Origin: Chromatiales bacterium
GTDB taxonomy: Bacteria > Pseudomonadota > Gammaproteobacteria > Ectothiorhodospirales > Ectothiorhodospiraceae
Assembly: GCA_028695255.1 (NCBI GenBank)
Contig: JAQVJI010000002.1
Span: 1 to 64,000, forward strand
Direction: 5' to 3'
Length of the DNA stretch: 64,000 nucleotides
Shown: positions 1 to 64,000 of the stretch, one piece after another
Layout of the letters: each line of letters opens with the position of its first letter
Numbering within the stretch: the stretch's first letter is position 1
The notes under the pieces: generated by a model
Told to the model about the DNA's origin: nothing
What the model saw: only the letters and a program-made list of their open reading frames with translations
The model's database searches: none
Program-made: the position numbers and the translations under genes

Positions 1-870
<870 letters not shown>

Positions 871-930
871 CGGCCTCTCCCCCGCCGGCTACCCCGTTCG
901 TCAAGGGCAGCCGCGGATTATAAGCGCGCG

Positions 931-959
931 ATTATAAATACGGCCGTGACCAGGGTCAA
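931..959 (-). promoter_or_regulatory. Sigma-70-type promoter of the atp operon
   Basis: On the reverse strand, TTGACC (954-959) and a perfect TATAAT (931-936) are separated by exactly 17 bases, about 60 bases upstream of the atpI start. This is the best housekeeping promoter match I found in the window. A second TATAAT-like hexamer sits at 917-922. Confidence 0.75.
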
Positions 960-1004
960 ACTACTTTATGAGGCGGGTTTTGCTGCGCCGGCCCTCGATG
1001 GACC

Positions 1005-1874
1005 TCAGCGGATGTGGGCCAGGATGCCGTCCAGTTCGTCGAGATTGTTGTAGTGCACAACGAGCCGGCCCTTGCCGCTGGCGTTGTATTCGATGGCCAC
1101 CTTGGCGCCCAGGCGTTCGGACAGGTCGCCTTCCAGGCGGCGCACGTCCGGACTGGCCTCGCGTGATTTTGGCGCAGGTTTGTCGTCCTTGTGTTGCAGG
1201 TGGCGCTTGACCAGGCGCTCGGTCTCGCGCACCGACAGGCCCTTGGCCACGACGTGATTCGCGACCTCGATCTGGCCACCGCCCGCCAGCGCGAGCAACG
1301 CACGGGCGTGACCCATCTCCAGCTTGCCGTCGTCCAACAGCCGCTTGACCTCCTCGGTCAACTCCAGCAGTCGCAGCAGGTTGGTGACCGCCGCGCGCGA
1401 GCGGCCGACGGTCTCGGCCGCCTGCTGATGGGTGAGGCCGAACTCGTCGATCAGGCGCTTGAGGGCGTTGGCCTCTTCCAGCGGATTGAGGTTCTCGCGC
1501 TGAATGTTCTCGATCAGCGCCATCGCCGCCGCGGCCTGATCCGGGATGTCGCGCACCACCGCCGGTACTTCGTGCATGCCTGCAAGCTGGGAAGCGCGCC
1601 AGCGGCGCTCGCCGGCGATCAGCTCGTAGCCGCCATCGACCGGCCGCACCACCACCGGCTGCACCACGCCCTGCGCGCGGATCGAGTCGGCCAGTTCCTG
1701 CAACGCCTCGGGGCGGATGTGAATGCGCGGCTGATACTTGCCGCGGCGGATCTGTTCGACCGGGATCTGCCGCAGACCACTGTCGCCGCGCTCCGGCGTC
1801 GCGGCTACCGCCGCCTTGCTGCTCAGCAGCGCGTCAAGGCCGCGGCCCAGACCGGTCTTTTTCTTGATTGCCAT
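1005..1874 (-). CDS. parB: Chromosome partitioning protein ParB (CTPase, parS-binding)
   Basis: ParB loads on parS sites near oriC, spreads as a CTP-dependent clamp and drives origin segregation with ParA. The 289-residue protein has the N-terminal ParA-interacting box LGRGLDALL (about residues 9-17), the ParB/Srx CTP-binding domain with GERRWRAS (about 89-96) and ENIQRENLNPLEEA, a central helix-turn-helix LTHQQAAETVGRSRAAVTNLLRLL, and a C-terminal dimerisation region. It lies 81 bases after parA on the same strand. Two parS-like 16-mers in recF are its likely targets within this window. Confidence 0.96.
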   Translation of the reverse strand: MAIKKKTGLGRGLDALLSSKAAVAATPERGDSGLRQIPVEQIRRGKYQPRIHIRPEALQELADSIRAQGVVQPVVVRPVDGGYELIAGERRWRASQLAGMHEVPAVVRDIPDQAAAAMALIENIQRENLNPLEEANALKRLIDEFGLTHQQAAETVGRSRAAVTNLLRLLELTEEVKRLLDDGKLEMGHARALLALAGGGQIEVANHVVAKGLSVRETERLVKRHLQHKDDKPAPKSREASPDVRRLEGDLSERLGAKVAIEYNASGKGRLVVHYNNLDELDGILAHIR

Positions 1875-1955
1875 GCGTCGAATGCCCGATTGAACTCAAA
1901 TGTAGAAAAGCCTTGCCACAGAAGGCAGAGAGAAATGCCCGCGTGAATCAACGCA

Positions 1956-2750
1956 TCACGTCGCCGCGGCCTGCGGCGGCGCGACCGGCCGATCGCGGCG
2001 CAGCATCTCGCCTGCCAGCGCCAGATAGGCGAGCGCGCCGCGCGAGGCCTTGTCGTACAGCAGCACCGGCAGGCCGTGGCTCGGCGCCTCGGCCAAGCGC
2101 ACGTTGCGCGGGATGATGGTGCGATAGACCTGATCGCCGAAGTGCGCGAACAACTGTTCCGAGACCTGGGTCGCGAGGTTGTTGCGCGGGTCGTACATCG
2201 TCCGCAGCAGACCCTCGACGCGCAGATCGGGATTGACCGATTCGCGGATCGCGTCGATGGTGCCCATCAGCGCCGACAGACCTTCCAGCGCGTAGTACTC
2301 GCACTGCATCGGGATCAGCACGCCGTCGGCCGCGACCAGCGCGTTGACCGTCAGCATGTTCAACGAAGGCGGGCAGTCGATCAGGATGTAGTCGTAGCGC
2401 TCACGCAAATCCTTGATCGCATCGCGCAGCCGGTATTCGCGCCGGAGCGCGTTCATGAGCTGCACCTCGGCGACCGTCAGGTCGGCGTTGGCCGGGATCA
2501 GGTCGTAGCCCGGCGACTCCAGCCGCAGAATCGCCTCTTCGGGGCGGTTCTGCGCCAGCATCACCTCGCAACTCGTGATTGCAAGATCATGCTTGTCGAC
2601 GCCGCTGCCCATGGTCGCGTTGCCCTGCGGGTCGAGGTCCAGCATCAGCACACGCCGCTTCGTGGCCGCGAGCGAGGCGGCCAGATTGACGGTGGTGGTG
2701 GTCTTGCCCACGCCACCTTTCTGATTGGCAACGGCGATGACTCGGCCCAT
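1956..2750 (-). CDS. parA: Chromosome partitioning ATPase ParA (Soj)
   Basis: Walker-type ATPase that binds the nucleoid non-specifically and positions ParB-parS complexes. The 264-residue protein carries the deviant Walker A QKGGVGKTTTTVNLAASLA near the N-terminus, Walker A' DLDPQGNATMG, and Walker B YDYILIDCPPSLNMLT. Its short N-terminus without an HTH fits the chromosomal class. It is in line with rsmG (17 bases upstream) and parB, the usual mnmG-rsmG-parA-parB order. A distinct orphan ParA paralogue is encoded near 26 kb. Confidence 0.96.
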   Translation of the reverse strand: MGRVIAVANQKGGVGKTTTTVNLAASLAATKRRVLMLDLDPQGNATMGSGVDKHDLAITSCEVMLAQNRPEEAILRLESPGYDLIPANADLTVAEVQLMNALRREYRLRDAIKDLRERYDYILIDCPPSLNMLTVNALVAADGVLIPMQCEYYALEGLSALMGTIDAIRESVNPDLRVEGLLRTMYDPRNNLATQVSEQLFAHFGDQVYRTIIPRNVRLAEAPSHGLPVLLYDKASRGALAYLALAGEMLRRDRPVAPPQAAAT

Positions 2751-2766
2751 GCGGCTTGATTCTCTG

Positions 2767-3423
2767 TCAGCTCGAAGCTCTGCGTATTTCTATGAGGTGT
2801 CGTTCGCCGACCACGCCCGGCACGTCGAGCCGGTGCACGCGGGTGATTTGCCACGGTGCCGGCAATGCTTCGGATTCGTCGCCCGGCCAGCGGCCCTTCA
2901 TCGCCAGCAGCCGGCCATCGGCGGCACACAGATGGCCGGCGACGGCGACGAAATCGGCCAAGGCCGCGAACGCGCGGCTGATGACTGTAGCAAAGGGGGA
3001 CGGGGGGCGATAGTTTTCCGCCCGCAACTGCACCACCTCGACGTTGACGAGTCCGAGCTCGATCACGGCCTGACGCAGGAAACTCGCCTTCTTGCCGCTG
3101 GTCTCGATCAGCGTGAAGTGGCGCTCCGGCAGGTGCAGCGCCAGCGGGATGCCCGGCAGACCCGGCCCGCTGCCAACGTCGGCCACGTCGCCCGGCATGT
3201 CCGCAACGAAGGGCGCCACCGCCAGACTGTCCAGCAGATGCAGGCGCACCATGTCGCGCATGTCGCGCACGGCGGTCAGGTTGTGGACGCGGTTCCATTT
3301 GGCCAGCAGCGCCAGATAGGCGAGCAGGCGGGCGGCGAGCGGTGCCGGCGGGATGCCGAGCGCGGCGAGTCCCTGCGCCAGTTCGGCCGCGATGGCCGGC
3401 ATGCCGTCGGCGGTCGTGTTCAT
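2767..3423 (-). CDS. rsmG: 16S rRNA (guanine-N7)-methyltransferase RsmG
   Basis: Methylates G527 of 16S rRNA using S-adenosylmethionine. The 218-residue protein begins [18 protein letters not shown] and shows the SAM-binding motif [17 protein letters not shown] and the conserved W-N-x-x-x-N-L-T-A segment ([13 protein letters not shown]). The start at 3423 overlaps the mnmG stop by 4 bases (ATGA), which supports this start over the much longer open frame given in the ORF track. It belongs to the mnmG-rsmG-parA-parB transcription unit. Confidence 0.95.
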
Positions 3424-5312
3424 GCGCTGCGCCGCAACAGGCGGCCCTGTTTCTTGAGGTGTACCAGCAGCAGCGAGATCGCGGCCGGCGTGACGCCGGG
3501 AATGCGCCCGGCCTGGCCGAGGGTCTGCGGCCGATGGCGCAAGAGCTTCTGGCGCACCTCGGCCGACAGGCCGGCGATGCGTTCGTAGTCGAGGTCTTCC
3601 GGCAGCAGGGTTTCGTCGTGGCTGCGCGTGCGCGCGATTTCCGCCCGCTGGCGCTCGATGTAGCCGGCATAGCGGGCCTGGATCTCGACCTGCTCGGCCA
3701 CCTGCGGATCGTCGACGCCCGGTCCGGCGACGGCTACGCGCATCAGCGCGGCATAGTCGACGCCGGGCCGGCGCAGCAGCTCGGAGAGTCGGAATTCCCG
3801 CGCCAGCGGGCCGCCGAACAATGCGGTCGAGGTCTCTGCGTCTACGTCTTCCGGCCTCAGCACGATCGAAGACAATCTTGCTTGTTCCTGCTCGATCGCG
3901 TCGCGTTTGCGCGCAAATACCGCCCAGCGCGCATCGTCGACGAGGCCGAGTTCGCGTCCCTTCGAGGTCAGGCGCAGATCGGCGTTGTCCTCGCGCAGCA
4001 ATAGCCGGTGTTCGGCGCGCGATGTGAACATGCGGTAGGGCTCGCTGGTGCCGCAGGTAATGAGGTCGTCGATCAGCACGCCGAGATAGGCCTCGTCGCG
4101 GCGCGGCCACCAGGGTTCCAGCCCGTGCGCGCCGCGCGCCGCGTTGAGGCCGGCCAGCAGACCCTGGGCCGCCGCCTCCTCGTAGCCGGTGGTGCCGTTG
4201 ATCTGGCCGGCGAAATAGAGACCGGCGAGCGACTTCGTCTCCAGGCTGTACTTGAGTTCGCGCGGGTCGAAGAAGTCGTATTCGATCGCGTAGCCCGGCC
4301 GCAGGATGTGCGCGTTCTCGAGCCCCGGGATCGAGCGCACCACCGCCCACTGCACGTCGAACGGCAGGCTGGTCGAGATGCCGTTCGGATACACCTCGCG
4401 CGTCTCCAGGCCCTCGGGTTCGAGGAATATCTGATGCGATTCCTTGTCGGCGAAGCGCACCACCTTGTCCTCGATGCTCGGGCAGTAGCGCGGACCGATG
4501 CCCTCGATCCGACCGCTGTACATCGGCGAACGATGCAGATTGGCGTGGATCACCGCATGCGTCTCGGCCGTGGTGCGCGTGATGTGGCAGCTCACCTGGC
4601 GCGGGTGATCGGCGCGGCTGCCCATGAACGAGAACACCGGCCGCGGATCGTCGCCCGGCTGTTCGGCCAGCCGCGCCCAGTCGATGGTCCGGCCGTCGAT
4701 GCGCGGCGGCGTGCCGGTCTTGAGGCGGGCCGCCGGCAACTTGAGTTCGCGCAGCCGGTGCGCCAGCGCGATCGACGGCGGATCGCCCGCGCGTCCGCCG
4801 CTGTGAGTCATCTCGCCGATGTGGATGCGACCGTCGAGAAAGGTGCCGGTGGTCAGCACCACGCTGGGTGCAAGGAAACGGATGCCGGCCTGCGTCACCA
4901 CGCCCTGCACGCGATCGCCCGTCACGAGCAGATCGTCCGCCGCCTGCTGGAACAGCGTCAGGCGCGGCTGATTCTCCAGCGCGCGGCGCACGCAGGCCTT
5001 GTAGATCTGGCGATCCGCCTGCACACGCGTCGCGCGCACCGCCGGCCCCTTCGATGCGTTGAGGGTGCGGAAATGAATGCCCGCGTGATCGGCCGCGCGC
5101 GCCATCAGTCCGCCCAGCGCGTCGATCTCCTTCACCAGATGACCCTTGCCGATGCCGCCGATGGCCGGATTGCAGCTCATCTGCCCCAGCGTCTCGATGT
5201 TGTGCGTGAGCAGCAGCGTCTCCGCGCCCGCACGCGCGGCCGCCAGCGCCGCCTCGGTGCCGGCGTGGCCGCCGCCGATCACGATCACGTCGAAGTTCTT
5301 GGGGAAATCCAT
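3420..5312 (-). CDS. mnmG: tRNA uridine-5-carboxymethylaminomethyl(34) synthesis enzyme MnmG (GidA)
   Basis: FAD-dependent partner of MnmE; together they install the cmnm5 group on U34 of tRNAs reading split codon boxes. The 630-residue protein, of normal length, starts [29 protein letters not shown], a Rossmann FAD motif. It retains the GidA signatures [17 protein letters not shown] and [21 protein letters not shown], and the C-terminal helical domain ending [22 protein letters not shown] 5312 is chosen because it opens the FAD motif; the longer ORF is only an extension. Its partner mnmE is about 44 kb away rather than adjacent. Confidence 0.97.
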
Positions 5313-5432
5313 GGCAGGCGAAGGTCTGAAATGGCCGTGCGGGGCGGAGATTGTATGCCCGCGCGCGGGGCCGTACCAATGCCGGCCGCAGGTATCATGA
5401 GGGCACGCCACCCGATCATTGAGGAACCCGCC

Positions 5433-6056
5433 ATGTCCCGTCCCGCCGATGCCCTGTTGTTCGTCGCGCCGCAATGCGGCCATTGCCCCGGCGTGCTGGC
5501 CGCGCTGGCGGAGCTGGTCAAGGCGGGCAAGATCGGGCGGCTGGAGGTGGTGAACGTCGTTGCGCGGCCGGAGGCGGCGGCGGAACACGGCGTGCGCAGC
5601 GTGCCGTGGACGCGCATCGGTGATTTCGTGTTCGAGGGCGTGCTGGGCCGTGGCGAGCTGGAGCAATGGGCGAAGCACGCGGCAGACGGGACGGGCTTCG
5701 ACGACTACGCGGCGGCACTGATCGAGGAACGCCGGCTCGACCGCTTGATCGCGCTGGTGCGCGCGGCGCCGGAACGGCTCGGCGATCTGCTGAAGCTGGC
5801 GGGCGATCTCGAAACGCCGATGGGCGTGCGCGTCGGCATCGGCGCGGTGGTCGAGTCCTTCGCCGGCGGCGATGCACTGCGCGCGCAGATTCCCCTGCTC
5901 GCGACGTTCGCGCAATCGCCGCTGGCGCCGGTGCGCATGGATGCCTGCTATTACCTCGGCTTGTGCCGCGACGATGCGGCGCGCGATCTGCTGAAAGACC
6001 GCCTGAACGACCCCGACCCCGAAGTGCGCGAGATCGCGGCCGAAGGGCTTGAATAA
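5433..6056 (+). CDS. Thioredoxin-fold protein fused to a HEAT-repeat domain
   Basis: The 207-residue protein has an N-terminal thioredoxin/glutaredoxin-like half with active-site motif CGHC ([13 protein letters not shown], about residues 14-17) and the cis-proline segment [12 protein letters not shown]. The C-terminal half (about 100-207) is helical with HEAT-like repeats, best seen in [41 protein letters not shown]. There is no signal peptide, so a cytoplasmic location is likely. A plausible role is a thiol oxidoreductase whose HEAT part binds a partner protein; this is inference. It stands alone, divergent from mnmG. Start ATG 5433 follows GAGGAA at about 7 bases. Confidence 0.75.
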
Positions 6057-6154
6057 AGGGCTTTTCCCGGCGCTCGCCGCATCGCTTCTCCAGACCGGCG
6101 GTTTGCAATGACGTCCATGATTGCGTTGAATGGGACCCTTTTGGGGACCAACGC

Positions 6155-7084
6155 ATGGACATCGTCGAGCAATACTTCCTGCAACTCGATTGGCAAGGCC
6201 TGATCTTCGCCACCCTGCGCATCCTGCTGATCCTGGTCATCGCCTGGGTGGTGATCAACATCGCCAAGACCGGTTTGCGGCGCCTCGAACGCTATCTCAT
6301 CGAGAGCGGTCGCCTGCAAGGCGAGGACGCCGGTGAAGCGGCCAAGCGCGCGGAAACGCTGGTGCGGCTGCTGCGTCAGGCGATCACGATATTCATCTGG
6401 ATTCTCGCGCTGCTGGTCACGCTGAACGAGCTCGGCGTATCGGTCGGACCGATCCTCGCCAGCGCCGGCGTGCTCGGCCTCGCGGTCGGTTTCGGCGCGC
6501 AGAATCTGGTACGCGACGTCATCAGCGGCTTCTTCATGATCCTGGAGAATCAGGTCCGTGTGGGCGACGTGGCGGTGGTCAACGGCACCGGCGGACTGGT
6601 GGAACATGTCGGCTTCCGCACACTGACCCTGCGCGACCTCTCCGGCACCGTCCATGTGTTTCCGAACGGCGGCGTCACGACGCTCGCCAACGTCACCAAG
6701 GAATGGTCGGCCTACGTGTTCGACATCCGCGTCGCCTACAAGGAAGACACGGATCGCGTCATCGAGGTCATGCGGCAGGTCGGCTCGGAAATGCGCCAGG
6801 ACGAGTACTTCGGCCCGCTGATGCTCGAAGACGTCGACATCTTCGGCGTCGATCAGCTCGCCGATTCGGCCGTCATCATCAAGGGGCGCATCAGGACCCT
6901 GCCGATCCGCCAGTGGGAGACCGGGCGCCAGTTCCTGCGCCGCGTCAAGCAGGCCTTCGACCGCGAGGGCATCGAGATCCCGTTCCCGCATCGCTCGCTG
7001 TATTTCGGCGACGCCAGCAAACCGGTGCTCGTACAGCTCGCCGAGCAGGCGGGCGTCGCGGCCGATGATCGCGCGCCGACTTGA
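6155..7084 (+). CDS. MscS-family small-conductance mechanosensitive channel
   Basis: 309 residues. The N-terminus carries two hydrophobic segments (about residues 15-36 and 76-96), followed by the pore-lining TM3 with the glycine/alanine pattern [32 protein letters not shown], diagnostic of MscS. The beta domain ([39 protein letters not shown]) and the alpha/beta cytoplasmic domain follow. Such channels release osmolytes on hypo-osmotic shock. The gene is monocistronic and convergent with the ferredoxin gene, with a REP-like palindrome between them. Confidence 0.9.
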
Positions 7085-7119
7085 AGGCGCCAGGATCGCC
7101 AAGGGAAGCCTTGTCAGAT

Positions 7120-7184
7120 GTGGGAGCGTCGCTGCCACGATCGGATATGGCGTTTCGCCCCGATCGCGGCAGCGCCGCTCCCAC
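7120..7184. repeat. REP-like palindrome, copy 1
   Basis: Imperfect inverted repeat GTGGGAGCGTCGCTGCCACGATCG paired with CGATCGCGGCAGCGCCGCTCCCAC, arms of 24 bases with 2 mismatches. It lies between the 3' ends of convergent mscS and the ferredoxin gene. A second copy with the same outer arms (preceded by AGAT in both) is at 36444-36506, also between convergent genes. The GTGGGAGCGGC head resembles REP elements known from Pseudomonas and other gammaproteobacteria, which are mobilised by RAYT transposases; no RAYT gene is present here. It may also act as a bidirectional terminator. Confidence 0.8.
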
Positions 7185-7212
7185 AGGGTTGGGCCCGCGC
7201 GGTTGAAAGCGC

Positions 7213-7581
7213 TCAGGCGCCGCCGGGTTCGCCGGTGAACTCGACCAGCAGGTCCTCGTCGGTCACGATCATCTGGCAGGCCAGGCGGTAGGTCGGCGGC
7301 AGGTCCTTCACCGTCGCGCGCTCTTCTTCGTGCTTCGGCAGCTTGCCGATGCTCTTCAGCACGTTGCGCTCCTTGTCGGTGAGCATGATGCCCTTCACGC
7401 GCTCGCCGTCGAGGTGCGTCACCTTCACCAGGCAGGAACCACACTCGCCGTCCTCGCACTCGAACGGGATCTTGATGCCGTGTTCCTTGGCGACGCCGAG
7501 CAGCGCGCTGCGTTTGCCGGCGGTCGCCTCCACCTTGCGGTTGCGCGCCATGAGGGGGGATGAGAAGTAGATGGTTGCCAT
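7213..7581 (-). CDS. 2Fe-2S ferredoxin (plant/adrenodoxin-like fold)
   Basis: 122 residues beginning [54 protein letters not shown]. The cluster-binding cysteines appear as C-x5-C-x2-C ([10 protein letters not shown]) with a fourth cysteine in YRLACQMIV, the classical fer2 arrangement. It probably carries electrons for a redox enzyme encoded elsewhere. Between the third and fourth cysteines lies a charged stretch ([27 protein letters not shown]) that is longer than in typical plant-type ferredoxins. Monocistronic, with a 295-base upstream gap holding degenerate 15-base repeats. Start ATG 7581 chosen because it begins the fold. Confidence 0.88.
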
Positions 7582-7595
7582 GACAGTCTCCAGAG

Positions 7596-7655
7596 ATTTT
7601 CGGGCCTGAGGTGTTCGGGCCCGCGGTTTTCGAACCCGGGGCTTTCGGGTTGGAG
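7596..7655. repeat. Four degenerate 15-bp tandem repeats in the ferredoxin 5' leader
   Basis: Consecutive 15-base units ATTTTCGGGCCTGAG, GTGTTCGGGCCCGCG, GTTTTCGAACCCGGG and GCTTTCGGGTTGGAG share a TTTCGGGCC-like core. They begin 15 bases upstream of the ferredoxin ATG. The rest of the 7582-7876 gap holds no gene or convincing promoter that I can see. Confidence 0.5.
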
Positions 7656-7876
7656 CCCGCCATGGAGCAAGTGCCGTGCCGCGGGCCGGGACGCCCGGCG
7701 CGGCCCCGGATCGCGGACCGTGCGTGTCGATATGCGATTGATGCCAAAGGATATTTATGGGATCTCCCGGCAAGCTCCCGAGGCCGGCGGCGGAATGTCC
7801 GAGAACCACCCTCGGGTTCGGACACATCGGATCGGGCCGGCATTGTCGGATTGACGACAAGCGTTCCGAAGCACCG

Positions 7877-8200
7877 TTACGCCCCGCGGCGCGGCCTGCC
7901 GTACAGCGCGCGCAATTCGTCCTTGGCTTGATCGAGGATGGCGCGCCGTTCGGCCGGAAGATTCCGGCCCGCGCGATTGAGATAGAAGTTGAGCATCGAC
8001 ATCGCCGAGCGGAACGGCGGGCCCTTGCGCCGCGTGCTGGCCTCGGCCGAGCGCTGGAGTGACTGCGCGATCGCACACGGATCGTCGAGCGCGAACACGC
8101 CCGGCTCCAGGTCCAGCGCGTTGCTCGTCTCGGTGACCCGCTGCGACCAGCGCGCCGGCGCATCTTTCAGCGCGGCCTTTCGACCTCGTAGATCACCCAT
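7877..8200 (-). CDS. DUF3175 family small protein
   Basis: 107 residues, including [81 protein letters not shown]. This matches my recollection of DUF3175, a family of about 100 residues with no known function, in which the [12 protein letters not shown] segment is conserved. It is basic and lacks a signal peptide. It overlaps the end of the upstream methyltransferase gene by 34 bases, implying co-transcription. Start 8200 lies inside the overlap; a slightly shorter start cannot be excluded. Confidence 0.75.
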
Positions 8201-8874
8201 GGCGCGACCCTCGTCTCGTCCAGCCAGGCGCCGTCGGCATCCCCGGCCAGCGGATGCCGGACCTGCGCGACGCGCAACCCGGCCGCCGTCATCGCGGCGC
8301 GATAATCCGCGTCGCTCCAGAACGTATCCGTCACCAGCACGCCCTCCGGCATCAGGCGCGCCTTCACGCGCTGACCCGAGCGCAGCGGCGCGCGGTTCTC
8401 CGGAAAATCCACCTCGCAGGACACCCAGCGATGGGCGTAGAACGCCTCGGTGTTGGCGACGAAGAAACCCCGTCCGCCGACACGCAGCACGCGCGACGCC
8501 TCACTGAAGAATCGCGCCAGCGCCTCCCGCGACGCCAATTCGAGCACCACCCAGGTCGAGAGCAGAACGTCGAACGCCGCATCCGCAAACGGCAGCCGCT
8601 CGTCTGCACGATACACACGATATGCCCCCTCCGGATCGAGCCGCCGCGCCTCGGCCACCATCGCCTCGCTCACGTCGACCCCGACCGCATCCAGCGACAG
8701 CGCCTTCAGAAACCGCGTCGAACGCCCCGACCCGCAGCCGAGATCCAGCGCAGTGCCCATCAAACCCGATGTGGCGATGCGTTCCGAAACGGCACAAAAC
8801 GCGAGCGCGTCCGTGCCCGTGATGCCGCGCAGGGCGTAGTAACGGGCTAAATGGTGGTAGTCATCCACGGTCAT
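8167..8874 (-). CDS. SAM-dependent class I methyltransferase
   Basis: 235 residues with the SAM-binding glycine motif ALDLGCGSGRSTRFLKAL (about residues 42-59), motif II acidic residue in VGVDVSEAMVAEA, and post-motif segments LPFADAAFDVLLSTWVVLEL and RVLRVGGRGFFVANTEAF, as in Methyltransf_11/25 domains. Substrate is unknown. Its 3' end overlaps the DUF3175 gene. The upstream flank becomes AT-rich at once, marking the boundary of an apparently acquired segment. Confidence 0.82.
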   Translation of the reverse strand: MTVDDYHHLARYYALRGITGTDALAFCAVSERIATSGLMGTALDLGCGSGRSTRFLKALSLDAVGVDVSEAMVAEARRLDPEGAYRVYRADERLPFADAAFDVLLSTWVVLELASREALARFFSEASRVLRVGGRGFFVANTEAFYAHRWVSCEVDFPENRAPLRSGQRVKARLMPEGVLVTDTFWSDADYRAAMTAAGLRVAQVRHPLAGDADGAWLDETRVAPWVIYEVERPR

Positions 8875-9098
8875 AACAATACATTATGGTTTGTGTAATA
8901 TGGCATTGCGGACGAAGGTGGTTTCAGGCGGTCAGCGAACTCATATGGTGGGGGCTCCAGAGCCTCGCGCTCATTTTGATTGAGTACTGTAGCAATCGAC
9001 GCTCACATCGTTCATATAAATCAATCTGCACTCCAAGCAGCGCGGGTTGGACATATAATATACTTTGCCAACCCAAACCGTCCTGGAGTAACCATTGT

Positions 9099-9578
9099 AT
9101 GAGCATAACAGCAGAATCCATTATGCATGATCCCACATTAGCTGCTGCGATTATAACGGTGGCGGCTTCATCAATCTTTTTCGCTATCGGATTGATACGG
9201 GGATCAATTGCTCAACGGCGCGCCAATAGAATACATATCGCCAAGCGACTGGCTGATGTGTCAATGGCGCTAAGCCACAACTTGGTAAACCTGGGGCTCT
9301 TGCGGCAAGAGTGCCTTCGGGAGATTCGCCACATAGAGCGCCATCAAAGTGGCGGCTATGAGCGGCTACAAACATTGAAGAACCTGCTGGCGCGGTACGA
9401 AAATGAGCAAATCACGATCGACGAGGCGCAAGACGCCATCGACAGAATGTTCGGATCTCTTGAAAAGGCAAGGCCGGAAGACATTGAAATGATGATGAAA
9501 GGGGCGTACAGCCAGAAACTGATGAACGAAAGCACCCTGAAGTTACTATCCGGAATCCGTCAGCTACAGTCTAGGTAA
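9099..9578 (+). CDS. AT-rich orphan gene, single-pass membrane protein of unknown function
   Basis: 159 residues: MSITAESIMHDPTLAAAIITVAASSIFFAIGLIRGSIAQ gives one N-terminal transmembrane helix (about residues 14-33), followed by a basic, highly helical cytoplasmic region with coiled-coil character (IERHQSGGYERLQTLKNLLARYENEQITIDEAQDAIDRMFGSLEKA). I recognise no family. Base composition of 8875-9600 is clearly more AT-rich than its neighbours, suggesting horizontal acquisition. The ORF track extends upstream to 8886, but ATG 9099 is preferred: GGAG lies 12 bases before it and a TATAAT hexamer at 9054-9059 would fall inside the longer frame. Confidence 0.6.
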   Translation: MSITAESIMHDPTLAAAIITVAASSIFFAIGLIRGSIAQRRANRIHIAKRLADVSMALSHNLVNLGLLRQECLREIRHIERHQSGGYERLQTLKNLLARYENEQITIDEAQDAIDRMFGSLEKARPEDIEMMMKGAYSQKLMNESTLKLLSGIRQLQSR

Positions 9579-9685
9579 GGCTGAAGCCCGAGTAGGGCGA
9601 AAAAACGAAGCGCCTTCCGCCTCATGTGGAGCATACGTGATCGACGAAAGAACGCCACTCGCTCGGAGGAAAACTCAAAATAGCC

Positions 9686-9716
9686 CCGTCGGCCAGACAC
9701 GAGGTCTGACCGACGG
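9686..9716 (-). terminator. Rho-independent terminator after the PCuAC gene
   Basis: On the reverse strand CCGTCGGTCAGAC-CTCGT-GTCTGGCCGACGG forms a long stem with one internal mismatch, followed by GGGCTATTTTGAGTTTT. It sits 40 bases after the stop codon of the copper chaperone gene. Confidence 0.6.
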
Positions 9717-9756
9717 AGAGGGGAGATGTGCTCGGCGGGATGTGGTGAATCGACGC

Positions 9757-10236
9757 TCAGTGGCCGTGATGCTGATGCTCCTGCTGCATCTCCTGCTTCT
9801 CCGCGCCGGGGCGGCGCACCGGGGCTTCGAGGGCAACGCTGCCGCCGCCTTCGAATTCGAGCGTGACAGAGACCATCTGGCCGGGTTCGAGGGTCTGCCT
9901 GAGGCCGATGAGCATGACGTGCAGGCCGCCGGGCTGGAGCGTGGCGCGGCCCTTGGCCGGGATTTCGATGAACTCCACTTCGCGCATGCGCATCATGCCG
10001 CCTTCGTGCAGATGGGTGTGCAGCTCGACGCGCTCGGCGACGTCGGAACGCGCGGCGATGAGACGCAGCGGCTTGTCGCCGGCGTTTTCGAGGGTCATGT
10101 AGGCGGCGGTGTTGGCGATGCCGGGCGGCATGGCGCGCACGTAGGGATCATGCGTGGTGAGGCCCGCGGGCGCGTCGGCGAACGCGGGCGCGATCGTGAG
10201 CAGGGACAGACAAAGCAGGGTGATGATGTGTCGCAT
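9757..10236 (-). CDS. Periplasmic copper chaperone PCu(A)C family (DUF461)
   Basis: 159-residue exported protein with a clear signal peptide (MRHIITLLCLSLLTIAPAFA, cleavage near residue 20). It carries the PCuAC signatures NTAAYMTLENAGDKPLRL, the metal-binding HTHLHEGGMMRMREV and GGLHVMLIGL, corresponding to the family's H(M)x10Mx21HxM copper site. The C-terminus is histidine-rich (QQEHQHHGH), a feature seen in family members that also bind Cu(II). The family delivers copper to the CuA centre of cytochrome oxidase; no oxidase or Sco gene is adjacent. Start 10236 begins the signal peptide and follows CCGGAGC. Confidence 0.9.
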   Translation of the reverse strand: MRHIITLLCLSLLTIAPAFADAPAGLTTHDPYVRAMPPGIANTAAYMTLENAGDKPLRLIAARSDVAERVELHTHLHEGGMMRMREVEFIEIPAKGRATLQPGGLHVMLIGLRQTLEPGQMVSVTLEFEGGGSVALEAPVRRPGAEKQEMQQEHQHHGH

Positions 10237-10558
10237 GGTTTGCTCCGGATGTGTGGAAGGAACGGTTTGTTGGCTACAGAGGACACTGGGGGAAACGACG
10301 ATTCTCTCCTGTCGCGCAAGGGAAAGCCGCAACGGGTCCGGCGATCGGCGGCGTGGGCTCGAACGGGCTCGGGCGGTGGATGTGCTCACGATAAAAGCGA
10401 TCGAAGACCTTGTCGATGCCCGCGGGCAAGCGGGGAGCAAACGCCGTGCCGGGAGAAAGACCTCCTCGATACAATGAGTTAGGCGAGGACCCGGCCCGGA
10501 GACTGCGGGATTTGCCGCAGCGGCCGCGGCAAAAACCACAACCGGGTCGACAACGGTC
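10237..10558. other. Intergenic gap without a recognisable gene
   Basis: This 322-base stretch separates the 5' side of the PCuAC gene from the 3' end of yqaA. The open frames in it have typical GC-rich shadow composition and no ribosome-binding context. No convincing promoter, terminator or repeat was seen. Confidence 0.5.
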
Positions 10559-10996
10559 TCACGCCAACACGCCCAGCGTGACGCCCGCGAGAACCAGATA
10601 GCGCCCGAGCTTGGCCGCCAGCACGATCAGGAAGAAGCTCCACAGCGGTTCACGCATGACACCGGCGATCACCGTCAACGGATCGCCGATGAACGGGGCC
10701 CAACTGAGCAGCAGGGACCACCGGCCATGACGGTGATAGGCGCGCTGCGCCGATGCGAGACGATGCTCGCCGACCGGAAACCAGGGGCGGTCGCGCCAGT
10801 GCTCGATGTAGCGTCCGAGCAGCCAGTTCACCACCGAGCCCAGCACGTTGCCGGCCGTTGCGACCGCCAGCAGCGCCCACGCCGGATGCTCGCCCAGCAC
10901 CAGCAGCGCGGCCAGCACGGCCTCGGACTGCATCGGCAGCAGCGTGGCCGCACCGAAGGCCGCGAAGAACAGCCCGAAGTAGGCGGGGACGATCAG
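10559..10996 (-). CDS. YqaA-type VTT/DedA family membrane protein
   Basis: 145 residues beginning around [34 protein letters not shown], with the central amphipathic segment GSVVNWLLGRYIEHWRDRPWFPVGEHRLASAQRAYHRHGRWSLLLSWAPFIGDPLTVIAGVMRE, characteristic of the YqaA branch of SNARE-associated/DedA proteins, which in general act in lipid scrambling or envelope homeostasis. The start is uncertain. There is no ATG, GTG or TTG near the expected N-terminus, and the CTG overlapping the xthA stop (CTGA) is the best candidate. The next usable upstream codon is a GTG about 18 codons inside xthA. Confidence 0.8.
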   Translation of the reverse strand: MIVPAYFGLFFAAFGAATLLPMQSEAVLAALLVLGEHPAWALLAVATAGNVLGSVVNWLLGRYIEHWRDRPWFPVGEHRLASAQRAYHRHGRWSLLLSWAPFIGDPLTVIAGVMREPLWSFFLIVLAAKLGRYLVLAGVTLGVLA

Positions 10997-11766
10997 GGCT
11001 CGAAATCGTAGTCGATGGTCAGCGGCGCGTGGTCGGAGAACCACTGTTCCTTGTAGACGGCCGCGTCCTTGACCCTGTCGGCGAGACCGGGGGTGACGAT
11101 CTGGTAGTCGATGCGCCAGCCGACGTTCTTCGCCCGCGCCTGACCGCGATTGGACCACCAGGTGTACTGATCCGGCTGCTGATTCACGACGCGGAAGGCG
11201 TCGACGTAGCCGAGCTCGTCGAACACACGGCCGAGCCAGGCGCGCTCGTGCGGCAGGAAGCCCGAGTTCTTCTGGTTGCTCTTCCAGTTCCTGAGGTCGA
11301 TCTCCCTGTGGGCGATGTTGAAGTCGCCGCACAGGACGTATTCGCGTCGCTTGCGCCGAAGCGATTGCAGATAGGGAATGAAGACCTCCAGAAAGCGGTC
11401 CTTCGAGGCCTGACGCTCCGGACCGGAGGAGCCCGAGGGCAGGTACAGCGACACCACCGACAGCTTGCCGAAGCGCGCCTCGATGTAGCGTCCTTCGTCG
11501 TCGAATTCCTCGACGCCGAAGCCGCGGATCACCTCGTCGGGCTCGCGTGCGCAATAGAGCGCCGTGCCGGCGTAGCCGGGCCGCTTGGCGTCGAAGTAGA
11601 AGCAATGATGGCCGTCGGGCCGGAAGGCGGCGTCTTCGAGCTGGTGTTCCTGCGCCTTGGTCTCCTGGATGCAGACCACGTCGGCGCCCTGCTGCGGCAG
11701 CCAGTCGAAGAAACCCTTGCGGGCGGCGGCGCGGATGCCGTTGGCATTGAAGCTGATGATGCGCAT
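10993..11766 (-). CDS. xthA: Exodeoxyribonuclease III (class II AP endonuclease), copy 1
   Basis: 257 residues of the exonuclease-endonuclease-phosphatase fold, cleaving DNA 5' to abasic sites. Motifs visible: N-terminal [19 protein letters not shown] with metal-binding asparagine, CIQETKA (catalytic glutamate), [14 protein letters not shown] (D-x-N), and the terminal [14 protein letters not shown] (SDH). It lies back to back with pyrE, a common gammaproteobacterial arrangement, and overlaps the yqaA frame at its 3' end. A second, divergent paralogue is at 33195-33959. Confidence 0.93.
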
Positions 11767-11834
11767 GGGCGGGGGACGATACCGGGCGCGCGCGGCGGTC
11801 GCAAGTCGCCGTCGCTTCGGGTATCGTGCGCGGC

Positions 11835-12482
11835 ATGAAAACCTACCAATCCGAGTTCCTCGATTTTGCCATTCGCCAGGGCGTGCTGCGCTTCGGCGAG
11901 TTCACTCTCAAGTCCGGCCGCGAGAGCCCGTATTTCTTCAACGCCGGCCTGTTCAACACCGGGAATGCGCTGGCGCGGCTCGGGCGCTTCTATGCCGAGG
12001 CGATCGTCGATTCGGGCATCGGTTTCGACATGCTGTTCGGTCCGGCCTACAAGGGCATTCCGCTGGCCTCGGCCGCGGCCATCGCGCTGGCCGACCATCA
12101 CGGCCGCGACCTGCCCTGGTGCTTCAACCGCAAGGAGGCGAAGGACCACGGCGAGGGCGGGAGTCTGGTCGGCGCGCCGCTGGCCGGGCGGGTGCTGATC
12201 GTCGACGACGTGATCACCGCCGGCACGGCGATCCGCGAGTCGATCGACATCATCCGCGCCGCCGGCGCCGAACCGGTGGGCGTGGCGCTGGCGCTGGACC
12301 GGCGCGAGCGCGGCCGCGGCGAGCTGTCGGCGATTCAGGAAGTGGAGCGCGATTACGGCCTGCGCGTCGCCTGCATCGTCAGCCTGGACGAACTGATGAC
12401 CTACATCGGCGACGACGCCGAACTGCGCGGCCATCTGCCGGCGGTGGAGACCTATCGCGCCCGTTACGGGGTAGGCGGCTGA
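11835..12482 (+). CDS. pyrE: Orotate phosphoribosyltransferase
   Basis: Converts orotate plus PRPP to OMP in pyrimidine synthesis. The 215-residue protein starts [38 protein letters not shown]. It has the flexible catalytic loop with [13 protein letters not shown] and the PRPP-binding motif [20 protein letters not shown] 11835 is chosen over the upstream ATG 11826 because family members begin at this point. It is divergent from xthA with only about 70 bases between. Confidence 0.95.
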
Positions 12483-12599
12483 ATCCGCCGCGGGTGCGAC
12501 GGCAATCTTTCGCGAAGTGTATCCTCAGGCACTTTCCACCACCGGCGCCGGCTCGGCTATGCTTAAGGCTACCGGCTTCATACGACGGAATGCCTCACG

Positions 12600-13235
12600 A
12601 TGCGACCGATTTCCTGCCTGACCCTGCTGCTCGCCGCCCTGCTGGCCACCCCGCTGGCGGTGCAGGCGGATCTCTATCGCTGGGTCGACGAGAACGGTCG
12701 CGTGCACTATGGCGACCGCCCGCCGATCGACCAGACCAAGGAAGACACGAAGGTCCTGAACAAGAAGGGTGCGGTGGTGCGCACCATCGAGCGGCCGAAG
12801 ACGCGCGAGGAGATCGAGCGCGAACGTGCCGAACGCGAAGCGCGCGAACAGCAGGCCGCGGCCGCGCGCGAGACGGCGCAACAGCAGGCCGAAAAGGCAC
12901 GTCACGACCAGGTGCTGCTGCGCAGCTACGGCAACGTGCGCGAAATCGAGATCACCCGCGACGACCGCCTGAACACGGTCGACTCGCTGCTCCGGCTGCT
13001 GGAGGAAAAGCAGGAGAACCTGCACCTGAAACTGGCCGAGCTGGAAGACCTCAAGATGCGCCAGGAACGCGGCGAGGTCAGCGCGCGCGAAGGCATCGAC
13101 AAGGAAATCGAGGCATTGCGCCAGCAACTCGACAACAACGCGAAGGCCATGGACCAGCGGCGCAGGGAACGTCAGGACATCGTCGACAAGTTCGAGATCG
13201 ACATCACGCGCTTCAGGCAACTGAAGGGGCAGTAG
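12600..13235 (+). CDS. Exported DUF4124 / coiled-coil protein
   Basis: 211 residues. A signal peptide (MRPISCLTLLLAALLATPLAVQA) is followed at once by a DUF4124 domain (DLYRWVDENGRVHYGDRPP), then by a long charged coiled coil (about residues 65-205) rich in EIERERAEREAREQQAA and EIEALRQQLDNNAKAMDQRRRERQD. DUF4124 is a small envelope-associated domain of unknown function. The gene follows pyrE on the same strand after 117 bases and converges with argB. Confidence 0.8.
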   Translation: MRPISCLTLLLAALLATPLAVQADLYRWVDENGRVHYGDRPPIDQTKEDTKVLNKKGAVVRTIERPKTREEIERERAEREAREQQAAAARETAQQQAEKARHDQVLLRSYGNVREIEITRDDRLNTVDSLLRLLEEKQENLHLKLAELEDLKMRQERGEVSAREGIDKEIEALRQQLDNNAKAMDQRRRERQDIVDKFEIDITRFRQLKGQ

Positions 13236-13245
13236 GCCCAGCCAA

Positions 13246-14184
<939 letters not shown>

Positions 14185-14223
14185 TTACGGCAGGGTCAGG
14201 GGAAAATCCCGGGGAACCACGCC

Positions 14224-15603
14224 TCAGAACGGCAGCCGGAGCGTCGGCTCCACCGCCAGCAGGCGATGCCGGAACACCGACTGGATGCGCGCCAGCGCCG
14301 CGGGCGTGTCGCCCTCGAAGCGGATCACCAGCGAGGGCGTGGTGTTGGACGGGCGCACGAGCCCGAAACCGTCCTCGTAGTCGGCGCGCAGACCGTCGAG
14401 CGTCGACACCTCCGCACCCTCGAAGCCGCCGTGTTCGAGCAGGCGGCGCATGAACTCGAAGTGCTCGCCCTCGTGCCGGAAGTGCACGTTGAGCTCGGGC
14501 GTGTTGAGGCTGTCGGGCAGATCGGCGAAGACCTCGGTCGGGCTGCGCGCATCCTGCGACAGGATCTCCAGCAGGCGCGCGGCGGCGTAGAGCGCGTCGT
14601 CGAAGCCGTACCAGCGTTCCTGAAAGAAGATGTGGCCGCTCATCTCGCCGGCGAGCAGCGCGCCGGTCTCGCGTTGCTTGGCCTTCATGAGCGAATGCCC
14701 GGTGCGCCACATCAGCGGCCGGCCGCCGTGAGCGGCGATCTGGCGACCGAGATGGCGGCTGCACTTGATGTCGTACAGGATGGTCGCGCCGGGATGGCGC
14801 GACAGCACGTCGCGCGCGAACAGCATCATCTGGCGGTCGGCCCAGATCACGCGGCCCTCGCCGTCGACCACGCCCAGACGGTCGCCGTCGCCGTCGAAGG
14901 CAAGGCCGAGATCGAAGCCCTGCGTGGTGACGAGCTTGATCAGGTCGACGAGGTTCTCGGGCTCGGAAGGATTGGGGTGGTGATGCGGAAAGTGGCCGTC
15001 GACCTCGCAGTACAGGCCCTTCACATCGCAACCGAGACCGCCGATCAGATCCGGCGCGACGATGCCGGCGACGCCGTTGCCGCAGTCCACCGCGACCTTG
15101 AGCGGACGCGCGAGCCGCACGTCGCCGAGGATGCGCTGCCGATACACGTCCAGCACCGGAGCCTCGCGGCGCTTGCCCATGCGCTCGGAACGCACGCCGG
15201 CGCGCGCGCGGCGACGCAGTTCCTGGATCGTCTCGCCATGCAGCGTCTCGCCATCGACCACCAGCTTGAGACCGTTGTAGTCGGGCGGGTTGTGGCTGCC
15301 GGTGACGGCGACGCAGCTCTGCGAACCGAAGTGATGCGCGGCGAAATACACCACCGGCGTCGGCGCGAGACCGACGTCGATGACGTCGCAGCCGCCGGCG
15401 ATCAGGCCGTCGGCCAGCGCGTTCAAGAGCGCGATGCCGGACAGGCGGCCGTCACGGCCGATCACCACGGTGTCGCGTCCGCGTTCCAGCACGAGGCTCG
15501 CCAGCGCGCGGCCGATCTGCTCGACGATGGCCGGCGTCAGCGTGTCGCCGACCACGCCGCGGATGTCGTAGGCGCGGAAGATCGAGGCCGGGATGTCCAT
15601 CAA
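14224..15603 (-). CDS. algC: Phosphomannomutase/phosphoglucomutase
   Basis: 459-residue alpha-D-phosphohexomutase interconverting hexose 1- and 6-phosphates for polysaccharide and LPS synthesis. The phosphoserine loop [14 protein letters not shown], metal loop [13 protein letters not shown], sugar-specificity loop GEMSGHIFF and phosphate-binding loop [15 protein letters not shown] are all intact. It overlaps the end of dut by 4 bases (ATGA) and precedes argB. The dual specificity is inferred from similarity to Pseudomonas AlgC-type enzymes. Confidence 0.94.
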
Positions 15604-16055
15604 TGCCTCCCCGACGAACCGAATCCGCCCGCGCCGCGATGGCTCTCCTCGAAGCTGTCCACCACCTCGAACTCGGCCTGCACCACCGGCACCAGCACGA
15701 GTTGCGCGATGCGCTCACCGGGATTGACGGTGAATGCCTCGCGACCGCGGTTCCAGCAGGAAACGAACAACTGACCCTGGTAGTCGGAGTCGATCAGGCC
15801 GACCAGATTGCCGAGCACGATGCCGTGCTTGTGGCCGAGGCCGGAGCGCGGCAGGATCACCGCCGCCAGCGACGGATCGCCGATGTGGATCGCAATGCCG
15901 GTCGGGATCAGCTCGGTGTCGCCGGGCTGGAGCGTGAGCGGTCCGGCGACGCAGGCGCGCAGGTCCATGCCGGCGCTGCCGGGCGTTGCGTGGTGCGGCA
16001 GCGGGAATTCGCTGCCGATGCGGGGGTCGAGAATCTTCACTTCGATCTTGCGCAT
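15600..16055 (-). CDS. dut: dUTP diphosphatase (dUTPase)
   Basis: Trimeric enzyme hydrolysing dUTP to dUMP. The 151-residue protein contains the five dUTPase motifs: [54 protein letters not shown] and the C-terminal arginine/glycine arm [12 protein letters not shown]. In most gammaproteobacteria dut directly follows coaBC; here the two are separated by 5 kb that encode c-di-GMP proteins on the other strand. Confidence 0.95.
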
Positions 16056-16451
16056 GCGGGATTCCTGAGGCGTCGCCGGAGACGGGTTCGGTGGTGCGGC
16101 GGCGGCGCATCACCCACGCCGCCGCGGTGCATTCTTTCACAGACGCACGCCGTTGGTGACCCCTTTTCGACCTTTCGTCAGAAGGCCATCGCACGCCGTT
16201 TTCGCGCCATGGTTCACACAATGCCAAGCTGTTAGTATCGGCCGGTGAACCCTGCACACCGCCGATTTCCGACCGCCGACCCGCTCGCCCCCGGCCACGT
16301 CGCCCCTCGCCGGGACGCCCCCCTTCAAGGACCGATCGAACCCGTCTTTCTGCTGCGGATCTGATCCGGTGACCGTTTCGCACCCGATCCCGGGCGCGTC
16401 GCCGCCGGCAGCGTTCGTTCTCCGCCATCCGGCCGGACGGGGGATCACGAC
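16056..16451. other. Divergent intergenic region between dut and the c-di-GMP genes
   Basis: 396 bases without a supported gene. On the plus strand TTCACA followed about 17 bases later by a TATCGG/TAGTAT-like sequence near 16208-16240 is a weak promoter candidate for the c-di-GMP operon, and the region must also hold a dut promoter. I saw no repeat or terminator. Confidence 0.4.
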
Positions 16452-19400
16452 GTGAGGCCGCTGACGCTTCGCCACAAGATCCTGCTCGCCGTCAGCGTGC
16501 CGTCGCTGATCGCACTGGCCGGCATCGCCGGTTATCTGCTGATCTCGCTCCAGGGCTGGGCGGTCGATCGCTGGACCAAGGATCATCACGCCTTCGTCGA
16601 GTCGCTGGCCGGGACCATCGACGCCGACATCGCCCGCGCGCGGGAGCTCGTGCGCTTCAGCGCCAGCCTGCCGGCCTTCGCCGCGCTGCCCGAACGCGAC
16701 CGGATCGATCTTTCGATCAACGGCATCCCGGAACACGCCGACCGGCCCAAGCGCGACGCGCTCGACTGGCTGCGCGACAACGCCGGCTTTTCGGTGCTGT
16801 TCGTGCTCACGCCGGAAGGCGATTTCTACCTGTGCCATCCCTTCGCCGTACAGCGCACGCTCACGCGCCACAACCTGTCCGACCGACCGTACTTCCAGCA
16901 GGCCGTCGCCACACGAGCGACGGTCGTTTCGGACAGCTTCGTCGGCGCCGACGGCGTGCCCGCGGTCGCCATCGACACGCCGGTCCTCGACGACGCCGGC
17001 AACATCGTCGCGCACGTCGGCGGCGTGCTGCATCTGGATCGTCTGGCCGGGATGCTGCGCCCCGAGCGCATCGCGCCGTTCGACATCGGCCTGATCGTCG
17101 ATCGCGGCGGCAGGATCATGGCGCAGACCGAAACGGCGCTGCCGCCCGCGGTCGTTGCGTGGCTGGCCGAGACCAGTGCTCAGGCATCGTCATCGACCGC
17201 AGAGCGGGCCGTCACCGGGATCGCGAACCTCGCCGACGAGACGGGGCGCGAATGGCTGGGTTTCCATGCCACCCTCGACACCGGCTGGCACCTGCTGACG
17301 CTGCGCGACCGCGATGGGCTGCGCGCCGAGATCCTGCCGCAGGTGCAGCGCACGGCCCTGTTCGCCGCGGCCTTCCTGTCGTTGTTGAGCATCACGGCCC
17401 TGGTGCTCGCGCGTCGCTTCGTCCAGCGCTGGGCGCACGCGGAGGATGCATTGCGGGCGAGCGAGGAAACGTCGCGCCGCGAACGCGACCTGTTCGCCGG
17501 CGGCCCGGTGGCCGTGTTCATCTGGCGGCCCGAGGCGGGCTGGCCGGTGGATTACGTCTCGCGCAACGTGCGCGGGATTCTCGGCTATACGGCGGCGGAG
17601 ATGACCGCGCCCGGATTTCATTTCGCCGACCTGATCCATCCGGACGACTTGGCGCGCGTGGGCCAGGAAGTGGCGGACCATCTCGCCAGCCACAGAACGC
17701 AGTTCGAGCAGTCCTATCGTCTGCGCTGCAAGCACGGCGAATACCGCTGGTTCTACGACTTCACGATGCCCGAACGCGATGCCGACGGCGAGCTGCGGCG
17801 CATCCGCGGCTATCTGTTCGACCAGAGCGAGATCCGGCTCGCGCAGGCACGCCAGCGTCTGTCGGCGCGCGTGTTCGAAAGTACCAGCGAAGGCATCACC
17901 ATCACCGACATCGACGGCGTCATCCAGGCGGTGAATCCGGCCTTCACCCGCATCACGGGCTATACGGAGGCCGAGGTGCGCGGCAAACGGTCGAGCGTGT
18001 TGCGCTCCGGCAGACACGACCAGGCGTTCTACCAGGCGATGTGGCAGCAACTCGTGGGCGCGGGTCAGTGGCAGGGCGAGATCTGGAACCGGCGCAAGAA
18101 CGGCGAGGTGTATCCGGAGTGGATCACCATCAGTGCGGTACACGACGATTCGGGCGAGGTGTCGCATTACGTCGCCGTGTTCACCGACATCACGGCGCTG
18201 CGCAAGGCGCAGGAGCAGGCGGAATGGCTGGCCTGGCACGATCCGCTGACCGGCCTGCCGAACCGCGCGCTGTTCATGGAACGCCTCGGGCAGACGCTCG
18301 CGAACGCGCAACGCGACGGTCGTTATGCCGACGTGCTGATCCTCGACCTCGACCGTTTCAAGGACATCAACGACGCGCGCGGCATCGCCATCGGCGACCG
18401 CCTGCTCGGTGCCGTCGGCGAACGCCTGCGCGGCGCCTTGCGCGAGGGCGATTCGCTGGCACGCCTGACGGCGGACGAATTCGCGATCCTGCTGCCGCGG
18501 ATGTACTCGGATACCGAACAGGCGGCGCGGCAGGCGCTCTCTGTGGCGGAAAAACTGCGTGCGCTGATATCGCGTCCGTTCGAGCTCGACGGCGAGGCGT
18601 TCCGGCTCGGCGTCAGCATCGGCGTCGCGTTGTTTCCGGAATCGCCCGACGAGTCGACCGCCGACGTACTGCGACAGGCCGACACCGCCCTGCATCGCGC
18701 CAAGCAGGATGGCGGCGACCGCGTGGTGTTCTTCGAGAACACCATGGGCGAGATCGCGCGCGGGCGTTTTCAGCTCGAACACGAACTGCGGCATGCGATC
18801 GATCACGACGAGCTGCGCCTGTTCCTGCAACCGCAGGTCGATATGCGCGGTGGCATCGTCGCCTTCGAGGCGCTGGTGCGCTGGCAGCATCCGGAACGCG
18901 GGCTGGTGCCTCCCGGCGCGTTCATCGCGGCGGCGGAGGAATCGGGCCTGATCGCCCGGATCGACGGCTGGGTGCTGGCGGACGTATGCCGGCTTTTGTC
19001 GCGCCTCGACGGCGCGGGGCATCCCCTGCGCATAGCGGTCAACATCAGCCCGCGGCATTTCCGCGAGGAGGACTTCGTCGCCCGGGTACGACGGCACCTG
19101 GCGACCAGCGGTGCCGATCCCTCGCACCTGGTGCTCGAAGTGACCGAAGGCCTTATGATCGACGACCCGGCCGCCGTGGTCGGCAAAATGACCGTTCTCA
19201 CCGACATGGGCATCCACTTCTCCATCGACGACTTCGGCACCGGCTATTCGAGCCTGGCCTATCTCAAGCGCCTGCCGATCCACGAACTCAAGATCGACCG
19301 CAGCTTCATCCAGGATGCGCCCACCGACCCCAACGACGCGGCCCTGGTCGAGACCATCCTCGCGGTCGCCAGCCATCTCAATCTCCAGGTGGTGGCGGAA

Positions 19401-19535
19401 GGCGTCGAGACGCCGGAACAGGCGCGATTCCTGAGCGATCGCGGTGACGTGATCCAGCAGGGCTATCTGCACGGCCGGCCCGCGCCGGCGGAGGACTGGG
19501 TCGCGCGGCTCGGCACGCAGACGAGCGCGCCGTGA
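16452..19535 (+). CDS. Membrane-bound sensor: periplasmic dCache-like, PAS-PAS-GGDEF(degenerate)-EAL
   Basis: 1027 residues, GTG start. Architecture: transmembrane helix (about 10-32), periplasmic sensory region (about 40-285, dCache-like), second helix (about 295-316), two PAS domains (about 345-460 and 470-590), GGDEF (about 596-755), EAL (about 775-1020). The cyclase signature reads TADEF instead of GGDEF, so synthase activity is doubtful, but the upstream inhibitory RxxD (REGD, five residues before) is kept. EAL catalytic motifs look intact: FEALVRW, NISPRHF, LEVTEG, DDFGTGYSSLAYLKRL, ELKIDRSFI, VAEGVET. It is therefore a probable c-di-GMP phosphodiesterase with a regulatory GGDEF. Its stop overlaps the next start (GTGA). 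Confidence 0.9.
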   Translation: MRPLTLRHKILLAVSVPSLIALAGIAGYLLISLQGWAVDRWTKDHHAFVESLAGTIDADIARARELVRFSASLPAFAALPERDRIDLSINGIPEHADRPKRDALDWLRDNAGFSVLFVLTPEGDFYLCHPFAVQRTLTRHNLSDRPYFQQAVATRATVVSDSFVGADGVPAVAIDTPVLDDAGNIVAHVGGVLHLDRLAGMLRPERIAPFDIGLIVDRGGRIMAQTETALPPAVVAWLAETSAQASSSTAERAVTGIANLADETGREWLGFHATLDTGWHLLTLRDRDGLRAEILPQVQRTALFAAAFLSLLSITALVLARRFVQRWAHAEDALRASEETSRRERDLFAGGPVAVFIWRPEAGWPVDYVSRNVRGILGYTAAEMTAPGFHFADLIHPDDLARVGQEVADHLASHRTQFEQSYRLRCKHGEYRWFYDFTMPERDADGELRRIRGYLFDQSEIRLAQARQRLSARVFESTSEGITITDIDGVIQAVNPAFTRITGYTEAEVRGKRSSVLRSGRHDQAFYQAMWQQLVGAGQWQGEIWNRRKNGEVYPEWITISAVHDDSGEVSHYVAVFTDITALRKAQEQAEWLAWHDPLTGLPNRALFMERLGQTLANAQRDGRYADVLILDLDRFKDINDARGIAIGDRLLGAVGERLRGALREGDSLARLTADEFAILLPRMYSDTEQAARQALSVAEKLRALISRPFELDGEAFRLGVSIGVALFPESPDESTADVLRQADTALHRAKQDGGDRVVFFENTMGEIARGRFQLEHELRHAIDHDELRLFLQPQVDMRGGIVAFEALVRWQHPERGLVPPGAFIAAAEESGLIARIDGWVLADVCRLLSRLDGAGHPLRIAVNISPRHFREEDFVARVRRHLATSGADPSHLVLEVTEGLMIDDPAAVVGKMTVLTDMGIHFSIDDFGTGYSSLAYLKRLPIHELKIDRSFIQDAPTDPNDAALVETILAVASHLNLQVVAEGVETPEQARFLSDRGDVIQQGYLHGRPAPAEDWVARLGTQTSAP

Positions 19536-21025
19536 GAGCGCTTCTCCCGTGGCTGCTCGGCTTCGGTCTGGCAGTTGCGGCGTCGCCGGCCTTCGCCATC
19601 GACGACCTGTGGCAGCGCTACCGCTGGGAGATCGTAGGGACCATCGGCGGTGCGCTGATCCTGTCGCTCGCCACCGGCCTTTGGCTCAGCCGCCGCCGGT
19701 TGTTGCAGGAACGCGCACGCGTGGCCGCGCAGATGCGCGAACTGCACGCCAGCCACGAGCTGCTGACCAAGATCTCGTCGCAGGTCCCGGGCATGATCTA
19801 TCAGTACCTGTTGCGGCCGGACGGCAGCAGCTCGTTTCCGTACGCCAGCGACACCATCCGGGACATCTACGCCGTCAGCCCGCAACAGGCGCGGGACGAT
19901 GCCGCGCTGGTGTTCCGACGCATTCATCCCGACGACCTGGAGCGGGTGCAGGCCGGCATCCGGCGATCGGCGGCAACGCTCGCGCCCTGGCTTCAGGAAT
20001 ACCGCATACAGTCGCCGGAAACCGGCCTGCGCTGGTGCGAAGACCGCGCGATGCCGGAACGGCAGGCCGACGGCGGCACGCTCTGGCATGGCTTCGTCAC
20101 CGACGTCACGCCGCGCAAACTGATCGAGGCGCGACTGGCGGATGCCGCCGCCGAAAAACAGCGGCTGCTGGCGTCTCTCGGCGAGGGCGTGTACGGCATC
20201 GACCACCAAGGCATCTGCACCTTCATCAATCCCTCCGCCCTCGACATGCTCGGCTACGCCGAAGACGAGGTGCTCGGGCACGATCAGCACCGGCTGTTCC
20301 ACCACCACCGCGAGGACGGCAGCGATTACCCGACGCGGGAATGTCCGATCAGCAGGACGCTCGCAGATGCCCGGCCGCGCTACGTGGACGATTGGTTCAT
20401 CCGCAGGGACGGACGAGGATTTCCCGTGTCGCTGCTGATCTCGCCAATCGAGGAGGACGGCGTCTGCACCGGTGCCGTGGTCGCCTTCCGCGACATCACG
20501 GAACGCCTGCGACTGGAGGAGAACCTGAAGGCGCTCGCCACCACCGACGCGCTGACGGGACTGCCGAACCGGCGTCATCTGCTGGAACAGATGGAACGCG
20601 AACTGGCTCGCGTGCGGCGGCACCCGGAACGACCGGCGGCGGTGTTGATGGCCGACCTCGACCACTTCAAGCGCGTCAACGACAAATACGGGCATGCGGC
20701 GGGAGACATGGTGCTGCGGCACTTCGCCGCCACCTTGCGCGAGGCCGCGCGCAAGTCCGACCTGGCCGGACGCCTGGGCGGCGAGGAGTTCGTGTTGCTG
20801 CTGCCGGATACGCCGATCGACAAGGCGCGGTTGCTGGCCGAGCGCCTGCGCGAAACCATCGAGACCGCCAGGGTCGATACCGGCAACGGTCGCGTGCGCT
20901 ACACCGTCAGCATCGGTATCACCGCGATGACCGCCGACGACGCGGCGGTCGACCCGGCATTGGCGCGCGCCGACGCGGCGCTCTACCGCGCCAAACAGGG
21001 CGGGCGCAACCGGGTCGAGGTCTGA
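19532..21025 (+). CDS. Membrane-anchored PAS-PAS-GGDEF diguanylate cyclase
   Basis: 497 residues, GTG start overlapping the upstream stop (GTGA), so translation is probably coupled. The N-terminus has a signal-like helix (MRALLPWLLGFGLAVAASPAFA) and a second helix (EIVGTIGGALILSLATGLWLS), leaving only about 12 residues between them outside the membrane. Two PAS domains follow (about 70-190 and 205-325), then GGDEF with DALTGLPNRRHL, LMADLDHFKRVNDKYGH and an active-type LGGEEF (about residue 415), preceded by an RKSD inhibitory site. It is a likely active cyclase with product inhibition, paired with the phosphodiesterase upstream. Confidence 0.9.
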   Translation: MRALLPWLLGFGLAVAASPAFAIDDLWQRYRWEIVGTIGGALILSLATGLWLSRRRLLQERARVAAQMRELHASHELLTKISSQVPGMIYQYLLRPDGSSSFPYASDTIRDIYAVSPQQARDDAALVFRRIHPDDLERVQAGIRRSAATLAPWLQEYRIQSPETGLRWCEDRAMPERQADGGTLWHGFVTDVTPRKLIEARLADAAAEKQRLLASLGEGVYGIDHQGICTFINPSALDMLGYAEDEVLGHDQHRLFHHHREDGSDYPTRECPISRTLADARPRYVDDWFIRRDGRGFPVSLLISPIEEDGVCTGAVVAFRDITERLRLEENLKALATTDALTGLPNRRHLLEQMERELARVRRHPERPAAVLMADLDHFKRVNDKYGHAAGDMVLRHFAATLREAARKSDLAGRLGGEEFVLLLPDTPIDKARLLAERLRETIETARVDTGNGRVRYTVSIGITAMTADDAAVDPALARADAALYRAKQGGRNRVEV

Positions 21026-21041
21026 CGGGCACGCCGCTCGG

Positions 21042-22235
21042 CTACGCGCCCGACATCCGCCCCGCGATCAGCGCCACCAACTCGCGCGCCAGCCGTGCCT
21101 TGGATTGCTGCGGCAACGACGCATGACCATCCGCCCAGAACACTTCGAGCGCGTTGTCCTCGACGTCGAAACCGCGGCCCGCGCTCACGTCGTTGGCGGC
21201 GATCATGTCGAGGTGCTTGCGTGACAGCTTGTCGCGCGCATGCGCTTCCAGGTCCTGCGTCTCGGCCGCGAAGCCGACCACGAACGGTCGCGGTTCGCGT
21301 GCGGCGACCGCGGCCAGGATGTCGGGCGTGCGTTCGAGTTCGAGCGTGAGCTGCGATGCCGTCTTCTTGATCTTCTGCCCGGCAACCGCGGCCGGACGGT
21401 AATCGGCTACCGCGGCGGCGCCGATGAACAGATCGACCTCATCGATGCGTGCCATCACGGCATCGAACATCTGTGCCGCGCTCTCGACCTCGATGCGTTC
21501 CACGCCGCGCGGCGTCGGAAGCGCCACCGGCCCGCTCACCAGCAGCACGCGCGCGCCGGCCTCGCGCGCGGCTTCGGCAAGCGCGTAACCCATGCGCCCG
21601 GAACTGCGGTTGGACAGATAGCGCACCGGATCGAGCGCCTCGCGCGTGGGGCCGGCGCTGATCAGCACCGTCCGGCCCGCCAGCGCGCCGGTGGCGAACA
21701 GCGCCGACAGGCGTTCGACCAGTTCGGCCGCCTCCAGCATGCGGCCCTCGCCGGTCTCGCCGCAGGCCTGTTCGCCGCTCGCCGGACCGAAGATGGAAAC
21801 CCCGCGCGCACCGAGCGCGTCGCGGTTCGCCTGTGTCGCCGCATTGGCCCACATCTGCCGGTTCATCGCCGGCGCGATCGCGAGCGGCGCATCGCTCGCG
21901 AGACACAACGTCGACAGCAGATCGTCGGCGCGACCGGCGGCGAGACGCGCCATGAAGTCGGCGCTGCACGGCGCGACCAGCACCGCATCGGCCCAGCGCG
22001 CGAGTTCGATGTGGCCCATGCCGGCCTCGGCCTGTTCGTCGAACAGATCCGTGCGCACCGGATGGCCGGACAACGCCTGGAACGACAGCGGCGTGACGAA
22101 TTCCAGTGCCGCGCGCGTCATCACCACGCGCACGATGGCACCGGCGTCGCGCAGCCGGCGCGTCAGCTCGCAGGCCTTGTAGGCCGCGATGCCGCCGGTG
22201 ACGCCGAGCAATATGTGCTTGCCTTGCAGATACAT
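21042..22235 (-). CDS. coaBC: Bifunctional phosphopantothenoylcysteine decarboxylase / phosphopantothenate-cysteine ligase
   Basis: Two consecutive steps of coenzyme A synthesis. The 397-residue protein has the N-terminal FMN-binding CoaC domain (LLGVTGGIAAYKACELTRRL, with the substrate-binding PAMNRQMW) and C-terminal CoaB domain (TVLISAGPTREALDPVRYLSNRSSGRMGYALAEAA, then KIKK nucleotide-binding region). Length is normal. Its stop lies only 16 bases from the convergent diguanylate cyclase gene, so the c-di-GMP pair occupies the place where dut normally follows. Confidence 0.95.
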   Translation of the reverse strand: MYLQGKHILLGVTGGIAAYKACELTRRLRDAGAIVRVVMTRAALEFVTPLSFQALSGHPVRTDLFDEQAEAGMGHIELARWADAVLVAPCSADFMARLAAGRADDLLSTLCLASDAPLAIAPAMNRQMWANAATQANRDALGARGVSIFGPASGEQACGETGEGRMLEAAELVERLSALFATGALAGRTVLISAGPTREALDPVRYLSNRSSGRMGYALAEAAREAGARVLLVSGPVALPTPRGVERIEVESAAQMFDAVMARIDEVDLFIGAAAVADYRPAAVAGQKIKKTASQLTLELERTPDILAAVAAREPRPFVVGFAAETQDLEAHARDKLSRKHLDMIAANDVSAGRGFDVEDNALEVFWADGHASLPQQSKARLARELVALIAGRMSGA

Positions 22236-22305
22236 GCGGGGAGTCTAACCCGGATCGATGCTGAAAATCGGGCCTCTCGCCGGGACGCCAACGGTCAACA
22301 GCGCC

Positions 22306-22337
22306 GTAGGTCAGGTTGCGCGAAAGCAGCACCTGAC
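22306..22337. repeat. Intergenic hairpin resembling the widespread GTAGGTCRGGTT...ACCYGAC repeat
   Basis: GTAGGTCAGGTTGCGCGAAAGCAGCACCTGAC folds through GTCAGGT/ACCTGAC plus TGC/GCA around a GCGAAA-like loop. The form is reminiscent of intergenic repeats of the type GTAGGTCGGGTTAGCC...GTAACCCGAC that I know from many gammaproteobacterial genomes. It lies in the coaBC-MFS gap. Confidence 0.55.
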
Positions 22338-22420
22338 GCGCCGTGCCGAAACCGCGCTCGTCACGTGGCTTCGCAACGTGGCCTGCGACGGCTGCCATCG
22401 TTTCAACCACGAAGGATTTT

Positions 22421-22508
22421 GCTCTCGCGGAGGGCGCCGGGACGCAGGGAAACCCCTTTCTGTTTGTAATGTTGTCTTTCTCCGCGTCCCGGCGCCCTCC
22501 GCGAGAGC
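22421..22508. repeat. 25-bp perfect inverted repeat with 38-base loop
   Basis: GCTCTCGCGGAGGGCGCCGG GACGC (22421-22445) is exactly complementary to 22484-22508. Immediately afterwards comes TGTACTCTGTGCCCTCCGTGG, a wording common in dispersed intergenic repeats. The 22236-22576 gap (341 bases) has no supported gene; it appears to be a cluster of repeat elements upstream of the MFS gene. Confidence 0.8.
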
Positions 22509-22576
22509 TCATGTTTTTCTTTCCGCCCCCTGTGTACTCTGTGCCCTCCGTGGCCATCCATCGAAGATCCGCGCCC

Positions 22577-23893
22577 ATGTCCGCATCGCTGCCCGTCTAC
22601 GATCACGCCCGCTTCGAACGCGTGCGCTGGACCATCTACATGGTCCTGATCCTCGCCTACATGCTGGTGTTCTTCCATCGCATGGCGCCGGGCGTGGTGT
22701 CGGGCGAGCTGGCCGCGAGCTTCGGCACCACCGCCGCCGCGCTGGGTTCGCTGGCGGCGATGTACTACTACATCTACACCGCCATGCAGATGCCGGCCGG
22801 CGTGCTGGCCGACACCCTCGGCGCGCGCGGGTCCGTCACCGTCGGCAATCTGGTGGCGGGCGCGGGTTCGATCCTGTTCGGCCTGGCCGACAGCTTCGTC
22901 ACCGCGAGCATCGGTCGCTTCCTGGTCGGACTCGGCGTGTCGGTGGTGTTCGTCGGTCTCATGAAGAGCAACACGGTCTGGTTCAGCGAACGCCGCTACG
23001 GCAGCATCAGCGGACTCACGCTGCTGCTCGGCAACGTCGGCGCGATCGCCGCCACCGGACCGCTGGCGCTGGTGCTCAATCACTACGACTGGCGCAGCGT
23101 GTTCGTCGCGCTCGGCGTCGCGGCCCTCGTGCTAGGCATCGTGTCCTGGCTGCGCGTGCGCAATCGGCCGGAGGACCTCGGCTTTCCCTCGGTGCGCGAG
23201 ATGGAAGGGCTCGCGCCGCACCCGCCGCGCGAACGGCACTGGCTGACCGAGCTGCGCGGCGTGCTCGCCAACCGGCGCCTGTGGCCGGGCTTCGTCTACG
23301 ACTTCGGGGTCACCGGCAGTTTCTTCGGCTTCGTCGGCCTGTGGGCGATCCCGCTCCTGCGCGACCTGCACGGCCTGTCGCGCGGCGAGGCGGCGGCCTA
23401 CACCACCGTCGCCACCGTCGCCTTCGCGATCGGCAGCATGAGCGCGGGCAGCTTCTCCGACCGGCTCGGGCTCAGGCGCCCGGTACTGACCGGCGGCGTC
23501 CTGGGCTACGCCGCGATCTGTGCCCTGCTGCTGTTCGCACCCTGGTCGCCGGGTCCGTCGGCGTATCTGCTGTTCGGCGCGCTCGGCGTGTCGGCCGGCG
23601 GCTTCGTGGTCGCCTACGCACAGGCCAAGGAGGTGACCGCACCCGCGCTGTCCGGCATGGCGATCGCGCTCGTCAATACCGGGCTGTTTCTCGGCGCGGC
23701 CGTGTTCCAGCCGCTGTTCGGCTGGGTCATGGACCTCGGCTGGGACGGCGCGACGGTCGACGGTATTCCGGTCTACGCGGCGAGCGACTATCGCAACGGT
23801 CTGATCCTGCTGCTCGGCTTCGCGCTCATGGCCGTCGCCGCCTCGACGCGGTTCAGGGAGACGCATTGCCGCAACGTCACGGTCGCCGGCTGA
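22577..23893 (+). CDS. Major facilitator superfamily transporter
   Basis: 438 residues with about 12 transmembrane helices. The first half contains MVLILAYMLVFFHRMAPGVVSGELAASFG and the loop 2-3 motif A variant GVLADTLGARGSVTVGN; the second half contains GSMSAGSFSDRLGLRRPVLTGG, the matching motif between helices 8 and 9. The HRMAPGVV segment resembles the anion:cation/D-galactonate-type MFS group, but substrate cannot be told. The ORF track start at 22343 runs through the inverted repeat; ATG 22577 is preferred since it lies just ahead of helix 1. It separates coaBC from radC, which are neighbours in many relatives. Confidence 0.88.
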   Translation: MSASLPVYDHARFERVRWTIYMVLILAYMLVFFHRMAPGVVSGELAASFGTTAAALGSLAAMYYYIYTAMQMPAGVLADTLGARGSVTVGNLVAGAGSILFGLADSFVTASIGRFLVGLGVSVVFVGLMKSNTVWFSERRYGSISGLTLLLGNVGAIAATGPLALVLNHYDWRSVFVALGVAALVLGIVSWLRVRNRPEDLGFPSVREMEGLAPHPPRERHWLTELRGVLANRRLWPGFVYDFGVTGSFFGFVGLWAIPLLRDLHGLSRGEAAAYTTVATVAFAIGSMSAGSFSDRLGLRRPVLTGGVLGYAAICALLLFAPWSPGPSAYLLFGALGVSAGGFVVAYAQAKEVTAPALSGMAIALVNTGLFLGAAVFQPLFGWVMDLGWDGATVDGIPVYAASDYRNGLILLLGFALMAVAASTRFRETHCRNVTVAG

Positions 23894-23937
23894 CCGGAGT
23901 AGAATCGGACCGGTTGGTCATGGTACGGAGGTTCATG

Positions 23938-24531
23938 ATGCGACACGCGCGCGATCATCGACTGAGCATCGAAGACTATCTGGCCCGCGAGAACGACGGC
24001 GTGGTCCGCCACGAATACGTGGCGGGCGAAGCCTATGCGATGACCGGAGCCAGCCCGCGCCACAACATCATCGCGGGCAACGTCTTTGCGCGCCTGCGCG
24101 AGCGGGCCCGCGGCGGTCCTTGCCGGGTCTTCATCTCCGACATGAAACTGCGCGTCGAGGCGGCGGACGCCTTCTACTACCCCGACGTCCTCGTCACCTG
24201 CGAGCCCGCGGGCGACGATGCCCGCTTCATGACCGATCCCTGCGCACTGGTGGAAGTGCTGTCGCCCTCGACCGCGAGCATCGACCGGCGCGAGAAGCTG
24301 CTGGCCTATCGCAGCCTGCCGTCGCTGGGCGAGTACGTGATCGTCGATCCGCGCCGACGGCACGTCCTCGTACACCGGCGGGAGCACGGGGTCTGGCACG
24401 CGCTGCTGCTGGAAAACGGCGACGATCAGGTCGTGATCGGCTGCCTCGACACCCCGATCACGCTCGACGACATCTACGAGGACGTAGCCTTGCCGGATGT
24501 CTGCGAGCCGTGGGAGGAATACGTCGCCTGA
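23938..24531 (+). CDS. Uma2-family (DUF820) putative PD-(D/E)XK nuclease
   Basis: 197 residues. It shows the Uma2 pattern: [10 protein letters not shown] at the start, [11 protein letters not shown], the catalytic [12 protein letters not shown], and [35 protein letters not shown] with conserved E and K of the restriction-endonuclease-like fold. Uma2 proteins are abundant in cyanobacteria and have no established role. Start choice: CGGAGG at 23926-23931 is best spaced for ATG 23938; ATGs at 23920 and 23935 are alternatives. Composition matches the surroundings and no partner gene is next to it. Confidence 0.82.
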
Positions 24532-24577
24532 CGACGCAACCGGAAACCGAATGACGACATCCAGGGAGGGAACCCGC

Positions 24578-25249
24578 ATGCCCATCACCGACTGGCCGGC
24601 CGACGAACGCCCGCGCGAGAGACTGCTGTCGCGCGGCGCGGCCACGCTCTCCGACGCCGAATTGCTGGCGATCTTCCTGCGCACCGGCATCGCCGGCAAG
24701 ACGGCGGTCGATCTCGCGCGCGAACTGCTCGAACGCTTCGGCGGCCTGCGTCCGCTGTTGCAGGCCGACCTCGACCGCTTCTGTGAGGCGAAAGGTCTCG
24801 GCACGGCGAAATACGCGCAGCTTCAGGCCGTGCTCGAAATGGGCCGCCGGCATCTGGACGAGACGCTCAAGCGCGGCGATGCGCTGACCTCGCCCGACGA
24901 CACCCGCCGCTACCTCGCCGCGCGTCTGCGCGATCATCCGCACGAGGTGTTCGCGATCCTGTTCCTCGACAACCGGCATCGCGTCATCGCCTTCGAGGAG
25001 CTGTTCCAGGGCACCATCGACGGCGCCTCCGTGCATCCGCGCGAGGTGGTGCGGCGCGTGCTCGCGCACAACGCAGCCGCGGTGATCCTCGCCCACAACC
25101 ATCCCTCCGGCGTCGCCGAACCCTCGGCGGCCGATGCCCGCATCACGCAACGATTGAAGGACGCGCTGGCGCTGATCGACGTGCGCGTGCTCGATCACCT
25201 GATCGTCGGCGACGAGAGCGTGTCGCTGGCCGAGCGCGGACTGTTATGA
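24578..25249 (+). CDS. radC: RadC family JAB-domain protein
   Basis: 223 residues starting [37 protein letters not shown]. The N-terminal helical part has a helix-hairpin-helix ([23 protein letters not shown]). The C-terminal MPN/JAB metalloprotease fold has the metal motif [24 protein letters not shown]. Despite the name, a DNA repair function is not established. ATG 24578 is preferred to 24497 because AGGGAGGG lies 8 bases before it and the family begins there. Its last 6 bases overlap the convergent CoA-binding gene. Confidence 0.92.
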
Positions 25250-25621
25250 CGTCTTCTCGAACTGACCGGTCTGCAACAGCACCAGCGTGCAGGCGTGTTC
25301 CCAGGGAATGCCCGCCGCGTCGAGCCGGGTCTGGAGGGCTTCGGACTCCGTGCCAGGATTGAGGATCACCCGGCCGGGCTTGAGGCCGATCATGTCGTCG
25401 GCCTGCGCCTCGCCCTTGTCGGGTCCGACGTAGACCGTGAGCGTGTCCACCGAGTCCTGAACCGCGCCGAGCGCCGGCACGGCCGGGATGCCCTCGATGG
25501 CCTCGGCCTTCGGGTGGATCGGAATCACGCGATGGCCGTATTCGCGCAGCATGCGCACGGCACGGTTGGAATAGCGGTCCGGCTTCGGGCTCGCGCCCAG
25601 CACGACGACGGTCTGGCTCAT
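25244..25621 (-). CDS. CoA-binding domain protein (YccU-like)
   Basis: 125 residues comprising one Rossmann CoA-binding domain: [48 protein letters not shown], then [35 protein letters not shown]. This matches small stand-alone domains such as E. coli YccU, related to the N-terminal part of acyl-CoA synthetases. Function unknown. ATG 25621 begins the fold. The orphan ParA gene ends 21 bases upstream on the same strand, so the two probably share a transcript. Confidence 0.87.
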
Positions 25622-25641
25622 GTCGGTTTCGCTGTCGGGGA

Positions 25642-26277
25642 TCAGGGCTGGCTGCGCTTGCTCGCCAGCCACTTGATGATCGGCTCCCACTGCTCGCGGT
25701 CGATGCCGGTGGCGTAGGGCGCCATTTCGAAGATGCCGATGCCGCGCTCGGCGGCCCGGATGTAGTTCATGCTGTCGCGCAGATGGGTCAGGAACGGCAC
25801 CTTGAGGCCCTTGAGGAATTCCTCCAGCTCCCAGTAGATGTTCGTGACCTCGCGCGCGCGATTGGCGACCAGCGCGATCTTCGCCTTGTTGCCCGTGACC
25901 GGCGCCGAGGCCTTCACTTCCTCGACGAATTTCGCCGCCGCGCGCATGTCGATCGGCGACGGCAGCACCGGGATCAGAATGGTCTCGGCCTTGCGCAGCA
26001 GATTGGCGAGGTCGCGGCCATGCACCGCGGCCGGCGGGTCCATGATCACGTACTCGGTGTCGCGCGGGGTGCGCAGCGCCTCGCTGTGCGCCGCCACGCC
26101 GATGATCGGCGGCCGTCCGACGCCGCGCACGGCGAGCCAGCCCAGGCTCGATTCCTGCGGATCGAAGTCGGCCAGCACCACCTTGTGGCCTTCGTTGGCG
26201 AAATGACTGGCGAGATTGGTGGCGAGCGTGGTCTTGCCCGAACCGCCCTTGGCGTTCAGGACCATGATGTGGCGCAT
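25642..26277 (-). CDS. Orphan ParA/MinD-family ATPase
   Basis: 211 residues. Deviant Walker A KGGSGKTTLATNLASHFANEG near the N-terminus, Walker A' ADFDPQESSLGWL and Walker B EYVIMDPPAAVHGRDL are all present. There is no HTH and no ParB, MinE or other known partner beside it, and it is distinct from the chromosomal ParA at 1956-2750. Orphan ParAs of this size position chemoreceptor clusters, carboxysomes, flagella or conjugation proteins; which applies here cannot be told. ATG 26277 is chosen because AGGGGGATCCGCC gives a strong ribosome site; the track's longer start adds an unrelated tail. Confidence 0.85.
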   Translation of the reverse strand: MRHIMVLNAKGGSGKTTLATNLASHFANEGHKVVLADFDPQESSLGWLAVRGVGRPPIIGVAAHSEALRTPRDTEYVIMDPPAAVHGRDLANLLRKAETILIPVLPSPIDMRAAAKFVEEVKASAPVTGNKAKIALVANRAREVTNIYWELEEFLKGLKVPFLTHLRDSMNYIRAAERGIGIFEMAPYATGIDREQWEPIIKWLASKRSQP

Positions 26278-26480
26278 GGCGGATCCCCCTTGGTTGTAGC
26301 CCCTCGACCGGCCCCGGAGCGAAGCCGCGATGTACACCCGTTCAAGCCTAGCTCACGGACCGGGCCGTGTCACGGAACGAATCTCCCGGCGGTGGGGGAC
26401 GATTTGCGCGTTCGCATGCATGCATACTCTGCACTGTTCGTGACGGATCGGATTTCCTGCCAACCATCGGGCGCGCCAGC

Positions 26481-27110
26481 ATGAGAATGAAAAACCGCGT
26501 TGCGAGCGGATCGCACCAGCCGGGGCCTTCCGAGCGACTCGGGCGGTATGTCAGCGCCATGCCCGATGTGGTCACGAGTGCGATGTTCCTGTCGGTATGG
26601 ATCGCGCCTTTCGCGCTGGGCCCCAAGGCCGTGGGCGACGCCATGCTCGTGATGCTGGTCGAGTTCGTCCTGATTCATGGCTGCGGGATGTTCGGGGCGG
26701 TGGTGACCGACACGGATATGAAGCGTCGCCAACGATTGATGACTCTCGTCGCACTGGCGCTGGCCTATCTCGTATTCATCTTTCTCTTTTCGGTCCTGTT
26801 CGATGCCTGGTGGCCGTATCTGGTGTTTTCCTGGCTTGTGCTCGGCAAGGTTGCGGCCGTGTTTCGCCCGGGGGTGACTCAGGAACAGGCGCATCGGCAG
26901 CAGACGCTTGCGTGGGTGGAATCCGCCGTCGCCTATCTCGGGCTCGTGTTCTTGACCCTGTTCGTGCCACTGCCCCGCCTCGGCATGACGCTGGACGTGC
27001 AGCCGCAATTCGGTCTCGATGGAAGCGGGGTCTGGATCGACGAACCGCATCGGGTGATTGCATTCGGCGTCTTGTATTTCGGGGTGCTGGCGTGGAGCAA
27101 GGCGAGGTGA
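26481..27110 (+). CDS. Polytopic membrane protein of unknown function
   Basis: 209 residues with about five hydrophobic segments: VVTSAMFLSVWIAPFALG, AMLVMLVEFVLIHGCGMFGAVV, LMTLVALALAYLVFIFLFSVLFDAWWPYLVFSWLVLG, AVAYLGLVFLTLFVPLP, and VIAFGVLYFGVLAW. The layout and the EFVLIHGCG segment recall DUF6498-type membrane proteins, but I am not certain. ATG 26481 precedes the charged N-terminus MRMKNR; the longer ORF from 26367 has no membrane or ribosome-site support. No functional link to its neighbours is visible. Confidence 0.65.
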   Translation: MRMKNRVASGSHQPGPSERLGRYVSAMPDVVTSAMFLSVWIAPFALGPKAVGDAMLVMLVEFVLIHGCGMFGAVVTDTDMKRRQRLMTLVALALAYLVFIFLFSVLFDAWWPYLVFSWLVLGKVAAVFRPGVTQEQAHRQQTLAWVESAVAYLGLVFLTLFVPLPRLGMTLDVQPQFGLDGSGVWIDEPHRVIAFGVLYFGVLAWSKAR

Positions 27111-27426
27111 CGCTCGTAACCGGCCCATAGACAACCCGTATCTTTATCAACGACCGTTTGGCCGGCCGATTTCGGCGGCGTCAGCACCGTGGCGATCCCT
27201 CACGAAGCCCAATCACCCAGAAATATCCAACTCCGTTGGGAAGTTTCCTGCGGTACGTCCGCGTAATGCTGTGTGCGCCCGGGCTTGTGCCAACCAGCCC
27301 CCGTTTCCATCGACAAATGGACTTGATGTGGACCAGATCTCTTGTTTGCAACGTTCGTTCTCGCGCACGCCCCAGACCGGGCGGAGTCGCCGTTCCGGTC
27401 CGTTCACATTCCATCCCGGAGACCCC
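27111..27426. other. Leader region of the DUF1566/IPTL gene
   Basis: 316 bases without a supported gene, upstream of the IPTL-CTERM protein gene. The small open frames across it are not convincing. No clear promoter, operator or repeat was identified. Confidence 0.4.
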
Positions 27427-28698
27427 ATGCGTATCCTGCCGATCCTGCTTCTGTTCCTGTCCACCCCGGTCTTCGCCGCGCTCAACGACACCGGCCAGGG
27501 CCTGTGCTACGACGGCGCATCGCTCGTCACCTGCAACTCAGGCAACACCGGCGACGGTGCGATCTATCCGCGCCAGGACGGGCGTTTCGGACGCGACGCG
27601 CAGGCAGCGGCCGGCTTGCTGAGCAAGACCGGCGCCGGCGCGGTCGGCTTCGACTTCACGCGGATCTGCATGTCGGGCGAAGCGGCCGGAACCGGCACCT
27701 GCCCGGCCAACCCGACTCCGGGCACCGAGCCCAACGACTGGGCCTGCACGCGCGACAACGTCACCGGGCTGGTGTGGTCGATCGAGACCATCGGTCCCGG
27801 CGACTGGAACGCCGCCACCACGACGCATCCGGCCAACCATAACGGGGCCATCCGTTGCGGTTTCGGCAGCGACTGGCGGGTGCCCCACAGCCGCGAGTTG
27901 CAATCCATCCTGCACCATGGCGTCACCGATCCCGCCATCGACGTGGCGTTCTTCCCCGATACGCTATCGAACTGGTACTGGAGCATGGACGAATACGCGC
28001 CCAACACGGATTCGGTATGGCTGGTCAACTTCTTCGATGGAAGTGATCTCCCCGGCGAAAAGACGCTCAATGGCGGCTCGGTTCGTCTCGTGCATGGCGC
28101 GCCGATCCCCGACGGCAACTTCACCGTCAATGGCGACGCCACCGTCCAGGACGACTCGACCGGGCTGACCTGGGATCGATGCTCCTGGGGACAGAACGGC
28201 AGTGACTGCGCGAGCGGCAGCGCCAGCATTCACACCTGGGCGGAGGCATTGGGCGTGGCGGTAACGGCGAATGCCATGAACTACAAGGGCTACAACGACT
28301 GGCGGCTGCCCAACCGCACCGATCTAGAATCGCTGGTGGCCATCTCGACGCCCGTACTCGCCATCGACGCCGCCACCTTCCCGAATACGCCGGCAACGCC
28401 TTTCTATTGGACTTCGACCACCTATGCGTATGCAACGAACGATGCCTGGTATATCGACTTCGCTCATGGCATCTCCCCACCGGCGGGCGCCAAGACCACT
28501 CCCATGTACGTCCGCCTCGTGCGCGGCGGTCAGTCGTTCGACGCCCTGGCAAGTGGGGCCGCGCACGTCCCGACGCTCTCCGAGTGGGGCATGATCCTGC
28601 TGAGTCTGCTGATCGCCGGGCTCGCCGTATTTTCCCTTCGACGCGACGCTCGCTCCTTCTCGTCAATGGTCAACCTCGGGCGTGAGGGAGTGCCGTGA
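27427..28698 (+). CDS. DUF1566 domain protein with IPTL-CTERM sorting signal
   Basis: 423 residues. A signal peptide (MRILPILLLFLSTPVFA) is followed by two DUF1566-type lectin-like segments, seen as DNVTGLVWSIETIGPGDWNAA...GSDWRVPHSRELQSIL and DSTGLTWDRCSWG...GYNDWRLPNRTDLESLV...FYWTSTTYAYATNDAWYIDFAHG. It ends with a textbook IPTL-CTERM tail, VPTLSEWGMILLSLLIAGLAVFSLRRDAR: motif, membrane helix, basic cluster. It is probably exported and transiently membrane-anchored, perhaps matured by a sorting protease encoded elsewhere. ATG 27427 opens the signal peptide. Confidence 0.85.
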   Translation: MRILPILLLFLSTPVFAALNDTGQGLCYDGASLVTCNSGNTGDGAIYPRQDGRFGRDAQAAAGLLSKTGAGAVGFDFTRICMSGEAAGTGTCPANPTPGTEPNDWACTRDNVTGLVWSIETIGPGDWNAATTTHPANHNGAIRCGFGSDWRVPHSRELQSILHHGVTDPAIDVAFFPDTLSNWYWSMDEYAPNTDSVWLVNFFDGSDLPGEKTLNGGSVRLVHGAPIPDGNFTVNGDATVQDDSTGLTWDRCSWGQNGSDCASGSASIHTWAEALGVAVTANAMNYKGYNDWRLPNRTDLESLVAISTPVLAIDAATFPNTPATPFYWTSTTYAYATNDAWYIDFAHGISPPAGAKTTPMYVRLVRGGQSFDALASGAAHVPTLSEWGMILLSLLIAGLAVFSLRRDARSFSSMVNLGREGVP

Positions 28699-28788
28699 TT
28701 GACAGGATGGTCCGCTGCACCGATGCTTGACCGGGCATGGAAACCGTCATGCGGAAAAGATGTCCGCAGAAGGAGCGCCGGGGATCGT

Positions 28789-29904
28789 ATGTCCTCCAGA
28801 CCCACCAGTACGCTTGCCGCCCTGCGTCAACTCGCTTCCCTGGGGTTGCCGGGCAAGGCCGTATTGCCGGATGCCATCCGGTTGCTGGGTGCCGCCGTCG
28901 GCTTCGAGATGGCGGGCGCGTTCCATGTGAATCACCGCTGCCGGATCGTCGATGCCCATCTCCCAACCGATCTGCCACCGGAATTGCTGATCGATTACAC
29001 CGAGAACTTTCTCAATCGGCCGGACGGCGAGGGCGCCATCGGGCCAACGACCGAAGCCGGTTTGAGGAGTGATCTCCGGACCATTCACACCAGCCGTTAC
29101 GTCGATCGGCGGACGCTGATGCGTACGGAGTTCTGGAATCGCGTGCTGCATCCGGCGGGGATCGCCTGGCGGGTTAGACTCCCGCTGCGTTCCGGTCGCT
29201 TGCCGCTCGCCAACGTCGACCTGACCCGACCCATCGGCACCCCGGATTTTTCCGCCGCGGACATCCGCTTCCTGGAGCAAGCCCAACCCTGGATGTGCCA
29301 CGCGCTGGCCCGCGTCGATGATGTCGGCCGGGCGGACGGCGAGCCATCCTTTCCCGCGGGTGAAAGCAGCATCCTGATCCTCGATGCCGGTGGAAAGATC
29401 CTTTCCGCCAGTCCCGGCGCCCTGACCCTGCTTCATCAGGCGATCGACACACCATTGGCGCCGGGGGATCTGCACAGGTCCACGCAGGGCGACGCAAGAA
29501 CGCTGCCGCGAAGGTTGGCGCGTGCCGTAGGCGCGTCGCTCGCATGTGCGCCCGCCGACCTGCCTGCCGCGACGATACGCAACAGCCACGGCTTCTTCAG
29601 CCTGCGTGCCTATGCGCTCGACGCTTTCGTCCCGGGTTCACCCCTGCAAGTCACGCTGCACATCGAAAAACGCATGCCGTTGCGGCTAAGATTGTTCCGC
29701 TCTCCACGGTTCCTTGCGCTGTCTCCGCGCGAACGCGACGTCTGTCTCGGCCTGATCGCAAACCGACCGCTGGCCGAGATCGCCCGGCAACTCGGCATCA
29801 AGCGCTCCTCCGTCGTCCATCACGCCAGTCTGCTCTACCAGCGTCTGGACATCGCCGGTCAGAAGGACCTGTTGCCCGCGCTGCTGGGAGAAACTTGCTC
29901 ATGA
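28789..29904 (+). CDS. LuxR-type transcriptional regulator (unusual N-terminus)
   Basis: 371 residues. The C-terminus is a LuxR/FixJ helix-turn-helix: FLALSPRERDVCLGLIANRPLAEIARQLGIKRSSVVHHASLLYQRLDIAGQKDLLPALLG. The first 300 residues match no domain I can name; a PAS-like stretch around SILILDAGGKILSASPGALTLLHQA (about residues 196-220) is possible, and ahead of it is a region resembling GAF-type sensor sequence. No receiver phosphoacceptor is seen. It starts 90 bases after the IPTL gene and could control it. ATG 28789 has AAGGAG 13 bases upstream. Confidence 0.78.
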   Translation: MSSRPTSTLAALRQLASLGLPGKAVLPDAIRLLGAAVGFEMAGAFHVNHRCRIVDAHLPTDLPPELLIDYTENFLNRPDGEGAIGPTTEAGLRSDLRTIHTSRYVDRRTLMRTEFWNRVLHPAGIAWRVRLPLRSGRLPLANVDLTRPIGTPDFSAADIRFLEQAQPWMCHALARVDDVGRADGEPSFPAGESSILILDAGGKILSASPGALTLLHQAIDTPLAPGDLHRSTQGDARTLPRRLARAVGASLACAPADLPAATIRNSHGFFSLRAYALDAFVPGSPLQVTLHIEKRMPLRLRLFRSPRFLALSPRERDVCLGLIANRPLAEIARQLGIKRSSVVHHASLLYQRLDIAGQKDLLPALLGETCS

Positions 29905-30074
29905 ACCACTGTCCGTGGAACCATCGCCCGGCGTGGGGTCGGATAACCGAGGGAGATCTTGCGGGTAGGACTGTTGCTCTGTCCTTTGCAAGACGCGCGA
30001 TTCGGGTTGCCGCGTTGTCCGCCCGTTCGATCGAAACCATTTTCACGGCCTGGCTTTTCAGGGGGCATGGAGAG

Positions 30075-30650
30075 ATGTTCACGATCCGTTGGCGCGCCAT
30101 CATGGTGGCGCTACTGCTTGCGTGCCTTTGCCTGACCCTCCCGCCCGCGTTCGCTGGAGACACCCCTGCGGCGCGCAAGGACCTGCGTCGGATGGGTATG
30201 ACGTCCACCGGAAAGCCGGTTGCGAAGGTCGTCCGCTCGAGCGGGCATGCGGGAACGGGGAAGAACCTGACCAAGTCGGTAGCCATCGTCACTGCAACCG
30301 TCCAGAATTGCATCCAGACCGATGATCTCCTGCGCCGGACCTGCGCGCGCATCGGGCACAATCTGTCCGAAAAGAATCGTGCGTACTGTGCTGTACCGGC
30401 TGATCCCTTCGAACGGCGCACCCAGGAACCGTACCGTCGGTTCAGGGAATCCCACCGCGAGATCTTCATGGCAAATCCCACCGAGATCGACAAGGTCGTC
30501 GAAGCCGCACAACGCGCGTTCGAGCGTCAGTTCGCCGAGGTCATCGCCGGGCGGGTTTCGATGTTCGATCTCGAATCACTCCACCGTCAGACGACAGGGC
30601 CATGCGTCGCCATGGAGCGATCGTTGAACCAGCCCGGCGGACAACGTTAG
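30075..30650 (+). CDS. Small secreted cysteine-containing protein of unknown function
   Basis: 191 residues. A signal peptide (MFTIRWRAIMVALLLACLCLTLPPAFAGD) is followed by a basic region and a helical C-terminal part: TATVQNCIQTDDLLRRTCARIGHNLSEKNRAYCAVPADPFERRTQEPYRRFRESHREIF...GPCVAMERS. Four cysteines follow the signal peptide, enough for two disulfides. I recognise no family. It lies 170 bases downstream of the LuxR gene on the same strand, so a shared regulon is possible. The longer ORF in the track adds an upstream segment without membrane or export features. Confidence 0.6.
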   Translation: MFTIRWRAIMVALLLACLCLTLPPAFAGDTPAARKDLRRMGMTSTGKPVAKVVRSSGHAGTGKNLTKSVAIVTATVQNCIQTDDLLRRTCARIGHNLSEKNRAYCAVPADPFERRTQEPYRRFRESHREIFMANPTEIDKVVEAAQRAFERQFAEVIAGRVSMFDLESLHRQTTGPCVAMERSLNQPGGQR

Positions 30651-30719
30651 GCCCATACGGATCATCGGGGGCAGGCCGGTCAGCTACGGCATCGGCGGCC
30701 GTTCTTCGATCCCACCCCG

Positions 30720-32186
30720 TCACGAAAGCCCCAGCTTCTCCCACATCTCGTCCACGCGTCGTTTCACGTCCTCGCGCATGGCGATCGGCCGGCCCCATTC
30801 GCGGCTGGTCTCGCCCGGCCATTTGTGGGTGGCGTCGAAACCGATCTTGGAGCCGAGACCGGACGCCGGCGAGGCGAAGTCGAGATAGTCGATCGGCGTG
30901 TTCTCGATCATCACCGTGTCGCGCGCCGGGTCCATGCGCGTGGTCATGGCCCAGATCACGTCCTTCCAGTCGCGCGCGTTCACGTCATCGTCGGTGACGA
31001 TGACGAACTTGGTGTACATGAACTGGCGCAGGAAGCTCCACACGCCGAGCATCACGCGCTTGGCGTGGCCGGGATATTGCTTGCGCATGGTGACGACCGC
31101 GAGGCGGTACGAACAGCCCTCGGGCGGCAGATAGAAATCGCTGATCTCGGGGAACTGCTTTTGCAGGATCGGCACGAACACCTCGTTCAGCGCCACGCCG
31201 AGGATCGCGGGTTCGTCGGGCGGGCGGCCGGTGTAGGTGCTGTGGTAGATCGGATCGCGGCGGCGCGTGATGCGCTCGATCGTGAACACCGGGAATTCGT
31301 CCACCTCGTTGTAATAGCCCGTGTGGTCGCCGAACGGGCCTTCGGGCGCGCGGTCGTTCGGATGGATCACGCCTTCGAGCACGATCTCGGCACTCGCCGG
31401 CACCAGCAGATCGGAACCCAGCGCCTTGACGAGTTCGGTGCGTGAGCCGCGCAACAGGCCCGCGAAGGCGTGTTCGGACAATGAGTCGGGAACGGGCGTG
31501 ACGGCGGCGAGAATGGTCGCCGGATCGGCGCCGAGCGCGACCGCGACCGGAAAGGGTTCGCCCGGATGCGCCTCGCACCAGTCGCGGAAATCCAGCGCGC
31601 CGCCGCGATGCGACAGCCAGCGCATGATGACGCGATTGGGGCCGATCACCTGCTGGCGATAGATGCCCATGTTCTGGCGTTCCTTGCGCGGACCCTTGGT
31701 GATGACGAGACCCCAGGTGATGAGCGGACCGGCGTCCTCGGGCCAGCAGGTCTGGATCGGGTAGGCGTCGAGATCGACCGCCGCACCTTCCTCGACCACC
31801 TCCTGGCAAGGCGCCGAGCCGACCTTCTTCGGCGCCATGTCGAGTACCTTCTTGAACACCGGCAGCGTGGCCCAGGCCTCGCGCAGGCCCTTCGGCGGAT
31901 CGGGTTCCTTGAGGAAGGCGAGCAGCCGGCCGACCTCGCGCAGCGCCTCGACCGAATCCTCGCCCATGCCGAGCGCGACGCGCTTCGGCGTGCCGAACAG
32001 GTTGCCGAGCACCGGAATGGCATGGCCCTTCGGGCGCTCGAACAGCAGTGCCGGTCCGCCGCGTCGCAACGTGCGGTCGCAGATCTCGGTCATTTCGAGG
32101 TTGGGATCGACCTCGACGCCGATGCGCTTGAGTTCGCCCTCGGCCTCGAGTTTTTGCAGGAAATCGCGCAGGTCTTTGTATTTCAT
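30720..32186 (-). CDS. ubiD: 4-hydroxy-3-polyprenylbenzoate decarboxylase (prFMN-dependent)
   Basis: Decarboxylates 3-polyprenyl-4-hydroxybenzoate in ubiquinone synthesis using prenylated FMN supplied by UbiX. The 488-residue protein, of normal length, starts [22 protein letters not shown] and contains the UbiD landmarks [61 protein letters not shown] (the catalytic region with E and the metal-binding residues) and [25 protein letters not shown]. No ubiX or other ubi gene is adjacent. It is divergent from the UPF0114 gene. Confidence 0.95.
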
Positions 32187-32267
32187 GCGCGGATGGTAGC
32201 ACTGCCCTTGCGGCCCGGCGACGGCGGCCCGAAACTACGCGCCATCTTCACGAGAGGAAGTCCCCGC

Positions 32268-32759
32268 ATGATCGAACGTCTCATCGAACGCGCGCTGTTC
32301 GGCAGCCGCTGGTTGCTCGCGCCCATCTATCTCGGTCTCACGCTGGCGCTGGTCGCGCTGGGCCTGAAGTTCTTCCAGGAGATCCTGCACGTTCTGCCGC
32401 ACGTGTTCGAGATCGGCGAGGTCGATCTGGTGCTCACCGTGCTGGCGCTGATCGACCTGGTACTGGTGGCCGGGCTGCTGGTGATGGTGATGTTTTCGAG
32501 CTACGAGAATTTCGTGTCGGAGATCGACGTCGAGAACCGCGGCGACAAGCTCTCCTGGCTCGGCAAGCTCGACACGAGTTCGCTCAAGCTCAAGGTCGCG
32601 GCGGCGATCGTCGCCATCTCGTCCATCCACCTGCTGAAGGCCTTCATGAACATCCAGGCGATTCCGAACGACAAGCTCGTCTGGTACGTGGTCATGCACA
32701 TGACCTTCGTGTTCTCGGCGCTACTGATGGGCGTACTCGACCGCATCACCAAGCACTGA
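32268..32759 (+). CDS. UPF0114 family membrane protein (YqhA-like)
   Basis: 163 residues with about four hydrophobic segments: [81 protein letters not shown] and [24 protein letters not shown]. The FQEI..., [14 protein letters not shown] and [10 protein letters not shown] blocks are the UPF0114 hallmarks. Function unknown. ATG 32268 follows GAGAGGAAG at a good distance; the longer track ORF is antisense to ubiD and is rejected. Confidence 0.88.
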
Positions 32760-32766
32760 AACGGGA

Positions 32767-33198
32767 TCAGCCCGGCAGCAGCCGCTGCCACCAGCGGCGG
32801 CGGTTGGCCGGTACCGGCGCGGTCTCCTCGATGTGCGAGGGTGCCGGTCGGGAGATGATCCAGCGCGGCAGGATCTTCAGACCGCTCGACCCGCAGGAGG
32901 CACCGAGGTGGTTCGGGTCGTAGACCTTGACGAGCTGCGGCGTCTCCAGCGAGTCCGCATAGACGATGCCGCAGTAGTCGTGTTCGTGTTCCTTTTTCAG
33001 CAGCGCATCGAGTTCCGCCAGCACGCGTGCAAGTGCCTCGCCTTCGAGCGGTTCGGCCGGCAGTTCCTCACCCACCTGATAGACGTACCAGGCGCCGGTC
33101 GTGCGCACGGCTTCCCACAGCGCGTCGAGCTGCGGCCAGCGCAGCACGCCGTTGAAGCCACCGGCCCACAGGGTTTCGAAGGACGTCTGGTCGTTCAT
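32767..33198 (-). CDS. Conserved hypothetical protein downstream of exonuclease III
   Basis: 143 residues, cytoplasmic, no membrane segment. Notable blocks are LRWPQLDALWEAVRTTGAWYVYQVGEELP, ELDALLKKEHEHDYCGIVYADSLETPQLVKVYDPNHLGASCGSSGLKILPRWIISRPAP and a basic tryptophan-rich end NRRRWWQRLLPG. I believe similar proteins occur in other gammaproteobacteria but cannot name a family. Its start overlaps the xthA2 stop (ATGA), so co-translation with the DNA repair enzyme is likely, suggesting (without proof) a DNA-repair-linked role. Confidence 0.72.
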   Translation of the reverse strand: MNDQTSFETLWAGGFNGVLRWPQLDALWEAVRTTGAWYVYQVGEELPAEPLEGEALARVLAELDALLKKEHEHDYCGIVYADSLETPQLVKVYDPNHLGASCGSSGLKILPRWIISRPAPSHIEETAPVPANRRRWWQRLLPG

Positions 33199-33959
33199 GC
33201 GAACTCCGCCACCACCGGTGCGTGATCGGACGGGCGCTCCAGCCGACGCGGCGCCTTGTCGATCCAGCAGCGAGTGCAGTCTCGTGCCAGCGCGCGGCTG
33301 GCGAGGATGAGGTCGATGCGCAGGCCGAGATTGCGACGGAAGCCGGCCGCGCGGTAGTCCCACCACGAGAAGCTCGCCGGCTCCTGTTCGAAGCGGCGGA
33401 AGCAGTCCTCGAGGCCGAGATCCAGGATCTGCTTCAGCGCCTCGCGCTCCGGCGTGGAGCACAGGATTTTCTCGCGCCAGGCCTCGGGGTCGTGCACGTC
33501 GCGATCGTTGGGCGCGATGTTGAAGTCGCCGACCACGGCGATCATCGGATGACGCGCGATTTCATCGGCGAGAAAGGCGCGCACCCGGTCCAGCCAGTGC
33601 AGCTTGTGGGCGTACTTGTCGGAACCCACCTCCTGTCCGTTCACCACGTACAGATCGACCACCCGCAGGCCGTCGAAGCTCGCGGCCAGGATGCGTCGCG
33701 CCGGATCGTCGAGATCGGGGATGTCGGTGACGACGTCGACGGCGGGCGTCTTCGACAGCAGCGCGACGCCGTTGTAGGTCTTCTGCCCCGCGAACGCGGC
33801 GTGATAACCCGCGGCCTCGATCTCGATCTGCGGGAACTGGTCGTCGGTGAGCTTGGTTTCCTGCAACGCCAGCACGTCGGGCTGCTCGGCGGCCAGCCAG
33901 TCCAGCACCTGCGGCAGGCGGACCTTGAGGGAATTGACGTTCCAGGTGGCGATCTTCAT
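33195..33959 (-). CDS. xthA: Exodeoxyribonuclease III (class II AP endonuclease), copy 2
   Basis: 254 residues. N-terminal MKIATWNVNSLKVRLPQVLDWL, catalytic LALQETKLTDDQFP, DLYVVNGQEVGSDKYAHKLHWLDRV, VVGDFNIAPNDRDVHDP and the C-terminal SDHAPVVAEF match E. coli-type XthA more closely than copy 1 does. The two paralogues share the fold but differ strongly in the middle, so they probably differ in substrate preference (AP endonuclease versus 3'-end processing), as known for the Neisseria pair. It overlaps the downstream hypothetical gene by 4 bases. Confidence 0.93.
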   Translation of the reverse strand: MKIATWNVNSLKVRLPQVLDWLAAEQPDVLALQETKLTDDQFPQIEIEAAGYHAAFAGQKTYNGVALLSKTPAVDVVTDIPDLDDPARRILAASFDGLRVVDLYVVNGQEVGSDKYAHKLHWLDRVRAFLADEIARHPMIAVVGDFNIAPNDRDVHDPEAWREKILCSTPEREALKQILDLGLEDCFRRFEQEPASFSWWDYRAAGFRRNLGLRIDLILASRALARDCTRCWIDKAPRRLERPSDHAPVVAEFA

Positions 33960-34049
33960 CGGCAGGACTTCGGGTCGATCACGACGGGGTCACAAAGTCT
34001 ACACGTCCCGGCGGACGCTGACAGGCGTGTCGGCGACCCGCGGTTTTAT

Positions 34050-34086
34050 ATAGCCACTCACTATCGAACAAATATAAACATTCAAT
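34050..34086 (+). promoter_or_regulatory. OxyR-like operator in the ahpC promoter
   Basis: ATAGCCACTCACTAT (34050-34064), a 7-base spacer, then ATATAAACATTCAAT (34072-34086) fit the OxyR layout of two 15-base half sites ATAGnTnnnAnCTAT; the ATAG/CTAT ends of the first half are perfect, the second half is weaker. A TGCTATTCA sequence at 34091-34099 could be an extended -10, which would place the operator over the -35 region, as at known OxyR-activated promoters. ahpC starts 74 bases downstream. Confidence 0.6.
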
Positions 34087-34159
34087 TGGATGCTATTCAA
34101 AGAATCCCCGATAGTTGCAACCGTTGATTTCGCAACCCCCACTCATCGAGGAGAAAACC

Positions 34160-34723
34160 ATGTCCCTGATCAACACCGAGATCCTGCCCTTCAAGGCCAC
34201 CGCCTATCACAACGGCAAGTTCGTCCCGGTCAGCAGCGACGACCTGAAGGGCAAGTGGTCGGTCGTGTTCTTCTACCCGGCCGACTTCACCTTCGTCTGC
34301 CCGACCGAGCTCGGCGATCTGGCCGACAACTACGACGTCTTCAGGTCGCTGGGTGTCGAGATCTACGGCGTGTCCACCGACACGCACTTCACGCACAAGG
34401 CCTGGCACGACACCTCGGAGACCATCGGCAAGATCCGCTATCCGCTGATCGGCGATCCGACCGGCGCCATCACCCGCAATTTCGGCGTGATGATCGAGGA
34501 GGAAGGCCTGGCGCTGCGCGGCACCTTCGTCATCAACCCGGAAGGCGTGATCAAGCTGTGCGAGATCCACGACAACGGCATCGGCCGCGACGCCAAGGAG
34601 CTGCTGCGCAAGGTGCAGGCGGCGCAGTACATCGCCGCCCATCCGAACGAGGTCTGCCCGGCCAAGTGGCAGCCCGGCGCCGAGACGCTGGCGCCGTCGC
34701 TGGATCTGGTCGGCAAGATCTGA
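34160..34723 (+). CDS. ahpC: Alkyl hydroperoxide reductase, peroxiredoxin subunit AhpC
   Basis: Typical 2-Cys peroxiredoxin reducing H2O2, organic peroxides and peroxynitrite, recycled by AhpF. The 187-residue protein starts [21 protein letters not shown]. It has the peroxidatic cysteine in [13 protein letters not shown] (about residue 47), the resolving cysteine in [11 protein letters not shown] near the C-terminus, and the [17 protein letters not shown]-type block of the AhpC1 subfamily. GAGGAG precedes ATG 34160. An OxyR-like site lies upstream and two strong hairpins separate it from ahpF. Confidence 0.96.
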
Positions 34724-34740
34724 TCGCAGCAACCATCGAC

Positions 34741-34768
34741 GGACGTCCGGGGCGAACCCCGGACGTCC
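34741..34768 (+). terminator. Hairpin 1 between ahpC and ahpF
   Basis: GGACGTCCGGGG-CGAA-CCCCGGACGTCC: a perfect 12-bp stem with a stable tetraloop, 17 bases after the ahpC stop. Only TT follows, so it may be an attenuator or an mRNA 3'-end stabiliser rather than a full terminator. Confidence 0.65.
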
Positions 34769-34781
34769 TTCATCCACGGCA

Positions 34782-34826
34782 TGCAGTGCAAAGGCCCCTG
34801 CCGCCCGGCGCCGCCTTTGCACTGCA
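34782..34826 (+). terminator. Hairpin 2 between ahpC and ahpF
   Basis: TGCAGTGCAAAGGC (34782-34795) and GCCTTTGCACTGCA (34813-34826) form a perfect 14-bp stem around a 17-base GC-rich loop. It ends 27 bases before the ahpF start. No U-tract follows, so a role in transcript processing or differential expression is more likely than simple termination. Confidence 0.6.
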
Positions 34827-34853
34827 AACCCTCCGAACCCACGGGAGAGAACC

Positions 34854-36428
34854 ATGCTCGACGCCAACATCCGAAACCAGCTCAAGGCCTATCTGGAGCG
34901 GCTCGCGCAGCCGGTGGAACTCGTCGCCTCGCTCGCGGAAGACGCCAAGTCCGACGAGATGCGCCAGCTCCTGCGCGACATCGACGAACTGTCGCCGCTC
35001 GTCAGCATCCGCGAGGACGGCGCGGACGTGCGGCGCCCGTCCTTCAGCGTCGGCCGGCCCGGTGAAGCGGCACGCATCCGTTTCGCGGGCCTGCCGATGG
35101 GTCACGAGTTCACCTCGCTCGTGCTCGCGCTGTTGCAGACCGGCGGTCATCCGCCGAGGGTCGAACCCGCCGTGATCGAGCAGATCCGCGCGCTCAGGGC
35201 CCCGCTGCATTTCGAGACCTACATTTCACTGTCCTGCCACAACTGCCCGGACGTGGTGCAGGCGCTGAACCTCATGGCGGTGCTCAATCCGGGCATCACG
35301 AGCAGCATGATCGACGGCGCGCTGTTCCAGGACGAGGTCGAGACGCGCAGGATCATGGCCGTGCCGACGGTGTTCCTGAACGGCGAGCCCTTCGAGCAGG
35401 GCCGCGTGACGCTCGAAGAAATCCTGGCCAAGGTCGATACCGGCGCGGCCGAGCGTCAGGCGGCCGAGATCCAGGACAAGGCGCCTTTCGATCTGCTGGT
35501 GGTGGGCGGCGGCCCGGCCGGCGCGGCAGCGGCGATCTACGCCGCGCGCAAGGGCATCCGCACCGGCATCGTGGCCGAGCGTTTCGGCGGTCAGGCGCTC
35601 GACACGCTGGCGATCGAGAATCTGATCTCGGTGCCGCACACCGAAGGTCCGAAGCTGGCAGCGGCGCTCGAAACCCACGTGCGCGAATACGACGTGGACA
35701 TCATGAACCTGCAACGCGCGGAGGCACTGGTTCCGGCCGACGAAGGCGGTCTGACGAGCATCCGGCTGGCCAGTGGCGCGACGCTCGCGGCGCGTGCGGT
35801 GGTGATCGCCACCGGCGCGCGCTGGCGTGAGATGAGCGTGCCCGGCGAACGCGAATACCGCGGCCGCGGCGTCGCCTACTGCCCGCACTGCGACGGCCCG
35901 CTGTTCAAGGGCAAGCGCGTGGCGGTGATCGGCGGCGGCAATTCGGGCGTCGAGGCGGCGATCGATCTCGCGGGCATCGTCGCCCACGTCACGCTGCTCG
36001 AATTCGACGCGAAGCTGCGCGCCGACGCGGTGCTCCAAGCCAAGCTCAGGAGCCTGCCCAACGTCACCGTCGTCACCAGCGCGCGCACGACCGAGGTCAG
36101 CGGCGACGGTGAGAAGATGAATGGGCTGGTCTATGAGGATCGCAACAGCGGCGAGATCCACCGTATCGAACTCGAAGGCGTGTTCGTGCAGATCGGTCTG
36201 CTGCCGAACACCGACTGGCTCAAGGGCACGCTCGCCCTCTCGCCGCGCGGTGAGATCGAGGTTGACGCGCATGGCCAGACCTCGCTGCCGGGCGTGTTTG
36301 CCGCCGGCGACGCGACCACCGCGCCGTACAAGCAGATCATCATTTCGATGGGCGATGGTGCGAAGGCGAGCCTCGCGGCCTTCGATTACCTGATCCGCAG
36401 TTCGGTGCCGGAAGCGATGGCGGCGTAG
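34854..36428 (+). CDS. ahpF: Alkyl hydroperoxide reductase flavoprotein subunit AhpF
   Basis: NAD(P)H-dependent disulfide reductase that regenerates AhpC. The 524-residue protein has an N-terminal tandem thioredoxin-like domain with CHNC (about residues 129-132), then a thioredoxin-reductase-like part with FAD motif [22 protein letters not shown], redox pair CPHC (about 342-345), NAD-binding [19 protein letters not shown], and C-terminal [32 protein letters not shown]. Length and motifs are normal. It is 130 bases downstream of ahpC, the gap holding two strong hairpins. Confidence 0.96.
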
Positions 36429-36443
36429 GGGTATGCGGTAGAT

Positions 36444-36506
36444 GTGGGAGCGGCTCTGCCGCGACGAGATCGCTACTTCGCTCGTTCGCGGCAGAGCCGC
36501 TCCCAC
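36444..36506. repeat. REP-like palindrome, copy 2
   Basis: GTGGGAGCGGCTCTGCCGCGA at the left pairs with TCGCGGCAGAGCCGCTCCCAC at the right (21-bp perfect arms), loop about 21 bases. Same outer arms as copy 1 at 7120-7184 and again preceded by AGAT. It lies between the 3' ends of convergent ahpF and prlC, 16 bases from one stop and 10 from the other. Confidence 0.85.
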
Positions 36507-36515
36507 CAGGCTCGA

Positions 36516-38564
36516 TCACGCCGCCTGTTCGAGCAGACCGTTGTGCCGCAACAGGGCCTCGATGTCGGGCTCGCGGCCGCGGAAGGCCTTGAACAGTTCC
36601 ATCGCGGGCCGTGAACCGCCGCGTTCGAGGATGTCGGTGAGAAAAGCGCCGCCGACCTCGGGGTTGAACAGGCCCTCTTCCTCGAAACGCGCGAAGGCGT
36701 CGGCCGACAGCACCTCGGCCCACTTGTAGCTGTAGTAGCCCGCCGCGTAGCCGCCGGCGAAGATGTGCGAGAAGCCGTTCTGGAAACGGTTGAACGTGGG
36801 CGGTTTCACGACCGCCACCTCGGCGCGCACCTCGTCCAGTATCGCCTGCACGCGCCCGCCCCGCGCGGGGTCGTATTCGCCGTGCAGGCGCATGTCGAAG
36901 AGCGAGAACTCGATCTGCCGCAGCAACTGCATCGCGGCCTGGAAGTTCTTCGCGCGATACACCTTGTCGAACAGCTCGTCCGGCAGCGGTTCGCCGGTCG
37001 CATGATGGGCGGCGATCAGGTTCACGGGCTCGCGCTCCCAGCACCAGTTCTCCATGAACTGCGACGGCAGTTCGACCGCATCCCATTCGACGCCACTGAT
37101 GCCGGACACCGGTGCGTAATCGACGCGCGTCAGCATGTGGTGCAGGCCGTGGCCGAACTCGTGGAACAGCGTGATCACTTCGTCGTGCGTGAACAGTGCG
37201 GGCTTGTCGCCGATCGGCGGCGAGGAATTGCAGGTCATGTAGGCGACGGGCGTCTGCACGCGCGTACCGATGCGCATGCGGCCGACGTATTCATCCATCC
37301 AGGCGCCGCCGCGCTTGTTCGGGCGCGCGTAAAGGTCGAGATAGAACTGCGCGCGCAGACCGCCATCGCCGTCCACCACCTCATAGAAACGCACGTCCGG
37401 ATGCCACACGTCGGCGCCCTCGACGCGCCGTACCTCGACCTTGAACAGGCGTTTCACGAGCGTGAACAGGCCATCGAGCACGCGGTCGACCGGGAAGTAG
37501 GGCTTGAGATCCTCCTCCGAGAAATCGAACAGCTTTTGTTGCAGCTTCTCCGAGGCGTAGGCCATGTCCCAGGATTGCGGGTCGTCGATACCGAGCGTCT
37601 CGCGCGCGAAGGTACGGAGTTCTTCGAGCTCGCGTTCGGCCGCCGGGCGGCCGCGGTGCGCGAGATCGCGCAGGAAGTCGGCGACCTCCTTCGGCGAGCG
37701 CGCCATCTTGGTGGCGAGCGAAAGCTCGGCGTAATTGGCGAAGCCGAGCAGTTGCGCCTCTTCGTGGCGCAGGGCGAGGATCTGCTCCATCAGCGCCGTG
37801 TTGTCCCACTCGGGATTGGCGCCGAGCTCGGAGGCGCGCGTGACGTAGGCCGTGTAGACCTCCTGCCGCAGCGCACGATCATCGGCGTAGGTGACGACCG
37901 CGTGATAGGACGGGAATTCGAGCGTCAGCAGCCAGCCGCTCGCGTGACCCTCGCGTTCGGCCGCCTGACGCGCCATGTCGAGCGCCGATTCCGGCAGGCC
38001 GGCGAGCAGCGAGGCGTCTTCGACGCGCTTCTTCCAGGCATGCGTCGCATCGAGCAGGTTTTCCTCGTAGCGCGATTGCAGCGTCGACAGCTCCTGCGCG
38101 ATGGCCTTGAAGCGCGATTTCTTCTCCGGCGGCAGATCGACGCCACTCAGATGGAAATCGCGCAGGGCGTCGTCGATGACCTTGCGCTGCGCCTCGTCGA
38201 GCCGCGCGTATTCCGCACCGTCGGCGATCGACTTGTAGGCGCGGAACAGGCGTTCGTTGTGGCCGAGTTCGGTCGCATATTCCGACAGCTTCGGCAGGCA
38301 GGCGTTGTAGGCCTTGCGCAACGCGTCGTTGTTCATGACGGCGTTGAGATGCCGCACCGGCGACCAGGCGCGGTCGAGGCGGTCACCGAGCACCTCCAGC
38401 GGTTCGATGAAGTTCTCCCAGGTACGCGGTTCGTCGCGGTCGAGCAGCGCGTCGATCGCGGCGCGACTGTCGGCCAGGATGCGATCGATGGCGGGTTCGA
38501 CGTGTTCGGGGCGGATGGCGGAAAACGGCGGCAGGCCGTCGAGATCGAGCAGCGGATTGGTCAT
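36516..38564 (-). CDS. prlC: Oligopeptidase A (M3 family metallopeptidase)
   Basis: Cytoplasmic zinc peptidase degrading signal peptides and other short peptides. The 682-residue protein starts MTNPLLDLDGLPPFSAIRPEHVEPAIDRIL. It carries the zinc motif ITLFHEFGHGLHHMLTRVD (about residue 469), with downstream substrate-binding elements SGVEWDAVELPSQFMENW and IFAGGYAAGYYSYKWAEVLSADAF. Length equals that of E. coli PrlC (680). Monocistronic, convergent with ahpF. Confidence 0.96.
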   Translation of the reverse strand: MTNPLLDLDGLPPFSAIRPEHVEPAIDRILADSRAAIDALLDRDEPRTWENFIEPLEVLGDRLDRAWSPVRHLNAVMNNDALRKAYNACLPKLSEYATELGHNERLFRAYKSIADGAEYARLDEAQRKVIDDALRDFHLSGVDLPPEKKSRFKAIAQELSTLQSRYEENLLDATHAWKKRVEDASLLAGLPESALDMARQAAEREGHASGWLLTLEFPSYHAVVTYADDRALRQEVYTAYVTRASELGANPEWDNTALMEQILALRHEEAQLLGFANYAELSLATKMARSPKEVADFLRDLAHRGRPAAERELEELRTFARETLGIDDPQSWDMAYASEKLQQKLFDFSEEDLKPYFPVDRVLDGLFTLVKRLFKVEVRRVEGADVWHPDVRFYEVVDGDGGLRAQFYLDLYARPNKRGGAWMDEYVGRMRIGTRVQTPVAYMTCNSSPPIGDKPALFTHDEVITLFHEFGHGLHHMLTRVDYAPVSGISGVEWDAVELPSQFMENWCWEREPVNLIAAHHATGEPLPDELFDKVYRAKNFQAAMQLLRQIEFSLFDMRLHGEYDPARGGRVQAILDEVRAEVAVVKPPTFNRFQNGFSHIFAGGYAAGYYSYKWAEVLSADAFARFEEEGLFNPEVGGAFLTDILERGGSRPAMELFKAFRGREPDIEALLRHNGLLEQAA

Positions 38565-38600
38565 GGTTGATACGTGTCAGTGGAGTTGCCGGCTACTTTA

Positions 38601-39548
38601 TCACGCAGTAACGAGGCCGAAACGAAGCCACAACAGGAGTGTGGCCGCGCTCGATCCCAACACGAACGCGAGTACGCCGATGCGTGCGGTCCAGGTGTAA
38701 CGTGCGACCAGACGTTTCGGCGACAAGGCCGACAGGATGAACGGTCGGCGGCGGTCGGCGGGTCCGCGCGCGAGCAGGTGCGACACGGCCTCGACCGAAC
38801 GTTCCGCGCGCTGTTCGAGCGCCTCGCGTTCGGCGGTCTGGCGCGCGAGTTCCCACTCCTCCAGGGAAATATCGCCGTCGCCGTTCTTGTCGAAACGTTT
38901 CAACAGGGCCTGTGGATCCGCCTTCCAGTCGCGCAGGATGTCGCGCACGTCTTCGTTCAGGTCGCCCTGATAGTCGGTGCCGACGGTGCGGAAGAAACCC
39001 ATCGCGTACAGTTCTCCGCCATCCTCGAGCCGGCGTTCCTGGTAGCGGTAGCGGTCTCGACCGAACATGCCGCGCCCGGTGGTGAGGCCGGAATGTTCAA
39101 GTGTCGAGTTGTACCAGCGATGCGTTCGCTCGGTCACGACCACCGCGTCGTCGGGATCGATGATGCACAGCCCGGTGCCGTCATCGAGCGCGAACAGCGC
39201 CTCGCTGCGTCCTTCGTCGAGCTTCTGCCAGCCGGAGTTGCGTCCCTCGCCGACTTCGTAGCGCCAGACCGCGTATTCGTACCAGCAGCAGGGCTGCCGC
39301 GAGAGCGGCGCGATGATCGGCAGGCCGTCGAGCATGCGCGCCCGACCTTTCAGTTCGACGTGGCCCTGCGCCGCGGATCGGATCCTGGAAGTCGGGATGT
39401 CGAGGATGATGCGGGCGCGGGAAAGGCCGATGACGAGGGCGACGATGCCCGCTATCGCCGCAAAGATCAGAAATGCCATCCAAAGCCAGAAGAACTCCTG
39501 CGACAGGCCATCGATGCTGCTGTGCAGGGCGCGCAGTGCCGGCGGCAT
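38601..39548 (-). CDS. Membrane protein with GIDE domain and an EF-hand-like motif
   Basis: 315 residues. An N-terminal helix (FFWLWMAFLIFAAIAGIVALVIGL) and a C-terminal helix (IGVLAFVLGSSAATLLLWLRF) flank a soluble region. Its first part (SAAQGHVELKGRARMLDGLPIIAPLSRQPCCWYEYAVWRYE) matches the GIDE domain known from the E3 ligase MAPL/MUL1 and from bacterial relatives. A later segment, KRFDKNGDGDISLEEWELA (about 215-233), is a complete EF-hand loop with D, N, D, D/E ligand positions. Only one EF-hand loop is evident. It lies 24 bases after lemA on the same strand, a pairing known in other bacteria. Function unknown; possible calcium-responsive envelope protein. Confidence 0.78.
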   Translation of the reverse strand: MPPALRALHSSIDGLSQEFFWLWMAFLIFAAIAGIVALVIGLSRARIILDIPTSRIRSAAQGHVELKGRARMLDGLPIIAPLSRQPCCWYEYAVWRYEVGEGRNSGWQKLDEGRSEALFALDDGTGLCIIDPDDAVVVTERTHRWYNSTLEHSGLTTGRGMFGRDRYRYQERRLEDGGELYAMGFFRTVGTDYQGDLNEDVRDILRDWKADPQALLKRFDKNGDGDISLEEWELARQTAEREALEQRAERSVEAVSHLLARGPADRRRPFILSALSPKRLVARYTWTARIGVLAFVLGSSAATLLLWLRFGLVTA

Positions 39549-39572
39549 CGGCGGTACCGATGGCTCGCGACG

Positions 39573-40145
39573 TCAGCCGAACAGGGCCTTGATGTCCACG
39601 TCCTTCAGGTCCTGGGACGGGAATTCGAGCAGATCGAAGGGTTTGAACCCGAGCGGGCGCGCGATGATCGCGTCCGGAAACTGTTCGATACGGATGTTGT
39701 TGACGTTGACGCTTTCGTTGTAGAACTCGCGCCGGTCGGCGATGGCGTTTTCGAGTCCCGAGATGCGCTGCGCGAGATGCTTGAACTTGTCGCTGGCGCG
39801 CAGCTCCGGATAGGCCTCGACCACTGCGAACAGATTGCCGAGCCCCAATCGCAAGGCACCTTCCGCCTCACCCAGCGCCGGCATGTCGCCGCGTTGCTGC
39901 GCGCCCATGGCCCGGCCGCGCGCCTCCATTACCTGTCGCAGCGTCTCCTGCTCGAAACCCATGTACTGCTTGCACACCTCGACCAGCTTGGGCAGTTCCT
40001 CGTTGCGCTGCTTGAGCAGCACGTCGATGTTCGACCAGGCCTTGGCGACATTGTGCTTGAGCGTGACCAGATTGTTGTAGAGGATGATGCCGTACAGGAC
40101 CAGTATGGCCACCATGGCCAGAATCAGATAGCTGCCCATATCCAT
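39573..40145 (-). CDS. LemA family protein
   Basis: 190 residues. One N-terminal membrane helix (MDMGSYLILAMVAILVLYGIILYNNLVTLKHNVAKAWSNIDVLLKQRNEELPKLVEVCKQYM), the LemA signature with short outside N-terminus, then a helical bundle ending ESVNVNNIRIEQFPDAIIARPLGFKPFDLLEF, also characteristic. Function is unknown. It precedes the GIDE gene and follows gyrB after only 25 AT-rich bases, so read-through from gyrB is possible. Confidence 0.92.
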   Translation of the reverse strand: MDMGSYLILAMVAILVLYGIILYNNLVTLKHNVAKAWSNIDVLLKQRNEELPKLVEVCKQYMGFEQETLRQVMEARGRAMGAQQRGDMPALGEAEGALRLGLGNLFAVVEAYPELRASDKFKHLAQRISGLENAIADRREFYNESVNVNNIRIEQFPDAIIARPLGFKPFDLLEFPSQDLKDVDIKALFG

Positions 40146-40170
40146 ACGCCTCTCTAAAACATGTTATTTT

Positions 40171-43772
<3,602 letters not shown>

Positions 43773-43793
43773 GACGTACCCCTGGACACTGAA

Positions 43794-44897
43794 TCACAGG
43801 CGCATCGGCATCACGACATACAACGCTTCTTCATTCTCCGGATCCTGGAGCAACGCGCTGGCATTCGTATCCTTGAGCGTCAGCTTGATCTGACTGCCGG
43901 ACACTGCGTCCAGTACCTCGATCAGGTAGCTCACGTTGAAGCCGATATCGACCGAATCACCGTTGTAATCGACTTCCAATTCCTCTTCCGCCTTCTCCTG
44001 TTCCGGATTATGTGCCTGGATACCCAAAGTGCCCTTATCCAGCAACAGGCGAACGCCCTTGTACTTTTCATTCGACAGAATCGACGCCCGCGCCAGTGCT
44101 CGGCGCAGGGTTTCCCGTTCCATCACGATCGTCTTATCGCCATCGCGCGGGATCACGCGATCGTAATCAGGAAAGCGGCCGTCGATGAGCTTGGTGGTAA
44201 ATCGTAGATCGGGCAGGCTGATACGCAAATGGTTACTGCCGAACTGCACTCGCGCCTCGGTCTCCACATCGCTCAGCAAACGCAGCAATTCCTGCACGCC
44301 CTTGCGCGGAATGATCACCTGTTGTGGCACCTCCACCTCGAGTTCCGGTACCGCACGCTGGCAGTATGAAAGCCGATGACCATCGGTTGCCACCGCCTTC
44401 ACCGCCCCTTTCGCCACTTCCAGCATCAACCCATTCAGGTAATAACGCACATCCTGATTGGCCATCGCGAACGCCGTTCGCTGAATCAGCGCCTTCAAGA
44501 CCCGTTCCGGTATGACGAAATCCCGGCTGACCGAAATCTCGTCCAGAACCGGAAATTCACTGGCTGGCAAGGTGCTCAGCGTGAAGCGCGACCGCCCCGA
44601 CATGACCTGGCCACGCTCTCCATCGGTGAACAACGTCAACAGCGCTTCTTCAGGCAACGCCTTGCAGATATCCAGCAGCTTGCGAGCCGGCAATGTCGTC
44701 TCGCCGGTTTCGCCGACAGCCACATCGATCCCGGCCATCAGTTCCACTTCCATGTCCGTCGCGGTCAAGGTGATGCGATCCTTGGTCGTCCGGAACAGAA
44801 TGTTGGACAGGGCCGCCATGGTATTCCGTCGCTCCACTGCCCCGATGACCTGCTGCAGGGGCTTCAGGAGTACCTCTCGCTGAATGCTGAACTTCAT
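43794..44897 (-). CDS. dnaN: DNA polymerase III sliding clamp (beta subunit)
   Basis: Ring-shaped processivity factor. The 367-residue protein starts MKFSIQREVLLKPLQQVIGAVERRNTMAALSNILF. It shows the three-domain clamp pattern, with TLPARKLLDICKALPEEA, ATDGHRLSYCQRAVP and the C-terminal peptide-binding end ENEEALYVVMPMRL, as in E. coli (VVMPMRL). It lies between recF (21 bases) and the AT-rich oriC candidate. Confidence 0.98.
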   Translation of the reverse strand: MKFSIQREVLLKPLQQVIGAVERRNTMAALSNILFRTTKDRITLTATDMEVELMAGIDVAVGETGETTLPARKLLDICKALPEEALLTLFTDGERGQVMSGRSRFTLSTLPASEFPVLDEISVSRDFVIPERVLKALIQRTAFAMANQDVRYYLNGLMLEVAKGAVKAVATDGHRLSYCQRAVPELEVEVPQQVIIPRKGVQELLRLLSDVETEARVQFGSNHLRISLPDLRFTTKLIDGRFPDYDRVIPRDGDKTIVMERETLRRALARASILSNEKYKGVRLLLDKGTLGIQAHNPEQEKAEEELEVDYNGDSVDIGFNVSYLIEVLDAVSGSQIKLTLKDTNASALLQDPENEEALYVVMPMRL

Positions 44898-45154
44898 GGC
44901 GGCTCCATTTATTATCTTGGGTATATTTAAAGAGTTGTAATTGTAATAAGGGTAGCGCTATACGCGGGATAACCTATAAAACGCATTAAATTTCATAAAC
45001 TTAAGACATATACAAGCTGTGGATAAAAAGCCGTTTGAATTTCCGTGACGCTGTGGACGGATTGTGTATAACTTGTACCCCCCGAACCCTGCACGTCTTG
45101 CCAACAGTTTATCAACAGTCATTCACGCCGGTTATCCCCATGCCACATGGCGCA
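44898..45154. other. oriC: Probable chromosomal replication origin (oriC)
   Basis: This 257-base dnaA-dnaN spacer is sharply AT-rich (for example ATAACCTATAAAACGCATTAAATTTCATAAACTTAAGACATATACAAG around 44968-45015). It contains DnaA-box matches: TGTGGATAA (45018-45026, perfect), TGTGTATAA (45063-45071, strong), TTATCAACA (45109-45117, one mismatch) and TTATCCCCA (45132-45140, one mismatch). An AT-rich unwinding element beside a DnaA-box cluster, next to dnaA, is the expected origin layout. The other side of dnaA has only one box. Confidence 0.8.
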
Positions 45155-46516
45155 TCAATTCGATAATACCCGCAGCAGATTGATGAAATCCTCGTTGATG
45201 CGGGCGTCAGCTTCACGCAATTCTGCGATCTTGCGGCAGGCGTGCAGCACCGTCGTATGGTCTCGGCCACCGAAGGCCTGACCGATCTCCGGCAGGCTGT
45301 GATTGGTCAGTTCCTTGGCCAGAGCCATCGCGGTCTGACGAGGCCGGGTAATCGACCGGCTGCGCCGTGTCGAATGCAGGTCGGCGACCCGGATTTTGTA
45401 ATATTCGGCCACGGTCTTCTGGATATTATCGATCGTGACAAGCTTTTCCTGGAGCGCCAGCAGGTCCTTGAGCGCCTCCTTGGCGAAGTCGAGCGTGATC
45501 GGTCGACCGGTGAACTGTGAGTTGGCGAACACACGGCGCAGCGCGCCTTCCAGTTCCCGCACGTGTGAGCGAATACGTTTGGCGATGAAAAAGGCTACTT
45601 CGCTCGGCAGTTCGAAACCAGCCTGCTCCGCCTTGCTTTGCAGAATTGCAACGCGCGTCTCCAGTTCCGGAGGGTCGATTGCCACCGTCAGGCCCCAGCC
45701 AAAACGGGACTTGAGGCGATCCTCCAGGCCTTCGACCTCCTTCGGATAGCGATCGCAGGTCAGGATCACCTGTTGTTGGCTTTCGATCAAGGCATTGAAA
45801 GTATGGAAGAATTCGTCCTGCGAACGTTCCTTGCCGGCAAAGAACTGTATGTCGTCGATGAGCAGCGCGTCGACCGACCGGTAATGACGTTTGAAATCCT
45901 CGATCACGTTGTGTTGCAAGGCCTTGATCATGTCGGCGACGAAGCGCTCGGAATTCAGATAAACGACCTTGGCCTGCGGCTGCCGGGTAAGAATTTCGTT
46001 ACCGATGGCGTGCATCAGGTGGGTCTTGCCAAGACCTGTACCACCATAGATGAACAAGGGGTTGTAGGCCTGGCCGACATTGCTGGCGACTTGCAGCGAG
46101 GCGGCGCGGGCGAGTTGGTTCGATTTGCCTTCGACGAAGTTGTCGAAGGTGAAATTGGGATTCAGACCGTTGGTCGTGTGCAGCAGACTGGTCGTGGGTT
46201 TGCCGACGGGCGCATCGGTCGCCATGACGGTAGTTGGCGTCACCATGGCGGTGAGCGGCCGACCGGCCATCGGTCGTGTACTTCCGACTTCCAGCAGAAC
46301 GCGCCGCTCGGACAGGCCGTTGACGTCATTCAACACCGACACGATGCGCTGGAAAAAATGGTCCCGCACCCAGTCCAGCACGAAGCGGTTCGGGGCCAGC
46401 AGGCGCAGCGCGTCCGGGTCCTCGATGGCATGCAGCGGCCGGATCCAGGTGTTGATCTGCTGCTCGGAAAGCTCGCCTTCGAGCCTCGCTACGCATTGTT
46501 GCCAAAGAGAACTCAT
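45155..46516 (-). CDS. dnaA: Chromosomal replication initiator DnaA
   Basis: AAA+ initiator that opens oriC. The 453-residue protein has domain I ([29 protein letters not shown]), a variable linker, AAA+ domain with Walker [20 protein letters not shown] and Walker [27 protein letters not shown], and DNA-binding domain IV with [39 protein letters not shown] DnaA box at 46590 upstream suggests autoregulation. Confidence 0.98.
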
Positions 46517-46589
46517 GCCCGGCGTCGTCAGTTCGGTAGCGGTCGGAGGTGATACAAGGGGAGTAGGAGTCTATACCCTGCCCGGCCGG

Positions 46590-46598
46590 TTATCCACA
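46590..46598 (+). promoter_or_regulatory. DnaA box in the dnaA-rpmH intergenic region
   Basis: TTATCCACA, a perfect consensus box, 74 bases upstream of the dnaA start. Being single, it is more likely an autoregulatory site than the core of an origin. Confidence 0.65.
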
Positions 46599-46652
46599 TC
46601 CCCACCAGCACCGGAAACCGGGTTGGAAAATGCCCTTTTCACGCATCTTCGG

Positions 46653-46682
46653 TTGACAGTTCCTGACCCTCTCCGCTATGTT
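46653..46682 (+). promoter_or_regulatory. Sigma-70-type promoter for rpmH-rnpA
   Basis: TTGACA (46653-46658) and TATGTT (46677-46682) with an 18-base spacer, 110 bases upstream of rpmH. The -35 is perfect and the -10 is moderate. Confidence 0.55.
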
Positions 46683-46791
46683 TGCACGCTTTTCCAATAC
46701 TGCCGAAGGCGCGTTCGTATGATTGCCAGCTCGACTGGCCGCGTCCTGAGGCGTCGTTCAAGAAACATCTTCAGGCTCCAGGTCCCGTGTC

Positions 46792-46926
46792 ATGAAAAGA
46801 ACATTCCAACCCAGTAACCTGCACCGCAAGCGCACGCACGGTTTCCGTGCCCGCATGGCCACCAAGGGCGGTCGCAAGGTGTTGCAGTCCCGCCGAGCCA
46901 AGGGCCGCGCGCGGCTCTGCCCCTGA
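46792..46926 (+). CDS. rpmH: 50S ribosomal protein L34
   Basis: 44 residues, too short for the ORF track: [44 protein letters not shown]. This is a near-complete match to the L34 family (E. coli [46 protein letters not shown]). The C-terminus is slightly shorter and ends in LCP. First gene of the rpmH-rnpA-yidD-yidC-mnmE run. Confidence 0.98.
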
Positions 46927-46932
46927 CGCATC

Positions 46933-47325
46933 TTGTCCCGGGTGCGGTCGGAGGGCGGCTTTCCCCGTTCGGCCCGCCTGACCTGCGCGGCGGATTTTCA
47001 GCGCGTATTCGGGCGGGAACTCGGTGAGCCGATTCGTTCCAGCGATGCGAACTTCACCCTGCTCGCCCGCCGCAACGAACAGGGCGCTGCCCGGCTGGGT
47101 CTCGCGATCTCGCGTCGCAATGTCCCCCGATCGGTCGATCGCCAGCGCATCAAACGCCTGGCGCGCGAGAGCTTCCGTCGGCACCGAGCCGTCCTGCCAG
47201 CGATCGACATCGTCGTCACCTGCCGCGCCGGCGCGCTGACGCTCGACAACGCTGCGATATACAAGACCCTGGAATCGCACTGGCAAAGGCTGACAAAACG
47301 ATGCGCCGGCTCCTCGTCCTCCTGA
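46933..47325 (+). CDS. rnpA: Ribonuclease P protein component
   Basis: Protein cofactor of RNase P, which matures tRNA 5' ends. 130 residues; the RNR motif [24 protein letters not shown] is clear, preceded by [53 protein letters not shown]. The listed start is TTG 46933; GTG 46942 is the alternative. Its 3' end overlaps yidD by 25 bases, as in many bacteria. Confidence 0.94.
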
Positions 47326-47540
47326 TACAGACCTATCGTCTGCTCCTGAGCCCCTTCGTCGGGCAACATTGCCGCTTTACGCCGACCTGTTCCTGCTATG
47401 CCATCGAGGCGATCGAGCATCACGGTGCCCTGCGCGGCACCTGGCTGGCCGTCAAGCGTCTCGGTCGCTGTCACCCCTGGTGCGAGGGCGGCTACGATCC
47501 CGTACCCGGTACCGATCACTCCGGAGTCCGTCATGGATAA
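47301..47540 (+). CDS. yidD: Membrane protein insertion efficiency factor YidD
   Basis: 79 residues: [69 protein letters not shown], with the conserved CRFxPTCSxYA and RCHPW motifs including three cysteines. It is thought to help YidC insert inner membrane proteins. Overlaps rnpA by 25 bases and yidC by 8 bases. Confidence 0.96.
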
Positions 47541-49206
47541 CTATCGCCCCGTACTCTACATCTCGCTCGTGTTCGTGCTGTTCCTGCTCTGGCAGGCCTG
47601 GCAACAGGACTACGTCTGGCCGACGCAGGAACCGATGGCCGCCAGCGGATCGTCGATGACGGCGGAACCGACTACCGATACGCCGCGGCTCGACGTGCCC
47701 GATGCACCGACCGCCGAGGCCGGCCAGCTCCCGACGGGCGTCCCCACCGACGCCGTACCGGTGCGCGAGACCGTCCGGGTCGTGACCGACGTGCTGGATC
47801 TGGAAATCGATACCCGCGGCGGCAGCATCGTGCGCGCCGATCTTCCCACCTATCCGGTAAGCCTCGAAGAGCCCGACCGGCCGATGCGTCTGCTGGACGA
47901 GCAGGTCCGCCAGTTCGTCGCCCAATCCGGCTTGATCCACGACCGCGTGGCCGATGTGGACGCCGAGCGCCGGGCGCCCAGCCACCATGCCGTCTATCGT
48001 GCCGAGAAGACCGAATACCGGCTCGCGGACGGCGTCGACGAGCTGCGCGTGCCGCTGATCTGGACCGACGGCAGCGGCGTCACCGTCACCAAGACCTTCG
48101 TCCTGCGCCGCGGCCATTTCCTGGTCGACGTCGAGCATCACGTCGACAACGCCAGCGATGCGGCCTGGGTCGGTCGCCAGTACCGGCAATTGCGCCACGG
48201 CCCCACGCCGGACCGCGAATCGTATTTCATCTACACCTTTACCGGCGCAGCCTATTACGACGGCCGCTACGAGAAGCTCGCCTTCGACGACATGGTGAAA
48301 AAACCCATCGATCGCGAAGTGCAGGGCGGCTGGGTCTCCGTCATCCAGCATTACTTCGTGACCGCCTGGATACCCGTCGCCGACGAAACCAGTCTGTTCT
48401 ACACCCGAGTGCTGGGCACGGCCGGCCGGCCGGAACACATCATCGGCATGCGCTCCGGCGCGCAGACCGCCGCGCCCGGTGAACGCGCGAGCTTCACCAG
48501 TTCAATCTGGGTCGGACCGAAACTCCAGAACGAGCTCGAAGACGTCGCCAAGGGTCTGGAACTCACCGCGGATTACGGCATCTTCGCCTTCCTCGCCAAG
48601 CCGATCTTCTGGCTGCTGAGTTTCATCCACGGCCTGGTTGGCAACTGGGGCTGGTCGATCATCATCCTGACGGTGATGATCAAGCTCGCGTTCTACAAGC
48701 TCTCCGCCACCAGCTACCGCTCGATGGCCAAGATGCGCGCCGTGCAGCCCAAGCTTCAGGCGCTGAAGGAACGTTTCGGCGACGACAAGCAACGCATGCA
48801 GCAGGCATTGATGGAGTTGTACAAGAAGGAAAAGATCAACCCGCTCGGCGGCTGCCTGCCGATCCTGATCCAGATCCCGGTGTTCATCGCCCTCTACTGG
48901 GTGCTGCTCGAAAGCGTCGAAATGCGCCAGGCGCCCTGGATCCTGTGGATCAACGACCTTTCCACCAAGGACCCGTATTTCGTGCTGCCGGTCCTGATGG
49001 GTATCACCATGATCGTCCAGCACCGGCTCAATCCGGCGCCGCTCGATCCGGTGCAGCAGAAATTGATGATGATTCTGCCGTTCGTGTTCACCATCTTCTT
49101 CGCCTTTTTCCAGGCCGGTCTGGTGTTGTATTGGTTCGTCAACAATCTGCTCTCGATCGCGCAGCAGTGGAAAATCACGCGCGCCATTGCGGCCGAGACC
49201 AAATAG
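47533..49206 (+). CDS. yidC: Membrane protein insertase YidC
   Basis: 557 residues. An N-terminal helix ([20 protein letters not shown]), a large periplasmic beta domain (about 55-340) as in Gram-negative YidC, then five core helices including [112 protein letters not shown]. The hydrophilic-groove arginine lies in [14 protein letters not shown] 47533 overlaps yidD by 8 bases. Confidence 0.97.
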
Positions 49207-49229
49207 CCTTCGCGGCATGGAATGACGGT

Positions 49230-50573
49230 GTGGAAACGCCGCCCGTCACCGATACCATTGCCGCCATCGCCACGCCCTCCGGGCGTGGCGGTGTCGGCAT
49301 CGTCCGACTCTCCGGCCCGAACGCCGCCACCATCGCCGAAGCCATCGCGGGACCCATGCCCGTACCGCGCAAGGCCGCATACAGACGCTTTCGAGACACT
49401 GCCGGCCGGAACATCGACGACGGCCTGTTGCTCCATTTCCCCGCCCCGCACTCCTTTACCGGAGAAGACGTCGTAGAGCTGCATGGCCATGGCGGTCCGG
49501 TGGTCATGGACCTGTTGTTGCGCGCGGTACTGGAGCACGGTGCGCGGCTGGCGCGAGCGGGCGAATTCAGTGAACGCGCCTTCCTGAACGGCAAGCTCGA
49601 CCTGGCTCAGGCCGAGGCCGTCGCCGACCTCATCGACGCCGGCTCGGAACAGGCCGCGCGCGCGGCCCTGCGCTCACTCGAAGGCGAATTCTCCGCCCGC
49701 ATCGATGCGCTTGCAGAAGGCGTTTTCGAACTGCGCATCTACATTGAGGCCGCGCTCGATTTCTCCGACGAGGACATCGACTTCATCGCCGACGGTGCCG
49801 TGGCCGAGCGTCTTCACGACCTCGTACGACGCCTCGACGACATCGAACGTAGCGCCCGGCAGGGCAGCCGCCTGCGCGAGGGCCTGCACGTCGTCATCGC
49901 CGGCCGCCCGAACGTCGGCAAGTCCAGTCTGCTCAATCGCCTCGCCCGGCGCGAAAGCGCCATCGTTACCGACATCCCCGGCACCACCCGAGACGTGCTG
50001 CGGGAACACATCCACCTCGACGGTCTGCCGCTGCACGTCATCGACACCGCCGGCCTGCGTGACGCGGCCGATCCGGTGGAACGCGAGGGCGTGCGCCGCG
50101 CTTGGGCCGAGATCGAGCGCGCCGATCTGCTGCTGCTGGTGCTCGACGCAACCACGGGAGAAGGCGAAGATGAGCGCGCGATACTTGCGCGCCTGCCGCA
50201 GCGCCTGCCGCGGGTGGCCGTTTACAACAAATGCGATCTCACCGGCGAACCGCCCGGCGTCGATGGCGACGACGTGAGATTGTCGGCAAAGACCGGCAGC
50301 GGCATCGAGGCTCTGGTCGGTGAACTCAAGCGCCGCGCAGGTTTTGCCAGTGATTTCGAGGACAGCTTCATCGCGCGCCGCCGACATCTCGATGCGCTGG
50401 CGCGCACGCGTGAGGCGCTCGAACGCGCGCAGGAAAGACTTCAGGAGGGCAACCCCGAACTCGTGGCCGAGGAACTGCGCCTCGCGCATGACGCACTCGG
50501 TGAAATCACCGGCCGCGTGAGCAGCGACGCGCTGCTGGGCGGCATCTTCGCGAGCTTCTGTATCGGAAAATGA
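49230..50573 (+). CDS. mnmE: tRNA modification GTPase MnmE (TrmE)
   Basis: GTPase partner of MnmG in U34 modification. 447 residues from GTG 49230: (V)[50 protein letters not shown], the G domain with [72 protein letters not shown], and the C-terminal catalytic motif FCIGK. The track extends the ORF into yidC; the GTG is chosen because the N-terminal domain begins there. 23 bases after yidC. mnmG, often next in this cluster, is displaced to the left end of the window. Confidence 0.95.
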
Positions 50574-50670
50574 GCACGGAGGAGGTTGTGCCGGATCGTC
50601 GGCGCTCGACGCGACGAGTCACGCCGCAGTTCGAGATGCGAGCCTTGAGGGATGCAAGTGCTTGAAATTG

Positions 50671-50747
50671 TGGTGGCTACGGGTGGACTTGAACCACCGA
50701 CCTCAGCATTATGAGTGCCGCGCTCTAACCAACTGAGCTACGTAGCC
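50671..50747 (-). tRNA. tRNA-Met (CAT), elongator type
   Basis: Reverse strand reads GGCTACGTAGCTCAGTTGG...CTCATAA...GGTTCAAGTCC...CGTAGCCACCA, 77 bases including the encoded CCA. The acceptor stem GGCTACG/CGTAGCC, D-arm, anticodon loop CTCATAA (anticodon CAT) and T-loop are complete. The acceptor stem resembles elongator Met rather than initiator or lysidine-type Ile2. Confidence 0.95.
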
Positions 50748-50823
50748 AGGGAAAGGAAGGGCGGGATTTTCCGGTGCCAGGGGCGCCGTGTCAAGGCGCG
50801 GCGCCCAAAACGTCGCGATCCCC

Positions 50824-51915
50824 TCAGACGTTGAAACGGAAGTGCACGACGTCGCCCTCGTGCATCACATACTCCTTGCCTTCCAGTCGCCATTTGCCGG
50901 CGTCCTTGGCGCCCTGCTCGCCCTTGTTGGCGATGAAGTCCTCGTAGGCGATGACCTCGGCGCGAATGAAACCCTTCTCGAAATCGGTATGGATCGCGGC
51001 CGCGGCCTTGGGGGCCGTCGAACCCTGGCGGATGGTCCAGGCCCGGACTTCCTTGACGCCGGCGGTGAAGAAGGTCTGAAGGCCGAGCAGCGTGTAGGCG
51101 GCGCGGATGACGCGGTTGAGTCCCGGTTCTTCGAGACCCATGCTGGCGAGAAATTCACCCTTGTCGGCATCGTCGAGCTGCGCGATCTCGGCCTCGATGG
51201 CGGCGCAGACGGGCACCACCTGGGCATTCTCGGCGGCGGCGTAGGCGCGCACGGCGTCGAGGTGCGGATTGTTCTCGAAACCGTCCTCGGCCACGTTAGC
51301 GATGTACAGCGCCGGCTTGGCGGTGATGAGTTGCAGTTCGCGCAGCAGGCGGCGCTCGTCGTCCTTGAGTTCGAGAGCGCGCGCGGGGCGGCCTTCGGCC
51401 AGGATTCGGTGGGCGCGTTCTGCGATGTCCTTGCGGGCGACGGCGTCCTTGTCGCCGGACTTGGCGGCGCGCACGAGCCGGTTCAGGGCCTTCTCGACGG
51501 TCTCGAGATCGGCCAATGCCAGTTCGGTGTTGATGACCTCGATGTCGGAGACCGGATCGACGCGGCCTGCGACGTGTATGACGTCGGTGTCCTCGAAACA
51601 GCGCACGACGTGCGCGATCGCATCGGTCTCGCGGATGTGGGCGAGAAACTGGTTGCCGAGACCTTCACCCTTCGAGGCGCCGGCGACGAGGCCAGCGATG
51701 TCGACGAATTCCATCGCCGTCGGCAGCACGCGCTCGGGCTTGACGATCGCGGCCAGTGCATCAAGGCGCGGATCGGGCACGGGCACCACGCCGACGTTAG
51801 GCTCGATGGTGCAGAACGGGTAGTTCTCCGCCGCGATGGCGGCCCGCGTGAGGGCGTTGAACAGGGTGGACTTGCCGACGTTCGGCAGGCCGACGATGCC
51901 GCAGGTAAGGCTCAT
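50824..51915 (-). CDS. ychF: Redox-regulated ATPase YchF (OBG family)
   Basis: 363 residues; Obg-type P-loop protein that prefers ATP and interacts with the ribosome. It has [77 protein letters not shown], and the C-terminal TGS domain [49 protein letters not shown]. The cysteine in PFCTIE is conserved. It follows pth, the usual order. Confidence 0.97.
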
Positions 51916-51938
51916 GATGGATTTGCAACCTCAGTGAT

Positions 51939-52532
51939 TCAGCTGTGCAGGCGGTGCATGGCCTTTTCCAGGCTGCCGCCAATGGCTTCGGGCATCACGT
52001 CCAGCGCGCGTTCGATCGCCTCGTCGATGGCGCCCTGCTCGCCCGCAGTCGGGCGGTTGAGGACGTAGCCGACGACCTGGTCCTTGTGACCGGGGTGGCC
52101 GACGCCGATGCGCAAGCGCAGGAAGTTCTGGCCCAGGTGCGCGAAGATGTCGCGCAGGCCGTTGTGACCACCGTGACCGCCGCCGCGCTTGAGTTTCACT
52201 GTGCCGGGCGGCAGGTCGATCTCGTCGTGCGCCACCAGCAGGTTTTCCGCGCCGAGCTTATAAAACGTCGCCAGCAGTTTGACCGATTGTCCGCTGCGGT
52301 TCATGAAGGTCTGCGGCTTGAGCAGCCAGACCTCGCGACCGCCGATCTCGACGCGGCAGACCTGACCTGCGAACTTGTTTTCCTGCCGGAAATTGCCGCC
52401 GTGGCGCTGCGCCAGCGCGTCCACAAACCAGAACCCGGCGTTGTGCCGGGTTCTGTCGTATTCGGGGCCCGGATTGCCGAGCCCCGCGATGAGGACGATG
52501 CCGTCGGTTTCCGCCACGGCGGAAGACCTCAA
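51939..52532 (-). CDS. pth: Peptidyl-tRNA hydrolase
   Basis: Releases tRNA from peptidyl-tRNA that drops off ribosomes. 197 residues with [26 protein letters not shown] (catalytic His in TRHNAG), [43 protein letters not shown]. Start 52532 overlaps the rplY stop (ATGA), implying coupling; the first eight residues are not conserved and a slightly later start is possible. Confidence 0.96.
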
Positions 52533-53146
52533 GCTTCCGGCGCGCCTTCGGTCGTCTCTTCGGCAGCGCCGCGCGGCTTGTGCACCGACACCACCGGCAG
52601 GTCATGCTCGTGCATCAGCTGCACCAGCGCGACGCCTGCGGACAGTTCGAGGTTGGACAGATGAATCGTCTCGCCCACGTTGACGTTCGCCAGATCGACC
52701 GCGATGTACTCGGGCAGGTCGCGCGGCAGACACTCGACCTCGACCTCGGCCAGCGTGTGTGCGATGGTACCGCCGGAGGTCTTGACGCCGACGCAGCTTT
52801 CCTCGTTGAGGAAGTGCAGCGGAACGTGGACGCGGATCTTTTGATCCTCACTCACGCGCAGCAGGTCGACGTGCAGCACCGTCGGCTTGTAGGGGTGGCG
52901 CTGGATGTCGCGCAGAATGGCTTTTTCAGCGCCCCCGTCCAGCTTGACGGTCAGGATGTGGGAGTAGAAGGCTTCGTGCTCCAGGTTCTTGATCAGCGCG
53001 TTGTGATCGAGATTCAGGGGCAGCGGGTCCTTGCCGCCACCGTACAGGATGGCGGGCACCTTGCCGGCACGACGCAGGCGGCGGCTCGCACCCTTGCCCT
53101 TGTCGTCGCGCTTCTCGGCGATCAGTTCGAAATCGACGTTACTCAT
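52529..53146 (-). CDS. rplY: 50S ribosomal protein L25/general stress protein Ctc
   Basis: 205-residue long form (TL5/CTC), with N-terminal L25 domain ([55 protein letters not shown]) binding 5S rRNA and a C-terminal beta domain ([48 protein letters not shown]). ATG 53146 is preferred over 53170: GGAGAG lies 10 bases before and the family starts MSNVDFEL-like. The prs terminator immediately upstream implies its own promoter or partial read-through. Confidence 0.95.
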
Positions 53147-53171
53147 GTTGTTGCTCTCCAGATAACACACA

Positions 53172-53201
53172 AAAAACGCCCTCCCCGCGACCAGGGAGGG
53201 C
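53172..53201 (-). terminator. Rho-independent terminator after prs
   Basis: Reverse strand GCCCTCCC-TGGTCGCG-GGGAGGGC followed by GTTTTTTGTG: an 8-bp GC-rich stem and U-tract, 66 bases after the prs stop and 26 bases before rplY. Confidence 0.82.
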
Positions 53202-53239
53202 CGGTTGACGTCCGGCGACGGCGCCGCCGGACCATCGAA

Positions 53240-53265
53240 GCGGAAACGGTTCGAACCGTTTCCGC
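53240..53265. repeat. 26-bp perfect palindrome abutting the prs stop codon
   Basis: GCGGAAACGGTTC/GAACCGTTTCCGC, perfectly self-complementary with no loop, beginning one base beyond the prs stop. Its core CGGTTCGAACCG shares GAACCG/CGGTTC with the hairpin at 54413-54427 on the other side of prs. A dimeric protein-binding site or part of the 3'-end structure is possible. Confidence 0.7.
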
Positions 53266-53266
53266 G

Positions 53267-54223
53267 TCAATCCATGAACAGGGTGCTGACCGACTCCTCG
53301 CGATTGATGCGGCGGATCGTCTCCGCCAGCATGCCGGCCACCGACAGTTGCCGGATGCGCGGGCAGGACTGGGCCGCCGGTCGCAGCGGGATGGTGTCGG
53401 TCACCACCAGTTCGTCGAGCACGGAATTCTGCACGTTGTCGATCGCCGGACCCGACAGCACCGGATGTGTGGCATAGGCGACGACTTTCTCGGCACCGTG
53501 CTCCTTGAGCGCGCACGCGGCCTGGCACAGCGTACCGGCGGTGTCGACGAGGTCGTCGATGATGACGCAGGTCTTGCCTTCCACCTCGCCGATGATGTGC
53601 ATCACCTTCGACTCGTTCGGCTTCGGACGGCGCTTGTCGATGATCGCCAGTTCCGCATCGTCCAGGCGCTTGGCGAGCGCACGCGCGCGCACCACGCCGC
53701 CGACGTCCGGCGACACCACGATCAGGTCCGGGTGCTTCTGGCGCCAGATGTCGCCGAGCAGGATCGGCGAGGCGTAGACGTTGTCGACCGGCAGATCGAA
53801 GAAGCCCTGGATCTGATCGGCATGCACGTCCACGGTCAGTACGCGATCGACGCCCACCGCCTCCAGCATGTTCGCCACCACCTTGGCCGAGATCGGCACG
53901 CGTGCCGAGCGCACCCGCCGGTCCTGGCGCGAATAGCCGAAATACGGGATCACCGCAGTGATGCGACCGGCCGAGGCCCGGCGCAGCGCATCGACCATGA
54001 TGAGCAGCTCCATCAGGTTGTCGTTGGTCGGCTGGCAGGTGGACTGGATGATGAATACATCGCGTCCACGCACGTTCTCCAGGATCTCGACCTGCACCTC
54101 TCCGTCGCTGAAGCGGCCCACCACGGCCTTGCCGAGCGGGATGTTCAGGTGGTCGACCACATCCTGGGCAAGCTGCGGGGTCGCATTGCCCGCGAAAATC
54201 ATCATCTTGCTCTTATCCGCCAC
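53267..54223 (-). CDS. prs: Ribose-phosphate pyrophosphokinase (PRPP synthase)
   Basis: Makes PRPP from ribose 5-phosphate and ATP. The 318-residue protein (usual size about 315) has [106 protein letters not shown], the catalytic [21 protein letters not shown] and PRPP loop [18 protein letters not shown]. Transcribed after tRNA-Gln and ispE, with a heavily structured 265-base leader. Confidence 0.97.
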
Positions 54224-54300
54224 GATACCGCCCCGGAGGTTGGTGGGTTTGGGCGAGGCGGTGCGAAACCGGCTTTCGCACCGAACGCCACGCAGTCACA

Positions 54301-54441
54301 CAACTTTGCATCAAAGTTGGCTGGGCCGGCAGGATTACGCGGGGCGATCCTGCCCCGCGCCCTTCGGGCCGCCGCTGTCGCGGCGTTCCGATTCGCTCCC
54401 GGCGAATCGGTCGAACCGCAACGGTTCAAATCCTGCCGGCC
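54301..54441 (-). repeat. tRNA-derived palindromic multi-hairpin element in the prs leader
   Basis: Outer 13-bp perfect inverted repeat GGCCGGCAGGATT (54324-54336) / AATCCTGCCGGCC (54429-54441). Inside it are five consecutive stem-loops: 54338-54359 (8 bp), a GCCC-TTC-GGGC loop, GCCGC-TGTC-GCGGC (54371-54384), 54388-54410 (9 bp), GAACCG-CAA-CGGTTC (54413-54427). Next to it is CAACTTTG-CAT-CAAAGTTG (54301-54319). The 19 bases 54318-54336 are identical to the 3' end of tRNA-Gln including CCA (54489-54507), and the opposite end repeats the T-arm/acceptor sequence inverted. It lies between tRNA-Gln and prs on their transcript. Confidence 0.75.
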
Positions 54442-54488
54442 GTGCTTCGTCAAGTATTCTGCCGTCCGGGAGAGACGGTAACTTCGTC

Positions 54489-54563
54489 TGGCTGGGCCGG
54501 CAGGATTCGAACCTGCGAATGCCGGAATCAAAATCCGGTGCCTTACCGCTTGGCGACGGCCCA
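54489..54563 (-). tRNA. tRNA-Gln (TTG)
   Basis: Reverse strand TGGGCCGTCGCCAAGCGGTAAGG...CGGATTTTGATTCCG...GCAGGTTCGAATCCTGCCGGCCCAGCCA, 75 bases with encoded CCA. Acceptor stem TGGGCCG/CGGCCCA and anticodon loop TTTTGAT (anticodon TTG) are complete. Placement between ispE and prs is typical of gammaproteobacteria. Confidence 0.96.
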
Positions 54564-54603
54564 TCTGTTCGATTCGTCGGGGAAGCGCGTCATCCGCACT
54601 TCG

Positions 54604-55470
54604 TCAACGGACGCCGCGTGCGGTGGCGAGTCGATGCAGGAGTGGCGAGCGGTTCATGCCGCGGGCGATGAAGCCCGTGCAGCCGGTCGGCAGTTCGGGC
54701 AACAGGGCCATTGCCTGCGCCGGATCGTCGAACGGCGCGAACACGCAACTGCCCGTGCCCGTCATGCGCGCCCGGCCGGCCGCGCGTTGCAACCAGTCCA
54801 GCGCCCCAGCCACCTCCACATGCATCGCGCGAACCACCGGTTCGCAGACGTTCGTGCCCCTGCCCGAGAGAAAGTCGCGTATTTTGAGGGGGGTACAATC
54901 ACGTGTCAATTCGGGCGCGCCGAAGACGCGGGCGGTGGAGACCTCCACCGGCGGTTTGATCACCAGATACCGGGGTTCGGGCAGGTCGACAGGGGTCAGA
55001 TTTTCGCCCACGCCTTCCGCCCACGCCGCCCGCCCGCGCACGAATACCGGCACGTCCGCGCCCAGTTCGAGGCCGATCGCCGCCAGTTCGTCCTCGTTCA
55101 ACCCCAGATCCCACAAGTAATTGAGTGCCACCAGCACCGTGGCGGCATCCGAACTGCCGCCGCCCAGGCCGCCGCCCAGCGGCAGGCGTTTGTCGAGCCT
55201 GATGTCGGCGCCCTGCCGGCAACCCGTCAGCGCCTGCAAGTGCCGTGCGGCGCGCAGCGTGAGATCGGCCGCCTCCGGCACGCCGGGCAGATCGTGCCGG
55301 CGTTCGATCCGACCGTCCTCGCGCAGCTCGAAGTCGATGCGGTCGCCGTGGTCGAGAAACTGGAACACCGTCTGCAGCAGGTGATAGCCATCGTCGCGAC
55401 GACCGACGATGTGCAGGAACAGGTTCAGCTTGGCCGGTGCCGGCCAGCCGCTGCCGGGGCGTTCAGACAT
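54604..55470 (-). CDS. ispE: 4-diphosphocytidyl-2-C-methyl-D-erythritol kinase
   Basis: GHMP kinase of the MEP isoprenoid pathway. 288 residues: WPAPAKLNLFLHIVGRRDDGYHLLQTVFQFLDHGDRI (catalytic Lys/His), the ATP loop LPLGGGLGGGSSDAATVLVALN, and MTGTGSCVFAPFDD. ATG 55470 lies 8 bases inside the end of lolB; the larger track ORF is a frame extension. Followed by tRNA-Gln and prs. Confidence 0.96.
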   Translation of the reverse strand: MSERPGSGWPAPAKLNLFLHIVGRRDDGYHLLQTVFQFLDHGDRIDFELREDGRIERRHDLPGVPEAADLTLRAARHLQALTGCRQGADIRLDKRLPLGGGLGGGSSDAATVLVALNYLWDLGLNEDELAAIGLELGADVPVFVRGRAAWAEGVGENLTPVDLPEPRYLVIKPPVEVSTARVFGAPELTRDCTPLKIRDFLSGRGTNVCEPVVRAMHVEVAGALDWLQRAAGRARMTGTGSCVFAPFDDPAQAMALLPELPTGCTGFIARGMNRSPLLHRLATARGVR

Positions 55471-56062
55471 CGGGCAGGCGCCATTCGTCGACCAGCAGGC
55501 GCAGCGACACCGTCTCGCGCGTGAGCAGCATGCGGTCCGGCAGACCGGCCGCCGGCGGTTCGCTGTAGCGCTGGTAATCGATCGTCCAGCCGTCCTGGAA
55601 CAGGCGCAGCGGCCGACCGCCGTCGGCCAGCTCGACCCGGGCCTGCGCCAGCGGCGGTTGCGCCAGGCCGAGCACCCAATAGCGCAGGCCGGCGACGGGC
55701 AGCGGCCAGCCGAGTTCGCGGCGCAGGAGTTCGTCGGCGTCCGTGGCGCGGAATTCCTCACCTTCGGCGGTGCGCAGCAGCACGTCGTCCGGCCCGCCCT
55801 CGATCAGCGCGACGGCGCGTCCGAAGGGCCCGAAGATGCGAATTTCATAGTCATCGCCGCGCTGGCGCCAGCGCAGGCTGGCGTGCCAGGAGGTCTCGTC
55901 GAGCGTCAGCGACAGGCGTCCGTTGAGGGTCCATTCCGACTGCCGTGCCAAAGCGAGTTGGCGTGCTTCCCAGGCGGGTTGCGCATCAACGTCGGCGGTG
56001 CGCGGCGGGACGCTGCCGCAGCCCGCGAGCAGCAGCGCGATGACGAGCGGCCAGGCCTTCAC
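55463..56062 (-). CDS. lolB: Outer membrane lipoprotein receptor LolB
   Basis: 199 residues. A lipoprotein signal peptide with lipobox LLAGC (MKAWPLVIALLLAGCGSVPP, acylated Cys15), then a single LolB beta-barrel-like fold: EWTLNGRLSLTLDETSWHASLRWRQRGDDYEIRIFGPFGRAVALIEGG and GWPLPVAGLRYWVLGL. LolB accepts lipoproteins from LolA and inserts them in the outer membrane. Start overlaps the stop of the TPR gene (ATGA) and the 3' end overlaps ispE. Confidence 0.94.
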   Translation of the reverse strand: MKAWPLVIALLLAGCGSVPPRTADVDAQPAWEARQLALARQSEWTLNGRLSLTLDETSWHASLRWRQRGDDYEIRIFGPFGRAVALIEGGPDDVLLRTAEGEEFRATDADELLRRELGWPLPVAGLRYWVLGLAQPPLAQARVELADGGRPLRLFQDGWTIDYQRYSEPPAAGLPDRMLLTRETVSLRLLVDEWRLPDV

Positions 56063-57765
56063 GGCTGAAAGTGTTCGCGTACCTGGAGCAGGCGTCGGTT
56101 GTCCGGCTCGCGCGCCAGCGCTCCGTCAAGGATCGCGCGTGCTTCGTCGTGCCGCCCCATCGCCCACAACAGGCTCGCAAGATTGCCGGCGACCTCGGTG
56201 TCGTCGGAAAGCTCGGCGGCCCGGCGCAAATGGGTCTCGGCCTCGTCATGACGGCCGAGGTGGTACAGCACCCAGCCCATGCTGTCGAGGATCGCGGCAT
56301 CGTCGGGACGCTGGTCCAGCGCGCGGCGCACCAGTTCATAGGCCTCTTCGTGGCGGTCGGTGCGATCGGTCAGGGTGTAGCCGAGCGCATTCAGCGCGGT
56401 CGTGTTGTCGGGATCGCGCGACAGGATCGCACGCAGATCCGCCTCGGCCTGTGCGAGGTCGTCCATCCGTTCGGCAAGCAGCGCGCGCGCGTACAGCAGT
56501 TCTTCCGCCTCGGGATAGAAGCGCAGCGCCTCGTTCATCAGTTCGACGCCTTCCTGATAGCGCCCGGAACCGCGCAGCAGGTGGGCCTCGGCGACGTACA
56601 GGCGCAACAGGCCGTTGTCGTCCTCGACCTCGGCGCGCACGTCGGCCAGATGCTGGCGCGCAGCGTCCACGTCGCCGGCCCGGTTCATCAGGTCGGCGAT
56701 GTGGAATTGCGCGTCGAGCCAGAAATCGCCCGCGCCCACCTGCCCGTACCACTCGATGGCCTCGTCCGACTGCGCCATCGCCTCGGCCACGCGTCCGAGG
56801 TAATACAGCGTTTCGTCGCGGCGCCAGTCGGTCTTCAGCAGGCGCTGAAGGTACTCCGCCGCCTCCGGATAATGCGCCGCCTCCAGGTTCAGCAACGCCA
56901 GCGTATACAGGAGGTCGCGATCATCGGGGCGGGCCGCCACCAGCCGTTCGAAGTCCGTGCGCGCCTCGTCGTAGCGGCTCATCTGCACATACAGGCGTGC
57001 GCGTGCGAGCCGCAGATCGCGGTCGTCCGGCCGGGCCTCCAGCGCATCGCTCAATGCCGCGATCGCGCGCTCCGGTTCGCCGAGCCGGCTCAGCGCCTGG
57101 GCGTAGATCATGCGCGCATCGGCCAATTCTGGATCGAGCGTCAGCGCGCGTTCGGCGGCCTGAACGCCGGCGGCGGGCTCGCCGAGCTGCACCGCGAGCC
57201 GCGCCAGGGCCACCTGTCCGCGGACGTCGTCGGGGAAGCGTTCGATCACCCGCCGCATCACGGTCAGGGCCGGCTCGGCCTTGCGTTCGCGGCTCAGCAG
57301 GCTGGCCACGATCATGAACCCCTCCGATTCCGTATCGCGCGCCGCCTGTACCACCTGCACGAACTGCTCGACGCCCTCGTCCAGGCGGTCGAGCTGCACG
57401 TACAGCACGCCCAGCAATTGCCGGACGTCGTTGTCGTTAGGCTGCAGCACCGACCAGCGTTCGGCCGCGGCGAGTGCTGCCGCGCGGTTGCCGGCGTGCA
57501 GCGCGATGCGCGCGGCGCGTTCGGCCACGCGCGGGTCGTGACTGTCGCGCGCCGCCTGCAGGTAGTGTTCGACCGAGACGTCGAATTCGCCGCGCTGGCC
57601 GGCGATCTCGCCTACCAGTATCTGGTACAGGAGACGCGATGCGCGCTCGGCGTCGAGCGACGCGAAGGCGTTGGGATCGGGTGATTCGACGGGTGTCTGG
57701 GCAAAGCTGGCGCAGCCCGAAAGGAAGAGCAGTGCCCCGATGGCGAACACGGTGAGCCTGTGCAT
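56059..57765 (-). CDS. TPR-repeat outer membrane lipoprotein
   Basis: 568 residues. Lipobox FLSGC (MHRLTVFAIGALLFLSGCASF) followed by tetratricopeptide repeats throughout, such as VAERAARIALHAGNRAAALAAAERWSVLQPNDNDVRQLLGVLYVQLDRLDEGVEQF and ALNALGYTLTDRTDRHEEAYELVRRALDQRPDDAAILDSMGWVLYHLGRHDEAETHLRRAAEL. Similar TPR proteins are encoded next to lolB and divergent from hemA in Pseudomonas and relatives. Molecular role unknown; probably a protein-interaction scaffold in the periplasm or outer membrane. Confidence 0.9.
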   Translation of the reverse strand: MHRLTVFAIGALLFLSGCASFAQTPVESPDPNAFASLDAERASRLLYQILVGEIAGQRGEFDVSVEHYLQAARDSHDPRVAERAARIALHAGNRAAALAAAERWSVLQPNDNDVRQLLGVLYVQLDRLDEGVEQFVQVVQAARDTESEGFMIVASLLSRERKAEPALTVMRRVIERFPDDVRGQVALARLAVQLGEPAAGVQAAERALTLDPELADARMIYAQALSRLGEPERAIAALSDALEARPDDRDLRLARARLYVQMSRYDEARTDFERLVAARPDDRDLLYTLALLNLEAAHYPEAAEYLQRLLKTDWRRDETLYYLGRVAEAMAQSDEAIEWYGQVGAGDFWLDAQFHIADLMNRAGDVDAARQHLADVRAEVEDDNGLLRLYVAEAHLLRGSGRYQEGVELMNEALRFYPEAEELLYARALLAERMDDLAQAEADLRAILSRDPDNTTALNALGYTLTDRTDRHEEAYELVRRALDQRPDDAAILDSMGWVLYHLGRHDEAETHLRRAAELSDDTEVAGNLASLLWAMGRHDEARAILDGALAREPDNRRLLQVREHFQP

Positions 57766-58021
57766 GCGAGGATTCCTGATGCTGTGATGATCGGGCGTTG
57801 ATTATCGGGACGGGAAGACCGGCATACCCGACGGGATCGGTTTCCATCATAACCCGAACACGGGCCGCCTTCCGCACCGCCTGAACGACGTTGGAACGCG
57901 CCGCCGGTCCGGCGTTCCCCCGCGACGATCGCTCAAGTCCCACAGGCGGCCAAGCGTCGACGGCTTGCCATGACGGGCGCGATTGCCACAGAATTCCCGC
58001 CTGCCCAGCGATTCAGGCCCC

Positions 58022-59331
58022 ATGTCCCTCTTCACCGTCGGCATCAATCACAAGACCGCCCCCGTCAGCATCCGTGAGCGCGTGGTCTTTCCGCCGGACC
58101 ACATGGAGACGGCCCTGTACGAGCTCACCGGCACCACGGAGGTGCCCGAAGCCGCGATCCTGTCCACCTGCAACCGTACCGAGATCTACTATCGGCTGGA
58201 TCAGGAGGCGGACGAGCGCGTGCTGCACTGGCTTGGTCATTATCACCACCTGAACAGCGACGAACTCAGGCCGTATCTCTACAGTCACGCCGAGGACGAG
58301 GCCGTGCGCCACACGCTGCGCGTGGCCTGCGGACTCGACTCGCTGGTGCTGGGCGAGCCGCAGATCCTCGGCCAGATGAAGGACGCCTTCCAGAGCGCGA
58401 GTGCCGCCGGCACCGTCGGCCGCCAGCTCGGGCGGTTGTTCCAGCACGCCTTTTCGGTGGCGAAGACCGTGCGTTCCTCGACCGCGATCGGTTCCAGTCC
58501 GGTGTCGGTGGCCTTCGCCGCGGTGAGCCTCGCGAAGCAGATCTTCGGCGACCTGTCGCGTCTGTCCGCACTCATGATCGGTGCCGGCGAGACGGTCGAA
58601 CTGGCGGCCCGCCATCTGCATGCGAACAAACTGGGCCGCATGATCATCGCCAATCGCAGCATCGACCGCGCGCGCCAGGTGGCGTCGCAGTTCGGCGGCG
58701 ACGCGATCACCCTGAGCGAGATCGGCAATCGCCTGCACGAGGCCGACATCGTCATCTCCTCTACCGCGAGCCCCGTGCCGGTGCTCGGCAAGGGTGCGGT
58801 CGAGAGCGCGCTCAGGCTGCGCAAGCGCCGGCCGATCTTCATGGTCGACATCGCCGTGCCGCGCGACATCGAGGCCGAGGTCGGCGAACTCGACGACATC
58901 TATCTGTACACCGTCGACGACCTGGAAGAGGTGATCCAGGAAAACCTCCAGTCGCGGCGCGAGGCGGCCAACGAGGCCGAGGCCATCATCGAGACGCAGG
59001 TGATGAGCTTCATGGGCTGGCTGCGCGCGCAGGATGCCGTGCACACGATCAGGACCTTCCGCGAACGCGCCGACGGCATGAAGATGGAAGTGCTCGACAA
59101 GGCCCGACAGATGCTGGCGCACGGCCGTTCCGGCGAGGAGGTGGCGCAGTTCATCGCCCACACGCTCACCAACAAGCTGCTGCACGCGCCCTGCGATGCG
59201 CTCAATCGTGCCGCCCGCGACGGCCACATCGAACTGCTGGAGGCCGCGCACGAACTGTTCAATCTCCCCACGTCGTTGCGCGACGAGGACAACGGCAACG
59301 GCAGCCACAGCCCGAACGACGACACCAAGCC

Positions 59332-59335
<4 letters not shown>
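58022..59335 (+). CDS. hemA: Glutamyl-tRNA reductase
   Basis: First committed step of C5-pathway tetrapyrrole synthesis, reducing Glu-tRNA to glutamate semialdehyde. 437 residues: [24 protein letters not shown], catalytic cysteine in [11 protein letters not shown] (about residue 50), [13 protein letters not shown], the NADPH site [17 protein letters not shown] and the dimerisation helix. ATG 58022 is preferred over 57983 by homology. Divergent from the TPR gene and overlapping prfA by GTGA. Confidence 0.96.
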
Positions 59336-60420
<1,085 letters not shown>

Positions 60421-60474
60421 CGAGCGTAAGGCGTATCTGACGCGGCGCGAACGCTCGAAATGCCCGCGTGAAGA

Positions 60475-60518
60475 CCCCTCATCCGACCCTTCGGGCCACC
60501 TTCTCCCCGGGAGAAGGG
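60475..60518. repeat. Dispersed-repeat-like palindromic sequence after prfA
   Basis: CCCCTCATCCGACCCTTCGGGCCACCTTCTCCCCGGGAGAAGGG, with CCTTCTCCC/GGGAGAAGG self-complementarity. Near-identical strings of the form CCTCATCCG-CCCTTCGGG-CACCTTCTCCC are, from memory, a common intergenic repeat in proteobacteria. Single copy in this window. Confidence 0.5.
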
Positions 60519-60596
60519 AACGCCGCCGCCGTACACCTACCATTCCTCCGGTGACAAATCCTGCGATGACGGGTCCAATCACGTCTCAGGCCACTG

Positions 60597-61241
60597 ATGG
60601 AAACGCCCATGTTCATGCACAAATCGCCCACGCTGCCCGCGCCGCACGAGTGCCTGCCGGGCCGCGACGAGGCCATGCCGGTCACCAACGCGCATCACGT
60701 GCACGGTCGCCCGATCCTGCCACCGTTCCCGGACGGCATGGCGCTCGCGCTGTTCGGCATGGGCTGTTTCTGGGGCGCGGAAAAACGCTTCTGGTCCCTG
60801 CCCGGCGTGTACACGACCGCAGTCGGCTACGCCGGCGGCCATACGCCCAACCCGACCTATCGCGAGGTGTGCAGTGGCATGACCGGGCACAACGAGGTCG
60901 TGCGCGTCGTCTACGATCCGGAGGTCATTCGCTACGAGGATCTGCTGAAGAACTTCTGGGAAGCGCACGATCCGACGCAGGGCATGCGCCAGGGCAACGA
61001 CGTCGGCACGCAATACCGCTCCGGCATCTACGTCCATGCGCCGGAACAGGAACGGGCCGCCCTGCATGCGCGCGATCGCTATGCGCGGGCGCTCGCCGAG
61101 TGCGGCCTCGGCCCGATCACCACCGAGATCCTCGCCGCGCCGCCGTTCTACTACGCCGAGGACTACCATCAGCAGTACCTGTCGAAGAATCCGCAGGGCT
61201 ATTGCGGCCTCGGTGGCCTCGGCGTTTCCTGCCCGGTCTGA
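60597..61241 (+). CDS. msrA: Peptide methionine sulfoxide reductase MsrA
   Basis: Reduces the S epimer of methionine sulfoxide in proteins. 214 residues, with the catalytic motif [58 protein letters not shown] and resolving cysteines in the C-terminal [14 protein letters not shown]. The long N-terminal arm (about 45 residues before the fold) is like that of E. coli MsrA. No signal peptide; cytoplasmic. ATG 60609 is an alternative start. Confidence 0.95.
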
Positions 61242-61326
61242 AACCGCACTTGCCGGATTGGATATGGCAATGCGATGCCGCAGGCCACAGACTGGTGGCA
61301 AATATCCCATCAAGCGAGACCGGACG

Positions 61327-61641
61327 ATGATCGACCAAGAACTCTCGAAAGAAGAACGCATCCTGCGCATCATGCGGCGCGTGCTGACCGACGTCGCGCG
61401 CGAGACCTTCACCCGCCCCGGTCACCAGCACCCACTTTCCGACAAGACCATCGACGGCATGCGCGAGGCGCTGGGCCTGATCGCCGCGCGCGAACACGAA
61501 CTCGCCGAGGCCGCGGGACGCCCGTCGCAGGCACGGCCGCGCTATCGCTATGAAGAGCCGGCCGGTGATTCCGTGGTGGTGCCGATCGACATCTCGGCGC
61601 TGCGCGGCAACGGCGACAAGAAGGGCGGATCGGAGCACTGA
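61327..61641 (+). CDS. Small conserved protein of unknown function
   Basis: 104 residues: LSKEERILRIMRRVLTDVARETFTRPGHQHPLSDKTIDGMREALGLIAAREHELAEAAGRPSQARPRYRYEEPAGDSVVVPIDISALR. Highly helical first half, no membrane segment. I have the impression of similar short proteins in other gammaproteobacteria but cannot name a family. The track's longer ORF overlaps msrA in another frame; ATG 61327 begins the conserved-looking part. Convergent with the response regulator gene, 28 bases away. Confidence 0.65.
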   Translation: MIDQELSKEERILRIMRRVLTDVARETFTRPGHQHPLSDKTIDGMREALGLIAAREHELAEAAGRPSQARPRYRYEEPAGDSVVVPIDISALRGNGDKKGGSEH

Positions 61642-61669
61642 GCTCGGTCGTGCGTCGTTCTTCTGGAGA

Positions 61670-63021
<1,352 letters not shown>

Positions 63022-63025
<4 letters not shown>

Positions 63026-64000
63026 GCAACGTCTCCGCTTTCAATCGCGACCGGCAGGCGCAGAAAGAAGGTCGTGCCCCGTCCCGGTGCGCTTTCGACG
63101 CCGACGCAGCCGTCATGCTCCTCGGCAATCTCGTGCACGATCGCGAGCCCGAGCCCCGAACCCTTGCCGACCGCCTTGGTGGTGAAGAAGGGATCGAACA
63201 GGCGCGGCAGGATGTCGGGCGCGATGCCCGGTCCGCTGTCGCCGACCTCGATGTCGACGCAGCGTTGTATGTCCTGACAGCGCGCAACGTCGCGACCCTC
63301 GCGCGCCGGATGCAGCGCGCGGACGGTGATCGTTCCGCCATGGCCGGCCGCCTCGGCGGCATTCTTGATCAGGTTCAGCAGGGCCTGTTGCAGGCGCGGC
63401 TTGTCGCCCAGCACGGCCAGGCCCTGCGGCACGTCGACGACGAGCGCCACGCCGCGCGGGATCTCGCCGCGCAGGAAGCGCAGCGTGTCGTCGATCAGTC
63501 CGTGCACCGCCAGCCGTTCGCGCCGGAAACCACGCTCGCGCGCGAATTCGAGCAGCGTGCGCACGATGTGGCGCGCACGCTCGGTCTGTTCGTCGACCAG
63601 GACGAGGGTCTCGCGCAGTCGTTCGCGGTCGGTCTCGTCCAGCTCTTCGATCAGGATCTGGATCGAGGTCGAGATGTTGGAGAGCGGGTTGTTGAGTTCG
63701 TGCGCGACGCCGGAGAGCAGCGTGCCGAGCGCGGCGAGCTTCTGCGATCGCACGAGATGGCCCTGCTGCGCGGCGAGTTCGGCCAGCATGCGATTGAAGG
63801 CGTCCTGCAGCGAGCGAATCTCGCGGTCGTCGGCGTGCAGATGAATCGGCCCGCGCGCACCGGCCGCCACCGCCGTCATCGAGCTTTCGAGTTCCTTCAG
63901 CGGCCGTACCACGCGCTGCGACAGCGCGCTGCCGAGCAGTACGCCGACGCCGACCAGCAGCAGCACGGCCACCAGCAGGAAACCGCGCGAACGCGTGAGC
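63022..64000 (-). CDS. Sensor histidine kinase (partial, N-terminus beyond window)
   Basis: About 326 residues visible; the frame stays open to the right edge, so the sensory N-terminus is missing. Visible in order: a transmembrane helix (FLLVAVLLLVGVGVLLGSALS), HAMP linker RVVRPLKELESSMTAVAAGARGPIHLHADDREIRSLQDAFNRMLAEL, phosphoacceptor H-box LSGVAHELNNPLSNIS, N-box LLNLIKNAAEA, and G-boxes VGDSGPGIAPD and GKGSGLGLAIV. It forms a two-component pair with the overlapping NtrC-type regulator. The track's GTG at 63972 is internal. Confidence 0.93.

Follow-up and report, generated by a model that had tools for sequence, protein, structure and literature searches.

The 124-nt element located between tRNA-Gln and prs in the window (the whole analysed stretch of 64,000 nucleotides) is almost certainly a member of the RtT/TLR family, in a lineage from which no such element had been described earlier. 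This identity is secure. As for mechanism, we infer that the element is probably a transcribed tRNA trailer module, released by 3´ processing of the tRNA type.

Layout and family identity

On the minus strand, tRNA-Gln is followed by a spacer of 47 nt, the 124-nt element (54441-54318), another 95 nt and the GTG codon of prs. The features of the locus are:

54489-54563, minus strand: intact tRNA-Gln(TTG) with encoded CCA (ARAGORN; Rfam RF00005, 65.4 bits)
54442-54488, minus strand: trailer separating the tRNA from the element (sequence)
54318-54441, minus strand: TLR/RtT element, from P1 stem to CCA (Rfam RF00391; own covariance model)
54423-54441, minus strand: inverted copy of the tRNA-Gln T-arm/acceptor, forming the 5´ strand of P1 (18/19)
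54413-54427, minus strand: P2 hairpin GAACC/GGTTC, a helix conserved in the family (folding, covariation)
54388-54410, minus strand: P3 hairpin with CGGGA loop, GGA at 54397-54399 (folding, loop survey)
54370-54385, minus strand: P4 hairpin (folding)
54359-54369, minus strand: P5 hairpin GCCC-GAA-GGGC with GNA triloop (folding, loop survey)
54339-54358, minus strand: P6 hairpin with AGGATC loop, GGA at 54348-54350 (folding, loop survey)
54318-54336, minus strand: tail, exact 19-nt 3´ end of tRNA-Gln including CCA; P1 takes its 3´ strand from the first 13 nt
54301-54319, strand not assigned: small 8-bp palindrome CAACTTTG-CAT-CAAAGTTG adjoining the tail, without T-run (sequence)
53267-54223, minus strand: prs (ribose-phosphate pyrophosphokinase), the next downstream gene (ORF; homologues in 30/30 relatives)

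The tail is a direct repeat of 54489-54507, identical at 19/19 positions with a spacing of 171, and the 3´ end of the element, AATCCTGCCGGCCCAGCCA, is the same as the final 19 nt of tRNA-Gln. Inverted repeats are found twice: 54324-54336 pairs with 54429-54441 at 13/13 positions, which makes a perfect 13-bp P1 stem, and 54423-54441 corresponds to the tRNA at 54495-54513 with a single mismatch (18/19). The RNA of the element folds into one outer stem and five inner stem-loops at -86.7 kcal/mol (z -7.6), a stability reached by 0/200 shuffles; the z value is -7.2 when the element is folded as DNA and -7.7 when tRNA and element are folded together. An earlier note on this DNA had described five stem-loops within a perfect 13-bp stem built from direct and inverted copies of the tRNA-Gln end, and repeat comparison and folding agree with it on both points. 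Of its interval (54301-54563), the element proper occupies 54318-54441, the remainder consisting of tRNA, trailer and the small palindrome. Between tRNA-Gln and prs, no terminator-like site was found in the window.

The same note knew of no described family with this layout, which was a mistake: the Rfam covariance search matches RF00391 at 54318-54452 over the full length of the model (1-130), with 48.4 bits against a gathering cut-off of 45. Our own covariance model gives 119 bits for the window element, which was itself among the sequences used for building that model.

TLRs of E. coli were first described in 1978 and are still without known function (PMC8144298); Rudd (1999), as quoted in PMC8144298, counts 22 copies at ten loci. 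In each of them the last 18-19 bp reproduce exactly the end of the tRNA or 5S gene that directly precedes it, and an early claim that rtT acts in the stringent response was later withdrawn (PMC8144298). RtT RNAs are visible on Northern blots in Pasteurellaceae (PMC4986893), and a tandem G-A motif was reported in RtT (PMC7657543). The window element resembles E. coli rttR (RF00391, after tyrT-tyrV) in the order of hairpins, in a P1 made from copies of the tRNA end, in the 3´ CCA and in the same-strand tRNA upstream. It differs from rttR in that it follows tRNA-Gln instead of tRNA-Tyr, is a single unit, carries GGA loops in P3 and P6, and stands after a tRNA that precedes prs. Like the E. coli TLRs, which belong to the same family as RtT, it repeats in its 3´ 18-19 bp the 3´ end of the gene that directly precedes it. 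The elements surveyed here, however, are spread far outside Enterobacterales, occur also after tmRNA and, in relatives, interrupt whole tRNA copies in the T-loop. The RrA/RrB/RrF sRNAs, which are TLRs linked to 5S rRNA, are likewise structured and bear GGA loops, and RNase E is believed to read their tail; their transcription and their binding of Hfq and CsrA have been shown, whereas the window element is known from sequence (PMC8144298 for the sRNAs).

Distribution, tails and covariation

Matches to RF00391 were obtained in 20/40 relatives, in 66/369 genomes of the class and in 43/399 genomes of the phylum, including another class. A survey with R1, a covariance model built in this analysis, collected 281 elements in 195 arrays. 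When array heads that lie at a locus edge are set aside, 184 remain; for 158 of these a tRNA on the same strand is located no more than 150 nt upstream, and none (0/184) has an antisense tRNA within that distance. The preceding tRNAs are those for Gln, Ser, Tyr, Lys, Arg, Glu, Pro, Val and Asp, and some heads are preceded by tmRNA (ssrA) instead. Elements stand directly after ssrA at loci L092, L200 and L192, and the unit at L092 ends in the 3´ end of the tmRNA. The search found two further element loci in the window's own genome. At one of them, tRNA-Ser(CGA) is followed by two tandem units, each ending in the tail of that tRNA. At the other (contig C80, L002), the contig stops inside an RtT unit; the tail is like that of surveyed tRNA-Glu genes, the tRNA itself lying off the contig.

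Tails follow the tRNA ahead of them. Their mean identity to the own tRNA is 16.7/19 (exact in 110/227), against 11.4/19 to other isotypes and 15.0/19 to same-isotype tRNAs of different sequence; picking loci with a tail-containing model somewhat inflates the absolute match, but not the contrast between own and other tRNAs. Core similarity across families, in contrast, is independent of tRNA type (0.644 vs 0.643). Cores and tails have decoupled histories, which is new at family level.

In 36 of the 81 single-unit loci with tails of at least 18/19, the window included, the trailers of tRNA and element are unrelated. Recent duplication would leave both trailers alike and is thus excluded there; tails that match the local tRNA behind unrelated trailers argue for maintenance of the copy and against debris. 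The fold is maintained as well. In a covariation alignment of 35 rows, with the window among them, 93% of cells are paired, 23/36 pairs show double changes, and the covariation score is 0.444 compared with at most 0.094 for slid structures; the choice of sequences partly used P1, and P3-P6 played no part in it. The alignment thus displays conserved helices with compensatory changes, as expected for RtT, and P1, including its tail strand, covaries across the family.

A probable transcribed trailer and its loops

If the element is an RNA module, the following course of events can be imagined. It would be read together with tRNA-Gln, possibly on into prs. Folding and covariation show that a long closing helix, made of the inverted and direct acceptor/T-stem copies, then covers the five hairpins. 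The direct copy with its CCA might be recognized by the tRNA 3´ machinery, which would cut or trim behind the element and free a small RNA; for a processing role of the tail we would give about even chances. A requirement for the end both to match the local tRNA and to pair with the inverted arm may be the cause of the pattern observed, in which tails are kept and trailers diverge. The suggestion of a tRNA mimic or processing decoy in the earlier note is broadly in line with this reading. Similar steps have been described or proposed for 5S-linked elements: RNase E processing was proposed at RrB, the rrB TLR is cut 3 nt behind the repeat, and in rrnB, where a terminator lies ahead of the element, readthrough was proposed (PMC8144298).

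Substitutions within helices also point to RNA. On the sense strand G-U exceeds A-C by 36:11, as expected under selection on RNA. Alignments fitted to a model, which have a tilt towards G-U, give 237:116 and 187:77. Some of the excess could come from the C-to-T bias of transcribed DNA. Three observations stand against an RNA role or restrict it. Firstly, P3, the most variable helix, has no clear bias of G-U over A-C. Secondly, deletion of rrA/B/F had modest effects only (PMC8144298). Thirdly, many relatives have an intrinsic terminator between tRNA and element, so that there the element could be transcribed through readthrough only.

Two hairpin loops of the window element, CGGGA of P3 and AGGATC of P6, contain GGA, as in the subset that resembles RrA/B/F, and we tentatively regard the element as a candidate CsrA ligand, though we would sooner expect that it is not one. 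Two GGA hairpins in one RNA would suit the CsrA dimer. Among surveyed elements, 165 hairpin loops contain GGA and 2 the antisense TCC; GGA is present in P3 and P6 together in 55 elements, in one of them only in 25 and in neither in 143 (kinship is ignored in all these counts). CsrA binds RrB via its GGA loops, and the 19 tRNA-linked TLRs of E. coli have low CsrA-binding scores and are predicted non-binders (PMC8144298). CsrA binding would therefore be a trait of a subset and not a property of the family. The csrA gene was not found in the window's own assembly, which is 82% complete; it is present in 37/40 relatives and, being nearly universal, does not discriminate as a correlate of the element.

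Interrupted tRNA copies and rival explanations

The direct copy in the element is itself split into GGTTCGA, the core and ATCC...CCA. At the same GGTTCGA/ATCC joint, RtT cores split complete copies of tRNA-Gln(TTG) in several relatives and of tRNA-Ser in others; in the window the core splits no tRNA gene, tRNA-Gln being intact. Such interrupted copies lack CCA, have a hairpin after them and are located just upstream of an intact tRNA, which they usually adjoin. They look like a second TLR form, in which the tRNA body would replace the inverted arm. We found no earlier report of bacterial tRNA genes interrupted in the T-loop, though our literature search was limited and this is weak evidence of absence. 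We rejected the idea of a tRNA intron: wherever the anticodon is readable, an intact tRNA with the same anticodon is present in the locus, and the interrupted copies are without CCA, so that splicing is not needed.

Interrupted tRNA-Gln(TTG) copies were recorded at L035 862-1415, L044 899-1024 and L046 815-1155 and in L009, L047 and L119 (here and below in oriented coordinates), those of L035, L046 and L119 standing in tandem. Interrupted tRNA-Ser copies, with anticodons TGA and GGA, lie at L010 2228-2353, L028 2167-2292, L128 207-332, L141 730-862 and L107 794-916; the last one is degenerate and followed by an intact tRNA-Ser.

A serious rival of the RNA trailer is a selfish repeat that acts at the level of DNA, although we consider it rather unlikely. 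In this case a hairpin-rich core, which need have no host function, would enter or be copied at the tRNA T-loop (GGTTCGA/ATCC). It would grow into tandem arrays by slippage and template switching among its direct and inverted copies, and the same events would adapt its ends to the local tRNA. A mobile repeat was also suggested in the earlier note and may still apply. The splitting of complete copies of both tRNA-Gln and tRNA-Ser at one joint speaks for this DNA-level reading, as do cores that are indifferent to tRNA type with tails that depend on it, and so does the patchy presence, with tandem arrays and one scar-like remnant (in G009, below). C(GNA)G triloops make up 358/738 loops, compared with GNA in 3/151 terminator-like hairpins of the same loci, and G-U pairs are few (4.2% vs 14.5% in terminator hairpins). 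GNA loops form very stable DNA minihairpins, according to Yoshizawa (1997) and Hirao (1994) as cited in PMC6479982. The excess of G-U over A-C on the sense strand, the exclusive sense orientation downstream of tRNA and the exact tail despite unrelated trailers all speak against such a repeat.

A more specific version, which we find quite unlikely, is that TLR cores are ancient T-loop-targeted DNA elements that rewrite both ends from the tRNA ahead; C(GNA)G hairpins would then be structures for copying of single-stranded DNA, and interrupted tRNA copies the products of insertion. If this is true, then the family spreads between tRNA types and yet always looks native. Besides the decoupled cores and tails, the T-loop interruptions, the prevalence of C(GNA)G loops and the GGA-loop subset to which the window belongs are new at family level. 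Natural variants of this kind (tails that follow the tRNA, cores independent of it, two loop types, T-loop forms) sharpen the old question about TLRs, and they make processing signal, CsrA ligand and selfish DNA directly testable against each other.

An antisense switch, in which the inverted arm pairs with the T-arm/acceptor of the upstream tRNA and the tail copy is a decoy that frees the tRNA, seems improbable to us. The arm is complementary to the tRNA at 18/19 positions and, when tRNA and element are folded jointly, does pair with it in the structure of minimum energy. The covariation of P1 with its tail strand across the family argues against this switch, no regulatory input is known, and the tRNA folds first during transcription.

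Still less probable is that the element serves prs as a riboswitch or a structured leader, the latter being another proposal of the earlier note. The position suggests it, 95 nt before GTG with no terminator found in between. The ispE-tRNA-Gln-prs site was compared in 30 relatives (19 of the same family, 11 of other families): the element precedes prs in 8/19 same-family genomes, the window's own among them, and is absent there in the remaining 11/19, two of which have the T-loop-interrupted upstream form, and in all 11 prs loci of other families. An element that is missing at most same-family prs sites and stands behind many other tRNAs is no conserved leader of prs, and we rejected this candidate. 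Among loci retrieved by ispE in named genomes, 5/51 have the element beside tRNA-Gln. In G009 (L153), the tRNA-Gln-prs spacer measures 84 nt and contains GTAAGCCGGC-GCAGCCA, which is scar-like and suggests loss of RtT by a deletion between the arms of the palindrome.

That the element is debris, left when the end of the tRNA was duplicated by accident not long ago, finds support in the tandem units and duplicated trailers of relatives but is hardly credible: the window trailers are unrelated though the tail is 19/19, and strong covariation, the Rfam match and a fold far more stable than shuffles dispose of both debris and chance. Covarying stems and several genomic copies, the marks by which the earlier note would have told an RNA or repeat family from random tRNA debris, are both present.

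Two minor observations may be added. An arginine-rich frame of 120 codons (window 54202-54564, minus strand) crosses tRNA and element and recalls the tpr frame that is annotated in the E. coli repeat; it is probably not a gene. At L094, near 729-864, an RtT unit persists behind a tRNA-Ser that is mostly lost, with a tail-like remnant left.
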